Source of the DNA: Fidelibacterota bacterium
GTDB lineage: Bacteria; Fidelibacterota; UBA2242; JAOZSR01
DNA length: 64,000 nt
Direction of reading: 5' to 3'
Assembly: GCA_029939575.1 (NCBI GenBank)
Contig: JAOZSR010000004.1
Coordinates: forward strand, 1 to 64,000
In this document: positions 1 to 64,000 of the stretch, piece after piece
Layout: the number at the start of each line of letters is the position of its first letter
How positions within the stretch are numbered: the first letter of the stretch is position 1
Made by a program: the position numbers and the translations under genes
The notes under the pieces: model-generated
Database searches by the model: none
What the model was told of the DNA's origin: nothing
Seen by the model: only the letters and a program-made list of their open reading frames with translations

Positions 1-1
1 A

Positions 2-238
2 GTACAAAAAAGAATCAGACAGGCAGAAAAAGCCAGAATTCGCAACAAACATTATAAATCTTTGATGAAAACAATGATAAAAAAAGTTAAAGCGACAAAA
101 ACAAAAGAAGAAGCTGAACCGATTTTTCGCAAAGCTATTTCTTTTATCGACTCTATTGCCGGAAAAGGTGTTATCCATAAAAATAATGCTTCAAACCGAA
201 AATCCAAACTGGCGAAATTTGTAGAATTATTATCATAA
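2..238 (+). CDS. rpsT: 30S ribosomal protein S20 (5'-truncated by window edge)
   Basis: The frame starting at base 2 reads VQKRIRQAEKARIRNKHYKS and ends ASNRKSKLAKFVELLS before TAA. This is the lysine/arginine-rich helical pattern of bacterial ribosomal protein S20, which binds 16S rRNA in the small subunit body. About the last 78 residues are present; the first roughly ten, with the start codon, lie before the window. The ORF track lists only a minus-strand shadow here because this reading frame has no start inside the window. A strong hairpin terminator follows 17 bases after the stop, which fits a monocistronic r-protein gene. Confidence 0.93.
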   Translation, partial: VQKRIRQAEKARIRNKHYKSLMKTMIKKVKATKTKEEAEPIFRKAISFIDSIAGKGVIHKNNASNRKSKLAKFVELLS

Positions 239-254
239 TTTTCATTCAATATAT

Positions 255-297
255 TAAAAAAAACCGGGCAATACTTCTTTGTATTTCCGGTTTTTTT
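255..297. terminator. Rho-independent terminator, probably bidirectional
   Basis: The arms AAAACCGG..AATAC and GTATT.CCGGTTTT pair around a short TTCTTT loop, and a T-run flanks each side depending on strand. It ends rpsT on the plus strand. It also lies about 70 bases past the guaB stop on the minus strand, where it could end the hutH-guaB transcript. Confidence 0.8.
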
Positions 298-365
298 ATT
301 TTCCTTCATTGCTCTATTGCAAAGTTTTAGAATTTCAGAACTTCCAAATCAAATATTATTTACTA

Positions 366-3336
<2,971 letters not shown>

Positions 3337-3756
3337 TGTTTTCCCCTTTTATTAACTTAAATTGTATTAGGCAAAGTTATAAAAAGCAAAAAATTTAAAC
3401 AAGGAAATGTAGAAGTTAGTTTTTAAGATTTTTTTACCTATTAAAAGATGTGCCCAGGTATATGCTTTTTATTCTTGGTAATAAAATTTAACTTATTTAT
3501 ATTAAAAATAATTGAAGATGGACAAAGGAAAGATTTACAAAGGAATTCATCAATTGTCTGGATTTACCAGAAAGTATAAAAAATCATTTGACAGAAGATT
3601 TTTAAAATATTGTATTGCTGGGATCACTTTTAAAACTTTGATTTTGAATTTAGTACCAAACTGACATCAAAAAGGTGTCAATTTCTTATATAAAAATTTA
3701 TAATCACAGAAAAAAACTGTTTCTTACAGAAAAAGTTTTTTTAATATGGAGAAATG
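3337..3756. other. Intergenic region upstream of hutH and the 3757 gene
   Basis: About 420 bases of AT-rich, apparently non-coding DNA lie between divergently transcribed genes. The only promoter-like signal I can support is TTGACA with a 17-base spacer at 3588-3616, listed separately. No tRNA, convincing hairpin or short conserved ORF was recognised. Confidence 0.5.
3588..3616 (+). promoter_or_regulatory. Possible sigma70-type promoter
   Basis: A perfect -35 hexamer TTGACA is followed after 17 bases by TGTATT, which matches four of six positions of the -10 consensus. It lies about 140 bases before the small secreted-protein gene. The evidence is only the match and spacing. Confidence 0.3.
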
Positions 3757-4167
3757 ATGAAACTCAATAAACTGCTATTTACATTCCTGATTATCCTGAT
3801 TTGTAGCCTGCATGGTCAGCAGACAATACAAATAATGGATTTAACCATTGAAAAAAGAGAATTTCAGTTATTAAACCTTAAAATACAAATCCTGAATACA
3901 TCACAAAAACCAATTGCTGAAATTGGCGGATATTTCGAAATATTAGATAAAACCAATGACGTAGCAGAGAAAAAATTCATTTTTGTGGTTAACAAACATG
4001 ATATTCCACTGGAACCTGATAATTTTGTCAATAGGAATGTGATTATAAAAGAAAAGCCCGGTTTAACCGGAAACATTCGTTTTCGGGTAACCAGGCTGAG
4101 ATTTTATCAGGAACAAACAATATATATGATTTGTCCTAATTGTGGTGATCTGATTCTAACAGATTAA
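3757..4167 (+). CDS. Small secreted protein of unknown function
   Basis: The 136-aa product begins MKLNKLLFTFLIILICSLHGQQ, a signal peptide with a cut probably after HG or GQ, so it is likely exported to the periplasm. The mature part is beta-rich and asymmetric, resembling small Ig-like (FxLYD-type) sandwich modules, and it ends with a CPNCGD pair of cysteines. I do not recognise a family. Two ATGs are adjacent; the second (3757) is five bases from GGAG and is preferred over 3754. The stop lies one base from the stop of the convergent TlpA-like gene, so both transcripts must read into each other or end in coding sequence. Confidence 0.6.
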   Translation: MKLNKLLFTFLIILICSLHGQQTIQIMDLTIEKREFQLLNLKIQILNTSQKPIAEIGGYFEILDKTNDVAEKKFIFVVNKHDIPLEPDNFVNRNVIIKEKPGLTGNIRFRVTRLRFYQEQTIYMICPNCGDLILTD

Positions 4168-4168
4168 T

Positions 4169-4729
4169 TTAAAAAAACTTATTTGCTTTATTCAGGAAAG
4201 TATCCTCTCTCAGTTGTCCAACCCATTTTTCACGTATTATACCATCTCTGTCAATTAAAAAAGAGGTCGGAATAGAACGGATATTTTCATAGGATTTTGC
4301 CAATGTATGCAAATAGGCCTCATCTCCTGTTAAAACAGTATAATTCATTTTATTTCCCGTGACAAATTTTCTTATATCTGCAATACTTCCTGATGAGAGA
4401 GTAATACCAATAATTTCAAGTCCTCGTGATTTATTCTCCTCATACATTTTGATAAAACCCGGAATTTCAGCTCTACATGGAGGACACCAGGTTCCCCAAA
4501 AATTCAATAAGACTACTTTACCTTTAAAATCACTCAGTTTGACCTCTTCTCCATCCATATTAATTAAAGAAAAATCAGCGGCTATGTTTTCATTATTACT
4601 AGCTATTTCTTTGTTAATAGGTTTAATTTTATCTATTTTCTTATCAGTCTCTTTTTTTGAGCAAAAAGTTAAGGAAAGAGCCAAAATCAAAATTGTCATT
4701 AATCGATTATTCCATTTTCTCTGTTTCAT
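4169..4729 (-). CDS. TlpA/ResA-like thioredoxin-fold lipoprotein
   Basis: An N-terminal signal with a lipobox-like LTFC precedes Ser-Lys-Lys, so the protein is probably a lipoprotein facing the periplasm. The AhpC/TSA-like thioredoxin domain carries NFWGTWCPPCRAEIPG, a WCPPC active site at about residues 81-85, followed by the cis-Pro loop IPTSFLIDRDG. Such proteins reduce disulfides in apocytochromes or other envelope proteins. It is 40 bases downstream of dsbD on the same strand, and DsbD is the expected electron donor, so the two very likely form one reducing pathway. At 186 aa it is a single-domain member. Confidence 0.88.
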   Translation of the reverse strand: MKQRKWNNRLMTILILALSLTFCSKKETDKKIDKIKPINKEIASNNENIAADFSLINMDGEEVKLSDFKGKVVLLNFWGTWCPPCRAEIPGFIKMYEENKSRGLEIIGITLSSGSIADIRKFVTGNKMNYTVLTGDEAYLHTLAKSYENIRSIPTSFLIDRDGIIREKWVGQLREDTFLNKANKFF

Positions 4730-4769
4730 TCTAATACCTTTTTCTAATTTAATAATTCACTATTTACAT

Positions 4770-6557
4770 CTAATCTAATTGCTTGAGCATATCTAAAACC
4801 ATCTTCTTGGTAATCAACTCCGGTAAAACCACCGGCTCCTCTTGTCCGGGAATATAAAAAATGTATAATGGCACTCCGGCTCTCCCAAATTTCCTGAGCC
4901 ATTGTCCAATTATCTCGTCTTTCTTTGTATTATCTCCATAAAGAAGTGTTACATTTTTTTCTTCAAAAGCCCTGGAAATTTGTTCAGTATGCAAAACAGT
5001 TTTTTCATTAGTTTTGCAAGTCAGGCACCATTCAGCAGAAAAATCAATAAAGACCGGCTTTTCTTCGGCACGTAATTTATCAACATATTCAGGTGAAAAT
5101 TGTTCCCACCCAACATGGAGGTTGATTTCATTAAGATTATTTGATTTATCTTCAAAGTTCAAAGTTTTAATTCCGGCAGTAACTCCAATTACAATGGCTA
5201 AAATTGTAGCAATCCATTGTTTTTTCAATGAATTTTCTGATCCGGCAAATCTACCATATATCCACACTGCAAGAGCCAGAAAAATCAGGAACCATAACAC
5301 CATAATTGTATTTTCTCCACCAATAAGGAAATAGACTGTTCTTAACAAAAACAAAGCTGTACCGAATAACAAGAATCCCATAAATTCCTTAAATGTATTC
5401 ATCCATTCACCGGGTTTAGGAATTAGTTTTATTGCTCCTGGCCAAAAACCTAGTAATATAAATGGAAAAGCAAGACCAAATCCTACTAAAAGAAAAATCG
5501 CTAATATCATAAAAGGTGGCTGGCTAAAAGCAAAACCCAAAGCCGCACCCAATATTGGTGCTGTACAGGGTGTAGCTAATAAAACAGCAAATATACCGCT
5601 CATAAATGATCCGGTCAAACCTCCTTTGGCTGTCATTTGAGATGCTACCTGCATCCCGGGTGCCTGAAATATAAATACATCAAACAAGGATAAAGCAAAC
5701 ACAAAAATAATTGTTAATAGAAAAATCACAAAACCCGGACTTTGAAACTGGAATCCCCAACCAACCAATTCACCGGACATTTTTAATATTATGATAACCA
5801 GTGCCAAAACAATAAAAGAAACCAAAATTCCGGCAGTATAAACAAGAGAACTTTTCATAATCATTTTTTTATCTTGCTGACTTTGCTTAACAATACTCAT
5901 AGCTTTAATTGAAAGTACGGGCAAAACACAAGGCATTACATTTAAAATAATCCCACCAATGAACGCCATTAATAAAAATTTGATAATAGTAAAAAAGGAC
6001 GCGCCTTTTACCTGGTTATCTTCTATTTCAAGGGAAGAGAAAAATTCCATATTATCACTATTTGTCTCAACTTCAGACTCTGCAAGTATCGGAATATCAA
6101 TGGAAAATTCAATTTTTTTAGGTGCAAGGCAAGTACGATCACTACAAGCCTGGAATAAAAAATCTCCCTCTAATTTAACATTATTCTCAACAGATTTATT
6201 CATTTTTCCAGTGAGAAGTACAACCAGGGATTTTTCAAAAAACTCAACTACTTCCTGATCATTTTTGTGAATCTTGGGTTCAGGAAATTTGATTTTTTCT
6301 ATCTTAAAATCATCAGATTCAGTAATATTTAATTCTGAAGCAATTAAAAATTCATCTAAAGGTTGATTAGAATTGATATGCCAACCGTCTTTAATGATTA
6401 CATTTACAGCAATATTGAAGGTTCCACCCTGATTAATTCCATTAGTATATAAATAGGGATGTATTTCCAATTTTTCTTTGGAATTTGCTATTAAAAATGA
6501 AAATAGTAAAAATAAAACCATCAAAAAAATATTAATTTGTTTAAATGTATTTCTCAC
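4770..6557 (-). CDS. dsbD: Thiol:disulfide interchange protein DsbD
   Basis: This 595-aa membrane protein passes electrons from cytoplasmic thioredoxin to periplasmic thiol proteins. Order of parts: signal peptide; periplasmic DsbD-alpha domain with the pair ACSDRTC; about eight membrane helices containing NVMPCVLPVLS and ATPCTAPILG, the two membrane cysteines; and a C-terminal thioredoxin domain with AEWCLTCK near residue 510. All three redox pairs of the family are present. The SD AAGGAG precedes the ATG. It sits nine bases after a patatin gene and upstream of the TlpA-like lipoprotein; thioredoxin reductase lies about 5 kb away, completing the electron route. Confidence 0.95.
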   Translation of the reverse strand: MRNTFKQINIFLMVLFLLFSFLIANSKEKLEIHPYLYTNGINQGGTFNIAVNVIIKDGWHINSNQPLDEFLIASELNITESDDFKIEKIKFPEPKIHKNDQEVVEFFEKSLVVLLTGKMNKSVENNVKLEGDFLFQACSDRTCLAPKKIEFSIDIPILAESEVETNSDNMEFFSSLEIEDNQVKGASFFTIIKFLLMAFIGGIILNVMPCVLPVLSIKAMSIVKQSQQDKKMIMKSSLVYTAGILVSFIVLALVIIILKMSGELVGWGFQFQSPGFVIFLLTIIFVFALSLFDVFIFQAPGMQVASQMTAKGGLTGSFMSGIFAVLLATPCTAPILGAALGFAFSQPPFMILAIFLLVGFGLAFPFILLGFWPGAIKLIPKPGEWMNTFKEFMGFLLFGTALFLLRTVYFLIGGENTIMVLWFLIFLALAVWIYGRFAGSENSLKKQWIATILAIVIGVTAGIKTLNFEDKSNNLNEINLHVGWEQFSPEYVDKLRAEEKPVFIDFSAEWCLTCKTNEKTVLHTEQISRAFEEKNVTLLYGDNTKKDEIIGQWLRKFGRAGVPLYIFYIPGQEEPVVLPELITKKMVLDMLKQLD

Positions 6558-6566
6558 ATCTTCTCC

Positions 6567-7457
6567 TTAGTTAAAAAACCTGGTAAATATATTTGAATTA
6601 ATTTTTTTAATTTCTTTTAACTTTTCGCGTGCGGCTTTTTCACCGACTTCTATAAATTCATCAAGCCTTTCAAACTCACTCCAATGTGCATTATCAATAT
6701 CAGGGTGAATTCGAACATCTGCCATCTCGAGTTGCAAATTTGACAATTCAAGTCCCCGCGCAGAATTGGCTCTGGATATGATATTAATAATGTTTGGTGA
6801 TTGTAATTCACTATAATTTTTCATATCTACTGAAACCCCAATCACTGCATCAGCACCCATGTTTTTCACATATTTCACCGGAACAGGTGCAGTAACACCA
6901 CCATCGGTTATCAACATTTTATTTTCAAATTCAGGAGTTATAAAACCCGGAATCGAAGAACTAAGAGTAAGAGCTTTAATCAAACTACCCTCTTTATATT
7001 CAATTGTATTTCCCGTTGTTAAATCTGTTGCCAGAGCACAAAAAGGAATTTTCATTTTACTTATATCCTGTTCATCCACTAACTCTGAAATAACATCATA
7101 AAGTTTTTCATTATGTAAAATTCCTTTTTTTGATAAAGCAAAATTTAAAATTATGCGATCAGAAACGACTTTTGTAAAGTGAGTCAAAAAACCAGAATTC
7201 CCATTCTGCTGGGGTTTAATGTATTTTAAGCCTAAATGTTCCTTCAATCCTTTATTAAAAAAATCTTTAATTCTTTTAGTTAAAACTGAAATATCGGGAT
7301 TTTGGGCATACATTCCACCTATAATAGCTCCCATTGAAGTTCCGGCAATAAAATCAATATTAATACCCGCTTCTTCAAAAACTTTTAATACTCCAATATG
7401 TGCGAAGCCTCTTGCTCCGCCTCCACCTAATGCTATTCCAATTAATTTTTTCTTCAT
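6567..7457 (-). CDS. Patatin-like phospholipase (RssA-like)
   Basis: The 296-aa product has the serine lipase fold of bacterial patatins. The oxyanion loop GGGGARGFAHIGVL lies at about residues 12-25, the nucleophile elbow is GTSMG near residue 40, and the catalytic Asp is in ITDGGVTAPVPV. No signal peptide or membrane helix is evident, so a cytoplasmic or membrane-associated acyl hydrolase is likely; the lipid substrate cannot be read from sequence. Its start overlaps the cyclophilin stop by four bases and its stop is nine bases from dsbD, so it belongs to the pyrF-to-tlpA operon. A second patatin of a different subtype is at 40.7 kb. Confidence 0.9.
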   Translation of the reverse strand: MKKKLIGIALGGGGARGFAHIGVLKVFEEAGINIDFIAGTSMGAIIGGMYAQNPDISVLTKRIKDFFNKGLKEHLGLKYIKPQQNGNSGFLTHFTKVVSDRIILNFALSKKGILHNEKLYDVISELVDEQDISKMKIPFCALATDLTTGNTIEYKEGSLIKALTLSSSIPGFITPEFENKMLITDGGVTAPVPVKYVKNMGADAVIGVSVDMKNYSELQSPNIINIISRANSARGLELSNLQLEMADVRIHPDIDNAHWSEFERLDEFIEVGEKAAREKLKEIKKINSNIFTRFFN

Positions 7458-8218
7458 TTCAACGACTTTAGATTTAAAGTTTCCCTATTGGTTACAAAAA
7501 CTTTTTCCATTATTACATTTTTCTTTGGACGATTTCCCCTGTCTGTTTTTACCAGGGAAATTTTATCAACCACATCCATTCCTTCAATTACTTTCCCAAA
7601 AACAGTATATCCTAAAGGATCAAGTCTTGATTGATCACTTACACAAATATAAAACTGGCTTCCATTGGAATCTCTTTTGGGGTTTATTGCATCAGGTTTC
7701 CTGGCAGATGCAACCGCTCCCCTTATATTACTTTTCCCAAATTCTGCCTGAATTGTATATCCAGTTCCACCATGTCCATCATTATAAGCAATACTGTCTC
7801 TACTCAAAATATCACCACCCTGAATCATAAAATCAGAAATCACCCTATGAAAAGTAGTTTTATTATAAAACCCAGCATTAGCAAGTTTTTTAAAATTCAT
7901 TGCGTGTAAAGGTGCGATGTTTGGAAAAAATTCAATAATAATCCTTCCAAACTCAGTTTCAATAACTCCAACATCTCCCGGTAAAATATATTGATTATCC
8001 AGAGATTTTATCTTGTTATGAATTTCCTTAATATCCTGTTGACTTAAAACCTGGGTATAAGACAGATTAATAAAAAAAAGACTTATTGCAATCAAAACAA
8101 TGGTTTTTTTATAATTTATAGATAGATCCCGGTTTTTCCTGGGAAGCAATTTCAATAGAATATTTACAATCACTGCCACCGTTTTCTTTAAAAAGTTTAT
8201 TAATAATTTGTGGATCAT
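7454..8218 (-). CDS. Secreted cyclophilin-type peptidyl-prolyl isomerase
   Basis: The cyclophilin domain covers about residues 75-240 and shows FHRVISDFMIQGGD, GSQFYICVSDQSRLD and YTVFGKVIEGMDVVDKI. These contain the Arg, Phe, Gln and other active-site residues of the family. A hydrophobic stretch TIVLIAISLFFINLSYTQ at about residues 40-57 looks like a signal peptide, so the mature enzyme would fold proteins in the periplasm. The start is uncertain. The ORF start at 8218 has a GAGGA SD six bases upstream but overlaps the MBL hydrolase gene by about 110 bases; a start just before the signal peptide would need an unusual codon (ATA, ATT or TTG). It overlaps the next gene by ATGA. Confidence 0.88.
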   Translation of the reverse strand: MIHKLLINFLKKTVAVIVNILLKLLPRKNRDLSINYKKTIVLIAISLFFINLSYTQVLSQQDIKEIHNKIKSLDNQYILPGDVGVIETEFGRIIIEFFPNIAPLHAMNFKKLANAGFYNKTTFHRVISDFMIQGGDILSRDSIAYNDGHGGTGYTIQAEFGKSNIRGAVASARKPDAINPKRDSNGSQFYICVSDQSRLDPLGYTVFGKVIEGMDVVDKISLVKTDRGNRPKKNVIMEKVFVTNRETLNLKSLK

Positions 8219-8879
8219 TATTTTCCTCGCTTAAATGTCCTAAAATTAAATGCTTCAATTCACCCTTATTGGAAATTTTGTTAAATAACTCGATTGATTG
8301 TTGATTTGATAAATGTCCAACCCGACTTTTTATTCTTTGTTTTAATTTTAAAGGATAGGACCCGTTTTTCAACATTACCGGATCATGGTTTGATTCAAGC
8401 AACAGTAAATCCAATTTTGTTAAATGATGCACAACAGACTGGCGCACATCACCCATATCTGTTACTATTCCAACCCTTACTTTATCAGTAGATACAACGA
8501 TCCCAATCGGGTCTATGGCATCATGAGGCGTATGAAAGGTTTTTACCTTCAGACTACCAATATTAAAAATTTGTCCGGCTGTAAATTTGTTGACATTTAC
8601 ATTTTTCAATAAATCAGGTTTTAAAGCGGAATAAGTGTTATCAGTCAAATAAACGGGAACATTATATTTACGTCCAAAAACACCAAGGCCTTTGGAATGA
8701 TCTGAATGTTCATGAGTTAAAATAATTGAATTTACTTTTAGTGGGTCCAGACCTATGCTGGTCATTCTTTCGGTAACATTTTTTGCACTAAATCCCTGAT
8801 CAATAAAAATTCCGGTATTTTCATGCTCAATATATGTACAGTTTCCTTTGCTACCACTCCCAAGATTACAGAAAATCAT
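8109..8879 (-). CDS. MBL-fold metallo-hydrolase (YycJ/WalJ-like)
   Basis: The metallo-beta-lactamase fold is shown by LTHEHSDHSKGLGVFG (the HxHxDH metal motif), VTDMGD, LLESNHD and a C-terminal GHLSEENN. The N-terminus MIFCNLGSGSKGNCTYIE is the canonical start of the YycJ/WalJ subgroup, which are cytoplasmic phosphodiesterase or exonuclease-like proteins. I moved the start from the ORF-track position 8936 to 8879 because the family start is there and the ATG then overlaps the pyrE stop as ATGA. The upstream 19 residues would lie inside pyrE. It is the third gene of the operon. Confidence 0.88.
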   Translation of the reverse strand: MIFCNLGSGSKGNCTYIEHENTGIFIDQGFSAKNVTERMTSIGLDPLKVNSIILTHEHSDHSKGLGVFGRKYNVPVYLTDNTYSALKPDLLKNVNVNKFTAGQIFNIGSLKVKTFHTPHDAIDPIGIVVSTDKVRVGIVTDMGDVRQSVVHHLTKLDLLLLESNHDPVMLKNGSYPLKLKQRIKSRVGHLSNQQSIELFNKISNKGELKHLILGHLSEENNDPQIINKLFKENGGSDCKYSIEIASQEKPGSIYKL

Positions 8880-9451
8880 TTTTTCCCGGTTCTGCCTCTT
8901 GATGTAATTGGAATATCTTTGGCACAAAGAGGACAATCATCAGGATTATGTGTAGGAATATCAAGATTTACTAATGGAAAATATGGCACACCAAAATCTG
9001 CTTTCTGACCACTTCTGTCAATCAATACACCAATTCCCATCAACACGCCTTTATGTTTCGATACCAGGTCCATTAATTCATATATTGATCCACCAGTCGT
9101 AACAACATCATCTACAATTAAAACCCGTTCCCCCGGTTCAATATTAAATCCTCTTCTAAATTCGAGTTTTTTATCTACCCTTTCCGCAAATATTGAGCGT
9201 GTACTTAAAAAACGCCCTACACTGTGACTAATAATAATACCACCAACAGCAGCCCCGACAATTACATTTGGCTTGGTATCTTTAAAATTTTCACCAATTG
9301 CTTTGCACAATTTATCTGATAATTTTGGGTATTGTAATAATTTAAATTTTTCTACATAAGTGTCACTGTGCAATCCGGATGTTAATTTAAAATGACCTTT
9401 AAAAACAGCGCCACAATCTTCTAATAATTCTTCATAATTTTTGTTTTTCAT
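8876..9451 (-). CDS. pyrE: Orotate phosphoribosyltransferase
   Basis: The enzyme makes OMP from orotate and PRPP in de novo pyrimidine synthesis. The 191-aa protein carries the PRPP-binding signature VLIVDDVVTTGGSI and an N-terminal LTSGLHSDTYVEKF substrate loop. The tail DCPLCAKDIPITSRG is a known extension in one bacterial branch of the family, with a Cys pair that may be structural. It follows pyrF by 43 bases, so both final UMP steps are encoded together, and it overlaps the MBL gene by four bases. Confidence 0.95.
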   Translation of the reverse strand: MKNKNYEELLEDCGAVFKGHFKLTSGLHSDTYVEKFKLLQYPKLSDKLCKAIGENFKDTKPNVIVGAAVGGIIISHSVGRFLSTRSIFAERVDKKLEFRRGFNIEPGERVLIVDDVVTTGGSIYELMDLVSKHKGVLMGIGVLIDRSGQKADFGVPYFPLVNLDIPTHNPDDCPLCAKDIPITSRGRTGKK

Positions 9452-9494
9452 CTTCCACTCTTATTTTTAAACAACAAATTTACAATAATGCTCA

Positions 9495-10283
9495 CTATAT
9501 CTTTTTAAATGAATTTGCATATTTCTCAGCAGCCAGCCGAATATTATTAGGAAATGTTCCATCCGGAGCAAAAATAATACTTCTGGAAGAATTAATTACA
9601 CCTGTTCCACATTGACGGCAAACTTCTACTGCAGTTTCCACACCGCCACCCTGTTTTCCTACTCCAGGAATCAGGAATGGTAAATCAGGATAGTCTTTTC
9701 GAATATCATATAACTGTTCCGGCTTGGTTGCTCCCATAACAAGCCCAACATTATTAAGAGTATTTAAATTATTGGCTAATTCGGCAGTTTTTTGATATAA
9801 CGGAGGATTACCATGTTCCTGCAAATCTCTTCCTGAGGGATTTGAAGTTACACAAAGTATAAAAGCGCCTTTTGTTTCGTCCTCTATAAAAGGACGCAAA
9901 CTATCCTCTCCCATATATGGTGCAAGGGTGATCGAATGGAAACCCAATTTCTCCAATATTGCCTTAGCGTAAAATCGGGAACTATTCCCAATATCACCTC
10001 TCTTGGCATCTCCAATTAATAGGATGTCTTTTGGAATTTCTGCGATTATTTCCTCTAAAATTTTCCACCCTTCCCAGCCCCAGATTTCAAAAAAGGCCAA
10101 ATTAAATTTATAGGCAGGAGTAATATCAGAAGTAGCTTTGATAATTTCTCTCACAAATTGGGCTACTCCCTGAGGATTTTTAGGGAATTGTGGATCCATT
10201 TTTGCCGGATCGGGGTCAATACCAACACAAAGAAAATTATTCTTTCTGTCAATACACGTTTTAAAAAATTCATTATATTTCAT
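9495..10283 (-). CDS. pyrF: Orotidine-5'-phosphate decarboxylase (long, type 2)
   Basis: The product converts OMP to UMP. The catalytic DxKxxD array is in LLIGDAKRGDIGNSSRFYAK, near residue 95. At 262 aa with the ILCVTSNPSGRDLQ segment it belongs to the longer type-2 group rather than the short E. coli-like type. It is the first gene of a seven-gene minus-strand operon (pyrF, pyrE, MBL hydrolase, cyclophilin, patatin, dsbD, tlpA-like). No clear SD precedes the ATG. About 217 bases of AT-rich DNA separate it from the divergent GNAT gene and must contain its promoter; I saw no attenuator hairpin. Confidence 0.94.
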   Translation of the reverse strand: MKYNEFFKTCIDRKNNFLCVGIDPDPAKMDPQFPKNPQGVAQFVREIIKATSDITPAYKFNLAFFEIWGWEGWKILEEIIAEIPKDILLIGDAKRGDIGNSSRFYAKAILEKLGFHSITLAPYMGEDSLRPFIEDETKGAFILCVTSNPSGRDLQEHGNPPLYQKTAELANNLNTLNNVGLVMGATKPEQLYDIRKDYPDLPFLIPGVGKQGGGVETAVEVCRQCGTGVINSSRSIIFAPDGTFPNNIRLAAEKYANSFKKI

Positions 10284-10500
10284 GGAGTAAAATTAATTTT
10301 ATTTCCCCTTTTTTGCAAATAACATTTATTCTTTTTATTATTCTAATGTTTTGAAATTCGAACATTCAATTTAAGATATTAATTATCATTTTATTACTTC
10401 TAATTTTGTTTAACTAAAACTCTTTATTGATTATTATAAAAAGAACCAGTATTTTTTACCATCGATTATGAAAAATTAAACAAACGGATTTAATACAAAA

Positions 10501-11076
10501 ATGGATAAACACACTAAAGAATTATTTGAAGTTAAATTAACCGGAACAAAGGGACGGATTCTGGCATCATCTCCAATCGGGATTTCAATAGAACTAATTG
10601 AACATTTAGGAGAAAAAGAATTTGGAAAAATTGTCAAAATTTCAGAATCCCTGGTAGAACATTTTGGTGAGAACGCTCGCTTTAATAGCAATTCAATTAA
10701 TAAATATTTTAATTACCCTAAAACTCTTCCATTTATTATCCGATATCAAAATAATATTGAAGGTATCATAGTCGGAGTTCCACTGGAACATTTTATTAAC
10801 GAAACCTGGGCCCATTGTGATTCTAATCTGCAAAAAGGCAATACAATTTATACTTATGCCTATATTGTAAAAAAAGATTACAGACACCTTGGAATTTCAA
10901 AAATGCTCAAACGTGTCTATCAGAACACATTAAAAAAGCGCGGCTATAAATATGTAACCGGCCATGTTATGGAAGGTATTTCTGTTAATTTTATAAAAGA
11001 TACACAGTTAATCAAAAAATTTAAAAACTGGAATAATACCGGCTATACATTTGAATATTATAGATGCGAACTCTAA
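10501..11076 (+). CDS. GNAT-family N-acetyltransferase
   Basis: The 191-aa protein shows the GNAT core: a beta-strand YTYAYIVKKDYRHLGISKMLKRVY contains the Q/R-x-x-G-x-A-like acetyl-CoA loop (here RHLGIS) followed by the alpha-3 helix, near residues 118-141. The strand YKYVTGHVMEG follows. The substrate is unknown. There is no signal peptide, and no clear SD precedes the ATG. It is convergent with trxB, with stops three bases apart, and is not obviously in an operon. Confidence 0.72.
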   Translation: MDKHTKELFEVKLTGTKGRILASSPIGISIELIEHLGEKEFGKIVKISESLVEHFGENARFNSNSINKYFNYPKTLPFIIRYQNNIEGIIVGVPLEHFINETWAHCDSNLQKGNTIYTYAYIVKKDYRHLGISKMLKRVYQNTLKKRGYKYVTGHVMEGISVNFIKDTQLIKKFKNWNNTGYTFEYYRCEL

Positions 11077-11079
11077 TTT

Positions 11080-12009
11080 TTATTGCAATCCATCCAAATA
11101 ATGAGACGCCGATAAAGCAGCTGTTGTTGCTTCACCAACTGCTGTAGCAATCTGCCGAAAACTTTTCATACAGACATCACCGGCAGCAAATATACCTTTA
11201 ACTGAAGTATTCATATCTCTGTCAGTTTTAATATATCCCTGTTCGTCCATTTCAACCAGGTTTTTCACAAAATCACTATTTGGTAACCAGCCCGTAAATA
11301 TAAAAACTCCTTCGAGGTTCAATTCAGAAATTTTCCCGGTTTTAACATTTTTAAGTTTTAATGCTTCTACCTTAGTTTCGCCAACAATGTCATCAACTAT
11401 AGAATCCCAGGCAATATCAATTTTTTCATTTTTAAAGGCTCTTTGCTGTAATGTATCAGCTGCCCTTAGTTTATCTCTTCTATGAACAATAGTCACTTTC
11501 TTTGCAAATTTGGTTAAATATAATGCTTCCTGAATAGCTGCATCTCCACCTCCAACAACTGCAATTTCAGCATCTTTGAAAAAAGGCCCATCACATGTTG
11601 CACAATAGGAAACGCCTCTGGCAGCAAGTTTTTTCTCCTGCTCAAGTCCTAATTTTCTTGCATAGCCACCAGTTGCCAAAATAACACTTCTGGCATGATA
11701 TTCACCATCATCACTTTTAATTTGAAAATAATCTTTTTGAGGCACAATTTCTTCAACTTCTACATATTCCTCAAAAATCACATTAAACCGCTCTGCCTGT
11801 TTTTTAAATTTTTCCATTAAATCCGGGCCGGAAATGCCATCTGGAAATCCAGGATAATTTTCTATCATATCTGTTATTCCGGCAATTCCACCAGTCATTT
11901 CTTTTTCAAGAATGATGGTTTTTAATCCTTCGCGAGCTGCATAAATTCCTGCAGTGTAGCCTGCAGAACCGCCGCCAATTATTACAACATCATATATAGT
12001 ATTTGTCAC
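11080..12009 (-). CDS. trxB: Thioredoxin-disulfide reductase
   Basis: This 309-aa flavoenzyme reduces thioredoxin with NADPH. The FAD-binding site is IIGGGSAGYTAGIYAAREG at the N-terminus. The redox disulfide CATC is at about residues 135-138, and the NADPH-binding VVGGGDAAIQEALYL plus HRRDKLRA lies around residues 150-185. The usual GGGDSA reads GGGDAA here. The C-terminal GIFAAGDVCMKSFRQIATA completes the FAD site. The start codon is GTG (complement of 12007-12009) behind a strong AGGAG SD. It can supply the cytoplasmic electrons used by the nearby DsbD through thioredoxin. Confidence 0.95.
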   Translation of the reverse strand: MTNTIYDVVIIGGGSAGYTAGIYAAREGLKTIILEKEMTGGIAGITDMIENYPGFPDGISGPDLMEKFKKQAERFNVIFEEYVEVEEIVPQKDYFQIKSDDGEYHARSVILATGGYARKLGLEQEKKLAARGVSYCATCDGPFFKDAEIAVVGGGDAAIQEALYLTKFAKKVTIVHRRDKLRAADTLQQRAFKNEKIDIAWDSIVDDIVGETKVEALKLKNVKTGKISELNLEGVFIFTGWLPNSDFVKNLVEMDEQGYIKTDRDMNTSVKGIFAAGDVCMKSFRQIATAVGEATTAALSASHYLDGLQ

Positions 12010-12501
12010 TTTATTCTCCTTTTTTTTATTCTAAATATTAGAATCATTTTAACTGTAAAAGTTACATATTTTTTCATTTTGAAAAAATCAAATAAAACAA
12101 ACACAAAATCTCAAACAATTCAAATTATCTGGAAACATATCCCATTATTGTTCTTTGCGTTTTGACAGGTTAAACTTGGAAAAAGAATTCCAACAATAGT
12201 AAGCCTGACTTGTATTATTTATTACTTGTAAAAATAAAATACAATACTACGAGTCGTATTAATTGAAATATTATTTCCTTTACATCTTAATTTTAAAATT
12301 TAAATTATCCAGTCTTTTTTCTGGATTTAATACTTATAGATTTGATAAGCATTTTTTGGTCATTAAAAATAGTTGAAGTATTATCTTTTGAAATATTACA
12401 ATTTTGATTTAATATTCAGAGTATTTAAATTGTGCTAATTATGTAGAATTAGATATTAAAAAATAAAAATAATGATTTGATAATTATCACTATTAGGAAA
12501 A
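12010..12501. other. AT-rich intergenic region between trxB and MFS gene
   Basis: About 490 bases between divergent genes hold no ORF I can support. The one structured element is an 18-base imperfect palindrome at 12243-12260, listed separately. The remainder is low-complexity A/T sequence. Confidence 0.5.
12243..12260. promoter_or_regulatory. Imperfect palindrome, possible operator
   Basis: AATACTACG followed by AGTCGTATT forms a dyad with seven of nine positions paired and no loop, about 240 bases before the MFS gene and 235 before trxB. The shape fits a dimeric repressor site, but no regulator is encoded beside it. Confidence 0.25.
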
Positions 12502-13716
12502 ATGTTCCGAAAAAATCTCCAATATTATAAATTCTGTGCCTACGGCTTTCTAAAGAACCTGATCTTTTTTGGTCCTTTTATTATTTTATTTTTAAGAGAT
12601 ACAGGAATTAATTTTTTCCAAATCGGAGTTCTCTATTCAACCAGAGAAATTGCTAATATTGTAACCGAAATTCCATCAGGAATTGTTGCTGACAAATTTG
12701 GGAGAAAATCAGCAATAATCTCATCTGTTATTTTCTATATTATTTCATTTACTATTTTTTATTTAACATCAAATTTTTACCTTTTTATTGTCGCAATGGT
12801 ATTTTTTGGGTTAGGCGAATCCTTTAGATCAGGCACTCACAAAGCCATGATCCTGGACTATCTGGAAAGAAATAATCTTTCTCATGAAAAAACAATTTTT
12901 TATGGACATACGAGAAGTTGGTCAAAAATTGGTTCTGCCATCTCTGCAATAATCTCCGGTTTTTTGGTATTCTATTCCGGTGAATATAAGATAATTTTCT
13001 TAGCATCAACCATACCCTATATCTTTTTACTAGGCCTACTCATATCTTATCCTAATTATTTAAACCGATCATTAGATATTAGTATGAAAAAAAAGAACAC
13101 CTTGATAATGTCGGAATTATTCAGTTTTATAAAAACCTCCGGATTCAGAAGAACTATCCTTAATTCTGCCCTATTCGACGGCTTGTTCAAAACATTGAAA
13201 GACTATCTGCAACCGATTTTACAAAATTTGACTATTTCTATCCCAGTGTTTTTATTTCTTGAAAATGCCCAGCGTTCAACAATTATCATAACCCTGGTTT
13301 ATTTTTTACTTTTTATTGCATCTTCAATTGCCAGTCGGCATTCATATTTATTTCTACGACAATTTATTAGTATATCACAAGCAATTAACAAATCATATAT
13401 AACCGGCTTTGTAGTAATTATTACATGTGGTGTTTGCTACTACTATAACTTTTTGACAATTTCTGTTTTACTATTCATATTACTCTTTATATTACAAAAT
13501 ATCCGACGCCCTATGAACGTTACAATTCTTAGTGATAATGTTCCGTCTAAAGCAATGGCTACCGGTATTTCTATAGAATCACAGTGTAAAACAATTACTG
13601 TTGCGATTTTATCACCGTTAATTGGATATTTTGCCGATCATTTCGGGATTGGAATTGCAGTATTCTCTGGAGGAATAATTCTTTTAATTCTTTATCCAAT
13701 TAGTAAAATAAAATAA
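12502..13716 (+). CDS. MFS transporter
   Basis: The 404-aa protein is almost entirely hydrophobic, with about 12 predicted membrane helices. The major facilitator signature between helices 2 and 3 reads GIVADKFGRKSAII near residues 60-73 (motif A). A central cytoplasmic loop around residues 190-215 is basic. AGGA lies just upstream of the ATG. The substrate cannot be told; the general form resembles drug-efflux or sugar-type facilitators. It stands alone, convergent with the signalling operon, whose last stop lies 36 bases away. Confidence 0.85.
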   Translation: MFRKNLQYYKFCAYGFLKNLIFFGPFIILFLRDTGINFFQIGVLYSTREIANIVTEIPSGIVADKFGRKSAIISSVIFYIISFTIFYLTSNFYLFIVAMVFFGLGESFRSGTHKAMILDYLERNNLSHEKTIFYGHTRSWSKIGSAISAIISGFLVFYSGEYKIIFLASTIPYIFLLGLLISYPNYLNRSLDISMKKKNTLIMSELFSFIKTSGFRRTILNSALFDGLFKTLKDYLQPILQNLTISIPVFLFLENAQRSTIIITLVYFLLFIASSIASRHSYLFLRQFISISQAINKSYITGFVVIITCGVCYYYNFLTISVLLFILLFILQNIRRPMNVTILSDNVPSKAMATGISIESQCKTITVAILSPLIGYFADHFGIGIAVFSGGIILLILYPISKIK

Positions 13717-13752
13717 TTTTACTAATGGACTCTATTATTTTTCATAGTTGAA

Positions 13753-15345
13753 CTATCTGATAAAACTTGAACTATCTATTTGTGTTGAAAAATCAATTAA
13801 ATATTTTGTTCCCTGGCCAGAAATTATTTCAACATTACCTTTAATTTGATTTACCAGGGTTTTAATTAATTTTAATCCCAGGGTTTTCATTGTTTTTCTA
13901 TCCATCATATCTTCTAATTCAAATCCGGCGCCATTATCCTGGATTGAAAGACGGGCATGCCCTTTTTCCTTTTGTTTCAATTCAATAATTATTTCCCCTT
14001 TTTGGCCATCGGTAAAGGCATGTTTAATAGAATTTGTAATAATTTCATTTAAAATAAGTCCAAGCGGAATACTTGAATCAAGACTAACAGAAATATCATC
14101 AAGGTTAAAAATATACTTGATTTTTGAATAATCCGTTAAATATGATTGCATCAGGTTTTTTGCAATTTTTTGAATATACTGTTTCATTTTAATTTGGGTA
14201 AATATATCCGAATTATAAACAGTTTCATGAACCATTGCCATTGAACGAATGCGGTTTTTACTTTCCATTAAAATATTCTGAATATTTTTATCTTTAGATT
14301 GTCTCATTTGCAAGTTTAACAAACTTGAGATTACTTGCATATTATTTTTTACCCGATGGTGAATCTCTTTTAACAAAGCTTCTTTTTCTTTCAGGGAATT
14401 TTGAATTTTTAATTCAGCAATTTTCCTCTGCGTAATATCACGGGCAATACCCTGGCTACCGAGAAAAACTTTTTCCTTATTTTTTGATATATCGTATAAC
14501 CCTTCAGATTCAATTAACATAACAGGTTCTATTTCTTCAAGTGCGCTGGAAATAATATCTAATGGGACCTTTTTCCCCTTTTTAGTAAAAATCCTCATTT
14601 CAAAATTATTAGTTTTACGGTCACCAGTCCTTCGTTCATTTACTCTGTATTGAGCCTTTTCACGATCATCGGGGTGAACAAAATCCGATATTCTTTGTCC
14701 TATTACTTCTTCCGGATTATATCCATACTGTTTTACAGAATCGCTAATAAATGTAATATTACCGTCCGGTGATAGACGATAAATAATATCAGGAACCGAT
14801 TTGATAATGGAATCTAACATTTGTTGTGATTTACTAAGTTGTTTTTCTGCTTTCTTTCTGGTCGATACTTCTCTGGTTAAATGATTAATAGCTGTTTTTA
14901 GTTCCTCCGTCCTTTTTTCAACCATAGTTTCAAGCTGTTCCTGATACTTTTGGTTTTGTCTTTTTAATTCTGCTTTTTCCAGGGCTTGTTCAACTGTTTG
15001 CAACAATACTTCCATATCTTCAATTGGTTTCAGGAGATAATCATAAGCTCCTAATCTTACAGCTTTTATAGCGTCCTTCAAAACCCCTGTACCAGAAACA
15101 ACAATAACCGGAAGAAATTCATCTTCTTTACCTATTGCTCTTAAAACCTGTAATCCATCCATTCTTGGCATTCTTAAATCTACCAATATTAAATCTGGTT
15201 TCTTTTCCTTGTAAACCTGGATACCGACTTCGCCATTTTCAGCAGTTAATACATCATATCCATAATCCTCAAGAAAGGCTTTAAAATTATTACGAATAAA
15301 AGCCTCATCATCAATTGTTAATATTAATCCCTTTGACTCAATCAT
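13753..15345 (-). CDS. Receiver-PAS-HisKA_2 sensor kinase
   Basis: Order: an N-terminal receiver with LILVDLRMPRMDG (phospho-Asp near residue 55), VVSGTG and LLKPIE; a coiled-coil linker; a PAS domain (MLDSIIKSVPDIIYRLSPDG) with PAC tail; a HisKA_2-type dimerisation helix with EIHHRVKNNMQVISSLLN; and an HATPase with NEIITNSIKHAF and DNGAGFE. The HisKA_2/HWE-like family is distinct from the classic HisKA kinases upstream. No membrane helix is present, so it is cytoplasmic and likely receives phosphate or a partner signal through its receiver. The second ATG (15345) is preferred because GGAG lies eight to nine bases before it; it overlaps the preceding receiver gene. Confidence 0.88.
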   Translation of the reverse strand: MIESKGLILTIDDEAFIRNNFKAFLEDYGYDVLTAENGEVGIQVYKEKKPDLILVDLRMPRMDGLQVLRAIGKEDEFLPVIVVSGTGVLKDAIKAVRLGAYDYLLKPIEDMEVLLQTVEQALEKAELKRQNQKYQEQLETMVEKRTEELKTAINHLTREVSTRKKAEKQLSKSQQMLDSIIKSVPDIIYRLSPDGNITFISDSVKQYGYNPEEVIGQRISDFVHPDDREKAQYRVNERRTGDRKTNNFEMRIFTKKGKKVPLDIISSALEEIEPVMLIESEGLYDISKNKEKVFLGSQGIARDITQRKIAELKIQNSLKEKEALLKEIHHRVKNNMQVISSLLNLQMRQSKDKNIQNILMESKNRIRSMAMVHETVYNSDIFTQIKMKQYIQKIAKNLMQSYLTDYSKIKYIFNLDDISVSLDSSIPLGLILNEIITNSIKHAFTDGQKGEIIIELKQKEKGHARLSIQDNGAGFELEDMMDRKTMKTLGLKLIKTLVNQIKGNVEIISGQGTKYLIDFSTQIDSSSFIR

Positions 15346-15727
15346 TATCATTCTCCAGTGAAATTAATTTTTTCACTTTTTCAACTAACACAGATAAATT
15401 ATTAACAGGTTTTATTACAACAAACTCTGGCCTAACTCCAATTAATTCAAGATAATCTGGCAGAGTGTAATCTGAAGATCCTGTATATACAATATATTTT
15501 ACATTTTTATCAATTTTATTACTATTTTGAATAAATTCATTACCGTCTATTCCAGGCAATCGGATATCAACAATTGCTATATCGACCTTGTTCTGTTTGA
15601 CTATTTTTAAAGCATCTAATCCATTGGTAGCACCAAAAACAACAAAACCTTCATCTTCAAAACAATTCAACAAACTTACTCTTACACTCTTTTCATCATC
15701 AAGAATAAGTATTCTGTTTTCTGACAT
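15338..15727 (-). CDS. Single-domain response regulator receiver
   Basis: The 129-aa protein is only a CheY-like receiver: DDE near the N-terminus, phosphorylation Asp in AIVDIRLPGIDG, the switch Thr in VYTGSS and Lys in VIKPV. There is no output domain, so it probably shuttles phosphate between the upstream hybrid kinases and the downstream receiver-PAS-HisKA_2 protein, whose start it overlaps. About 150 bases separate it from the periplasmic-binding-protein-like gene; a local promoter is possible but I cannot identify one. Confidence 0.88.
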   Translation of the reverse strand: MSENRILILDDEKSVRVSLLNCFEDEGFVVFGATNGLDALKIVKQNKVDIAIVDIRLPGIDGNEFIQNSNKIDKNVKYIVYTGSSDYTLPDYLELIGVRPEFVVIKPVNNLSVLVEKVKKLISLENDND

Positions 15728-15880
15728 AATAAGCCCTTACCATTTCTAAATTATTTCCTGTATTTTATTTACATTCTCTCATTTCATATTTTCATTATTT
15801 AAACTGGCAAAATGTATTAAGAATTTTACTAATCCTATATTTTAAAATATAAGAACAATTATAAAACTTTCAACCAACGA

Positions 15881-16369
15881 TTATTTATTCTTAGTTTTAA
15901 CAATTTTAACAACTTTAATCCCTTTTATATCATCTCCCACTTTTTCCACAAAACCGATTCCATTTATTGTGTTCTTAATTATTTTTATCATCTCGGCATC
16001 AGAACCCACTATTTTTGGTGGCGACGCTTTCCCACTAATAACCAAATCAAGCCATTTATCAGAATATTGTTCCGGAGTAATATTTATTTCATTAGTAAAT
16101 TGTGTGTATAATTCCTTATTCTTATCATTTACTACCAAAAAAATTGATTCCTTCCCAGGCCAGTATTTTATTTTTCCTAAAAAAATCTGCCTAAGATTTT
16201 TTTGTGAAATTTTGCTAACTCTATTTTTCTGGTTCACAATTACTTTAATACTATTGTCCTGTGCATTAATATTTATTATTAATATTACTACAAGAAAAAA
16301 TAACTTAAAGTTGTTAATTCTTGCCCTATTTTTTAAATATTGTATGATCATTAAAGTTAATTTTCTCAT
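15881..16369 (-). CDS. Short PstS-like periplasmic binding protein
   Basis: A signal peptide (LFFLVVILIININAQ) precedes about 125 residues that follow the pattern of the small phosphate-binding-protein-like family: VIVNQKNRVSKISQKNLRQIFLGKIKYWPG, a WLDLV segment and INGIGFVEKVGDDIKGIKVV. It is much shorter than PstS proper (about 300 aa) and corresponds to one lobe. It lies 31 bases after the Reg_prop kinase stop within the signalling operon and no ABC permease is nearby, so a sensory or signalling role is more plausible than transport. That role is inferred. Confidence 0.72.
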   Translation of the reverse strand: MRKLTLMIIQYLKNRARINNFKLFFLVVILIININAQDNSIKVIVNQKNRVSKISQKNLRQIFLGKIKYWPGKESIFLVVNDKNKELYTQFTNEINITPEQYSDKWLDLVISGKASPPKIVGSDAEMIKIIKNTINGIGFVEKVGDDIKGIKVVKIVKTKNK

Positions 16370-16400
16370 AAATTAATTTATTAAATTAAATACTCATGCT

Positions 16401-19400
16401 TCAGTTTTTTTCTAACTGTTTAATAAACCTTATTATTCCTCTCAATTCTTTTTCAATTTGTGAAATATTAAATGAATCTGCAGCAATCAATAGTTTTTCT
16501 GCAGAACGAGATATTGGATTGACTTTATATTTTTGACCGATTTTTTCTAATTGCTTACATACATTTTTAATATCACCAATAATAAGTGTATCCTGTAATT
16601 CAACAATATATGGAAGTATTTTATCCTTTAGAATTTTTCTTACTTCCGGAAAATTTTCAATCTCTTTAATATTGAAAGTTTCTGTTTTATTCTCTGTTTC
16701 CTTATCATCATCTACGATCGTATAGGGTATATAATCACTGATTTTTTCATACAAGATTTTTATATTTATGGGTTTACTTAGATATGCGGAAAAGCCGGCC
16801 ATCATGTTCTTTTCTTTTTCTCTTTGTCTAACTGAAGCGCTTATTGCAATTATTGGAATATGAGCGGTTCTGGAATTATTTTTTAATTCTCTGGTAGCAT
16901 CAATACCATTCATAACTGGCATGCGAATATCCATTATAATCAAATCAGGCATATATTCCTTAGCAATTAAAAGAGCCTCTTTCCCGTTAATCGCCATTTT
17001 AACATCCAGATTTTTCTTCCTTAATAACTCACCAATTACATCCCGATTTGATTCAATATCATCTGCTATTAATATCTTAGAGTTATTAAATACAATATTC
17101 TTAGGCAAACTTTTTTGCTCTTTTTCCTCCCGAACCACATTATCAAAATAATTTAATTCATTCAAGAAAATATCAAAGGTGCTACCTTTACCCGGATTAC
17201 TGCTTACTGTAATTTTACCCTGCATAATTTCTATTAGTTTTTTACTAATCGCCAATCCTAAGCCTGTACCACCAAAACTTCTTGTGCTTTGTCCTTCTGT
17301 TTGTTGAAAAGATTCAAAGATTCCGGGTAAATCACTTTTGTTGATTCCAATACCGGTATCCTGGATTGAAATTTTTAAATCTATACTTTTCCTTCTTTGG
17401 TTTAGTATTATCACTTTTATTTTAATATGTCCTTGAGAGGTAAACTTAACAGCATTGCCAACAATATTTAATAAGACCTGCCTAAGCCTGGTTTCGTCTG
17501 TTTCAATTGCGGTTGGTAAATTATCATCAATTTCAATAATCAATCTAAGATTTTTATCAGCAATTTTTTTATAAAATATTCGTTGAATTTCCTCAATAAT
17601 GATTCTCAAGTCAATTGACTCATTTTCAATATTCATTTTGCCGGCTTCGATTTTTGAAAGATCAAGGATATCATTGATAAGGGTCAACAAACTCTTTCCT
17701 GCTATTTGAATAGATTTTAAATAATTTTTTTGATTAACTCCCTTTATCATTCCAGATAATAATTCACTAAATCCAATAACAGCATTTAGAGGAGTGCGAA
17801 TTTCATGACTCATATTTGCCAGAAATTCAGTTTTTGCTTTATTTGCCTGTTCAGCCTCTTCCTTGGCTTTTTTTAATGCCTTTTCTGATTCTCTCCTTAA
17901 TAAAGCAACTGAAGCCTGATGAATGAATGTCTGTGCTATATCCTTTGATTTGTCATTCAATTTTTCAGGAAGAGCAAATACCACAATACCTAACAATTTA
18001 CCTGAATGAATGATTCCAGAGCCATATACTATCTTAATATTTAGTAATTTTCGAGCAAGTTTACCAGACAAACGTGAAATTAGTGGTGCCATTTTGGCAT
18101 TCTCTTTTTTCTTTATAATCTGGATAGTTTTAGTATGAAAAGTTTGGGCAAAATTTTCTAATCCATAACCGGTATATCCACAGGGATCTCTTCCTATAAA
18201 TTTAATTAATCGGGATAAGACTTTATTGACACCATCTAAAGACTGAATTGTAAAGGAATTATTTTCTTCGTCACAGGATGCTACAGAAACTATTCCTTTT
18301 TCTACAATATGCATAAGTTGCTTACTAATCATTTTATAAATATTTTCATCAAAAGGAATTTCAATAAAATCTAATGCTGTTTTAGATAAAAATTTTATAT
18401 TTTCAATTCTTTCCCGTTCTCTTAACTCTGCCTTTTTTCGTTTATCAACATCACGAATATTTAATATAATCCCATGAATTACCGGATCATTAAGATAATT
18501 AGTACCAACTGCTTCAAGGGTAATCCAACCTCCTTTTTTCAATTTATGCCGATACTCAACAGTTATCCGTTCTCCCGGCTTTCCAAGAACTTCCTGAAAT
18601 GCAACAGCCATTTTTTCTCTATCCCTAGGATGAACAAAATCAAAACCACTCCGCCCTGTTAATTCGCTATTAGTAAAACCGGTAATCCTTTCTACAGACT
18701 CACTGCAGAATATTTCTCGTCCTTCCTGATCTAAAATAACAATCATATCATTAGAGTTTTTAACAAGTTTTCTAAAACGCTCTTCACTATCAATAAGTGC
18801 TTTTTCTACTCTTTCTCTTTCTGATATTTGTTTTTCAAGTTTAGCATTTATTTTGGCTAAAAATCGATTTTTTTCTTTTAGATTTTTTGTACGTCCTTTA
18901 TATGCTACGATTCCAAAAATTAGTATAGTAATAATTACTAATACCTGAATAATTCTATTTTCCCATAAAGGTGGTGTTACTATAATATCTAATTTTGTTA
19001 TTTTATTATTCCATTGTCTCTGATTATTGGAAGCTCTAACCATTAACGAATAGCTACCACCAGGTACGTTGGAATAAGTAACTGTACGATTATTTGCATC
19101 AGTATAAATCCAATTCTGATTAATTCCATTCATTTTATATGCATATCTATTCTTTTTAGATTCAACAAAATCCATAGCAATAAATTCAAAGGAAAATACA
19201 CTCTGTTTATATGATAATTTTATCTTTTCAGTTTCATAAATATTTTTTGTTAATATTGTACCTATTCCATCCATATATCCAATCGGAACTGATCTGTTAA
19301 AAATTTTAAAATCAGTAATATATACCGAGGGAATATGACTATTAATTTTCACACTGTCGGGATAAAAAGAGATAAACCCATTAGGACAGCCAAAAAATAT

Positions 19401-21374
19401 TTCTCCTTCTCGATTTTTCATTCCTGGAAGTGTAGAAAACACATTGTCATTATATCCACCAATCACTCTTGCAGGTAATCCATCAGAAAATCCAAAAGTA
19501 AAAAATTCGTTTCTAATTGGGTTAAATTTTGTCAACCCGTTTTTTGTACCAAACCATAAATATTTACCATCTTCAATAATCTGAAAAACAATATTATTTG
19601 ATAATCCTTCCTTAGTAGTAAAAATTTTAAATTCCATTTCATTAACCGGAAAATTAACATTTGTCTTATTTAAGCCGATATTGGAGCCAATCCATAAATT
19701 TTCTTTATCATCTATATGAACAGCCCATAATACATCGGAACTTAAACTGGATTTGTTTTTCGGATTTGCATTAATCATCTGATAAACACCGGTTTCTGGC
19801 TCAAATCGAATCAATCCCCGGGAACTTGCTATCCAAAAAATCCCACTATCATCCTCACAAATATCACGAATAACATCAAAATATGGATCTTCAAAATTTT
19901 CAAAGGCATAGTGCTGAAAAATATTTTTCTCTCTGTCAAACATGGTAAGACCAAGTCTGTCAAACCATAATCTCTTTTGTTTATCTTCGAAAATAAAATA
20001 ACAAGCTCCTTTATCTATGACATGCAAAGTATCAGTAACGATGCCTAAAGAAATCTTAACAAATTCGTCAGAACCACTTTTTTTCTGATATATACCTTCA
20101 TCAAAAATACTAACCCATACATCTCGATAACTATCTTCGAAAACAAAAAATATATTCTTTCCATCAAGAAAATGTGTATACTCTCCTGTTTTTTCATTAA
20201 AAAAATCAAGGCCATCTTCTGTTCCTATCCATAGACCATTTTGTGATTCAGAAAAATCTTTCACAAGATTATTGCATAATGTATTATTTAATAAGGGATT
20301 TCTGGTAATATGCTTAAAACTTCCAATATTGGTCAACCATACTTTATCAATACCGGTAGCGTTATGCCCTACCCATAAATTATTTTGCTCATCTATAAAC
20401 AGTGTCTCTAAATAATCGTTGCTAAGAGATCTTATATTATCCGGTTGATGCACAATTTTTGAACATAAATCTTTTTTATAATTATATACTATTAGACCAT
20501 TTTCAGTTGCAAAAAAAATATTTTTGTTTGGCCCTTCTATAATATCCCGAGTAATTAGAATTTCATTGACCTTGGGCTGATTTTTTAAATCAAAAAATCT
20601 GGTTTCGCGGTTAAAAATTCCCACTCCCTGAGATGAAGCAACCCAAAAATTATTAAAACTATCAATAAAAATATTATCAACTTCATTAGAAGGAAGTCCT
20701 TTATGACTATTTTCATCAAAAGTAAACCATTCTGTTTTATTAGATTTCTGATCAATTGAAATAATACCATGTTTTCTGGTACCAATTAATAAAACTCCTG
20801 CCTCATCAATTAAAAAAGTGGAAATTTCGATCTCTTTAGTCATTTCTCCAATGTAAAATTCCAAATCAAAGTAATTACAGTTCAGATTTACACTATCAAT
20901 CCACATCAAAGAAGTATTAGTAGCAATCCATATTCTGTTATTTTTATCAAATAATATTGAATTGGCATCTCTTTCATTCTCCGGGAAAAGAAAGTGAGTA
21001 AATGTATTTGTTTGAATATTATACTTATTCACTCCATAATTTGAACATATCCAGATATTATTATCATTATCAAGGAGTAATTTTGTGAGAAAATTATCTA
21101 ATAAACTATTTATATTCCCCGGTTCTTTTAGAAAAGTCTTAAAATCAATTCCATCAAATCTGTTTAAACCATTTTCAGTGGCAAACCAAAGAAATCCATA
21201 TTGGTCCTGTACAATATCAACAACATTGCCATCAGACAACCCAATTCCCGGAGTAATATGAGAAAAATTATAGGTTAAACTCTGAGAAAACAAGAAACTA
21301 CCAAAAAACAATAATTTAATAAGAATTACCCATTTTCTAATATTATCTTTCCAACGATTGTTACTATGGGTCAT
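16401..21374 (-). CDS. Reg_prop beta-propeller hybrid histidine kinase
   Basis: This 1657-aa sensor has a signal peptide and then a large periplasmic part (about residues 30-785) of Reg_prop repeats such as [28 protein letters not shown] and [13 protein letters not shown], closed by a Y_Y_Y domain ([16 protein letters not shown]). One membrane helix lies near residues 795-818. Inside are PAS (about 850-970), a GAF-like region (1000-1145), HisKA with [15 protein letters not shown] (His near 1189), HATPase and a receiver with [11 protein letters not shown] (Asp near 1480). The last 95 residues form a helical tail resembling an HPt but without the phospho-His motif. Unlike Bacteroidetes HTCS proteins it lacks an AraC output domain. 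SD AGGAAATTAAG precedes the ATG. Confidence 0.93.
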
Positions 21375-21404
21375 CTTAATTTCCTGTACAAATTGATATT
21401 TATT

Positions 21405-24400
21405 TTAATTGTTTTCATTTAGTTTGGTTTCTATTTTAATAATTCCGGATAGCATCTTTTCTATTCCCGGAATATCAAAAGTTTCTGAATATTTATTAAT
21501 TTTTTTTGAAAATATTATTAATTGCTCAGCGTTATATTTCTCTCCAATCATACCAATTTTTTCACTAAATGCTTTTACTTCTGATATTATCATTGAATCT
21601 AATAATTTTTTGGCTGAAGGAATTAAATCATTTTTAAATAATATAACCAAATCGCTTGACGCTCTGAATTCAATATTTTCCATTGAAACCTGACTTTTCT
21701 CGGCTACCTTATCTTCCTTGATTTCATATTTTAAAAATTTCGTGAGCTGTGAATATAATTTATTAACATCAAGTGGTTTTTTAAGAAAACCATCGAAAGC
21801 ATAGTCAGATTTCAACATACTATCATCTAACAACAATGAAGATGATAAAGCAATTACCGGTATTGACATATTTCCACTTCGCTTTTGAATTTTTTCTAAA
21901 ATATCTTTAGCCTCATCAATCTCAAGACGAACATCTATAATAATTATGTTAGGTTGATAATCTTGAATTAATTGTAGCATGTTCTCTAAATCATCAGTCG
22001 CATACACATCAAGATTGACTTTGTTTAGTAATCCTTTAATCACTTCCCTGTTAGATTTTACATCATCCATTACCAATATACGAGATTTGTTAAAAATTAT
22101 ATTTTCAGTTGTATAGTCCGGTTCATTTTTTAGCATTGTTTTAATTACCGGGATTTTCACATCATATAAGTAAACCTGAAAAACCGAGCCCTGACCCTGT
22201 TTAGTTCCTAACCCAATGCTCCCATTCATCATTTCTACCAATTTTTTACAAATTGACAATCCAAGTCCGGTACCACCATATTTCCTTGAATTTTGCCCAT
22301 CTCTTTGTTGAAAAGAATTAAAAATTTTCCCCTGATCTTCCTCGGGAATTCCAATACCGGTATCTTCAACAATGATTTTTAAATCCATTTTATTCAAATG
22401 TTCAATATATAACTCTTTTACCAGAGAAATTTTAATACTCCCTTTTTCAGTAAATTTCACAGCATTCCCGACAATATTCAGGAGTACCTGCCTGATTCTG
22501 GTTTCATCCAATAACAGAGTTGATGGAATATCATCTTCAACATCAATGATCAGATCTAATTGTTTTATTTCAAGTTTATTCTGAAAAATCTGGGATATTT
22601 CACTAAGAATCATTCTGGGATCAACCGGTTTATAGTGAATATCCAACTTTCCCGCTTCCATTTTTGAAAGATCAAGAATATCATTAATTATTGTTAAAAG
22701 ACTTTTACTTGAAGTTTTAATGGATGTTAAATAACTTTTTTCTATGTCATTACTGACAAGTCCGGATAATAATTCACTAAATCCAATAACAGCGTTTAAC
22801 GGTGTTCTGATCTCATGACTCATATTAGCCAGAAATTCGGATTTGACATGGTTGGCTGCTTCTGCATTTTCTTTGGCAATTTTTAATTCATTTTCACTCT
22901 TTTTTCTATCAGTAATATCAATCACTGTAACCAGCCCTGCCGGTTTTCCTTTATAAATTGTTGAAATTCCACTTACATATATCCAGCGTTCCTGACCATC
23001 TTTTCTGAATATTTTAGCTTCATAATGTTGATCAGTCTTTTTGCCCGATTGCCGCAAGGCTCCTCTCTCCTTGATCACTTCAATATACTCCGGAGAAAAA
23101 ATATCCCAAAAATTCATCCCAAGCAATTCCTCTTTGCTATATCGAGATAATTTACACGCAGCCGGATTGGCATAAACCCATTTATCATCCTGAAAAAGCA
23201 TAATTGTCATTGGAGAGGCCTGGGCAAGATTTCTAAATTGTTCCTCACTTTCTTTTAAATCCTGTTCCATCTGTTTATTTTGTGTAATATCTCTGGATAC
23301 CCCAAAAGTACCGATAATTTTCCCCTGCTGATCTCTTAAAGGTAGTTTAGTTGTGTTAAACCAACTATAGGTGCCGTCTAATCTATTTACCCTCTCTATT
23401 TTTCCAACAATACCTTCACCGGATTTAATTATTTGTTGTTCTTCTTTTAAGGCAATATTACTATGCTCTTTGCCAAAAATATCCAAATCTGTCATTCCAA
23501 TCAAACTCTCTGGTTCTAACTCACATCTATCAGCAAATGCTTTATTTACACGAATAAACCGACTTTTTTTATCTTTATAATATATTATATCCGGAATATT
23601 ATTCATTAATGTAGAAAAGAGATATCGTTCATAAAATAAATTCTTTTCCATTTTTTTTCTTTTATCAATATCTCGGGCAATCCCCAATACATATTTTTTC
23701 CCTTCAATTGAAACAATTTTAGTTCTGATAGATACATTTATTTCTGAACCATTTTGCTTGCGTAAAATTAATTCATCTGGTCCTGTGGAAAGTCCTTTCT
23801 GGTTTTTCTTTAAAAGTTTTAGTGCCAATGGCATTTCAGACACGGGAAGTAGTTTTAATTTGAATAAATTTTTCCCTAATAACTCATCTTTTCTATATCC
23901 CATCATCTGTTCGGCAGATTTATTTGCATCTGATAAATTTCCATTCATATCATTCAAATAATAAGCATCCGGAGCATTATCAAATATTATTTTAAACCTT
24001 TCACGGCTCTTTTCTAATTCCTCAGCAGCCTTTTTATGTTTCAAAATTATTTGCTCTAATTTGATATTACTTCTAACCAGGTCATTAGTCTTTGTCGAAT
24101 ATAATTTTTCCAGACTGCTTTTTTGTGCATTTAACATATCCTTATGTTTTTCCACTGCCTCAATATTTTTTTTAAACCTTAAGAACATAAAGGAAGAATA
24201 AGAAACCAGGATAATAATAAACCCAAATATACTCAAATGCTTCATAGCAAGTATATCAAACACAATCAATGTCTCGTATATAATTGTAATTAATAAAAAT
24301 ATAAGCCCAGCCAATAAATATTTCGCACCTTTTCGTCTATTTTTGATTGCAAATAATAAAATGTGAAAATAGTATAGAAAAATAACGATAACAATCCACA

Positions 24401-25406
24401 TCCAGAAGTTAAACAGATCAGTATGAAAGTCAGCCGGGGTAAATACAACAATAAAAATAAAAACCATGCTAATCCAATAGACAAATTTGTTAATATATCT
24501 CAACTGCTCCCTTGGATAGAGTTTAGTAAAAAACATTACACCCAGTGCAGGTGTCATGTAAGTCGGCAAAAATTCCAGTTTAATCCATAATTCCCAAGGG
24601 ATATTAAAAAAGCCCTGAATTAAATCATAAATAAAAATACTTCTAATTACTATTAAAAGACAGATTACTCCAAATATTGAATTTGTACTTTCTTTTTTCA
24701 GAGTTATTGAACCTGCAATATGAAAAATGCTGAGTAAAAATAAAAACAATGTGAAAAAAGAAAATAATTGGAATTGCTGCTCATACATTTTTTTTATATT
24801 CTGCTCTGTTCCAAGAAAAATATTTGTTCTTATGCCACCTTTGAAATAATTATAATTTGAAATTTGTAGAAGTATTTCAATATCACTCGTATCTGCAGGA
24901 AAATATTTCACCTGTTGGGTAAATTTTGACTGCATCGTTTCATTTGATGTACCAACTACACCGTTTTCTAAGATGAATTTGTCATTTATCCAAAGTTTAT
25001 AAGCTGAAAAAACACGTGGAATTTTGATAGCTAATACATCGTGAGGCTCTTTTAATTTGCATTGTAATCGAAATGTAGCAAATCCTTTTTCATTTAATAA
25101 CAAACTATCAATTTTTTGATTATTCCAGATGCCGGGTAAATTCATATAACCTTTTTGACTATATAAACCCGCTTTAACTTGATTGGGAGTAAGCAACTGT
25201 TTCCAATAAAATTCCCATTCTCCATCTAATGGGACATTACCATCAGATGCCAGGTCCCATTCACGAAGATCCAAAACTCCGGACTTTGCAATATTATTCT
25301 TCTCCTGTAAACTACATGATGAAAATCCTAACAAAATCATCAAGAGTACAGCAATAATCCAAAACTTTTGAAATAATTCAGGTCTATTAATTTTCTTGTT
25401 CTCCAT
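21405..25406 (-). CDS. 7TMR-DISM hybrid histidine kinase with three PAS domains
   Basis: The product starts with a lipoprotein-like signal (LLMILLGFSSC) and a jelly-roll DISM extracellular domain with LDLREWDLASDGNVPLDGEW. About seven membrane helices follow (about residues 225-420), then PAS1 to PAS3 (about 470-850), HisKA with [15 protein letters not shown] (His near 863), HATPase, and a receiver whose phospho-Asp is in IIIDVRLEID (near 1157). The final 90 residues align with the tail of the downstream Reg_prop kinase and likewise lack an HPt histidine. I moved the start from 25508 to the ATG at 25406 because the upstream part is receiver-gene sequence in another frame. The DISM fold often binds carbohydrates; the ligand here is unknown. 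Confidence 0.9.
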   Translation of the reverse strand: MENKKINRPELFQKFWIIAVLLMILLGFSSCSLQEKNNIAKSGVLDLREWDLASDGNVPLDGEWEFYWKQLLTPNQVKAGLYSQKGYMNLPGIWNNQKIDSLLLNEKGFATFRLQCKLKEPHDVLAIKIPRVFSAYKLWINDKFILENGVVGTSNETMQSKFTQQVKYFPADTSDIEILLQISNYNYFKGGIRTNIFLGTEQNIKKMYEQQFQLFSFFTLFLFLLSIFHIAGSITLKKESTNSIFGVICLLIVIRSIFIYDLIQGFFNIPWELWIKLEFLPTYMTPALGVMFFTKLYPREQLRYINKFVYWISMVFIFIVVFTPADFHTDLFNFWMWIVIVIFLYYFHILLFAIKNRRKGAKYLLAGLIFLLITIIYETLIVFDILAMKHLSIFGFIIILVSYSSFMFLRFKKNIEAVEKHKDMLNAQKSSLEKLYSTKTNDLVRSNIKLEQIILKHKKAAEELEKSRERFKIIFDNAPDAYYLNDMNGNLSDANKSAEQMMGYRKDELLGKNLFKLKLLPVSEMPLALKLLKKNQKGLSTGPDELILRKQNGSEINVSIRTKIVSIEGKKYVLGIARDIDKRKKMEKNLFYERYLFSTLMNNIPDIIYYKDKKSRFIRVNKAFADRCELEPESLIGMTDLDIFGKEHSNIALKEEQQIIKSGEGIVGKIERVNRLDGTYSWFNTTKLPLRDQQGKIIGTFGVSRDITQNKQMEQDLKESEEQFRNLAQASPMTIMLFQDDKWVYANPAACKLSRYSKEELLGMNFWDIFSPEYIEVIKERGALRQSGKKTDQHYEAKIFRKDGQERWIYVSGISTIYKGKPAGLVTVIDITDRKKSENELKIAKENAEAANHVKSEFLANMSHEIRTPLNAVIGFSELLSGLVSNDIEKSYLTSIKTSSKSLLTIINDILDLSKMEAGKLDIHYKPVDPRMILSEISQIFQNKLEIKQLDLIIDVEDDIPSTLLLDETRIRQVLLNIVGNAVKFTEKGSIKISLVKELYIEHLNKMDLKIIVEDTGIGIPEEDQGKIFNSFQQRDGQNSRKYGGTGLGLSICKKLVEMMNGSIGLGTKQGQGSVFQVYLYDVKIPVIKTMLKNEPDYTTENIIFNKSRILVMDDVKSNREVIKGLLNKVNLDVYATDDLENMLQLIQDYQPNIIIIDVRLEIDEAKDILEKIQKRSGNMSIPVIALSSSLLLDDSMLKSDYAFDGFLKKPLDVNKLYSQLTKFLKYEIKEDKVAEKSQVSMENIEFRASSDLVILFKNDLIPSAKKLLDSMIISEVKAFSEKIGMIGEKYNAEQLIIFSKKINKYSETFDIPGIEKMLSGIIKIETKLNENN

Positions 25407-25989
25407 TATCATCATTAAAAATTTTATTTTTTGCTTTTTTATACCAATCAAATTCACCATACAATTCTTCAGCACAATCAGGACAAATTCCATGTGTAAA
25501 ATTAGCATCTGAATGATTAGTGATATAAACTTCTATTTCTTCCCAATAATTTTTATCCTGACGAATTTTTTTACACTTAGCACAAATTGGGATCATACCT
25601 CTCAATTTTTTCATTTCAACATGCGTACTAACCCGAGCTAACAATTCTGCTGAATTGAAAGGCTTTGTAACATAATCAACCCCGCCAACTTCAAATCCTT
25701 TGACAATGTCTTCGGTTTCAGTTTTTGCAGTAAGAAAGATAATCGGAATGTGCTGGGTATCATACTCTTGCTTAATTTTTTTACACACTTCATAGCCATC
25801 CATTCCCGGCATCATAATATCCAGGAGAATTAAATCTGGTTTTATATTACGCAAAAACTTAAGAGCTTTTTCACCATTCATTGCAATTGCTGTTTCATAG
25901 CCATTCTGTTGAAGCATACTTCCCAGAACCTGCAAATTATTGGTATTATCATCAACTACTAAAATTAAAGGTTTCTTTACTTGATTCAT
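25387..25989 (-). CDS. Response regulator with C-terminal Zn-knuckle-like domain
   Basis: A CheY-like receiver fills residues 1-125: VVDDN, phosphorylation site LILLDIMMPGMDG, FLTAK and VTKPFN. After it comes IPICAKCKKIRQDKNYW and HGICPDCAEELY, a two-CxxC module often seen at the end of PAS or receiver proteins and probably zinc-binding. No DNA-binding helix-turn-helix is present. It is the first gene of the six-gene signalling operon and overlaps the hybrid kinase start by 20 bases. The promoter must lie in the 25990-26500 gap. Confidence 0.9.
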   Translation of the reverse strand: MNQVKKPLILVVDDNTNNLQVLGSMLQQNGYETAIAMNGEKALKFLRNIKPDLILLDIMMPGMDGYEVCKKIKQEYDTQHIPIIFLTAKTETEDIVKGFEVGGVDYVTKPFNSAELLARVSTHVEMKKLRGMIPICAKCKKIRQDKNYWEEIEVYITNHSDANFTHGICPDCAEELYGEFDWYKKAKNKIFNDDNGEQEN

Positions 25990-26506
25990 TATATTATCCT
26001 CCCAATGATATCATTATGTCTTTATGTCTATACTTTTTTTCAAACTTTTCCTTTAAATCAAATAATTCTTTTAAATTAATTCTTCTATAGATAGTAATTC
26101 TTTATGTTTCGTCTTAAGTATTTTGAACTTTAAGAATTTTAATAATCATCACATTATATCTTTTTGGAAATAAATACGAAAATATGAGGCAATTGTTCTT
26201 TCCTTTAATAGAAATGTTTCTCTATAAATTTTCTATAGAAAAAAACTAATATTTATCAAGTACACTATTTTCGAGTGAATTCAATTTATGAAATTGGTTG
26301 AAAGTTTGTATCATCATAAATTTATCTAAAAAACATCTCCTTATAAAACGATAGTGATTATTATTTAGAAATGCAATAAATAATGGATGATTTTATTACT
26401 ATTATTAGGTGGGATTTAATATCCTAATTAATTATGAAATATTAAGAAATGGAAAGCAGGTCAACTTTCTGAGGCTGAATAACTTAGAAATGTAATGACT
26501 TAGAAT
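25990..26506. other. Intergenic region between the two large minus-strand operons
   Basis: About 520 bases without a supported gene. It should contain the promoter of the signalling operon. It holds two copies of TTCTATAGA (26083-26091 and 26231-26239); the second lies in a perfect 14-base palindrome TTTTCTATAGAAAA at 26229-26242. No RNA gene was recognised. Confidence 0.5.
26229..26242. promoter_or_regulatory. Perfect 14-bp palindrome upstream of signalling operon
   Basis: TTTTCTATAGAAAA is its own reverse complement. A related TTCTATAGA core recurs 148 bases closer to the receiver gene. Paired sites of this kind suit a dimeric regulator, but in AT-rich DNA a chance match is possible. Confidence 0.25.
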
Positions 26507-26543
26507 AAAAAAAAGCAGCTATATTAAAATCCAGCTGCTTTTT
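26507..26543 (-). terminator. Rho-independent terminator of the motor-like operon
   Basis: AAAAAGCAGCT and AGCTGCTTTTT form a strong stem with a 12-base loop, about 20 bases after the FliG-like stop. Read on the minus strand it ends in an uninterrupted T-run, which marks the 3' end of the eight-gene transcript. Confidence 0.85.
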
Positions 26544-26563
26544 GAAAAAATTATTTATTACTA

Positions 26564-27496
26564 TTATTCGATAAAATCGGCTTCCATAAAATCACTTAAA
26601 TTAAATCGACCTTCTTTTTCTAATTCCCTGGCTTTATCAAGAATTTTTTTCTGGGCTGCCTCAACTTTCCGACGAGGCTGCGGCCCTTCCAACAAATCCA
26701 TCTCATCCTCAAGTATTATTTGTGTACGCTGCGGAAGGCAGTCTATAAACTTATCAATTAAATCATCATCTTTGCCTTTTAAAGAATAAGCCACATCAGA
26801 AGACTCTACGGATTTTAAAATTTCAGACAAATAATCTTTAGGTAGTAGTATCAAATCATCAAAAGTAAAATGATAATTTTTTATTTCTTTGGCTACTCCG
26901 GGTGCTTCTTTCTCTAAATGTTCCATAAATCTTTTTTCGTCTCTTGGTCTCATTTTACCCAGAATATTTGCAAGATTTTTCCCACCTCCCCTGGAAAATT
27001 CCGACTTTTTCGGAAGAAAATGCGATTTTTCCTTAAGTTCATTGGCAATACTAACAACACCTTCTAAAGGGATATCATGCAGATCACCCATCTCAGTTAA
27101 AACTTCAGGCTGAATTGCCGGGTCTAATCCCTGCAAAACAGATACTTGTCTCTCAATATCCAATTGGGCAATTGTTAAACCTGCAATCCTGGGTCTTTCT
27201 TCGGCAATAAGATAGATTACCTGTTCATCAGTCAATTTTTGAAGAAAATCAAAGGGTTTCTTTGTTTCTTGATCAGCTGGTTTGAGTTTATCAGAGATAT
27301 AACTAAAATAGAATTCTTCCATTACCTCTTTTTTAACACGAAAGGGAATTGTACTGATACTCTTCATATGATGTCTGATTTTATTGACCTTGCTCTGATC
27401 CATACCTTTAAATAGTTGAAGAGCTAATTTAGTGCCAAGCGTTTTAAATAAGATGGCTGCTTTATCCAATCCATTTAATTCTTTAAAGTCAACCAT
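26564..27496 (-). CDS. FliG-like rotor protein
   Basis: The 310-aa protein matches FliG along its length. The N-terminal LDKAAILFKTLGTKLALQLFKG corresponds to the FliF-binding domain. The middle region has IAEERPRIAGLTIAQL in place of the EHPQ-type motif. The C-terminal domain reads FTFDDLILLPKDYLSEILK, SLKGKDDDL, QRTQIILEDEM and AAQKKILDKARELEKEG. By eye, the charged torque positions known from E. coli FliG (Lys264, Arg281, Asp288, Asp289, Arg297) are all charged with the same sign here (K, R, D, E, R). In flagella FliG turns stator ion flow into rotation. It is last in an operon with MotA, MotB and a FliF-C-like protein, overlapping the latter by one base. No FliM or FliN is nearby. Confidence 0.85.
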   Translation of the reverse strand: MVDFKELNGLDKAAILFKTLGTKLALQLFKGMDQSKVNKIRHHMKSISTIPFRVKKEVMEEFYFSYISDKLKPADQETKKPFDFLQKLTDEQVIYLIAEERPRIAGLTIAQLDIERQVSVLQGLDPAIQPEVLTEMGDLHDIPLEGVVSIANELKEKSHFLPKKSEFSRGGGKNLANILGKMRPRDEKRFMEHLEKEAPGVAKEIKNYHFTFDDLILLPKDYLSEILKSVESSDVAYSLKGKDDDLIDKFIDCLPQRTQIILEDEMDLLEGPQPRRKVEAAQKKILDKARELEKEGRFNLSDFMEADFIE

Positions 27497-28914
27497 TACA
27501 CGTCTCCTTCTTCTTCAGATGATTCTTCATCGGTTTCCAACCAGCTATTAATAATATCAACTCCTTTAGTTGAATTGCCGATTGACATGGATATTACTGA
27601 TTGTTTTAGTCCTTTTACTTCTTCTTTTTGCTGAGATATTTCTTCTTCGGAAATTTTCTTAACTTTTCTTAATTCCGGTTTTTCAGGTCTGTCATAGTCT
27701 TCATTTACTTCCGGTGATTGATTCCCAATTTTCTGTGATGAAGTTTTTGCAACTGGTACAGTATTTTCAATTTGTGAATAATTAGCAGGTTGTACAGGAG
27801 GGCGAGTTCGGTTTTTTAATAATAAAACAATCATGAAAACCAATAATAGGGCTATAAATAATAGTAAAGCCCAAATTGCAAAGTCTTTCCCGGAAAACCT
27901 TGATGGTGGCTCTGTTTCCATGACACCTTTATCCAGTTCTGCTAATCTGGCGTTACTCTCTGTTAATTGTTTACGCAATAACTCTAATTCCTGTTCTCTT
28001 TCATCAGTTTCTTCTATTACAATTTTTTCTTCTGTTTCACTGATTTCCGGTTTATTTCGCTCATTTTTCAAATCGTCAATCTGTTTCTGTAATTTCGAAA
28101 TCCTGATTGAATCCTGTTTCATTGTATATTTTTCAAATCTTCTTTGTTTTTCTAATTTAGCATCCAATTCGGCACGTTGTTGTCTCTCTTCAAGATTAGA
28201 TAATTTTTCCGCAATATTTTTCAGAATCACATCCTCATTGCTTTTCTTTTTGGTTTTTCTATTAAATTCAGAAGTCATAATACTTAAAACATCACCCCGA
28301 GATCTATCATAATGTGCTGCAACTGAAGCAACCTCGCGCACATTTTCTATTACTTCCGGAGATATGCCATCTTCTAGAATTATTTTAATCTCCTGGCTCT
28401 TAACAACCGGTACTCTGATTCCTGATGAATGTTCTACATATATTTTTTTAGGTGTGCCTGATCTTTCCTGTACATTTTGAGTCAGAATATCTTCAGCCTC
28501 AGGCGCTGTTTCTTTTACCAGGGCTTCAGGTGTCTCAAATCCGGGTAAAGGCATAGAAACATCATCAACTTTAGCTTTATTATTATCCATATCGTCAGTG
28601 CTTTTGGTTGAAACCTCAGAATAAGATTGTTTTTTTTGTTCAATACTTGTTCTTACATTCTTTCCGTCTTTATCAAGATATACAAAATCAATTTCAATAT
28701 TTACATCTACAACATATTTTATGTCACCCAACAATTTGCCAAGAGCAGTATCCACTCTTTCCCGTAAACTATTCTCAAGTAACAACTTTTGAGATAAATA
28801 AGAAAGTTGATTATTTTGAGAAAATAAAAAGACTGAAAAAATTGATACCATCATCAATATAAATATTAGTGGATTGCATTGATTTCTCTTATTCTTGTTC
28901 ATAGAAACTCCCAT
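27496..28914 (-). CDS. FliF C-terminal-like membrane protein (truncated M-ring protein)
   Basis: Residues 14-33 form a signal or membrane segment. Then LRERVDTALGKLLGDIKYVVDVNIEIDF matches the start of the FliF C-terminal periplasmic domain, and IILEDGISPEVIENVREVAS with YDRSRGDVLSI matches its end. A long charged coiled coil (about residues 220-340) precedes a second helix WALLLFIALLLVFMIVLLL and a cytoplasmic tail ending GVDIINSWLETDEE. That ending resembles the FliG-binding tail of FliF (VAxVIRxWL). The ring-building motifs RBM1-3 of normal FliF (about 550 aa) are absent, so the gene is a half-FliF with an added coiled coil. The alternative start at 28902 is also plausible. Confidence 0.75.
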   Translation of the reverse strand: MGVSMNKNKRNQCNPLIFILMMVSIFSVFLFSQNNQLSYLSQKLLLENSLRERVDTALGKLLGDIKYVVDVNIEIDFVYLDKDGKNVRTSIEQKKQSYSEVSTKSTDDMDNNKAKVDDVSMPLPGFETPEALVKETAPEAEDILTQNVQERSGTPKKIYVEHSSGIRVPVVKSQEIKIILEDGISPEVIENVREVASVAAHYDRSRGDVLSIMTSEFNRKTKKKSNEDVILKNIAEKLSNLEERQQRAELDAKLEKQRRFEKYTMKQDSIRISKLQKQIDDLKNERNKPEISETEEKIVIEETDEREQELELLRKQLTESNARLAELDKGVMETEPPSRFSGKDFAIWALLLFIALLLVFMIVLLLKNRTRPPVQPANYSQIENTVPVAKTSSQKIGNQSPEVNEDYDRPEKPELRKVKKISEEEISQQKEEVKGLKQSVISMSIGNSTKGVDIINSWLETDEESSEEEGDV

Positions 28915-28919
28915 GTAAA

Positions 28920-29600
28920 TTATCCTATTGTTAAAAAGAATATTTCTACTCTTCTATTTTGTGATCTTTGCTCAGATGTTGCATTTGCTTCATCTACAGT
29001 ATTTCCCTGTGCTCTTGGTTGAGTGTCAGAATACCCAATCGCCTGAAAGCGATTAGATTGAATTCCCTGGGAAATAAAATATCTAACTACTCCGGATGCC
29101 CTGGATGATGAAAGTTCCCAGTTTGATGGAAATGTCGCTGACCTGATTGGTATATTATCGGTATGACCTTCAATCGCAATAGGGTATACCGATTTTTTTA
29201 TCATACTAACAAATTTTTCTAAAAAGGGATAGATTGCAGGGTCTAAATTGGCACTACCTGAAGCAAAAGATATTTCACTTGGAATTTTGATACAAACTCC
29301 ACGTGCACTGGTCTCAACCTCTACCTGCTCCTCTAAATTTTGTTCTTTTATTACATTAACAACTTCTGTATAAATTTCTGCTAAGGAAAATTTTTCTACC
29401 TTTTCCTTTTTCCCAAGTGCCTTCCCAACTGAATCACTAAATTGTTCCAATTTAACCGGATCAATTGTGGACATAGCAAAGAGCAGGACAAAAAATGTCA
29501 TAAGCAGGGTCATCATATCACCATATGTAATTAACCATGGTTCCTGTTCGTCTGATTTTTTCTTTGACAATTTTCCTAATTTACTTTCTTGGCTACTCAT
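28920..29600 (-). CDS. motB: MotB-type stator protein with OmpA peptidoglycan-binding domain
   Basis: A single N-terminal helix contains the ion-carrying Asp in WLITYGDMMTLLMTFFVLLF. A linker of about 60 residues leads to an OmpA-like domain with IEGHTDNIPI, NWELSSSRASGVVRY and NRRVEIFF, which anchors to peptidoglycan. With MotA, such proteins form the A5B2 ion-driven stator. At 226 aa it is a usual length. ExbD or TolR are excluded by the OmpA domain. It follows MotA by 15 bases and precedes the FliF-like gene by five. Confidence 0.93.
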   Translation of the reverse strand: MSSQESKLGKLSKKKSDEQEPWLITYGDMMTLLMTFFVLLFAMSTIDPVKLEQFSDSVGKALGKKEKVEKFSLAEIYTEVVNVIKEQNLEEQVEVETSARGVCIKIPSEISFASGSANLDPAIYPFLEKFVSMIKKSVYPIAIEGHTDNIPIRSATFPSNWELSSSRASGVVRYFISQGIQSNRFQAIGYSDTQPRAQGNTVDEANATSEQRSQNRRVEIFFLTIG

Positions 29601-29615
29601 ATTACATTCTCCTGA

Positions 29616-30401
29616 TTATTCCGGTGTTTTCCATTCGCGAGGACGTAAAAAAGAATTTAATTTTTCACGAACAATGATTGGATGCTTCCTGGCTTGTAAT
29701 AAAAGTACACCTTCAATTAACATAGTTTGCAAAATATTTTGCTGATCAATTCTGTTTTCAAATTTCACAGCCATCGGATTAAAAATTAAGTTTGCCAATA
29801 TTGTTCCATAAAATGTTGTAATTAATGCTGCTCCCATACCTTTTCCAAGTACAGACATAGGGTCTTCACCACCTCCGGCAATTTCACTCATCCCAAATAG
29901 CATGACTACCAAACCAATCAATGTTCCAATCATACCAAAAGCCGGAGAGTATTTCCCCATAGTTCTTAATACATTGGCGTCTGCCTGTTCCCGAAAACTT
30001 CTGTTCTCAATCCGGGTTTCCATAATTACCCTGATTTCTGATAACGGATATCCCTCGATAACCATTTGCAAACCATCTCGTAAAAACGGGTTATTGACCT
30101 TACTAAGTGCATTTTCTAATTCCTGCATACTTTTCCTGGCTTTTGGAGCCAGTTCAACAATATCTTCCAGTTGCTGAGCCATTTTTACTTCATTCTTCTT
30201 AAAAACCGCTAAGGAAGACCGCACTAACCCAAAGACCTGTTGAAAAGAAAAACTTAATAAAGTAGCGGCAAATGATCCGCCCGCAACAATTAATAAACTT
30301 GGAAGACTTGCAAATATCATAAAATTTGGCGTCAACTGAAAAATTCCAAGTAAAATTAATCCTACTCCCGATATTATCCCTAATAAACTTGCAATATCCA
30401 T
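29616..30401 (-). CDS. motA: MotA-type stator protein
   Basis: The 261-aa protein has four membrane segments. The helix 3 region is KYSPAFGMIGTLIGLVVMLFGM and helix 4 is GAALITTFYGTILANLIFNPMA; the prolines in PAFG and NPMA correspond to the conserved MotA/PomA prolines needed for torque. The large cytoplasmic loop between helices 2 and 3 (about residues 60-150) is where FliG is contacted in flagella. The pattern is closer to PomA-type than to ExbB/TolQ proteins. Whether it conducts H+ or Na+ cannot be settled by eye. It starts 13 bases after the barrel-TPR gene. Confidence 0.93.
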   Translation of the reverse strand: MDIASLLGIISGVGLILLGIFQLTPNFMIFASLPSLLIVAGGSFAATLLSFSFQQVFGLVRSSLAVFKKNEVKMAQQLEDIVELAPKARKSMQELENALSKVNNPFLRDGLQMVIEGYPLSEIRVIMETRIENRSFREQADANVLRTMGKYSPAFGMIGTLIGLVVMLFGMSEIAGGGEDPMSVLGKGMGAALITTFYGTILANLIFNPMAVKFENRIDQQNILQTMLIEGVLLLQARKHPIIVREKLNSFLRPREWKTPE

Positions 30402-30414
30402 AAAATAATCCCCT

Positions 30415-31764
30415 CTAGTGTTTTTTCTTGCCGGCGCTATGTAAACGATTTTCGTTCATAGCTCGTAAAATATTTCTGACATCATCATATTCCGGATCGA
30501 TTTTCAGAGCTAAATTCCAATTTATTGTCGCCCGGTCTATATCCCCTAATTTATAATAAATTGATCCCCTCCTGGCATAAGCAAGAGCAAGATTTGAATT
30601 TAATTCTATAGCTGCTTCAACCTCCTGCAAGGCTGAACGGTAATCATTAACATAAAAGTATCTTAAAGATTTTGATAAATGTTTCAATGCCAGATTAATA
30701 TTATGATCCATAGCATGTTTTGCTAACTTGACTGTTCTTACAGAATCTTCAAGAATTGATGTTTTTTGCCTCAGTTGTGCAACCTGGCTGGTCAAATATT
30801 TAATTTCAGTTTCATAAATTTCCAGAGAATCTCTAAGCTTTGCTATTTGATAATCTGCTGCTTGTAATGTAGAGTCCAACTTCCTGGCAAATTCTTCCTC
30901 AAGGTCAAGTATCATTCTGGATTTGCGGTCAACCATACCCTCTAAAACCCGTTTCTTAGCATCTCTTGGCTTCAGACGCGGAATCCTAAAATCAAATCCC
31001 AGGCTCAAACTTGGATTTGATGATAAATCCGAAATATCCAGGTCTTTTTCTCCAAAATTATACAATTTCGTAATATTATTAATACCTAACATCAGGTTAT
31101 AATCGTGGCTTAACGGCACTTTAACTCCAAAATTAAGAGCCCCGCCGTCAAATTCACCAACTATATCAACTCCGCCTAATTCTTCCCTCATGTTTGTATG
31201 AAAAAGCATTCCTGCAAAAACTCCTGCAGTAGTATCGGCAAATCCGGTTGCTAATCCTCCGGTACCAAATCCCATATAAGTAAATAGTTTATTTTCTCCA
31301 ATCTGTTTCTCATTACTAATTACTCCAAAAATCGATAAGGTTTTTGTATCAAGGTCAACATTTTTATTACCTTGTTTTAAAACCAAATCATTAATTCCGG
31401 CTGAAAAACTAATATCACCATAAACAAATAGCCTCTTTTGAAAATGTAAACCAAACTCAACTGGAGCATCACTACTGACACCCTGGATTGTTGTCATTCC
31501 TATTTTAAAAGCATCTGTGATATCCGTTTCCAGAAAAACCGCTTTGGAAAAAAGTGTGTCCCGGAAGCCATAGGTATCAGCACAAAATCCAGTTCTGAAA
31601 ACATAGGGTGTCCGATAAATACTGCTTGATGGAATTTTCATCATATAACCAGGTTTTGAAAATGCTACTCTTGTCACCTGGGCATTGGTTGCTCCAAGTC
31701 CAACTATAAAATATATAAGAAACATTAATAAAGCTTTTCTCATTTGACTAAGCTCCGTTTTCAA
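30415..31764 (-). CDS. Outer-membrane barrel-like protein with coiled coil and TPR tail
   Basis: A signal peptide (LLMFLIYFIVGLGATNAQ) is followed by about 245 residues of alternating strands typical of PorV/PorP-like outer-membrane proteins, for example VDIVGEFDGGALNFGVKVPL and PSLSLGFDFRIPR. Then a coiled coil (about 285-345; LRDSLEIYETEIKYLTSQ) and TPR units (ALKHLSKSLRYFYVNDYRSA, LAYARRGSIYYKLGDIDRA). The tail would face the periplasm if the barrel sits in the outer membrane, offering a bridge toward the MotB/FliF-like proteins. No exact family is recognised. Its start overlaps the previous gene by ATGA. Confidence 0.7.
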   Translation of the reverse strand: MKTELSQMRKALLMFLIYFIVGLGATNAQVTRVAFSKPGYMMKIPSSSIYRTPYVFRTGFCADTYGFRDTLFSKAVFLETDITDAFKIGMTTIQGVSSDAPVEFGLHFQKRLFVYGDISFSAGINDLVLKQGNKNVDLDTKTLSIFGVISNEKQIGENKLFTYMGFGTGGLATGFADTTAGVFAGMLFHTNMREELGGVDIVGEFDGGALNFGVKVPLSHDYNLMLGINNITKLYNFGEKDLDISDLSSNPSLSLGFDFRIPRLKPRDAKKRVLEGMVDRKSRMILDLEEEFARKLDSTLQAADYQIAKLRDSLEIYETEIKYLTSQVAQLRQKTSILEDSVRTVKLAKHAMDHNINLALKHLSKSLRYFYVNDYRSALQEVEAAIELNSNLALAYARRGSIYYKLGDIDRATINWNLALKIDPEYDDVRNILRAMNENRLHSAGKKKH

Positions 31765-32486
31765 TCTTCTACCAGTTTCAGGCTCTTTATTTTCAAACTA
31801 GCCAATCTCGCTAATTTAGTTCCTGGGAACCGATCAATCAGACGTTTATAAAAAATATTTGCGTTCTCAATATTATCGAGATTCTGATAAGTTACTGCAC
31901 TTAAAAATAGTGCATCTCCAAATTTTTCAGCAATTGGATATTCGGCAACTTTCTTTAGATATTCCAGAGCGAGATATTTATCATTCATTTGGATGTGACA
32001 ATATCCAATCCAATAATAAGCATCTCCAATACTTGCTGATGGTATTTTACTGGAAACTGCCCTTGTAAAATAATCAATAGCCACTTCATATTTATTATGA
32101 ACAAAAGCATCATGCCCTTTTTTATAAAAATTCAATCCCTCTTGTTTGGAGTAAATTTTTATATCCGAAGAAATCGAGGAATAGGGAGAAAGAAATATTT
32201 TCTGCTTCAATTTTGATATTTCATTGGCTAAAGAATCATTTTCTTTGGATAATTTTTCAATTTTGAATGCTGTTAAAGTTTTATTTTTGTTAATAGCCAT
32301 ATAGAGGGAGTCCAGTTGAGCTTGAATCGTGCTCAATCCTGAGTTAGCAACGCCAATTCCACCTTCAGGGGGGACAGACTCCCTCGTTGGCTCAATTTTT
32401 ATTCCTAAATCATATAAAAATTCCGGTTTTCCTGCTTTAGCAGTATCCAATTCCTGAGATATGACAGATATAGGGAACATGAGCAA
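31761..32486 (-). CDS. Periplasmic coiled-coil/TPR protein (YbgF/CpoB-like)
   Basis: After an N-terminal export signal come a short coiled coil (about residues 50-90) and TPR repeats such as NFYKKGHDAFVHNKYEVAIDYF and DAYYWIGYCHIQMNDKYLALEYL, the layout of the Tol-Pal partner YbgF/CpoB. The listed start is TTG at 32486, which gives a signal peptide without its basic end. Extending the frame upstream gives IFKIGIFILLMFPISVISQ from an ATT at 32513 that overlaps the previous stop as TAATT and sits eight bases after GGAG. I consider that ATT the probable true start. It is the third gene of the motor-like operon. Confidence 0.72.
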   Translation of the reverse strand: MLMFPISVISQELDTAKAGKPEFLYDLGIKIEPTRESVPPEGGIGVANSGLSTIQAQLDSLYMAINKNKTLTAFKIEKLSKENDSLANEISKLKQKIFLSPYSSISSDIKIYSKQEGLNFYKKGHDAFVHNKYEVAIDYFTRAVSSKIPSASIGDAYYWIGYCHIQMNDKYLALEYLKKVAEYPIAEKFGDALFLSAVTYQNLDNIENANIFYKRLIDRFPGTKLARLASLKIKSLKLVED

Positions 32487-32512
32487 AATAAAAATTCCAA
32501 TCTTAAAAATAA

Positions 32513-33292
32513 TTAAAATTTCTCCCGATTAATTATATATTCATTTGTTTTATCAATTAATTGACTATCTGGAAATAATTTTTCCATTTCTTTAAAAATC
32601 GATATCGCTTTTTCTTTATTCCCCAATTGAAGATAACTCATTCCAATTTTAAATAAAGCCGCGTCTTCTTTATTACCATCTCCAAGACCATTAACCTTTT
32701 TAAATTCTTCAATCGCGCGTAAAAATTTTCCAAGGGAATAATAACATTCACCTAACCAATATTGAGCATTATCTATAAGAGGATGATCTAACCCGGAAGA
32801 TACAAGAAAATGGAACTTCTCGGCACTGACCTCATATTTATTATCAAAATATGCACTTAGAGATTCATTATAAATACTGCGAAACTCAGAATCTTTCATT
32901 TTTAAATCTTCATGAGAAGTCTTTACAGCATTTGTATCTTTTATAAAAATCGAAGTTTCCAGGCTTTTCATTACTTCCCTGGAGAGTCTTTTTTCTTCCT
33001 CATAAGCCTTTAATAAGGAACGAAGGTTTTCTATTTCTGTTTCCTTTTTCCCCAGACTATCTACCAGGTTCATATTATAATTTTTTGTTTTGGAAAGATC
33101 CTTTTTAATGAGTTCCAGTTCATTCTCCTGAATTGTCAAAGCAGATCTAAGATCTAAAATTTCAACAGCTTTCTTCTCCAACTCTACCTTTTTATCAGAA
33201 TATTCCGGATCAGTCTTGTTATTATTTTCCTGGGCAATAGCTGCGGAAAATATAATAAAAAAAATGAAAAGATAATAAGAGCGAATCATCAT
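32513..33292 (-). CDS. Periplasmic coiled-coil/TPR protein (YbgF/CpoB-like)
   Basis: The 259-aa product has a signal peptide (YYLFIFFIIFSAAIAQ), a long coiled coil (about residues 28-105, KKAVEILDLRSALTIQENEL) and three TPR-like units with NAQYWLGECYYSLGKFLRAI and AALFKIGMSYLQLGNKEKAI. It shares its plan with the next gene, suggesting duplication. In other bacteria YbgF/CpoB works with Tol-Pal at the division site; here it is embedded with MotAB and FliF/FliG-like genes, so it may be an envelope scaffold of that machine. Its start overlaps the lipoprotein gene by four bases. Confidence 0.75.
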   Translation of the reverse strand: MMIRSYYLFIFFIIFSAAIAQENNNKTDPEYSDKKVELEKKAVEILDLRSALTIQENELELIKKDLSKTKNYNMNLVDSLGKKETEIENLRSLLKAYEEEKRLSREVMKSLETSIFIKDTNAVKTSHEDLKMKDSEFRSIYNESLSAYFDNKYEVSAEKFHFLVSSGLDHPLIDNAQYWLGECYYSLGKFLRAIEEFKKVNGLGDGNKEDAALFKIGMSYLQLGNKEKAISIFKEMEKLFPDSQLIDKTNEYIINREKF

Positions 33293-34281
33293 TTATACTG
33301 CTCCCATTCAACTGTATATGAATATCCAACAAAGGAACCAAAGGATTTAGGTATTATTAATTTAAATTTTCCGGTTGCTCCGGGTAATAGAGAATTATTT
33401 GTTGTAATACCTGATCTTTCAAAAGTAAAATACGAACCTTCTATAAAACTTGTTTTATTTTTAGTATCTCCACTCCAGTTTTTCCGAAATACAAAATTAA
33501 CTTTGACAAAATCAGCTCTTTTTGAACCAATATTTTTAACTTCTCCGGTAAAAATCGTATTCCCTGTACGGTCTTTTACTTCTTTAATATTCCCAAGTAA
33601 AACACAATTTGCATTAGGTGTTTTTTGGGTTTTTATGTCCGCCGGATTCTGGCCTCCCGATATATACTGCTGTTGAATCATTTTAGTAATTGATGGTGTA
33701 TCTTCGAGATCAACCGTAATATCATCAGGCACATATTGCTCTGCTGGTTTTTCGGGAACATTGGTAATAATTCTAACAATACTCTCTTTTTCCAAAGTCA
33801 AATATCCAATTAATGTCTCAACTTTGACAATGTTTTCATCCTGAAAAACGACTTTCCCAAAAACTGTAGTACCATTTTTGGTCACAATTTCCTTATCATA
33901 CATGGCCAGTGGATTGGTCCACATTTTACTCTTTGACTGGATTTCCCGTAATTCTTTTTTCAGATGCTTAACTTCAGCGGAAAGTTTTTTAATTTCAAAC
34001 GTAAGCTCGTTGATTACATAATTCTGGTCCTCACTGGTTGTAGCAGATGGAACAGCTACAGGTTTGTGGCTACCTTCGGAACCTGTGATATTTTGAGCTG
34101 CTTCGGTTATAGTTGATTGGTCATCATCTAAGATCGGCTTCTTTTCTTCAGTTAAAGAGGTAAGTTCAACACTGGCAGAATCCGGGGTAACCTCTTCACT
34201 GGACTTAGATCGAAGTTTAAGACTGCTACAACTTAGCAAGAATAAAAAAGATACAAATAATATTAGTACTTTTGATTTCAT
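33289..34281 (-). CDS. Lipoprotein with coiled coil and FxLYD-like domain
   Basis: The 330-aa protein opens with LFVSFLFLLSCSSLKL, a clear lipobox with Cys near residue 18. A low-complexity acidic stretch and a coiled coil (FEIKKLSAEVKHLKKELREI, about residues 95-115) follow. Next is a small SH3-like segment (TKNGTTVFGKVVFQDENIVK), then a C-terminal beta-sandwich (about 215-330; TGEVKNIGSKRADFVKVNFVF) like FxLYD domains. It is the first gene of the eight-gene motor-like operon. No enzymatic motif is visible; a structural outer- or inner-membrane anchor is the likely type of role. Confidence 0.68.
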   Translation of the reverse strand: MKSKVLILFVSFLFLLSCSSLKLRSKSSEEVTPDSASVELTSLTEEKKPILDDDQSTITEAAQNITGSEGSHKPVAVPSATTSEDQNYVINELTFEIKKLSAEVKHLKKELREIQSKSKMWTNPLAMYDKEIVTKNGTTVFGKVVFQDENIVKVETLIGYLTLEKESIVRIITNVPEKPAEQYVPDDITVDLEDTPSITKMIQQQYISGGQNPADIKTQKTPNANCVLLGNIKEVKDRTGNTIFTGEVKNIGSKRADFVKVNFVFRKNWSGDTKNKTSFIEGSYFTFERSGITTNNSLLPGATGKFKLIIPKSFGSFVGYSYTVEWEQYK

Positions 34282-34568
34282 AATCCCACACCTTCAGGTA
34301 TCTTTAATTTTTAATTCAATGGCAATGGCGTTACTCTCTAAATAATATAGTTTTCAATCATGTACAATGTCAAGAAAAAAATTTCATACTCTTCTCTGAA
34401 AAAAAATCCTGACAACCACCTTATATTTTTTTATTCTTTTTTATAAAATATTATCAATCTTACTTTGTTACTAGTAATATAATACAATATTTTATATATA
34501 ATTATCGTCATTACTATATTAACAAAAAAATATTAATTTATAATCATCAGTATAGTTTTAATATTATA

Positions 34569-35978
34569 TCAAATAACATTATTATTTTTTAAAATAGAAT
34601 TATCTTCAATTAAAAACGTTTCCCCTTTTGTATTTTCAATTTTCACTTTACCCTGAATTTTTACATTTTTACCGAATTTAACATCACCAATAACAACAAA
34701 ATCTTTACATTCTGATAAAGAAGGTATCCCATAAGGAAAACGTGCATTAAAATCCCTGATTAATGAAAAATAACCTTGATCAAGATCAATTCTGATTTTG
34801 TTATATTTGTTATTTGGATTCAATTCAAGTCTGAAATTTTTAGTAATATCATAATAATCTGAACGGATTTTTAGCAAATCATTTGTTTTTTTTACTGGTA
34901 AAAATCTTGATCTGGGTACTCGTATCGCTTCTGCTTTAGGAAATACCGAAATCGCCGCACCCATAGCAGTTTCTAATTGATATACAGGCTCGGATTTTTT
35001 ATCTCTAGGATCAACCGTTTTTTTATTACAAATAAGTGGTAAAGCAAGATTATTATTTCGTTCCTTAAGTAATTTTGACAAAGCATTTAAATTAATCCAT
35101 AAATTATTTGTATTAAAATATTTATACCGTTTGATATCCTGAAAGAACCGGCTGTCCTTTTCCGAACATTGGGCAAATTCCCGTAGAATCAATTGGTGAT
35201 TTTTTTGGCCTGCCAGATGTCCACCCTTTTTATCAGCTTCAGTTCTATTCGCTACCTCCATCATAAAGGGCAAATTTCTCTTTGAAAAATATCCAAGTAA
35301 TTTATAATCAATAGTAGCGCCTAAATTATCAGAATTTGATACAAATAAATATTCATAGCCATTCTCTATTAATTTGGATAACATGCCGCTGGTAACCAAG
35401 GATGAGTATATATCTCCATGCCCCGGTGGACACCATTCAAGTTCACGGTCAGTATGAAAAGTTACCGGAGATAAATCTTTTTGGACAATTTTAGGTACTT
35501 TATGTTGCAGAAAATCTATTGGAATTTGGTTAGACAACAACTCCGGAAACTTTGATACTATTTCCAAACAATCGGCTCGTGTTCTAAAACTATTCATCAA
35601 AACAAGAGGAATATTCGAATCAAGTGCCTGCCTGATAATTATTTCCAGAAAAGACATACCATTTTTTACCTCAAGTAGGGACTTTGCTCTGTCTAAACCC
35701 ATACTTGTGCCCAATCCACCATTTAATTTCAACATAACCATTTTTGAAATAGCCTGTTTGCCGAGATCAAAATAATTATTTGAAATATCTTCCAGGTCAG
35801 CAATCGATTCTATTGGTTCAATGGAATCCTCATGAATTATCCCTTTTGAAGAACCACCTTCAGCTAATAATTGGTAATAATGATAAAAACTGTTGATTAC
35901 TATTTCTGATAATCCTTCATTCTCCATTTTCTTTTTAAAAGGAGCAAACTTATTTTCTACACTATTAATTATTGACAT
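34569..35978 (-). CDS. UTP-glucose-1-phosphate uridylyltransferase (UDPGP family)
   Basis: The 469-aa protein carries the nucleotide-binding loop MLKLNGGLGTSMGLDRAKSL near residue 80, the typical signature of the eukaryote-type UDPGP family rather than the GalU family. Further motifs are WCPPGHGDIYSSL and FVSNSDNLGATID, with a short C-terminal beta-helix (FGKNVKIQGKVKIEN). It makes UDP-glucose from UTP and glucose-1-phosphate; a related sugar specificity such as UDP-GlcNAc cannot be excluded. AGAGG precedes the ATG. It is a single gene, divergent from lexA, with a 287-base gap before the motor-like operon. Confidence 0.88.
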   Translation of the reverse strand: MSIINSVENKFAPFKKKMENEGLSEIVINSFYHYYQLLAEGGSSKGIIHEDSIEPIESIADLEDISNNYFDLGKQAISKMVMLKLNGGLGTSMGLDRAKSLLEVKNGMSFLEIIIRQALDSNIPLVLMNSFRTRADCLEIVSKFPELLSNQIPIDFLQHKVPKIVQKDLSPVTFHTDRELEWCPPGHGDIYSSLVTSGMLSKLIENGYEYLFVSNSDNLGATIDYKLLGYFSKRNLPFMMEVANRTEADKKGGHLAGQKNHQLILREFAQCSEKDSRFFQDIKRYKYFNTNNLWINLNALSKLLKERNNNLALPLICNKKTVDPRDKKSEPVYQLETAMGAAISVFPKAEAIRVPRSRFLPVKKTNDLLKIRSDYYDITKNFRLELNPNNKYNKIRIDLDQGYFSLIRDFNARFPYGIPSLSECKDFVVIGDVKFGKNVKIQGKVKIENTKGETFLIEDNSILKNNNVI

Positions 35979-36122
35979 AGAAGACCTCTTTCTCTTTGAA
36001 ATTATTCTGATAAAATAAAATTAAGGCTAAGTATTGGTATTGACAAGAAATAAACAGAAATAAATTTTCTAAAATAATTCTTTTATTAGGGAATATTTTA
36101 AATTAAATTTCTTACGGGTTAC

Positions 36123-36132
36123 TTGCGAGCAA
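36123..36132. promoter_or_regulatory. Candidate LexA-operator palindrome
   Basis: TTGCGAGCAA is a dyad of TTGC and GCAA around two bases, 14 bases before the lexA start and beside its GAGG ribosome site. Autoregulation by LexA is the norm and operators vary between phyla, so this is a reasonable but unproven candidate. Confidence 0.3.
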
Positions 36133-36146
36133 ACTGAGAGGATTTT

Positions 36147-36752
36147 ATGACTTCAAATTTATCACCTAAAAAAAAACGATTCTGCGATTTTATTATTAAT
36201 TTTAGTAAAAAAAACAAACGCTCCCCAATTTTTAAGGAAATAATGAATGGCCTTAATATTAATTCTTTAGGAACAATAAATTGGTATGTAAGAGAATTGG
36301 AAAAAGCAGGAGTTCTCAAAAGAACAAAAGGCTTTAATGGTAAAAGAGCACTATCAATTATTGAAGAAAATGATACAAATTCCTTACCATTATTAGGAAT
36401 CATTGCCGCCGGATATCCCCTGGAATCTGTAGAAAATCACGAAAAAATTGAGGTTCCACTCTCATATGCAAAACCAGGGAATTATGTTTTACGAGTCCGA
36501 GGTGATTCTATGATAGATGATAATATTCAAGATGGTGATTATATAATTGTTAATAAAAGATCTAACGCAAATCCGGGAGATACTGTTGTTGCAATTGTAA
36601 ATGAAGAGGCTACCCTAAAAAAATATTATCCAAAAAGTGATAAAATTGAACTTCACCCCAGAAATCCTGAATATGATATTATTAATGTCTATCCGGAAGA
36701 TAGATTTCAAATCAATGGTACAATATTATTTTCATTCAGGCATTATAAATAA
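36147..36752 (+). CDS. lexA: LexA repressor
   Basis: The 201-aa protein has an N-terminal winged helix (residues 1-70, SPIFKEIMNGLNINSLGTIN) and a C-terminal S24 self-cleavage domain. The scissile Ala-Gly is in GIIAAGYPLE near residue 90. The catalytic Ser is in RVRGDSMIDD and the Lys in EEATLKKYY. It represses SOS genes until RecA-stimulated autocleavage. The dinB start overlaps the lexA stop as TAATG, so the repressor and an error-prone polymerase are translationally coupled. The ATG has a GAGG SD. Confidence 0.94.
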   Translation: MTSNLSPKKKRFCDFIINFSKKNKRSPIFKEIMNGLNINSLGTINWYVRELEKAGVLKRTKGFNGKRALSIIEENDTNSLPLLGIIAAGYPLESVENHEKIEVPLSYAKPGNYVLRVRGDSMIDDNIQDGDYIIVNKRSNANPGDTVVAIVNEEATLKKYYPKSDKIELHPRNPEYDIINVYPEDRFQINGTILFSFRHYK

Positions 36753-37846
36753 TGGATCAAATAACCAGGAAAATAATTCATGTAGATATGGATGCATTTT
36801 ACGCATCAGTAGAGGAACGGGATTTTCCACAATACAGGGGAAAACCGCTTGCAGTTGGTTACCCCGGCAAAAGAAGTGTAGTATCTACAGCAAATTACGC
36901 AGCTCGCAAATACGGAGTACACTCAGCAATGCCATCAATCGTTGCATTAAAAAAATGTCCTTTCCTAAATTTCGCACCACCTCGTTTTGATGCTTACAAA
37001 GCAATATCTCACCAAATCCGGGATATTTTTTTTGAATATACAGATCAGGTAGAGCCACTTTCTCTTGACGAAGCGTTTCTGGATGTTACAACTAATAAAG
37101 AGAACAACCCTTCGGCTACGAATATTGCAAAAGAAATAAAAAATAAAATATATAAAACAACTGGTCTAACTGCTTCTGCAGGAATAGCTTCAAATAAATT
37201 CTTAGCCAAAATCGCTTCGGATATTCAAAAACCAGACGGGTTAACATTAATATTACCAGACATGGCACTGGACTTCCTAAAAAAATTGCCAATTGAAAAA
37301 TTTTTCGGAGTAGGAAAAGTTACAGCCCAAAAAATGAAATCCCTTGGAATTAACTATGGCAGTGATCTTTTTAATTATACTGAATTTGAATTAAACAAAC
37401 TCTTTGGCAAAACCGGGTCCTTTTATTACAATGTTGTAAGAGGAATTGATGACCGACCAGTTGTTACATCCCATATCCAGAAGTCAGTTGGAGCTGAAAA
37501 TACTTTTAAAAATGATATTATTGATATAGGTGAAATTGTAGAAAAACTCAAAATAATAATTCACAGAGTAACATCACAATTAAAAAAAAATAATATCTCA
37601 GGCAAAACAATAACTTTAAAAATCAAATATTACGATTTTGTGATTAGTACCAGAAGCAAAACTCTAAATATTTATACTCACGATTATGATAAAATTCTGC
37701 AAACCATCCTTGAATTGTTAAACTTTCCACAAAAACCTTTAAAGCCAATCAGACTTATAGGCGTGTCGCTATCTAACCTGGATAATCTTTGTGTAAATAA
37801 TATGGGAATTCAGCTTTGTTTCGATTTTTCTACCACAGATAACTAA
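36752..37846 (+). CDS. dinB: DNA polymerase IV
   Basis: This 364-aa Y-family polymerase copies damaged DNA. Active-site carboxylates are in HVDMDAFYASVEE and LSLDEAFLDVT; the helix-hairpin-helix region is IEKFFGVGKVTAQKMKSLG, and a little-finger domain follows. The C-terminus IQLCFDF resembles a sliding-clamp-binding motif. It is coupled to lexA by a one-base overlap, so it should be an SOS gene. Confidence 0.95.
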   Translation: MDQITRKIIHVDMDAFYASVEERDFPQYRGKPLAVGYPGKRSVVSTANYAARKYGVHSAMPSIVALKKCPFLNFAPPRFDAYKAISHQIRDIFFEYTDQVEPLSLDEAFLDVTTNKENNPSATNIAKEIKNKIYKTTGLTASAGIASNKFLAKIASDIQKPDGLTLILPDMALDFLKKLPIEKFFGVGKVTAQKMKSLGINYGSDLFNYTEFELNKLFGKTGSFYYNVVRGIDDRPVVTSHIQKSVGAENTFKNDIIDIGEIVEKLKIIIHRVTSQLKKNNISGKTITLKIKYYDFVISTRSKTLNIYTHDYDKILQTILELLNFPQKPLKPIRLIGVSLSNLDNLCVNNMGIQLCFDFSTTDN

Positions 37847-37970
37847 AACAAGCTGGAAAAACAGTTCAATTTTAGTAAATTACACCAATACTTTTTTACG
37901 ATGTATTAAATATCAAAAATTGAGTATTTAAAGTTTTATGGAAAATTAATTAGAAAAAAACAGATCCTCA

Positions 37971-37998
37971 TTGACATATAATTAGTAGTAAATATTAG
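37971..37998 (+). promoter_or_regulatory. Possible rnhA promoter
   Basis: TTGACA at 37971 is followed by TATAAT directly (37977) and by TATTAG after 16 bases. Either TATAAT acts as the -10 with a weak -35 upstream, leaving a short leader, or TTGACA/TATTAG is used and transcripts start almost at the ATG (38006). Confidence 0.35.
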
Positions 37999-38005
37999 GG
38001 AAAAA

Positions 38006-38491
38006 ATGAAAAAAATTTCAATTTATACAGATGGTGCATGTTCCGGTAATCCTGGCCCCGGCGGCTATGGAGTTTTACTTGTTCACGGAAATAATATTAA
38101 AGAAATAAGCGGCGGTTTTAATAAAACAACTAATAACAGGATGGAACTACTGGCCTGTATAGTGGGGCTGGAAGCCTTGAAAGAAAAATGCAATGTAAAT
38201 ATGTATGTTGACTCGAAATACGTCGTTGATAGTATTAACAAAGGATGGGCAAAAAAATGGCGTAGAAATGGCTGGATGAGGAATAAAAAAGATAAGGCTG
38301 TTAATATTGATTTATGGAAACGTCTTTTAGATATAATTGAGGAGCATGAAGTGACTTTCAATTGGGTAAAAGGACATGCCGGACATGCAGAAAATGAGAG
38401 ATGTGATACACTTGCAACAACCGCAGCGGCTAAAGATAACTTACCGGATGATGAAAACTACCTTAATCCTCCTAAAAATTCGTTATTTTAA
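38006..38491 (+). CDS. rnhA: Ribonuclease HI
   Basis: The 161-aa enzyme cleaves RNA in RNA-DNA hybrids. Catalytic residues are in YTDGACSGNPGPGGYG (Asp8), NRMELLA (Glu), YVDSKYVVDSINKGW (Asp) and HAGHAENERCDTLA (His and Asp). The basic handle KKWRRNGWMRNKK is present as in E. coli RNase HI. AGGG precedes the ATG. It stands alone and is followed by a shared terminator. Confidence 0.96.
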   Translation: MKKISIYTDGACSGNPGPGGYGVLLVHGNNIKEISGGFNKTTNNRMELLACIVGLEALKEKCNVNMYVDSKYVVDSINKGWAKKWRRNGWMRNKKDKAVNIDLWKRLLDIIEEHEVTFNWVKGHAGHAENERCDTLATTAAAKDNLPDDENYLNPPKNSLF

Positions 38492-38578
38492 TCGCCATGT
38501 ACCCTGCTAAACAAAGTTGGCCCCGGTAACCATAAACCATAAAAAATTATTATTACTCTGCTTTGTTGAAAATTTTAA

Positions 38579-38625
38579 AAAAATCCCGTTTCATCATAAA
38601 AGCGACAAAACGGGATTTAATTTTA
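38579..38625. terminator. Bidirectional terminator between rnhA and POT transporter
   Basis: AAATCCCGTTT and AAACGGGATTT pair across about 18 bases, with A/T runs on both sides. It lies between two convergent genes and can serve both. Confidence 0.8.
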
Positions 38626-38647
38626 TTTTAATGATAGGTTATGATTC

Positions 38648-40300
38648 CTATTTCTTTTTATCAGGCGCAATAAATTTATTATATAAAGCCAGTCCCACAA
38701 TAGTAGCAACTCCGATTAATGCAAAAATTAGCCAAAGTGTTTTGGGCTGATTCAAATTATCAACAAAATGAACATAAAGTTTTGAACCAACAACTGCACC
38801 TACCGAAGATCCAATTACACCATAAAGAAAAATATATCCCATAAATGTCGCCAGACGTTCTTTTGGAGCAGTTTGTCCTACATAACTAATAAATTTTGGA
38901 TGTGCTGACATTTCACCAATTGAAAAAAGTACAATACCCAGCATAAAAATCCAGATACTTGGACTGATAGCCAATATCGCCATTCCAACTGTTGCTATTC
39001 CAATACCAATTATCATTGTTGGAAGTGCTCTTGTTTTTTTCACAATGCCAGAAACAAAAAGTTGTAAAAGTATAATTGTACCTGCATTTATAACTGTAAC
39101 ATGTTCAATATCAAAATGCCATTGATATGAAGAACCAAAGAATGCGAACACTTTATTTACAGCATTATCCAATTGGGCGGTATCAACATATTCGTTTACA
39201 TACCATAATACAGAATCAAACATCTGGAAATATAGAACCCAAAAGCCTGAATAAATTACAATTAATAGTAAAAAATGAAAGAAATCAACAAATTTCTTTT
39301 CGTCAGTTGTTTCAATTTTGAATAATGAAAACACAGTAAAATATATTACAGAACTTACAATTCTCGCAAAAACAGTAAGTCCGGGTAATAACCAAATAAC
39401 CAGAGCAGCAACAGCAAACAATCCAATTTGTACAGGTCTATTATTCATACTACTTCTGTTAACATACATTATTAAGTAACTTCCAAAGACCAGTAACATT
39501 ACAAATAAAATCAAGAAACTTCCTTTTGCTACAAATAAATAGATACCAAGAGCCAGGAAAATTGCAGAGATACTATAAATAAGACCAGCTGATTTGGCAA
39601 CTTTTTTGGCTTTAATAAACAGTAAAACTACCGGAGAGTAAATAATTTCAAAAGCATCTGCAAGGGTTTGCATCAAGTCTTTTTTAGGTTTGGAACTATC
39701 TTCATCATGTTTTGGGGGTTCCCTATAAATCAGGAAATTAGGAATTAACATTATACCTGTTCCAACAGCTGCTGCAATCATGATCATTCTCCATGACGGA
39801 TCCACACTTTTCAGAAAAGGAACCAGGAATAATGGGAATAAAAATGCACCTAAATTAATTGTCCAGTAAAAAATTCCAAAGCCAAGTGTTGAAGTTTCTT
39901 CATCTGTAACCCGGGCAATGGTACCGGAAATAATCGGTTTAAAAGTACCTGCACCTAAAGCCATTAAGCAAAGTGCTAAAAATAATGTAGAATAAGTTGA
40001 CATTTGGCTGGAAACAAAATACCCTATACTCAACAATGTAAAGGCAACTGTTAAAGTTTTTCTATATCCAAATCTATCTGCCAAAGCACCGGATATGATT
40101 GGTAAAAAATATAATATTGGTTGAATTGTGCCCTTTATCAAACCAACACTTTCTTTTGCAAAACCGAGCTTTTCTGTCATATAAACAGAAAGAATACTCA
40201 TAACTCCATAGTAAGATCCTCTCTCAAAAAATTCAAATATTACAGCCATCCAATAGGTGGGTGAAAATTGTTTGATTAATCCTTTTTTCTCTTCAGCCAT
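38648..40300 (-). CDS. POT/PTR-family peptide transporter
   Basis: The 550-aa membrane protein has at least 12, perhaps 14, helices. The proton-coupling ExxER motif is in FEFFERGSYYGVMS at the first helix; the family signatures GALADRFGYRKT and FYWTINLGAFLF follow. These proton-coupled transporters import di- or tripeptides. An insertion around residues 195-245 and additional central helices are common in bacterial members of this size. AAGGG lies before the ATG. It is a single gene ending at a shared terminator, with tRNA-Ser upstream. Confidence 0.92.
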   Translation of the reverse strand: MAEEKKGLIKQFSPTYWMAVIFEFFERGSYYGVMSILSVYMTEKLGFAKESVGLIKGTIQPILYFLPIISGALADRFGYRKTLTVAFTLLSIGYFVSSQMSTYSTLFLALCLMALGAGTFKPIISGTIARVTDEETSTLGFGIFYWTINLGAFLFPLFLVPFLKSVDPSWRMIMIAAAVGTGIMLIPNFLIYREPPKHDEDSSKPKKDLMQTLADAFEIIYSPVVLLFIKAKKVAKSAGLIYSISAIFLALGIYLFVAKGSFLILFVMLLVFGSYLIMYVNRSSMNNRPVQIGLFAVAALVIWLLPGLTVFARIVSSVIYFTVFSLFKIETTDEKKFVDFFHFLLLIVIYSGFWVLYFQMFDSVLWYVNEYVDTAQLDNAVNKVFAFFGSSYQWHFDIEHVTVINAGTIILLQLFVSGIVKKTRALPTMIIGIGIATVGMAILAISPSIWIFMLGIVLFSIGEMSAHPKFISYVGQTAPKERLATFMGYIFLYGVIGSSVGAVVGSKLYVHFVDNLNQPKTLWLIFALIGVATIVGLALYNKFIAPDKKK

Positions 40301-40421
40301 TTTTTTCCCTTATTTTTAAATAAATATTATCTTGTTCATCTTAAATCTTTGTTTCAATAAATTTATAGCATATTCAATTTGAGAGTTAATATTTTTTCAC
40401 CTAATATCTATTAGTTAACAG

Positions 40422-40512
40422 CGGAGAGGAAGGGATTCGAACCCCCGATCCGACGCAAGTCAGATGCCGCATTTCGAGTGCGGTGCATTCAGCCAGGCTC
40501 TGCCACCTCTCC
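40422..40512 (-). tRNA. tRNA-Ser (anticodon CGA)
   Basis: On the minus strand GGAGAGG pairs with CCTCTCC as the acceptor stem with discriminator G. The anticodon arm is CCGCA-CTCGAAA-TGCGG, giving CGA, which reads UCG. A long variable arm (class II) and GGGGGTTCGAATCCC T-arm are present. The 91-base length fits tRNA-Ser. CCA is not encoded. Confidence 0.95.
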
Positions 40513-40736
40513 AATAAACATTGAAATGTAGGAATTTTTTCGTTTTTTACAAAGCACGAAATCTTTACACCAAAATATTATATCATTGATGAGCAATCTT
40601 CAAACCATTTTTGAACTTTTATTTTCATTTGCCGGAAACAGTCAGAAACCAGTATTTCATTTTTTTAAAAAAAGTAGTATGTTAACTGGAAAATAAAGTA
40701 ACAAAGTTAGGAACTATAAAAATTTGAGGAAAACAA

Positions 40737-41597
40737 TTGAATAGGGAAAAAACAGCATTAATACTCGAGGGTGGCGGATTAAGAGGAGTTTATACTTCAG
40801 GAGTTTTACAATATTTAATGGAAAAAAATATATATTTCCCATATGTGATTGGTGTTTCAATGGGAGCATGTAATGGGGCGAATTATATTTCCAGGCAGAC
40901 TGAAAGAAATAAAATCGTTAATATTTCTTTTGTTAATGATTCCAGATATTTGAGTTATATACGCCTATTTCTAAAAGGCGAATTGTTTGGAATGGATTTT
41001 ATTTTTGATACAATACCAAACAAACTGGTGTCTTTTGATTATAAAACTTTTAAACAGAATCAGCAAAAATTTATAATAGTTGCAACTGATTGCATTTCCG
41101 GTGAGCCAATATATTTTGATAAAGCAGAAATTGGAGATGATTTTATGAAATTATTAAAAGCCTCATCTAGTTTGCCTTTTATCGCGAAACCAGTTAAATA
41201 TAATGGTAAAATTTTAATGGACGGAGGCCTTTCAGACTCTGTGCCAATTCATAAAAGTTTAAAAGATGGCAATAAAAAAAATGTCTTAATATTAACTCAA
41301 CCCAAAGGATATAGAAAAAAACAATCCAATTCATCAATATATGCAAAATTAAGATATCCGAAATTCAAAGGACTTATAAAAGCCCTCCAGACCAGAAGTC
41401 AAAGATACAATGAGACATTGGATTATATTGACGAACTGGAAAAAGAAGGAAAAGTTTTCATCATTCGTCCGGAATATTCCCTTAACCTTGGACGAGCAGA
41501 ACGGAACAAACCTAACCTTTACGCAGCCTTTGATAAAGGTTATAAAGATATAGAGAGATGTTTTAAGGATTTATCTGATTATTTAATAGTAACATAA
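40737..41597 (+). CDS. Patatin-like phospholipase (YjjU-like)
   Basis: The 286-aa protein has LILEGGGLRGVYTSGVL (oxyanion loop), IGVSMGACNG (nucleophile Ser) and LMDGGLSDSVPI (catalytic Asp), the signature of the YjjU-type patatins that act on lipids inside the cell. The start is TTG at 40737, eight bases after GAGGA, which is convincing because no in-frame ATG precedes the catalytic loop. It stands between tRNA-Ser and the NagB/PIG-L gene and appears monocistronic. Confidence 0.9.
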   Translation: MNREKTALILEGGGLRGVYTSGVLQYLMEKNIYFPYVIGVSMGACNGANYISRQTERNKIVNISFVNDSRYLSYIRLFLKGELFGMDFIFDTIPNKLVSFDYKTFKQNQQKFIIVATDCISGEPIYFDKAEIGDDFMKLLKASSSLPFIAKPVKYNGKILMDGGLSDSVPIHKSLKDGNKKNVLILTQPKGYRKKQSNSSIYAKLRYPKFKGLIKALQTRSQRYNETLDYIDELEKEGKVFIIRPEYSLNLGRAERNKPNLYAAFDKGYKDIERCFKDLSDYLIVT

Positions 41598-41722
41598 TCG
41601 AAAATTGTTAATCCTAAAATAATATTAAAAACTTGTTTCTTTATAAATAATTTATTCCTAAACTACCTTTTCGATTTTTACATTGCTATTAAAATTACCT
41701 TAATAAAGGAGGATTTCTTATT

Positions 41723-44041
41723 ATGGGTTTTGACAAAATTGAAAAACAGTTCATGTTAGAATCAGGAACAAGTATTCACAAAGCAAATATTCCTTATGTC
41801 ATCGTCGACAACTTTCCACAATTAGGTTTATTAACTTCATTAAAATTTTTAAAATGGGTTTCAGAAAACCCTGAAGGTGTTATAAGTCTTCCAACAGGGA
41901 AAACACCGGAGTTTTTTATCAAATGGACACACCATATTTTGAATAATTGGGATTCAAAGAAAGTCTCTTCAATTTTCGAAAAATATGATGTAAACCTGCG
42001 AAAGAAACCCTCTCTGCGAGGGTTACATTTTGTCCAGATAGATGAATTTTATCCAATCGACTCCAGGCAAAAAAATAGTTTTTATGATTATGTTCAAAAT
42101 TTTTATATAAAAGGTTTTGATCTTGATCCGGCACGGGGATTATTCATCAACAGTAACGAAATTGAACTATATCAAAAAAAGCCCGCCAGAGAAATTTTCC
42201 CTGATCATAAAGTAGATCTTTCCCTGAGATTCAAAGAATGCAAAACAAGAAAAGAAAAGGCCCAGCAGGAATCAATATTTATGATTGATAACTGGTGTGG
42301 TCAATTTGAAGAAAAAATTCGGAAACTTGGTGGTATAGGATTTTTCCTCGGGGGCATCGGCCCAGACGGACATATTGCATTTAATGTCAGAGGCTCGGAT
42401 TTTAATTCCACAACCAGGCTGACTGAAACAAACTTTGAAACCCAGGCCGCTGCTGCAACTGATCTGGGAGGAATTGAAATCTCTCGCAACCGGTTGGTTA
42501 TTACAATTGGATTAGCGACTATTACCTATAACCCGGAAGTCCTGGCTATTATCATAGCAGCCGGAGAAGCTAAAGCATCCATAGTCAAGGCATCAATAGA
42601 AAACGAACCGGTGAATCTATATCCCGCTTCATGCTTGCAAAAAATTCCTAACAGTAGATTTTACCTGACTTCAGGGGCTGCTACTCAACTAACAGACTAC
42701 AAAAGCAATTGGTTATCAAAAGATAAATGGACTCCGGAAAAAACCAAATATGCCATAATAGAATTGTGTAAAAAATCAGATACTTTCGGAGACAAATTAA
42801 CTTTAGAGCAGATGAAAAATGATCCTTTTTGCAGCCAGATTCCAGGATTAAACAAAAATACAGCCAAAGATGTTATTCAGGATATTACAAAAAAGATAAC
42901 CTCAAAAGTCAATCCGATTGACGATCAGGTATTTTTGCATACCGGACCTCATCATGATGATATTATGCTGGGTTACCTACCTTACATTATTGAATTAACA
43001 AAAACACCCCGCCATAAACATCACTTTTCTGTTTTAACCTCAGGATTTACATCAGTAACTAATCAATTCCTAAAAACAATCCTGGAAAAAACCAAATACT
43101 TTATAAATAATGGGCAGATCCAGATGATAAAATACCCTGACTTTTTTAATCTGGGATATAGATTCAAATGGGATAAAGACATTTATCATTATCTGGTCAA
43201 AGTAGCTGCCAATGATGAACTTGGACAGGAACGTGGAGTAAGCCATCGTATAGTCAGAGCTCTTGTAGATATTTATTCCATTAACGATGAAAAGCAATTA
43301 CTTGCTACAATAAATGAAATACTGGCTACAATTATTAGTAGCTATGATGGCGAAAAGAATCCTCCGAAAATCCAAAAACTAAAAGGTATGATCCGGGAAT
43401 TTGAAGAGGAACTTGTCTGGGCTCATTTTGGTGTACAGGTTAAAAATGTCTCACATTTGAGACTTGGCTTTTATACCGGTGACATTTTTACAGAACAACC
43501 TGATCGCTCAAGAGATGTTAAGCCGATTTTGGAATTAATGAAACAAGTGAATCCCGGTGTTATTACCCTGGCTCTTGATCCTGAAGGCAGTGGACCTGAT
43601 ACTCACTATAAAGTATTGCAGGCAATTGCCGAAGCCCTGAGACTATGGAAAAAAGAAAAAGATATTTCAAATATCAAAATTTGGGGATACAGAAATGTGT
43701 GGTACCGTTTTCATCCATCTGAAGCTGATATTATTGTGCCGGTTTCATTAAATGGAATGGCTATCCTCAGAGAATCCTTTTTAAAATGTTATTTAAGCCA
43801 AAAATCCGCTTCTTTCCCCAGTTATGAATTGGACGGAACTTTTAATGACCTGTCTCAAAAAATCTGGTGCAATCAATTACATGACCTTCAATTATTATTA
43901 GGTAAAAACTATTTTTATGAGAATGATCATCCTCAAATACGCGCTGCTCACGGAATTGTTCTCATGCGAGAATTAAGCGTAGATGAATTCCTGAAACAAG
44001 CCAGGAGACTAGAAAAATCAACAGAAGGAGCAGAAATATAA
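41723..44041 (+). CDS. Glucosamine-6-phosphate deaminase / PIG-L deacetylase fusion
   Basis: Residues about 1-340 match NagB: LPTGKTPEFF, FVQIDEFYPI, GGIGPDGHIAFNVRGSDF and IITAAGEAKA-like IIIAAGEAKASIVK. Residues about 390-760 match PIG-L de-N-acetylases, with the metal motif HTGPHHDDIMLG near residue 413 and a late ALDPEGSGPDTHYK segment. Such a fusion could remove the acetyl group from an N-acetylglucosamine phosphate and then deaminate the amino sugar to fructose-6-phosphate. The two activities are inferred from domains. No signal peptide, so cytoplasmic. The SD AAAGGAGG lies ten bases before ATG. A strong terminator follows. Confidence 0.85.
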   Translation: MGFDKIEKQFMLESGTSIHKANIPYVIVDNFPQLGLLTSLKFLKWVSENPEGVISLPTGKTPEFFIKWTHHILNNWDSKKVSSIFEKYDVNLRKKPSLRGLHFVQIDEFYPIDSRQKNSFYDYVQNFYIKGFDLDPARGLFINSNEIELYQKKPAREIFPDHKVDLSLRFKECKTRKEKAQQESIFMIDNWCGQFEEKIRKLGGIGFFLGGIGPDGHIAFNVRGSDFNSTTRLTETNFETQAAAATDLGGIEISRNRLVITIGLATITYNPEVLAIIIAAGEAKASIVKASIENEPVNLYPASCLQKIPNSRFYLTSGAATQLTDYKSNWLSKDKWTPEKTKYAIIELCKKSDTFGDKLTLEQMKNDPFCSQIPGLNKNTAKDVIQDITKKITSKVNPIDDQVFLHTGPHHDDIMLGYLPYIIELTKTPRHKHHFSVLTSGFTSVTNQFLKTILEKTKYFINNGQIQMIKYPDFFNLGYRFKWDKDIYHYLVKVAANDELGQERGVSHRIVRALVDIYSINDEKQLLATINEILATIISSYDGEKNPPKIQKLKGMIREFEEELVWAHFGVQVKNVSHLRLGFYTGDIFTEQPDRSRDVKPILELMKQVNPGVITLALDPEGSGPDTHYKVLQAIAEALRLWKKEKDISNIKIWGYRNVWYRFHPSEADIIVPVSLNGMAILRESFLKCYLSQKSASFPSYELDGTFNDLSQKIWCNQLHDLQLLLGKNYFYENDHPQIRAAHGIVLMRELSVDEFLKQARRLEKSTEGAEI

Positions 44042-44090
44042 CCTGATATGTATATTGTCTTACAGATCAGATAAATTTTTTGGAAATTTA

Positions 44091-44130
44091 AAAAAAAAGC
44101 CGTTACAAAATATGTAACGGCTTTTTTTTA
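44091..44130. terminator. Bidirectional Rho-independent terminator
   Basis: AAAAAAGCCGTTAC and GTAACGGCTTTTTT form a long perfect stem with a short AAAATAT loop. T-runs exist on both strands. It ends the NagB/PIG-L gene and the convergent 1400-aa surface-protein gene. Confidence 0.92.
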
Positions 44131-44144
44131 CTTTGTTATTATAC

Positions 44145-47100
44145 TTATCGAATGAGAACCATTTTTTTGGTCATTTTATAATTTTCTGTCACAATTGTAT
44201 AAATATAAATTCCACTACTTACCTGAGAACCGGAATTATCTGTAGCATCCCAGTTCAGAATATGATATCCGGCATTAAAGTTATCATTCGTCAGTTCCCG
44301 AATAAAATATCCATTCAGATTGTAAATAAAAACTTGAACCCGTGCATCTTCCGGTAATCCAAATTTTATAACAGTTGTAGGATTAAAGGGGTTTGGATAA
44401 TTTTGAGCCAAACTATATTCATCAGGAACAGTATGTTCAGGAGTAATGGAAACCGGTGAAGCACTGACCTCCTGGGAAGAATTACTTGCATTGCCATTAA
44501 AATCAACTGACTTGATGATATAATAATAGGACTCATTGGATTGAACAGAATTATCAATATAACTTGTATCAATAGTCACTGCAAAAGGTTCTGTAATTTG
44601 AAAACCCGATGAAGTTCCACGATAAATTTCATAATAATCAAAATCCTCATCATCAATATGCTTCCAACTCAGAGTAATATCTGTTTCTCCGGCATCAGCC
44701 CGAAAATTTAACGGTGCATGTGGATGGAGATTATCAATAGAATAGCCGGAAACAGGATCAGAATAGAGAATAAAATCAGGCATATTAGTGTGTGCTACAA
44801 CTATAAAATCTGACCAAAAATTTTCTTCCGGCCCGGTATAGGCATTAGAATCAATTAATGTTGGAGAAACATAGGAATATGGTCCATATCCAATAAAGGG
44901 AACTGTTGCAATAAAATCCCACAATTCATCATGAACATTTCTCCAGATACTATATTCCTTAAAGTTGCCCCACTCCAGGTATCCACTTTGCCAGACTATT
45001 CTAACCTGTTTACCCTGATCATTTGGAACATCTTTTACAATAACAATATTCGGTGGTACTGCCTCACCCATTTCTTTTCTCAAATTAAATTCCAGATAAA
45101 CTTCTTCGTCTTCAACCCACATTGAATCAGAAGCACTCCATTCATATTGATCAGCTCCGGCATAAATCTGGTAAAGACCATTGGGTACTCCAATATTAAA
45201 ATATCCGTTAAAATCTGTCCCAGCGTAATACCATTCACCGGTCTCAAGATTTTCAACATCGATCCAGGCGTTGGGAATAGGATTCCCGGAATTTTCATCA
45301 TAAACAAATCCATATAATGTTGCACCGAATTTTTCCATAGGAACGGGAACTGCTACTGTATCATTTTCCACAACTATATTCTCTTTAAAAAAGGTAATAT
45401 AATTTTCAGCTTCTACTCTCATTATATATACACCGTTTGGAACTCCGAAAGAATAAAATCCGTTAGGCCCGGTAAATTGATGAAATCCTGTAGAATCTTC
45501 TATATTACCGATAAATACAGAAGCACCACCAATCGGGGAGTTGCTATTTTCCTCAAAAACTCTACCGGCAATAAAACCTTCAATATTTAATTTTTCCAGA
45601 TAATAATCTCTGGTAACAGTCTCGTTATCAACATATATACTATCAATTTGCATTAAATATTCTTCAGCAGCTATTTCAACCAGATAAAATCCATTTGGCA
45701 GGTCAAAATAGAAATTCCCACTATCGTCAGTTATCTGGAAAAAATCAAATTCCCAGTTATGGACATGCACTCCTGCCCATGGTAAAGGAAAATATTCCTT
45801 ATTTACATTTTCACCATATACTGTACCCTTAAATACAGCATCTGATTCTATTGAATTCAGACAAAAGTTTTCCTCTATTTCATTTTGTTGAACCTCGACT
45901 TGTCGCCATTCAGAATTATAACCATCCCGATGAACGCTCATTCCGTAGTGACCCTCCGGTACATCAATCCAATAATATCCATCTTCATCAGTATATGTAT
46001 TATTCCAGAATAAATTATTCCCAATATTTACTTCCGCATCTTCGATTGGAAAACCAGTTATGCAGTTAGTAATATATCCATACACGGCACCATCCAAAAT
46101 TATAGGATCCATAATAACATCAAAATGAATTAAGGATCCGGAAATTAATAGGGTATCTCCCCATGAATGAGAATATCCCGGGCCGTTATAATGAATTTCA
46201 TACATGCCATCAGGAAGATATAAAATATATTCTCCAGTTTCATAATCCGGCCAGGTAGAATAATGGTCTTGAGTTTCCATATTTCTGGCCATCATACCAA
46301 CATTCTCGTAAAGAGTATCACCACTAACTCCATCTATAAATGCTCCGTATAGTCCACCCTCTACTGTAATTAAATTAATATCAATACCAGTTGCTCCTGC
46401 CGGAATATTATGAAGCTCTGTCTCCAAAATAGTGCCGGGAGGCTTATCCCATACATTAATCCCATAGCCACCATCTTCCTCAGACTCATCAGCTTTCACA
46501 TGCAATTCATAATATCCAGATTCATCAGATTCGCTCTGAGTCCAGCCATAATTTTCCTGATTTTCACCCCATCTTTCATGCCATGCATCTATTGTTATCC
46601 AGGGTGCAGGAACACCATTTAAGTAAACATTACCAGAGATTGTTGCATCTGTTTCAAATAGATTAAACTCAACATAAATCGAGTCATTTGGCTCTACTAC
46701 AACCCATTTATCTTGATTCGGTAACATATAATCTGGAATAACTGTTTCGTTTATAAAATTCATCCTGTATTCTCCGGGTGGTACAGGAATAGAAAAATGA
46801 CCGCTTGCATCGGAATAATAATTATTATGAGAAAAATCATTAACACACACACCAATACCTTCAATCGGATTTCCTTCATCATCGAAAACATAACCATATA
46901 TTGCCGAATTTAATTCATTATAGATAAAATCATAACCAGTCATATCACCATTTACCCAAATTTCATAATCAGATGGATCTCCGACTAATCCATTGGTAAC
47001 TTGCAAATAATCCTGCGACATTACCTGATATTCAATACCGGAATTATTTACAGGAGAAGGTACGTTAATGAAATAATTCCCATCTGAATCAGTAAAATCA

Positions 47101-48347
47101 ATCCATATTTCTCCAGGACCGTCATCATCTCTTAAAGTATCATAATTCATAGCAAAAGCTATGACAATTATTCCTTGGATAGGTTCATTATCAATTCCAT
47201 TTATTGCCTGCCCGGAAATTGAGAATTCTGATTGAAGATTATTCCAATAAAGATGCGTTGCTTCACATCCTGAATAAGAACATACTTCATAGATCATACT
47301 TCCATGAAGTCTGTTCATCCCTTCACTTTCATCATCTAAAACAAATGTGTAGCTTCCGGAAGCCGGATCCTGATCATTTTCATCATTATCAGATAACCCC
47401 ATATAGTCGATAAAATAATCACTATCATCTAACATTCCATCTTCATTTACATCCCAATAAAAATTAAAATCTAACTCTGAAATTCCATCAGGAAAATTAA
47501 AAGTAAATTCAGGTTGATCTCCTACGGTAATAGTATCAGAAACTTCTCCATTAACCAGGAAATTATAATCAACCGGCACAGAACCACCACTAAAATCGGT
47601 TGTACCATTTGGCTGATATTTATAATTAAATTCGAACCATGTATCGTTCCAGCCACTACTGGCCTCTGTAACTTCCAACACTACATAGCAATTGGTTGTG
47701 CGGGTATAAACCACCCAGATATTTCCTGGCGCCAGAGGCTGACCATTATTACCACCATTCCAATCCCAGGATATATCAGTCCAGACAATTGACGTATCGT
47801 AAATTGACGGTACTTCATTAATCATATCCAATGAACTGTCAACGGAGAGATAATAAAGCATACTGGGATCAACAAAAAATGGATTGCCCTCATTACCAAA
47901 ATTTACACCTTCATTACTGGTAACCATTACATCCATTCCCAGAGTATCATCACTATTTTCCCCGGTTTCAAAATGATAATAAACAGAATCGGGGTAACCC
48001 AGATTCATTCTTCCAGTGTTATAAAAAATGGATTTAGATTTTTGATAATTCTGATCAGGACGGGAACCACTAAATAGATTATCATTTTTATTTCTTTTGT
48101 ACATATCCGGTTTATTACCAGCCATTTTCAGTTGTTTCAGTATATTCCGTTGTTTTAATAATTCAAATTTCGGATTTGCTTTTTGCATTTCCTTGATTTC
48201 AAAATTTTCTAATGTTTGCTTCTGATAGTTTGAAGCACCGGTTTTAAATAATTCAGGATTTGCCTGCTGAGCAAAACAAACTGCTGTGAACATTACAAAA
48301 ATTGCCACGACAAAAATTTGTAATTTTAAATTATTGCCTTTCTTCAT
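44145..48347 (-). CDS. Large secreted repeat protein with T9SS-like sorting tail
   Basis: The 1400-aa protein starts with a signal peptide (FVVAIFVMFTAVCFAQ). A region near residue 290 has the calcium-loop-like DVNEDGMLDDSD. It then carries eight carboxypeptidase-regulatory-like (CarboxypepD_reg) modules of about 75-90 residues, for example GYVFDDEGNPIEGIGV and GFVYDENSGNPIPNAW. Two fibronectin-III-like modules (FKEYSIWRNV, DFDYYEIYRGTSSGF) precede the end YPNPFNPTTVIKFGLP ... GIYIYTIVTENYKMTKKMVL, a type-A-like sorting domain. The protein is probably exported by T9SS or a similar route and displayed on the surface. SD AAAGGAG precedes ATG. Confidence 0.85.
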   Translation of the reverse strand: MKKGNNLKLQIFVVAIFVMFTAVCFAQQANPELFKTGASNYQKQTLENFEIKEMQKANPKFELLKQRNILKQLKMAGNKPDMYKRNKNDNLFSGSRPDQNYQKSKSIFYNTGRMNLGYPDSVYYHFETGENSDDTLGMDVMVTSNEGVNFGNEGNPFFVDPSMLYYLSVDSSLDMINEVPSIYDTSIVWTDISWDWNGGNNGQPLAPGNIWVVYTRTTNCYVVLEVTEASSGWNDTWFEFNYKYQPNGTTDFSGGSVPVDYNFLVNGEVSDTITVGDQPEFTFNFPDGISELDFNFYWDVNEDGMLDDSDYFIDYMGLSDNDENDQDPASGSYTFVLDDESEGMNRLHGSMIYEVCSYSGCEATHLYWNNLQSEFSISGQAINGIDNEPIQGIIVIAFAMNYDTLRDDDGPGEIWIDFTDSDGNYFINVPSPVNNSGIEYQVMSQDYLQVTNGLVGDPSDYEIWVNGDMTGYDFIYNELNSAIYGYVFDDEGNPIEGIGVCVNDFSHNNYYSDASGHFSIPVPPGEYRMNFINETVIPDYMLPNQDKWVVVEPNDSIYVEFNLFETDATISGNVYLNGVPAPWITIDAWHERWGENQENYGWTQSESDESGYYELHVKADESEEDGGYGINVWDKPPGTILETELHNIPAGATGIDINLITVEGGLYGAFIDGVSGDTLYENVGMMARNMETQDHYSTWPDYETGEYILYLPDGMYEIHYNGPGYSHSWGDTLLISGSLIHFDVIMDPIILDGAVYGYITNCITGFPIEDAEVNIGNNLFWNNTYTDEDGYYWIDVPEGHYGMSVHRDGYNSEWRQVEVQQNEIEENFCLNSIESDAVFKGTVYGENVNKEYFPLPWAGVHVHNWEFDFFQITDDSGNFYFDLPNGFYLVEIAAEEYLMQIDSIYVDNETVTRDYYLEKLNIEGFIAGRVFEENSNSPIGGASVFIGNIEDSTGFHQFTGPNGFYSFGVPNGVYIMRVEAENYITFFKENIVVENDTVAVPVPMEKFGATLYGFVYDENSGNPIPNAWIDVENLETGEWYYAGTDFNGYFNIGVPNGLYQIYAGADQYEWSASDSMWVEDEEVYLEFNLRKEMGEAVPPNIVIVKDVPNDQGKQVRIVWQSGYLEWGNFKEYSIWRNVHDELWDFIATVPFIGYGPYSYVSPTLIDSNAYTGPEENFWSDFIVVAHTNMPDFILYSDPVSGYSIDNLHPHAPLNFRADAGETDITLSWKHIDDEDFDYYEIYRGTSSGFQITEPFAVTIDTSYIDNSVQSNESYYYIIKSVDFNGNASNSSQEVSASPVSITPEHTVPDEYSLAQNYPNPFNPTTVIKFGLPEDARVQVFIYNLNGYFIRELTNDNFNAGYHILNWDATDNSGSQVSSGIYIYTIVTENYKMTKKMVLIR

Positions 48348-48592
48348 AATAATCTCCTTTTTTATTTACTATTGAAACTAAAAAAATTTTATAAATAAAA
48401 CAGTGACCTTTAACACATATGAAAGAAATCATAATCTGTAAGTAAAATTTTATATCAACCATTATAATCGATTAAAATGAAGAATTAAGGACTTTTGACA
48501 GAGCCTATAATCAGAACCTGTTAATAATTATTTTATTATAACACTTAACATCCTGTTTTATTTACAAAATCTCAGGAATATTAGAATTAAAT

Positions 48593-50854
48593 TCAAGTAT
48601 TCAATATCATGCTAACTAAGGCAACAATATCTGAAATATCAATATTCTGATCATTAGTAACATCTGCAGCCAAAGCCTCAAACTCTGTTGGAACCAGACT
48701 GGAATTCAAAATAAAATTAATGAGTTTCACAACATCTGTAACATTTATTTTACCATCAAAATTAATATCACCTAAAGTGAATGTAATTTCCGGGTAATAA
48801 CTCAACATAATGTTGTCCAAATACCAACCATCCTCTTCTACTCCTGAATCCGAAGATAGTACAAAGCGGAACAATAAATCAGAGTTTCCAACAAACTGAT
48901 CAAGAACAATAGTTTCCAGAATCCATTCATTCTGAAACCCATCATAACCATATTCTCCGGTTTGCTGAACCCCTGAACCAGAACCAATACTCATATTTTG
49001 GCCTTGTAGATCAATCCAGGTATTTCCATTATCAGATGAAACTTCAACCTGTCCAAAATCATAACCGGACTCAATACTCCATTTAGTCATATAAGATAAA
49101 GTAGCAGAACTAACTTCTGACAAATCAACACTTCCCGCTAAAATTAATTCATTCGATACATTGGCAGGGTAATTTCCTGTAGGTGAATCAGTTAGGCTAA
49201 AATCGCCTTGGTAACCCGGACTATCTGTTCCCCAGTTTGTTCCGGTTTCCCACAATGACATATCTTCTTCTGCCTGTTCATTAAATATAATTGTAGGCGT
49301 TCCAGCCCGAAAAACCACAGAATCAATAAAACTGTATCCAGTTCCATCACTAAGATCCAATAAAATAACTATTTTTTCTCCAACCGGAGTTGCAGGTTCC
49401 AGAGAAAGATTGATCGACTGAATATCTGTATTTTGTCGGGCTTGTATACTCCCAAGATTAAAACTACTTTGAAGAATTTGTAAATATTGTGAAGATGATG
49501 AAATATTCAGAGATACATTACCATCAGAATCTTCCAAACCTTTATTTTTAATTTTAAATTCAAGAGAAAAATTTTCTCCGGGATCCGGATATTCAGAACA
49601 ATTGATATTGGAATCAAAAATTTCCAAATAAATTCCCGCCATCCATGCCCAGAATAAATTTGGCTGGAGATTTTCCTCGGCCAGAGGAACAATTCTGTTA
49701 GTTGCCGGCCAAAATCCATCCATTGAGCCTCCAACCTCCGGAGTACATGCAAAAATTCCCAATTCGTCATACATCCAGTCACAGGCTTCACCATTTACAA
49801 AGTATCCCAAAGTTTCAAAACCGGTACCAACAGTATATCCATTCCAGCCGGACATTGTATTAAGATATTCACGAAAAGTTGCCAGATCATCATCCGGAGG
49901 ATAAGCCCCTTCTTCATATCCATAAGGATGTAATAACAGGTTGGAATATGTATGATAATTCAAAGCAAGTTTAAAATCATGGGCAATACAGAAATCCCGG
50001 ATAACCTGGGTTTCCGGCTCAGAAAATCCGGCTGTACCACGATAAGTTTCATCACATGTATATCCACTGGAACCGGAATTATCATAGCCCCACATAAATC
50101 CATAATTCCTGTTAAGATCCACTCCGACAGTCGTACCGGAACAACCATTAGGCCGTCTGTTCTTTCTTTGCATACCACCACCATTTGGTTCAATTGTCTG
50201 GTTATATACATACCCATCAGGATTAACAACCGGAACAAACCATTGCTGGCGGTTATCTACCAGTTCCCTAATCTTTTCGTCAGAATTATAATTTTCCAGT
50301 AAATGCCACATATAATAGATACATACCATCATTCCCTGCGGTTCCCGAGCATGATGAAGAGCGGTATACAGAACTTCCGGCTCACCGGTTTCATTTTGAT
50401 TGGGATTGTCCGAAATCTTAACAGCAAAAATCCCTCTGCCTTCAAGGGATGTACCAATATTTTGTTTAACAGTAATTAATTCCGGGAATTGAGATACCAT
50501 TTCATCCAATTCAGCTAATACTTCGGTAAATGTATAAAACCCTCCCATACTTCCAAGACCAAAATCTTTGGCCAATTCGCTATCAAATCTATCCTGGTAA
50601 AACTTTGTCATATCGGAAATAAGAATTTCAAAGGAAAAATTTTCAGAGACAAGACGATCAAGTTGAGTTTCCGAAACTATTACATCCCAATACTGTCCTT
50701 TTTTATGGGCTGCTCCTTCAAGAGAAATACCGGTCTGTGTTAAGGCAAATTCGTCTTGTGGAGGTAATACGTGAACTCTGACCAAACTATGAATTTCAGC
50801 GAATATTGACATTTGTAGAAATACTAAAAGAATTATTAATTTTAAAATTTTCAT
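48593..50854 (-). CDS. Secreted M14 zinc carboxypeptidase with dockerin-like C-terminus
   Basis: After a signal peptide and a propeptide of about 100 residues, the M14 peptidase domain shows the zinc ligands in TALHHAREPQGMM and NYHTYSN, the substrate-binding VDLNRNYGFMWG and the catalytic Glu in CTPEVGG. A beta-sandwich (about 400-500) and an immune-inhibitor-A/MAM-like domain (AEEDMSLWETGTNWG) follow. The last 60 residues are two dockerin-type calcium repeats, GDINFDGKINVTDVVKLINF and ADVTNDQNIDISDIVALVSM, in place of the sorting tail used by other surface proteins here. AAGGGATGA precedes the ATG. It releases C-terminal residues from peptides outside the cell; specificity is unknown. Confidence 0.9.
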   Translation of the reverse strand: MKILKLIILLVFLQMSIFAEIHSLVRVHVLPPQDEFALTQTGISLEGAAHKKGQYWDVIVSETQLDRLVSENFSFEILISDMTKFYQDRFDSELAKDFGLGSMGGFYTFTEVLAELDEMVSQFPELITVKQNIGTSLEGRGIFAVKISDNPNQNETGEPEVLYTALHHAREPQGMMVCIYYMWHLLENYNSDEKIRELVDNRQQWFVPVVNPDGYVYNQTIEPNGGGMQRKNRRPNGCSGTTVGVDLNRNYGFMWGYDNSGSSGYTCDETYRGTAGFSEPETQVIRDFCIAHDFKLALNYHTYSNLLLHPYGYEEGAYPPDDDLATFREYLNTMSGWNGYTVGTGFETLGYFVNGEACDWMYDELGIFACTPEVGGSMDGFWPATNRIVPLAEENLQPNLFWAWMAGIYLEIFDSNINCSEYPDPGENFSLEFKIKNKGLEDSDGNVSLNISSSSQYLQILQSSFNLGSIQARQNTDIQSINLSLEPATPVGEKIVILLDLSDGTGYSFIDSVVFRAGTPTIIFNEQAEEDMSLWETGTNWGTDSPGYQGDFSLTDSPTGNYPANVSNELILAGSVDLSEVSSATLSYMTKWSIESGYDFGQVEVSSDNGNTWIDLQGQNMSIGSGSGVQQTGEYGYDGFQNEWILETIVLDQFVGNSDLLFRFVLSSDSGVEEDGWYLDNIMLSYYPEITFTLGDINFDGKINVTDVVKLINFILNSSLVPTEFEALAADVTNDQNIDISDIVALVSMILNT

Positions 50855-50930
50855 GCTATTTCATCCCTTTCAAAATTGGCTATTAACTTAAAAGAAAAAT
50901 AATCAAGGTTCAAGATTTCTCTTGATTTTT

Positions 50931-51046
50931 TTTATTTGGCATCCCACCGAAAACATGTAATATAAATTGGTAACCGCCTGAAAAATATGCCTGGATTCAA
51001 CAAGTAAGTGCAACTCATTGTTGAAAAAACGGGGAATGCCAAATAA
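50931..51046. repeat. Long-range inverted repeat upstream of the GntR gene
   Basis: TTTATTTGGCATCCC at 50931-50945 is matched in reverse complement by GGGAATGCCAAATAAA ending at 51046, with one base inserted. An inner perfect 8-bp dyad TTCAACAA / TTGTTGAA sits at 50996-51025. The element ends about 16 bases before the presumed -35 of the GntR gene. It could be a pair of operator half-regions, a long RNA hairpin or a small inserted element. Confidence 0.55.
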
Positions 51047-51061
51047 AATGACATTTTTCTC

Positions 51062-51090
51062 TTGACATTAAAAAAATATAGGGATAAACT
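51062..51090 (+). promoter_or_regulatory. Probable promoter of the GntR gene
   Basis: TTGACA at 51062-51067, a 17-base spacer and TAAACT at 51085-51090 (four of six -10 matches). It would start transcripts near 51097, just before the ATG at 51113. The TTG taken as start by the ORF track is part of the -35 box. Confidence 0.5.
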
Positions 51091-51112
51091 ATTTCACACT
51101 AAAACTCAACAA

Positions 51113-51847
51113 ATGACTTTAAGTGTGGAGGCTGGTTTGAGAGATATTAATCCTATAAATAAACAATCCCTATCTGATTATTTGGCAGAAGAAGTACGAG
51201 CTTTTATTGTTCGAAATAATTACAAAAAAGGTGATAAATTACCATCTACTGCTGAATTCGCTAAACTCTTTCAGGTGGGGTTACCTACTTTACGTGAGGC
51301 AATAAAAAAATTAGAAACAATTGGCTCTATAGTCATTAAACATGGTTCCGGAATATTTGTCGGCCGCTATTTCGACACTCTGTTTCTACCGAACCCCATG
51401 ACAACAGCCAAACCTTTACCAAAATCCAAATTACTGGAGTTAATTGATGCCCGTCTTGCAATGGAAGGTATGATTGTATCTCTGGCAATTGATAATTTGA
51501 CCCAATTACAGTTGGAAAATATGAAAGCACTTCTTGGTGATGCCAAACAGCATTTGGATAATTTTAATGAATGTGGTTTGGATTACCTGGAATTTCATCA
51601 TGAAATCCGAAAAGCCTCCAACAACATAATAATTCTTGAAATTGTTTTGGTTATCACTAATTTATATACTGATAAACAACTAAATATGATCAATGAGCAT
51701 ATGGCATGCAAGGAAGATTATGAACTTCATGTCAGTCTTTATAATGCATTAAAAAATAAAAATAAAGACAAAGCCATAGAATTAATGGAAACCCGATTAC
51801 ACAACATCAGAGATATTATTACTAAATATTTTCCAGATGATGAATAG
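51113..51847 (+). CDS. GntR-family regulator, FadR/FCD subgroup
   Basis: An N-terminal winged helix (about residues 15-80) has SDYLAEEVRAFIVRNNYKKGDKLPSTAEFAKLFQVGLPTLREAIKKLE, and an all-helical FCD domain (about 95-235) has LIDARLAMEGMIVSLA, DYLEFHHEIRKAS and later His residues that may bind metal. FCD regulators commonly respond to sugar acids or other organic acids. The start at ATG 51113 is preferred to TTG 51062 because a promoter overlaps the latter. It is the first gene before a transport locus on the same strand and is its likely regulator. No clear SD precedes the ATG. Confidence 0.88.
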   Translation: MTLSVEAGLRDINPINKQSLSDYLAEEVRAFIVRNNYKKGDKLPSTAEFAKLFQVGLPTLREAIKKLETIGSIVIKHGSGIFVGRYFDTLFLPNPMTTAKPLPKSKLLELIDARLAMEGMIVSLAIDNLTQLQLENMKALLGDAKQHLDNFNECGLDYLEFHHEIRKASNNIIILEIVLVITNLYTDKQLNMINEHMACKEDYELHVSLYNALKNKNKDKAIELMETRLHNIRDIITKYFPDDE

Positions 51848-51908
51848 ATTTGTAGCCGTTCATGGTTTAAAATTGTTAATTTAATTTTTGTGATATAGGG
51901 ATAGTCTT

Positions 51909-54900
51909 ATGATAAAAAGAAAAATACTTTTTGCCGGTTTACTGAATATACTACTGATTATTGGCTTTTTTCCCAATTTAACCCTGGCTGGAGTTACCGG
52001 AAAAATCAAAGGTTTGGTTCGTGATAAAAATAGTGGCGAACCTCTGGTTGGTGTTAATATTGTTGTAAAAGGTCAGATGTTCGGTGCTGCTTCAGATACT
52101 GAGGGACGATATTTTATTTTGTCAGTTCCTCCAGGAACCTATACATTGAATGTATCAAATATCGGCTATGCTAAACTGGTAGTTAAAAATGTTAAAGTTA
52201 ATATTGATCATACTACAACTGTCGATTTAGAATTGGAACCTCAGGCCATTGATATGGGTCAGGAGGTTGTAGTTACTGCAAAGCGGCCGGTAATCCAGGA
52301 GGATATTACCAACAGTACCCAGTTTGTTGAATTGGAAGAACTCACCCAGTTGCCGGTTACTGATGCTAAGGAAGGTCTGATGATCCAGACCGGAATATTT
52401 TTCAATCCTTTGCCAGTAACCTCGGAATCAAACAGAAGTGGCCGTGGTGAACCTCGCTATTCTATTCGTGGTGGTGATCAGGGAGAAGTCAAATGGTTCA
52501 TTGATGGTGTGCGTGTTTCATCATTGATAGAAGGACGAGCGGATAGAGGTGGTTCATTTACCAATATTAATTTACATGCTATTGAGGAAGTGCAACTAAT
52601 CACATCGGGGTTTAATGCCGAATACGGAGAGGCTCAATCTGGAATTGTCAATGTTGTAACAAAAGAGGGCGGTGATAAATTTTCCATGTCTTTTGAGTAT
52701 GAATATGGATTAGCCGGACAACATCATTTTGGGAATTATATCTACAGTCATCCCTCACAAAACCAGGTTCAGGAACATCTGAATTATTTATATCAGGAGC
52801 ATTCTGAATGGGAGGCTTCATATAATGGAAATATTCCTGCTTTGGATGATCCGCAAGTGTTGGATCATATTGAATATATGACAGACCTTGATAATCAATG
52901 GTGGCAAGATTATCAGAAAGAATTTCGTGATCATACAAATACACCACAGGATATGTGGTGGAATAATTACATTTATAACTTTTACGATTCAACAGCCACG
53001 ATAGGGCAGGTCGATCCTGATTGGTGGACACCTTATCGTAAAAGTAATACTTATGATTACCGAAAAATTCCGGATCAAAATTTTTATTTAAGTCTTGGTG
53101 GTCCTTTATTACACACAAAAAATCTTCGGGGAAGTTTTTTCCTTGCTTCTCAGGTTAAGAAAAAAGCCTATGTTTTACCGCGTCCAATAGATACACATGA
53201 TTTTAATAATTTAACCTATAATTTTGCTTTTCAGATAAAATCAAATAAGAAACTGCGGTTAACCGGATTCTATAATGAAGAAGGGCATTCGACGATGCAA
53301 GAGTATGGATTATTTGCAAATCAGGCTAAATATTATCGTGGATGGGGTTCTCCTCTGGACACAAAAACAAATTTAATAAGTTTGATTTGGAATCATGTAC
53401 TCTCCGATCGCATGAATTATGATCTTAAACTGAGTTATTATTCTGTAGATCATGTTACAAGTCCAAGTAAATACACTCAGATTGGGGAAAGTTCAAATCC
53501 TGATATATGGGGATTTCAAAGATATGATACATTATCCTATGATACATTTGTTGAACCTTTTGACGGTTGGAGTTTTGTTTCTGATGAGCATTGGAAGACC
53601 AGCGATCTTTCAATAATCGGAAGTTGGAATTGGCAATGGAATGCTCATAACTGTCTCAAAACCGGATTTGAATATCGATATAATCAAATCGCTGAATATA
53701 AAAATTACCGACTGCCTTCTTTTGCAGATTGGAAAACAGAATCATATCTTTTTATGAATCGAAGCTTACATGAAACTTTTAATCCAATCCAGTTTGCATT
53801 CTATATTCAAAATAAAATGGAATTTGAAAGCATGATTCTTAACCTGGGTTTACGGTATGATTATTTTAATCCAAATTATGAATGGTTTTCTACCAATAAT
53901 ATTAGCAATTATGCAATGAATCCTGATTATAACAGTTACCTGGATCCTGATGGCGATCAGGTGGATTCTCTCGGGAATGTAAAATATTCTTTTGAAAATG
54001 CTTTAAATCAGCCACGGGAAAAAGCCCCGGATTTTCACATGATAAGTCCCCGTTTAGGAGTTTCATTCCCGATTACTGATAAGACTTTACTCCATTTTAC
54101 TTATGGACATTTTTATCAGATACCTCCAATGGATCGGATGTTTGCATTTAGCTATCTTAGATCACTTTATCTAGTAAAAGGTATAAAAAATGCTGTGGAT
54201 GCGGCTAATGCTGAAGGTGGTGAGCCGGAGCATATTCCGTCAACTTCCGGTGATCCTGAGCGAGTTGTATCCATTACCTCACAACCATTGGAACCGGAAC
54301 GAACAACTTCCTTTGAAGTTGGAATAAAGCAAAATTTTGGTGATTTTGCTGTTTTAGATGTAACCGCTTTTTACAAAGACGCTTTTAATAAAAGTTTTTC
54401 CCGGGCTCATCTTTTTGATCGTAGAATCTATGGCTATGACCCGTTTCTTGGTTCAACAACAGAGAATGGGTTTTATGCCAGTGTTTTTCCCGGCGACTAT
54501 GGAGATGCCCGTGGATTTGAAACAACTTTGCGGACATTGTTTTCCAGTATATTTACGTTGGATATTAATTATAGTTTTTCCAAATCAACTATTGGAAGAG
54601 CCAGTCCGGGAAGGATTTATATTGATGAAGAAGGCAATTATACTTACCAATGGGATACAGAAGTCAATAAGCGTATTCCTATCCAAAATTCTTATAGTCG
54701 TCCTCATACAGTTCGAACAAATATTTTTCTGAAATATCCTGATAATCTGCGAATTCCGATAATTACTCCAATTTTACAAGGTGTATGTGCCAGTTTTCTA
54801 TATCAATATATCAGCGGTCAGACCTTTACTTATTTAGCGCCTGACGATCCACCGGATACTTATGATAATCACCGGTTACCGGCATATCAAACTATTGATA

Positions 54901-55154
54901 TGCGTCTGGAAAAAACCATTGAAGTTACAAAAGAGCATAATATGAGTTTTTATATAAGAGTAACAAACCTGTTTAACCGTAAAAATCTGATCTCTCTTGG
55001 AGAATATAATTACAATGATCCGAATACTGTTTATAAAGAATATATTAATAATGGTACAGTTCCTTCAGTTGATGAGTATGGATATGATATTTCCTGGCAG
55101 AATTATGCTCAGACCCGAAGAATTTATTTTGGAATGAAATATAATTTTAGATGA
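51909..55154 (+). CDS. SusC-like TonB-dependent receptor
   Basis: The 1081-aa outer-membrane receptor has a signal peptide, a CarboxypepD-reg-like domain (GKIKGLVRDKNSGEPLVGVN, about residues 30-110) and a plug (YSIRGGDQGEVKWFIDGVR, about 125-255, ending GIVNVVTKEGG). The rest is a long beta-barrel with many Trp/Tyr-rich loops, ending GMKYNF plus Arg. The usual C-terminal Phe is followed by Arg. It would import a bulky ligand, probably an oligosaccharide, using TonB energy. No SusD follows. AGGG precedes ATG. Confidence 0.9.
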   Translation: MIKRKILFAGLLNILLIIGFFPNLTLAGVTGKIKGLVRDKNSGEPLVGVNIVVKGQMFGAASDTEGRYFILSVPPGTYTLNVSNIGYAKLVVKNVKVNIDHTTTVDLELEPQAIDMGQEVVVTAKRPVIQEDITNSTQFVELEELTQLPVTDAKEGLMIQTGIFFNPLPVTSESNRSGRGEPRYSIRGGDQGEVKWFIDGVRVSSLIEGRADRGGSFTNINLHAIEEVQLITSGFNAEYGEAQSGIVNVVTKEGGDKFSMSFEYEYGLAGQHHFGNYIYSHPSQNQVQEHLNYLYQEHSEWEASYNGNIPALDDPQVLDHIEYMTDLDNQWWQDYQKEFRDHTNTPQDMWWNNYIYNFYDSTATIGQVDPDWWTPYRKSNTYDYRKIPDQNFYLSLGGPLLHTKNLRGSFFLASQVKKKAYVLPRPIDTHDFNNLTYNFAFQIKSNKKLRLTGFYNEEGHSTMQEYGLFANQAKYYRGWGSPLDTKTNLISLIWNHVLSDRMNYDLKLSYYSVDHVTSPSKYTQIGESSNPDIWGFQRYDTLSYDTFVEPFDGWSFVSDEHWKTSDLSIIGSWNWQWNAHNCLKTGFEYRYNQIAEYKNYRLPSFADWKTESYLFMNRSLHETFNPIQFAFYIQNKMEFESMILNLGLRYDYFNPNYEWFSTNNISNYAMNPDYNSYLDPDGDQVDSLGNVKYSFENALNQPREKAPDFHMISPRLGVSFPITDKTLLHFTYGHFYQIPPMDRMFAFSYLRSLYLVKGIKNAVDAANAEGGEPEHIPSTSGDPERVVSITSQPLEPERTTSFEVGIKQNFGDFAVLDVTAFYKDAFNKSFSRAHLFDRRIYGYDPFLGSTTENGFYASVFPGDYGDARGFETTLRTLFSSIFTLDINYSFSKSTIGRASPGRIYIDEEGNYTYQWDTEVNKRIPIQNSYSRPHTVRTNIFLKYPDNLRIPIITPILQGVCASFLYQYISGQTFTYLAPDDPPDTYDNHRLPAYQTIDMRLEKTIEVTKEHNMSFYIRVTNLFNRKNLISLGEYNYNDPNTVYKEYINNGTVPSVDEYGYDISWQNYAQTRRIYFGMKYNFR

Positions 55155-55181
55155 TAAAATAAGAATGGTGAGGATTTGTTT

Positions 55182-57041
55182 ATGTTAAAGCAAATTAAAT
55201 ATGGATTAATTATTGTATTTATAGGATTAGGGTTGGTTCCGATGCGAGCTCAATTGCGAACTCCGGAAATCAAAGTACATGATCGTGGAAATCTATGGGA
55301 AACTATGAAGGATGATGGCACTATTGGCGCTATTAATCCAACTAACCGTTATGAGTTTTTTCCCGGAATGGATTGGCCTGGCGGCCCTCATAATCTGATT
55401 GATAAAGATGATCAGCGCTCTTATATGGTTGGTAGTGGAATGTGGATTGGCTGGAAGAATAGTGGTAATTCAATCGTTTTCTCTGAAAACGGTCCTTTAT
55501 CTCCTGTTAATAAGGGAGAATTTGAAGCAATGGTTGAAATTGAAAATTTTATTGAAAGTGATGATTTTGATCCTACATTGCCTGAAGAAACCATCATAGC
55601 TGAGTGGACAACACCTGAAAATATTCATGTAAAACGCACCAGTAAAGCCTGGAGTTTACCGGATATTAATAATTTCATCATCATTGATTATGTGGTTACT
55701 AATAATACTGATAATACTATCACAGACACTTACATTGGTTTTCCATATTTGATACGTCCAAGTTATCAGGATATGATAGTACATAACGGCTGGGGTGATG
55801 AATTGAGTCGGGAAGATGAATCGGTAGATTACGACTCCTCCCGGGCCTTGCTTTATGCTTATGATAATATTATGGCAAATTATACTCAATATATGTGGGA
55901 TTGGGGAAATTATTGGAATGAGGCTGAGGAATTAAGAACACCGGGCTATGCCGGATTTGCTTTGCTTGGCGCTGATCAGGCTACTGATAATCGGGAGCAA
56001 CCGGCGAATGTATTATGGGCTAGTATTATCGGACATTCCAAGGATTTTAGTTTATCCGGTTCTGCCAGTAAAGAATCACTTTACAATCTGTTGTCAGGTA
56101 CTGACAACTCTATGCAGGCCGACCCGGAAATTCGCATTACTCCGATTATGCTAATGTCCTGTGGTCCTTATACAATTGATCCATCTGAATCAGTTATAAT
56201 AAGTCTGGTAGAAGCAGTTAACGGTCTTCCTTTGGAAGATGTAATAGATATTCCTGAAACAGAATATCCTACAGTTCAGGAAAAACTCAGCCAGGGTTTG
56301 GCTTTACTCCAGGAGACAATTGACAATGCCAAAAATCTTTATGGAAATAATTGTCAATTAACCGATGTTCCACCTCCATCACCAAATATTGAGATATTAC
56401 CTCTTCCATCAAGCCAGAAAATTTCAATAAGCTGGGAACCTTTTGATAGTAGTTATATTGATCCAATTACCGGAATTAATGATTTTAAGGAATATAGCAT
56501 TTATCGCAGCGATCGTTCATTTATCGGACCTTATGAAGAAATAAAGAGATATATCCGACCAGATCGCGAGTTAGATAAAGATAGATATTATAATTATGAA
56601 ACCGGTCGATGGCAATTTGAAGATAGTAATATTAATCTCGGAGTTGGATATTATTACGCAGTAACTGCAACTGATGAAGATAAAAATGAGAGTTGGCTTA
56701 CTAATCGTAATGAACAACCTATTCTGGCAGCCAGTTTTCCCGATTCCACAACTTTGAATATAAAAGTTTTTCCAAATCCCTTTCGGGAACAGTCCGGATT
56801 CCCGGCTCGGGCTGATGCGAATTCAATAATATGGTCCAATTTACCAGCAAAATGTACTATTCGGATTTATTCCAGTGCCGGTGAATTAGTGCGGAAAATG
56901 GTGCATGATAATCTTAATTCCGGTGAAGAGATTTGGGATCAATTAACTGATGCACGGCAGAGGACAGCTCCCGGAATTTATTTCTGGACTGTTGATTCGC
57001 AGGTTGGTGTTGCCAAAGGATCATTAATTTTAATCAAATAA
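55182..57041 (+). CDS. Secreted FN3 protein with T9SS-like sorting tail
   Basis: The 619-aa product begins MLKQIKYGLIIVFIGLGLVPMRA, a signal peptide. A large N-terminal domain (about 25-390) of unknown fold contains MVGSGMWIGWKNSGN and FIIIDYVVTNNTDN. A fibronectin-III module (ISWEPFDSSYIDP, FKEYSIYRSD) follows, then a sorting tail KVFPNPFREQSGF ... GIYFWTVDSQVGVAKGSLILIK. The start at ATG 55182 is eight bases from GAGG; the ORF-track TTG at 55176 is too close to it. Lying between a TonB receptor and a PorV-like protein, it may be the surface ligand-capturing partner in place of SusD; this role is inferred. Confidence 0.78.
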   Translation: MLKQIKYGLIIVFIGLGLVPMRAQLRTPEIKVHDRGNLWETMKDDGTIGAINPTNRYEFFPGMDWPGGPHNLIDKDDQRSYMVGSGMWIGWKNSGNSIVFSENGPLSPVNKGEFEAMVEIENFIESDDFDPTLPEETIIAEWTTPENIHVKRTSKAWSLPDINNFIIIDYVVTNNTDNTITDTYIGFPYLIRPSYQDMIVHNGWGDELSREDESVDYDSSRALLYAYDNIMANYTQYMWDWGNYWNEAEELRTPGYAGFALLGADQATDNREQPANVLWASIIGHSKDFSLSGSASKESLYNLLSGTDNSMQADPEIRITPIMLMSCGPYTIDPSESVIISLVEAVNGLPLEDVIDIPETEYPTVQEKLSQGLALLQETIDNAKNLYGNNCQLTDVPPPSPNIEILPLPSSQKISISWEPFDSSYIDPITGINDFKEYSIYRSDRSFIGPYEEIKRYIRPDRELDKDRYYNYETGRWQFEDSNINLGVGYYYAVTATDEDKNESWLTNRNEQPILAASFPDSTTLNIKVFPNPFREQSGFPARADANSIIWSNLPAKCTIRIYSSAGELVRKMVHDNLNSGEEIWDQLTDARQRTAPGIYFWTVDSQVGVAKGSLILIK

Positions 57042-57997
57042 TGGTGATATTTATGAAGAGAAGTTTAGTTTATATATTTATATTGTTATTTTCATTACAA
57101 TTTGCCCAAGCCCAGTTTGATTATGGATTTAATTTTACTAAAGCCGGTAGTGCCGGTTTGCAGTTTTTGAAAATTGGTACTGGAGCTCGTGAAGTTTCTA
57201 TGGGTGAAGCGTATTCGAGTTTATCAGAGGATGTTAATTCGGTTTTTTGGAATGTAGCTGGAATTGGATTTATAACTGCGCCACAGGTTACTTTTTCTCA
57301 TACTAACTGGCTGGTGGAAAGTAGTCATGATGCTTTTGCCTTAGCTTTTCCGGTGAAATCCTTTGTTGTTGGTTTAAGCGGGATTAGTTTTCAAATTAAA
57401 GATTTTGAAGAGACCACTGTTCTGGAACCGGCCGGAACAGGCAATATGGTTGGAGCAGGTGATTATCTTATCGGATTATCAGTTGCCCGTCGTTATACTG
57501 ATAAATTGACTATTGGCATTCAAATTAAATATGTACAGGAAGTTCTGGATAATCGATCATTTTCAAACCTGCTTTTTGATATCGGAACGATTTATTATAC
57601 CGGATTTCGTGATTTGAAAATAGCATTTACATTACAGCATTTCGGGCCTGATATGGTGCTTGCAGATCAGCAATTCAGGTCACCGCTGCTATTTAGAGTT
57701 GGAGCAAGTGACAAGATTTTTTCTAATGATTTACACCAGATGATTGCTTCAGCAGAATTGATTCATCCCACAGATGCAAATGAATTGGTAAATGCCGGTT
57801 TGGAATACAAATTTTTGAATATAATTGCGCTTCGGGGTGGTTTGCAGATTAATGACAGAGAAAAAAAAATAACTACAGGTTTCGGGCTGCAACTTCCGGA
57901 TCTTGGCAAAATCGCCGGTAGTCTTGATTATGCCCATGTATCATTTGGTGAAATATTTGGATCAACTCATCGTTTTACGATTGGATTCACATTTTAG
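57041..57997 (+). CDS. PorV/PorQ-like outer-membrane barrel protein (UPF0164)
   Basis: After a signal peptide (VYIFILLFSLQFAQA), the motif FLKIGTGAREVSMGEAYSSLSEDVNSVFWNVAGIG is the hallmark of the PorV/UPF0164 family (usual form GMGGAY..DD..A.YWNPAG). The rest is a beta-barrel of the FadL-like class ending THRFTIGFTF. PorV shuttles T9SS substrates and attaches them at the surface. The start overlaps the preceding stop (TAATG); a second ATG at 57053 is an alternative. Adjacent genes on both sides encode sorting-tail proteins, which suits a dedicated PorV paralogue. Confidence 0.85.
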   Translation: MVIFMKRSLVYIFILLFSLQFAQAQFDYGFNFTKAGSAGLQFLKIGTGAREVSMGEAYSSLSEDVNSVFWNVAGIGFITAPQVTFSHTNWLVESSHDAFALAFPVKSFVVGLSGISFQIKDFEETTVLEPAGTGNMVGAGDYLIGLSVARRYTDKLTIGIQIKYVQEVLDNRSFSNLLFDIGTIYYTGFRDLKIAFTLQHFGPDMVLADQQFRSPLLFRVGASDKIFSNDLHQMIASAELIHPTDANELVNAGLEYKFLNIIALRGGLQINDREKKITTGFGLQLPDLGKIAGSLDYAHVSFGEIFGSTHRFTIGFTF

Positions 57998-58022
57998 TAT
58001 AAAAAATTTAGGAATTATATAA

Positions 58023-60035
58023 TTGCTTACTCGAATTAATATTAATGAACTCTTAAAAATTAAAATTCAAAAAATTTTTCGGAATATTATTCTGCCATTA
58101 TTAATAATAGTATGTTTAATGTATTCCCACTGCTATTTTGAAGATATTCAACAACCGACAGAAGCGCAGCCTAATGACACAATTACTGTAAAACTAACTA
58201 TCTGTGAAGAATTTGCTGAAACAACTAATGCTCATAAAGGGATTGTAGGAATATTGATGCCCATTGATTGGTCATTTCTATCAGGAAATTATGAATATGA
58301 GGTTAATAATGGATTGATGCTGGAATCTCCAGCCTGGACAGATTCTTTGGAATTTTATTATCCAGCAGATCAATATGATGAATCTATGAAATGGATTTGC
58401 CTGATATCTGATACCGGTTATACTTATTCAAATACACCTTCTGCTGAAGTGACATTGCATTTACAAACAGGTAGTTTGGAAGGTTGTTTTAAATTAGCGT
58501 ATCTCACCACTAAAGCTACAAAAGATCTTTTAGGTACCGGCAATACTGCATTTTCCTATCCCAACTTTATTGGCATTCCCGATTCCACTGTCTGCGATTG
58601 GGATGATACATCAGATTATGAATCTGAGCGGACTATAGAGTGGGAATCGATGTTTAATCGAACATCAGGTTGGACCGGAGCAGATGGAATTTATTCCATT
58701 CCCTTGTCTGGTAATGAAATTTATTCAACGGAAAATCCTGGAAGCACACTGTTTTTATTTAGTGATACTTTTATTGGGGATGTTAATGATGCTGGAATTA
58801 GGGAAAACCATAGCCTTGTAAATAATACTATGGCTTTACTTGATGGCAACCAGCCGGTTGAGGAGAATATTGAATTTACCTGGGGAATGAGCAATGAAGA
58901 ACCGGTTGCTGTTTTTGTTCCAGACACGCCGGAATCACAGGAGGGTGATTGGTATTGGTTAATGGATGGAATTGCTCTTGATGATACAATTTATGTTTAT
59001 GGTTTAAGACTCAGACATAATGATATTGGTGGTGCCTGGGGGTGGGATATTGTCGGAATTTCTTTGATCTCATTTAGACTTGAAGATGGACTGAACCCGG
59101 TTGATGTGATTCAAATGGATACACCATTATTATATAATGGGGCGGACGGTTCTCAGATTGTAATAGGGCAGGCTATTATGTCTTTGACTACAGAGTCCGG
59201 AAATCCGAATACTGATGGATATATTTATGTTAATGGTGTTCGTAGCGGATTCAATGGTAAAGAAATGGTATCATCAAGGGTTTTACCGGGAAATATTAGT
59301 AATTTTTCCGAATATCATTTTTGGAATGGGACAGAATGGGTTTCTGATATCCAGAAATGTGCAGCAATTACAAATCAAATTTCAATGGAATATAGTCTGA
59401 CCCCTTTAGCCAGTGACAAGTATATTGCAGCCTTTCAGCTAAATACAATGAGTCGTAGTGTTGCGATTCGTTTTGGAGATAGTCCGGTCGGCCCTTTTGA
59501 TCCTTATGAAATAATTTGGGATTGTCCGGAAAATGATGAGTATCAGAATGTTTTCACTTACAATGCCAAAGCCCATCCCCATTTATCAGAGCCCGGAAAA
59601 CTACTTATTAGTTATAATGTTAATTCTTTTGGATGGGATTCCTTTACTTATGGAGATATTTACAGACCACGTTTTGTTACACTGGATTTGACAGAGATTG
59701 AAAATGATATTGATATTCAGGATGATGATGATAATAAATTAGGACAATTTACTCTCAATCAAAATTTTCCTAATCCCTTTAATAATTCAACATCAATTGG
59801 GTATACAATAACAAAACCCGGTGAAGTCAATTTATCAATTTATGATTTGTCTGGTCGAATGGTGCGGAACCTGTTAAGTGATTATCGGCGACCTGGAAAA
59901 TATTTACTAAAATGGAAAGGCATGGATAATCATGGTCGGGTACTCGCCTGTGGTTTATACATCTATCAACTTAGGATAAAGGCAGAGGATGGAGTATATT
60001 GGCAAAAAAACCGAAAAATGATTTACCTGAAATAG
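58023..60035 (+). CDS. DUF4185/DUF5005-like propeller lipoprotein with sorting tail
   Basis: The N-terminus has a hydrophobic segment ending LMYSHC, a possible lipobox. An Ig-like domain (about 45-200) is followed by a probable five-bladed propeller (about 215-560) with STLFLFSDTFIGDVND, DGIALDDTIYVYGL and NAKAHPHLSEPGKLLISYN, the pattern of DUF4185/DUF5005 proteins related to glycoside hydrolases. It ends NFPNPFNNSTSIGYTI ... GLYIYQLRIKAEDG, a sorting tail. A polysaccharide-binding or -cleaving role at the cell surface is inferred. The start is TTG ten bases after AGGA. The end overlaps the next gene by 37 bases if that gene uses TTG 59999. Confidence 0.72.
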   Translation: MLTRININELLKIKIQKIFRNIILPLLIIVCLMYSHCYFEDIQQPTEAQPNDTITVKLTICEEFAETTNAHKGIVGILMPIDWSFLSGNYEYEVNNGLMLESPAWTDSLEFYYPADQYDESMKWICLISDTGYTYSNTPSAEVTLHLQTGSLEGCFKLAYLTTKATKDLLGTGNTAFSYPNFIGIPDSTVCDWDDTSDYESERTIEWESMFNRTSGWTGADGIYSIPLSGNEIYSTENPGSTLFLFSDTFIGDVNDAGIRENHSLVNNTMALLDGNQPVEENIEFTWGMSNEEPVAVFVPDTPESQEGDWYWLMDGIALDDTIYVYGLRLRHNDIGGAWGWDIVGISLISFRLEDGLNPVDVIQMDTPLLYNGADGSQIVIGQAIMSLTTESGNPNTDGYIYVNGVRSGFNGKEMVSSRVLPGNISNFSEYHFWNGTEWVSDIQKCAAITNQISMEYSLTPLASDKYIAAFQLNTMSRSVAIRFGDSPVGPFDPYEIIWDCPENDEYQNVFTYNAKAHPHLSEPGKLLISYNVNSFGWDSFTYGDIYRPRFVTLDLTEIENDIDIQDDDDNKLGQFTLNQNFPNPFNNSTSIGYTITKPGEVNLSIYDLSGRMVRNLLSDYRRPGKYLLKWKGMDNHGRVLACGLYIYQLRIKAEDGVYWQKNRKMIYLK

Positions 60036-61402
60036 AGCCTATGGATATAATAAAAAAAATATTACAAATAATTGGATTTATTGCTATGGGGTCAATATTT
60101 ATTATCCCTTTCCTACTGAGCCATCCGGATGAATCAGATAATGGAAAAACAGAGATTAGTTACTGGCACAGTACTGGCCAGAAAGAGCAGTTACCTTATT
60201 ATATTTCATCTTTTAATAAAGTTAATGAAAATATTCAGGTTAAATCAGTTGTTATTCCCTGGCAGGAGCAGGAAAAGAAAGTTTTAACCGCCCTGTTATC
60301 CGGGTCTACTCCCGATGTGATTAGTCAATTTTCACCAGTTGTAAAATGGGCATCTCGCATGGCATTGCGCCCCCTTGAAGATTTTATTGAAAGAGATAAG
60401 ATTGATTCAACTCTCTTCTTCCCTTCATTATGGAAAGAAATGAAATGGCAGGGACATATATTTGCCTTGCCAATTTACACGGCATCTTATGCCTTTTTTA
60501 TCAATAAACGACTATTTCGGGAAGCCGGTCTGGATCCTGAAAAAATTCCACAAACCTGGCAGGAAGTACAGGAGTATTCCCGTAGATTAACAAAATATGA
60601 TAATGATGGTTTTATAAAACAGATTGGTTTTATTCCTTTTTATCAGCAGGCTTTGGTGCCGGCTCAATCCACCTTGCCTACTCCTATTATTTTAGCCTGG
60701 CAATTGGGTGCTGAATTTTTGATTGATGAAGGAGAAGTGTTAGATCTGGATAATCCCGGAATGAAAAAGGCGTGTAAATGGGTTTTGGATTACATGGGTG
60801 ATTTTCAGGAAGATAAATTTGCTGCTTTTACTGCTGGTTTTGGATATGGAGATCAGCATAGTTTTGTTTCTGAAAAAGTCGCCATGATGATCCTGCCGTC
60901 AACATTTCCCGAGCATATTGAACGTTACCATCCTGATTTGGACTATAAGATCGGCATGATTCCAAGTTTCCAGGGATATGCAACAACCTGTTTTTCCGGA
61001 TGCTGGTGGGTAGCGATTCCAAGAGGCGCCGCCAATCCTGAAGCATCCTGGAAATTTATCAGGCATATGACCGACAAGTACGTTCAACTGGCAAGTGTTG
61101 AGGCAATGGAAGAAAATCTTTTTCCAGCCAATATACATGCGGCTTATGATAAGGAATTTAATAAAGATCGTGAGACCGGTATTTTTATTAAGCACATCGA
61201 GTTGGCACATTCACCGGCAGTAGTTCCAATGGCTCATGATGTGTTCTGGCGCGAGTTTTATAATTCTGTTGAACATATTATGCATAAAAAACAATCTATA
61301 GAAGAAGCCCTGAAACAGGGCGAGGAAATGGTAAACCGTGAACTGCATAAAACCCTTCAATATGATAAATATGTTCGTTCAAAAATGGATTTTAAAGAAT
61401 AA
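59999..61402 (+). CDS. ABC sugar-type solute-binding protein, membrane-anchored
   Basis: The 467-aa protein resembles family-1 extracellular solute-binding proteins: EISYWHSTGQKEQLPYYISSFN, ALLSGSTPDVISQF, YTASYAFFINKRLFREAGLDP and GCWWVAIPRGAANPEASW. Instead of a cleavable signal it has a helix IIKKILQIIGFIAMGSIFIIPFLL without a lipobox Cys, so it probably stays anchored in the inner membrane. The start is TTG at 59999, five bases from GGAG and inside the previous gene; ATG 60041 is the alternative. It is followed at once by two permease genes. The sugar is not identifiable. No ATPase gene is visible in the window. Confidence 0.85.
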   Translation: MAKKPKNDLPEIEPMDIIKKILQIIGFIAMGSIFIIPFLLSHPDESDNGKTEISYWHSTGQKEQLPYYISSFNKVNENIQVKSVVIPWQEQEKKVLTALLSGSTPDVISQFSPVVKWASRMALRPLEDFIERDKIDSTLFFPSLWKEMKWQGHIFALPIYTASYAFFINKRLFREAGLDPEKIPQTWQEVQEYSRRLTKYDNDGFIKQIGFIPFYQQALVPAQSTLPTPIILAWQLGAEFLIDEGEVLDLDNPGMKKACKWVLDYMGDFQEDKFAAFTAGFGYGDQHSFVSEKVAMMILPSTFPEHIERYHPDLDYKIGMIPSFQGYATTCFSGCWWVAIPRGAANPEASWKFIRHMTDKYVQLASVEAMEENLFPANIHAAYDKEFNKDRETGIFIKHIELAHSPAVVPMAHDVFWREFYNSVEHIMHKKQSIEEALKQGEEMVNRELHKTLQYDKYVRSKMDFKE

Positions 61403-62328
61403 TGAAAAATATGAAAAACCTAATATCCTTTTGGAAATCTCCACTTCGTAGAAATCAGGCGCTACTTGGATACTTGTTTGTATCGCCCTGGATTTTAGGG
61501 TTCCTGCTTTTTGGGCTTTTCCCTATAATAATGTCATTGTATTACAGCCTTTGTCAATATGATGTATTGAGAATCCCCCGGTTCATTGGCATGAAAAATT
61601 ATCATGAATTGATTATGAAGGATCCATATTTCTGGAAATCAATCTGGAATACGATGTTCTATACATTTTTTCGTACACCTCTGGCGATTATTGGTTCTCT
61701 TCTTTTAGCTGTCTTGGTTAATAATGCGGTTAGAGGCATTCGGTTTTTTAGAACAATCTATTTTATCCCGTCAATCATTACCGGGGTTGTGTTGTCATCA
61801 ATTTGGCTTTGGATGCTAAATCCACAATTTGGCTTAATCAATACTTTGCTGGCATTTTTCGGTATTCAGGGACCATTATGGTTACAAAGTCCGGAATGGT
61901 CAAAACCATCGATTATTTTAATGAGTTTATGGTCAATTGGTGGTGGGCGAATGCTGGTTTTTTTGGCCGCCTTGCAGGGAATCCCACAACAAATGTACGA
62001 GGTTGTTGATCTTGATGGTGGTGGTTGGTGGAATAAATTTCGGCATGTGACAATTCCGATGGTCTCACCTGTGATTTTTCTCTGGATAGTGCTGGAAGTG
62101 ATTTTTTCGTTCCAGGTTTTTACCGAGGCCTATGTTATGACCAAGGGTGGACCTTTGAATTCAACCATGTTTTACAATTTATATCTTTATTATAAAGCCT
62201 TTGATGATTTTAGTATGGGTTATGCCTGTGCCTTGGCCTGGCTACTGTTGGTGTTTATCCTGATTGTAACCCTTATTCAGTTTAAAATAGGACAAAAATT
62301 GGTTTATTATGAAGGAGAAAAATCATGA
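61402..62328 (+). CDS. ABC transporter permease (MalF/UgpA type)
   Basis: The 308-aa protein has six membrane helices. The cytoplasmic EAA loop reads MYEVVDLDGGGWWNKFRHVTIPMVSPVI near residue 200, the contact for the ATPase. It pairs with the next gene as the two-permease core of a CUT1-type sugar importer. The start overlaps the binding-protein stop by one base and the end overlaps the next permease by ATGA. Confidence 0.93.
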   Translation: MKNMKNLISFWKSPLRRNQALLGYLFVSPWILGFLLFGLFPIIMSLYYSLCQYDVLRIPRFIGMKNYHELIMKDPYFWKSIWNTMFYTFFRTPLAIIGSLLLAVLVNNAVRGIRFFRTIYFIPSIITGVVLSSIWLWMLNPQFGLINTLLAFFGIQGPLWLQSPEWSKPSIILMSLWSIGGGRMLVFLAALQGIPQQMYEVVDLDGGGWWNKFRHVTIPMVSPVIFLWIVLEVIFSFQVFTEAYVMTKGGPLNSTMFYNLYLYYKAFDDFSMGYACALAWLLLVFILIVTLIQFKIGQKLVYYEGEKS

Positions 62329-63170
62329 AAATTGGATCTCCCTCACGAAAATTGATAAAATCAACAGTTACCTATATGTTTTTATTTGGAGTAGCAGCGA
62401 TGTTGATTTTGCCTTTTTTATGGATATTATCTACTTCTTTAAAAGGGAATGAATCAATATTTCTTATTCCACCAAAATGGATACCCGAGCATTTTCATTG
62501 GGAAAATTATTCTAATGTATTTAAAAAAATGCCTTTTCTGATTTATTTACGTAATTCGATTTTTGTTTCTACAATGACAATTGTTGGAACATTATTATCC
62601 AGTTCTCTGGTTGCCTATGCTTTTGCCTGTCTGAAATGGCCCGGGCGCAACGCATTATTTATTTTTGTATTAGCAACAATGATGTTGCCAATGCAAGTGA
62701 CGGTGATTCCCCTCTTTGTTCTTTTTAAAAATTTTGGTTGGCTGAATACTTTCAAACCATTGATTGTTCCGGCGTTTTTCGGTGGCGGTGCCTTTAATAT
62801 TTTCCTGTTGCGTCAATTTTTTCTGACCATACCACGGGAATTGTTTGATGCGGCCAGGATTGACGGGTGTTCGGAATGGCGAATTTACTGGAATATTGTT
62901 TTACCTTTGGCAAAACCTGCCTTAGCGACAGTAGCAATTCTGACATTTATGATGACCTGGAATGATTTTTTCGGACCATTAATATATTTATCTGACAAAT
63001 TAAAAGGCACGCTGGCTTTAGGGCTGGCAATGTTTGTCGGGCAGCATCAGACTGAATGGGGTATGTTGATGGCTGCTTCTGTAATGATGATGATTCCCAT
63101 GATAGTGCTGTTTTTTCTGTTCCAGAAATATTTTATAAAAGGTTTTATGATGAGTGGAATTAAAGGATGA
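62325..63170 (+). CDS. ABC transporter permease (MalG/UgpE type)
   Basis: The 281-aa protein has six helices and the EAA loop ELFDAARIDGCSEWRIYWNIVLPLAKPAL near residue 185. The N-terminal segment WENYSNVFKKMPFLIYLRNS is typical of the MalG side. It is the second permease of the CUT1-like importer. Its TGA overlaps the next start (ATGATG). Confidence 0.93.
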   Translation: MKIGSPSRKLIKSTVTYMFLFGVAAMLILPFLWILSTSLKGNESIFLIPPKWIPEHFHWENYSNVFKKMPFLIYLRNSIFVSTMTIVGTLLSSSLVAYAFACLKWPGRNALFIFVLATMMLPMQVTVIPLFVLFKNFGWLNTFKPLIVPAFFGGGAFNIFLLRQFFLTIPRELFDAARIDGCSEWRIYWNIVLPLAKPALATVAILTFMMTWNDFFGPLIYLSDKLKGTLALGLAMFVGQHQTEWGMLMAASVMMMIPMIVLFFLFQKYFIKGFMMSGIKG

Positions 63171-64000
63171 TGAAAAAATTATTAATTAGTATGTTTGTTT
63201 TTTCCGTAATGGGATTTGCAGATGACTATATTGACCTCTCTGATGCCGGTTTTATTCCGGTTTGGTTGACAGCCGGTCCCTTTGATCAGGCACTGGTCGG
63301 GTTTGGGCTTGCCGGCGATAAAAATTTAATTGATGAATGCAACATTAATCCTTATCAGGGAAAAAAAGAAAAAAGCAGTTTGGTGGAAAATGGTGAGTTA
63401 AGTTGGCAAGTTCAATCAATCCAAAGAAATGGATTTATTGATTTCAACAATCTTATTGGCCATTGGATGCCAGGTAAATCTCCTGAAAAACTCTGGTATG
63501 CTACCGAGTCTTTTGCTTCTTCAACCGTTTTTTGTGAGCAGGAGCAAGATGTACAATTTTTAGTTGGAAGTAATTCGCGAATGAAAATCTGGTTAAATGG
63601 AAACAGTATCTACAAATCTGCACAGGAACGCGGAGCGCTGGCTGATCAGGATTCTATTTCAGTAAAATTTCAAAAAGGTAAAAATCATATTTTGGTACGG
63701 GTTGGTAATTCACAAAATAATTTAATTGTTGATTGGTTTGGTGGAACTCCCTGGGGTTGGGGCTTTTTTTTAAGAATTGTTGATTCTGCTCAAAAAGTAC
63801 CTTCCGGAGTTAAACTTGTTTCGCCTTTGAAAATAAACAAAATCAGTTGTGACCTGAAATCTACATTTTTCTTTAAAAAGGATAAGAATCGACTGATGCA
63901 GAAAATCGATGTAACATTTTTTTCACCTGAGACTAAGAGTATGACTGCCCGATTACATTTAAGAATTGAAGATAATAAATTTGATTTTGAATTTAATGAT
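63170..64000 (+). CDS. Secreted protein, partial (runs off the right edge)
   Basis: Not in the ORF track because no stop falls in the window; 277 codons are open. It begins MKKLLISMFVFSVMGFADDYIDLSD, a signal peptide (start 63170, or 63167 with an extra Met, coupled to the permease stop). The next 250 residues contain GFIPVWLTAGPFDQALVG, WYATESFASSTVFCEQ, and a beta-sandwich VGSNSRMKIWLNGNSIYKS with KGKNHILVRVGNS. This resembles the sugar-binding jelly-roll found before catalytic domains of glycoside hydrolases. The catalytic part, if any, lies beyond the window. As the last visible gene of the transport operon it probably acts on the imported glycan. Confidence 0.8.
   Translation, partial: MKKLLISMFVFSVMGFADDYIDLSDAGFIPVWLTAGPFDQALVGFGLAGDKNLIDECNINPYQGKKEKSSLVENGELSWQVQSIQRNGFIDFNNLIGHWMPGKSPEKLWYATESFASSTVFCEQEQDVQFLVGSNSRMKIWLNGNSIYKSAQERGALADQDSISVKFQKGKNHILVRVGNSQNNLIVDWFGGTPWGWGFFLRIVDSAQKVPSGVKLVSPLKINKISCDLKSTFFFKKDKNRLMQKIDVTFFSPETKSMTARLHLRIEDNKFDFEFND

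Follow-up and report, generated by a model that had tools for sequence, protein, structure and literature searches.

Introduction

FliF and FliG are generally treated as hallmarks of the flagellum, FliF-like rings being known from injectisomes as well, and stators with a torque-generating interface have been classed as flagellar (PMC12505986). An operon from a genome of the phylum Marinimicrobia (SAR406), a group of the ocean and subsurface, places genes for such an engine directly behind genes for predicted periplasmic and outer-membrane proteins. The question raised by this locus, found in a window of 64,000 nucleotides (the whole stretch of DNA analysed), is whether its engine serves a flagellum or constitutes a machine in its own right. 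The reading favoured here, with a probability of about 0.6 and in the absence of experimental or expression data, is a self-contained, non-flagellar rotary envelope machine whose load is left unspecified.

Organization of the operon

The eight genes occupy the minus strand from 34281 to 26564, and all eight open reading frames marked there by the first-pass annotation were confirmed, as was its description of overlaps or short gaps and a single terminator (the former by measurement of the junctions, the latter by folding). Neighboring genes overlap by 1-4 bases (4, 4, and 1) or are separated by at most 26 (26, 13, 15, and 5). The intrinsic terminator that closes the operon (about 26507..26543, minus strand) consists of AGCAGCT, a loop, and AGCTGCT followed by T8; it folds at -14.4 kcal/mol (z -3.6), with a loop of 10-12 nt that falls outside the range allowed by the pattern scan. 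A promoter-like site, TTGACA-18-TATATT (34344..34373, minus strand), is located 63-92 bases ahead of the first gene. It is a consensus match only, and the regional frequency of such sites is just modestly above that of shuffled sequence.

The first four genes, all on the minus strand, encode putative envelope components. The leading gene (33289..34281) specifies a 330-residue lipoprotein with a lipobox (LLSC), a coiled coil, and a conserved C-terminal domain; no Pfam family was found for it in a profile search, and its position is kept in every locus that extends that far. It is followed by two coiled-coil proteins with YbgF/CpoB-like TPRs: TPR1 (32513..33292), a secreted protein of 259 residues that matches TPR_6 at 2e-13 and tol_pal_ybgF at 9e-18, yet under the cut-off of the latter, and TPR2 (31761..32486), of 241 residues, with corresponding values of 2e-12 and 1.5e-13. 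Many relatives carry just one of the two. The fourth product, OMTPR (30415..31764), is predicted to be an outer-membrane β-barrel joined through a 75-residue helix to a C-terminal TPR domain. Its AlphaFold2 model (pLDDT 79) retrieves FapF/KdgM-type barrels and TPRs in Foldseek, and the alignment of its TPR domain contains a nearly invariant AYARRGSIYYKLGD..RATINWNLAL motif. The protein has 449 residues when counted from a TTG codon; an ATG 21 bases into the frame, at 31743, is a likely alternative start.

This gene content and order are not peculiar to one genome. The order is invariant over 114 loci, being complete in 87 and cut by contig ends in the remaining 27, where each missing gene falls past the end of the contig. 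Because it is kept without rearrangement, the arrangement cannot be ascribed to chance. The components also co-diverge, with distance correlations of 0.67-0.91 that were equaled in 0 of 999 permutations. The flanking genes, by contrast, vary by clade (baeRF, GcpE, tryptophan dioxygenase, GCS2), and a functional hint from the neighbors was rejected for that reason.

A flagellar-type stator

The fifth and sixth genes, likewise on the minus strand, encode the stator. MotA (29616..30401; 261 residues) resembles subunits of Na+-driven stators: it matches MotA_ExbB at 3.7e-25, its best models are MotP/PomA, and profile matches to MotA/PomA in the PDB range from 1e-45 to 4e-37. MotB (28920..29600; 226 residues) combines a MotB plug (4e-20) with an OmpA-like peptidoglycan-binding domain (1e-18) and matches MotB/PomB in PDB profile searches. 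The ion-path and torque residues are conserved across homologues, with the equivalent of MotB Asp32 and MotA R90, P173, and P222 each found in 34 of 34 and MotA E98 in 33 of 34. The pair therefore meets the criteria for a torque-generating, flagellar-type stator, namely a MotB plug with the catalytic Asp, an OmpA-like domain, and MotA R90, E98, P173, and P222. That it is of the Na+ type is an inference from sequence. Both subunits score below the NCBIfam flagellar equivalog cut-offs (174.5 of 394 bits for MotA, 183 of 283 for MotB), a test that does not discriminate because the flagellar MotA and MotB of the same genome miss these cut-offs too.

A reduced FliF and a divergent FliG

The last two genes, again on the minus strand, encode the putative rotor. 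FliFx, a reduced FliF-like protein (27496..28914; 472 residues), comprises a signal peptide, the RBM3 (S-ring) domain, a coiled coil, one transmembrane helix, and a cytoplasmic tail. The N-termini in this family resemble signal peptides, apparently cleavable, leaving a single internal transmembrane segment. Homology to FliF is weak in Pfam (YscJ_FliF_C at 2.9e-4, below cut-off) and is confirmed by a PDB profile match to FliF at 5.7e-5 and by Foldseek, in which all 16 matches of the AlphaFold2 model below 1e-3 are FliF MS- or S-ring structures. The modeled RBM3 domain has the α-β-β-α-β order. In profile searches, neither YscJ_FliF nor TIGR00206 was matched, showing that RBM1 and RBM2 are missing; TM1 is apparently absent as well. 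Given these losses, ring formation by FliFx rests on analogy. A conserved motif in the tail, VSMSVGxPxxAxxIxxxWL, aligns with the FliF tail at a low score only, and its likeness to a FliG-binding segment is judged from sequence alone, without binding data. Separately, a FliF-FliG fusion encoded at C45 was not matched by the FliFx HMM and gave a probability of 67% (E 5e-5) in profile comparison. Its membership in the FliFx family is not established without that match, and it remains a lead.

The final product (26564..27496; 310 residues) is a FliG-like protein in which the C, N, and M domains all exceed their Pfam cut-offs (7e-28, 2.5e-15, and 4e-8, respectively), with a PDB profile match to FliG at 7e-24. 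It falls short of the flagellar equivalog TIGR00207 (142.5 versus a cut-off of 226.7 bits), whereas the flagellar FliG of the same genome scores 355.9 bits. Operon FliGs have lost the FliM-binding EHPQ motif, H126 being gone and Q128 replaced by R in 27 of 35, and R160 is E in 25 of 35. The torque residues are retained: K264 is present in 35 of 35, as is R281 (as R or K), with acidic residues directly after it. In 22 of 35 proteins, a shorter torque helix is accompanied by loss or displacement of the aligned D288/D289 pair, and the torque contact may differ in these; the pair is kept in the FliG of the window.

These features bear on the proposal that the complex is derived from a stator and rotor and does not rotate, acting instead as a mechanosensor, ion valve, or structural collar. 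The extensive reduction of FliFx and the shortened torque helix of many members speak for it. Against it stands the strict conservation of ion-path and torque residues, MotB D32 and MotA R90 among them. The proposal is held to be very unlikely.

Independence from the flagellum

The genome that contains the window does possess a flagellum, with FliF and FliG on C78, MotAB beside FlgE on C188, and FliM/N, FlhA, and FlhB on C50. Because FliF, FliG, FliM/N, an export apparatus, FlgE, and MotAB are all provided separately for this flagellum, the operon represents a second engine. Across the phylum, the operon is present in 164 of 245 genomes, and FlhA and FliM/N are both absent from 131 of these carriers; FliM/N is found only where FlhA is also present. 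Another 72 of the 245 genomes, including nearly complete ones of ~1 Mb, have neither operon nor flagellum, so the function of the operon must be dispensable. The sole cultured member of the phylum, Fidelibacter multiformis, is reported to be non-motile (PMC11652737) and likely carries the operon without FlhA or FliM/N. A viral origin was rejected, a search with FliFx having returned no relative from viral contigs, although this was a weak test that relied on short peptides of one protein.

A spare or alternative rotor-stator set for the flagellum is all but excluded by these data. In its favor, this genome is flagellated, and several copies of FliG or MotAB do occur in some bacteria. The 131 carriers without FlhA and FliM/N already contradict it, however, as do the separate FliF, FliG, and MotAB of the flagellum and the lack of a FliM-binding motif in the operon FliG. 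A role as accessory flagellar parts is ruled out by the same distribution.

The first-pass annotation had claimed a self-contained ion-driven rotor-stator distinct from a normal flagellum, arguing from the absence of FliM/N, export gate, rod, hook, and filament genes from the operon. That absence is confirmed but is insufficient alone; the distribution is decisive, with neither FlhA nor FliM/N in 131 of the 164 carriers. Of the two findings proposed as refutations, a complete flagellum elsewhere without its own MotAB, FliG, and FliF was not met, since the FliM, FliN, FlhA, and FlgE found at separate flagellar loci are accompanied by all three, and a failure of FliF and FliG homology was excluded by profiles and by AlphaFold2/Foldseek. 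The claim is thus supported, with rotation and linkage to the outer membrane remaining inference.

In the tree, the accessory FliGs form a single clade (SH-aLRT 99) with a long stem, apart from the flagellar FliG of the same phylum and outside all flagellar FliGs sampled. This placement means that a bolder reading, in which the lineage diverged before an export apparatus was added to the flagellar engine, is not excluded. It is very unlikely, and long-branch effects could mimic the pattern.

Proposed machine and its output

A MotAB-driven FliG/FliFx motor independent of flagella is very likely. In the proposed mechanism, peptidoglycan-anchored MotA5-MotB2 stators would turn a FliG ring, the N-domain of which would grip the C-terminal tail of FliFx, and a FliFx ring with its coiled-coil stalk would carry the motion across the periplasm. 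It would be received there by the two TPR proteins of the YbgF/CpoB type, by OMTPR with its barrel and helix-TPR arm, and by the lipoprotein. Such coupling to the outer membrane is likely, as an inference for which no contact has been modeled. Without FliM/FliN, the motor probably does not switch direction.

The output put forward as most likely is mechanical energization of the outer membrane and peptidoglycan, a Tol-Pal-like job, an assignment on which the odds lean slightly against. The role is left open by the absence of a convincing TolB (marginal TolB_N matches only, best 4.6e-6, in 24 of 245 genomes) and by the presence of GldM in only 2 of 245. Complementarity with Tol-Pal is uninformative, as TolB is all but missing from carriers and non-carriers alike; genomes that have neither operon nor flagellum lack it too, and there is consequently no complementary pattern to prove a Tol-like role. 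The outputs suggested at first pass (gliding, surface protein movement, or envelope maintenance) all remain inference.

Gliding or movement of surface adhesins by the same motor, comparable to Agl-Glt or to the gliding apparatus of Bacteroidota, is possible but unlikely. The combination of an ion-driven motor with periplasmic TPRs and a barrel in the outer membrane recalls how gliding machines are built (review PMC13104615), and SprA, which has a link to gliding in Bacteroidota, is found in nearly all genomes of the phylum. On the other hand, the one cultivated species, probably an operon carrier, is reported not to move, many carriers originate in planktonic marine assemblies according to their record titles, and no surface adhesin gene was recognized among the few flanking genes identified.

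Less probable is that the motor energizes SprA-type (type 9-like) secretion in place of GldLM. SprA occurs in 233 of 245 genomes, from nearly all of which the known type 9 motor is missing as judged by GldM. SprA is equally present without the operon, however, occurring in every one of the 94 good-quality genomes, so the motor cannot be obligatory, and a very divergent GldM could have escaped the search, which did not include GldL. Replacement of GldLM was accordingly demoted to a rival of the preferred reading, envelope energization.

Significance

Conservation of this FliF/FliG/MotAB engine extends across a phylum whose carrier genomes mostly lack a flagellum, and for these organisms an automatic assignment of FliG and MotAB to motility would be misleading. 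The open-access literature searched on FliG or MotA in Marinimicrobia, on SAR406 motility, and on non-flagellar FliG/FliF yielded no account of such a system. On balance, the operon suggests a class of trans-envelope rotary machine that has not been described before, a reading that includes, with the same narrow preference, use of a flagellar engine without a flagellum as a trait ancestral to a major ocean phylum. If the complex rotates, the flagellar engine is usable apart from the flagellum, a simple natural rotor-stator is available for studying torque without the FliM/N switch, the origin of flagella is brought into view, and a function is offered for genes retained by much of an abundant ocean group with hardly any cultured members.

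Comparison with known systems

Zorya shares a MotA/MotB-related stator, and ZorB models match the operon MotB (3e-24). Neither ZorA nor ZorC/D/E is matched; a defensive role was rejected because ZorB, itself MotB-like, is the only Zorya model to match. The operon additionally has rotor proteins and is phylum-wide rather than sporadic. The AglRQS-Glt system of Myxococcus also uses a MotAB/TolQR-class motor, which reportedly drives a trans-envelope complex. It is not known to contain a FliG or FliF rotor, and no Glt proteins were recognized here above cut-off. The GldLM machine for type 9 secretion and gliding in Bacteroidota likewise couples a rotary motor to periplasmic and outer-membrane parts, and its partner SprA is near-universal in this phylum. 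It differs in that the search detected no GldM in 243 of the 245 genomes, the engine here is instead MotAB-FliG-FliF, and SprA extends to operon-free genomes.

Tol-Pal (TolQRAB, Pal, CpoB/YbgF) shares an ion-driven inner-membrane motor, YbgF/CpoB-like coiled-coil TPRs, an OmpA-like peptidoglycan-binding domain, and a presumed outer-membrane partner. The operon stator is of the MotA/MotB rather than the TolQR type, however, and is accompanied by a FliG/FliF rotor; TolA, TolB, and Pal are not in the operon. With the flagellar motor the operon has in common a homologous stator, the N, M, and C domains of FliG, FliF RBM3, torque and ion residues, and, at a low alignment score, a FliF-tail-like motif. 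It does without FliM/FliN, FliF RBM1/RBM2, apparently TM1, the export gate, rod, hook, filament, and chemotaxis genes; it adds genes for TPR proteins, an outer-membrane barrel, and a lipoprotein, and it occurs in genomes free of any flagellum.

Organization of the operon and identity of its components

The eight open reading frames of the motor operon occupy 34281-26564 on the minus strand, joined through overlaps of 4, 4, and 1 bases and gaps of 26, 13, 15, and 5 bases. A terminator, AAAAAGCAGCT-loop-AGCTGCTTTTTTTT (-14.4 kcal/mol, z -3.6), lies directly 3′ of the last gene and was missed by a pattern scan because its loop spans 10-12 nt. A UTP-glucose-1-phosphate uridylyltransferase gene precedes the operon at a distance of 287 bases, and the next gene after it encodes a response regulator. 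The operon is therefore compact and bounded. The first gene encodes a lipoprotein and two others YbgF/CpoB-like TPR proteins. The fourth product, OMTPR, is predicted to fold as a beta-barrel with a helix of 75 residues and a TPR region (pLDDT 79), with structural matches to FapF/KdgM-type barrels and TPRs; its TPR motif, AYARRGSIYYKLGD..RATINWNLAL, is nearly invariant.

MotA and MotB give clear domain matches, and their nearest solved relatives are MotA/PomA and MotB/PomB. In the sampled loci, MotB Asp32 is kept in 34/34, as are MotA R90, P173, and P222, with E98 in 33/34. The best NCBIfam models for MotA are the Na+-type MotP and PomA, and Thr occupies both Na+-stator positions in the sampled loci; by comparison with PomAB, the stator is inferred to be of the Na+ type. 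The last gene encodes a FliG-like protein (FliG_N 2.5e-15, FliG_M 4e-8, FliG_C 7e-28) that matches solved FliG structures at 7e-24. Among 35 such accessory FliGs, K264 is invariant and R281 is always R or K. The D288/D289 acidic pair appears as D-E in 13, including the protein studied here; in the other 22 (e.g. L056, L060, and L063) these positions are lost from a shorter yet still acidic torque helix, KKQAM[FY]EPVEG, which, judged from sequence, might reflect an altered stator-rotor contact in derived clades. The EHPQ motif that binds FliM has been lost, and most of these proteins carry Glu in place of R160, as expected in the absence of FliM.

Pfam FliF_C matches FliFx, the reduced FliF-like protein of the operon, at only 2.9e-4. 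When the PDB was searched with a 34-sequence FliFx profile, flagellar M-ring proteins came out on top (5.7e-5). In an AlphaFold2 model (pLDDT 70 overall, >90 within the domain), the secondary structure follows the alpha-beta-beta-alpha-beta pattern of RBM3, and each of the 16 Foldseek hits below 1e-3 is an MS-ring or S-ring entry for FliF. Agreement between these two independent tests settles FliFx as a FliF relative, one from which RBM1 and RBM2 are absent. Its N-termini across relatives end in ..AQ or ..GQ, resembling other exported operon proteins, which points to a putative cleaved signal peptide rather than the first membrane helix of FliF. Downstream of RBM3 follow a coiled coil (residues ~223-334), a single membrane helix (residues 340-370), and a tail whose conserved motif, VSMSVGxPxxAxxIxxxWL, aligns at low score with the FliG-binding end of FliF. 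The first-pass annotation thus held in two respects: an eight-gene operon with short gaps or overlaps and one terminator (supported by the ORFs and by terminator sequence and fold), and FliF and FliG homology (supported by profiles, the PDB, and, for FliFx, predicted structure).

A separate flagellum in the same genome

The 3.8 Mb genome (95% complete) also encodes a flagellum. One contig, C50, carries FliM, FliN, and FlhA by profile, with FliL, FliP, FliR, and FlhB recognized by eye in the same gene run; C78 carries FliE-FliF-FliG-FliH-FliI-FliJ and C188 FlgD-FlgE-MotA-MotB, the small genes on these two being named by eye and position. The flagellar FliF (236.8, cut-off 129.75) and FliG (355.9, cut-off 226.7) pass their NCBIfam thresholds, whereas the operon FliG (142.5) falls under the latter and FliFx has no match to the flagellar FliF model; the flagellum therefore borrows no operon parts. 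The operon is INDEPENDENCE from the flagellum, which has a FliF, FliG, and MotAB of its own. A flagellar set elsewhere without its own MotAB, FliG, and FliF, named beforehand as a refutation, was not met: a flagellum is present, with its own copies.

Other motor genes occur in this genome. A MotA-MotB pair adjoins a response regulator at C16:53216-54821 (L068:8216-9821), and a lone MotA at C156:22651-23508 (L069:7651-8508) is flanked on one side by an asparaginase-like gene and on the other by one for a short membrane protein, neither MotA locus having flagellar or operon genes nearby. A natural FliF-FliG fusion at C45:43579-45108 (L066:8579-10108, plus strand) comprises a signal peptide, an RBM3-like periplasmic domain sharing an LPGF motif with FliFx, one membrane helix, and FliG domains (FliG_C 1e-14); downstream are two coiled-coil/TPR proteins, one a lipoprotein. 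Tentatively, the fusion could represent a second non-flagellar rotor of more compact build.

Distribution and inheritance

A scan of the genome collection with an OMTPR alignment yielded 142 confirmed loci; the 80 of these that were examined all have titles of Marinimicrobia/Neomarinimicrobiota or generic titles (bacterium, FCB group bacterium). Together with 34 further loci taken from relatives they make 114, of which 87 show the full order lipoprotein-(TPR)-OMTPR-MotA-MotB-FliFx-FliG; in the remaining 27 the absent genes fall beyond the contig end, and no rearranged operon was seen among the 114. These loci show OMTPR to be a marker for the whole operon, and presence was scored by this gene in 245 phylum genomes, with counts made by hand from tables. 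OMTPR matches strongly in 164, FlhA exceeds its cut-off in 42, and FliM/N are found in 40, all within the FlhA set; 131 genomes have the operon without FlhA, 33 have both, 9 the flagellum only, and 72 neither. Among ~94 good-quality genomes, ~71 carry the operon, ~55 of them without FlhA. A single-contig genome (G036; 2,788,509 bases) has the operon at L064 (local G+C 46.5%) and no FlhA or FliM/N. From the fit of its size and local G+C, it is inferred to be probably the cultured, non-motile Fidelibacter multiformis IA91 (2.79 Mbp, 45.6% G+C; PMC11652737).

Pairwise distances among six components correlate at 0.67-0.91, a level reached in 0/999 permutations, matching expectation for components inherited jointly as a single unit. 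A 62-sequence FliG tree places the accessory FliGs in one clade (SH-aLRT 99), separate from the flagellar FliGs sampled (21 from this phylum, 7 from others); the depth of the clade is uncertain because its stem is long. Some genomes hold the motor operon, or its OMTPR gene, in two divergent copies (L096 and L145 in UBA2125, L159 and L162 in SP173; genomes G147 and G185).

Proposed mechanism and load

We lean, at a probability of roughly 0.6, toward an engine of the flagellar type that lacks a flagellum and is instead coupled to parts in the outer membrane, with rotation and coupling both inferred. Ion flow would turn MotA around peptidoglycan-held MotB, as established for MotAB (the residues are present), and MotA R90/E98 would push FliG_C (residues present, contact inferred). 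FliG_N may then grip the FliFx tail; by analogy with the S-ring, RBM3 would ring FliFx, its coiled coil bringing motion or spacing into the periplasm, and the force would finally reach the TPR proteins and OMTPR arm at the outer membrane. Because FliM/N are lacking, the motor is not expected to switch direction.

The load itself is undetermined. Three observations favor envelope work as a possible output: the partners are CpoB/YbgF-like, the probable carrier in culture is non-motile, and neither TolB nor GldM is convincingly present in the phylum. Gliding remains a live rival. TolB_N gave only marginal matches (best 4.6e-6) in 24/245 phylum genomes, so classical Tol-Pal may be missing from the phylum. 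SprA-driven secretion is a further live rival, but SprA, the type 9 translocon, is found in 233/245 genomes with or without the operon, and the motor is therefore not obligatory for SprA. GldM occurs in only 2/245, both perhaps contaminated, and the power source of the near-universal SprA is unexplained.

Relation to known systems

Torque-generating stators are assigned to flagella in a 2025 survey that covers MotAB together with non-flagellar homologues (PMC12505986) and whose main text, searched by word, names neither FliF nor Marinimicrobia; a 2026 gliding review makes no mention of FliG (PMC13104615). No description of the operon was found in the literature searched, which excluded preprints and most subscription journals. 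The operon's protein families are already known; because the machine fits no known kind testable here, it is the system, not its parts, that we judge new in category.
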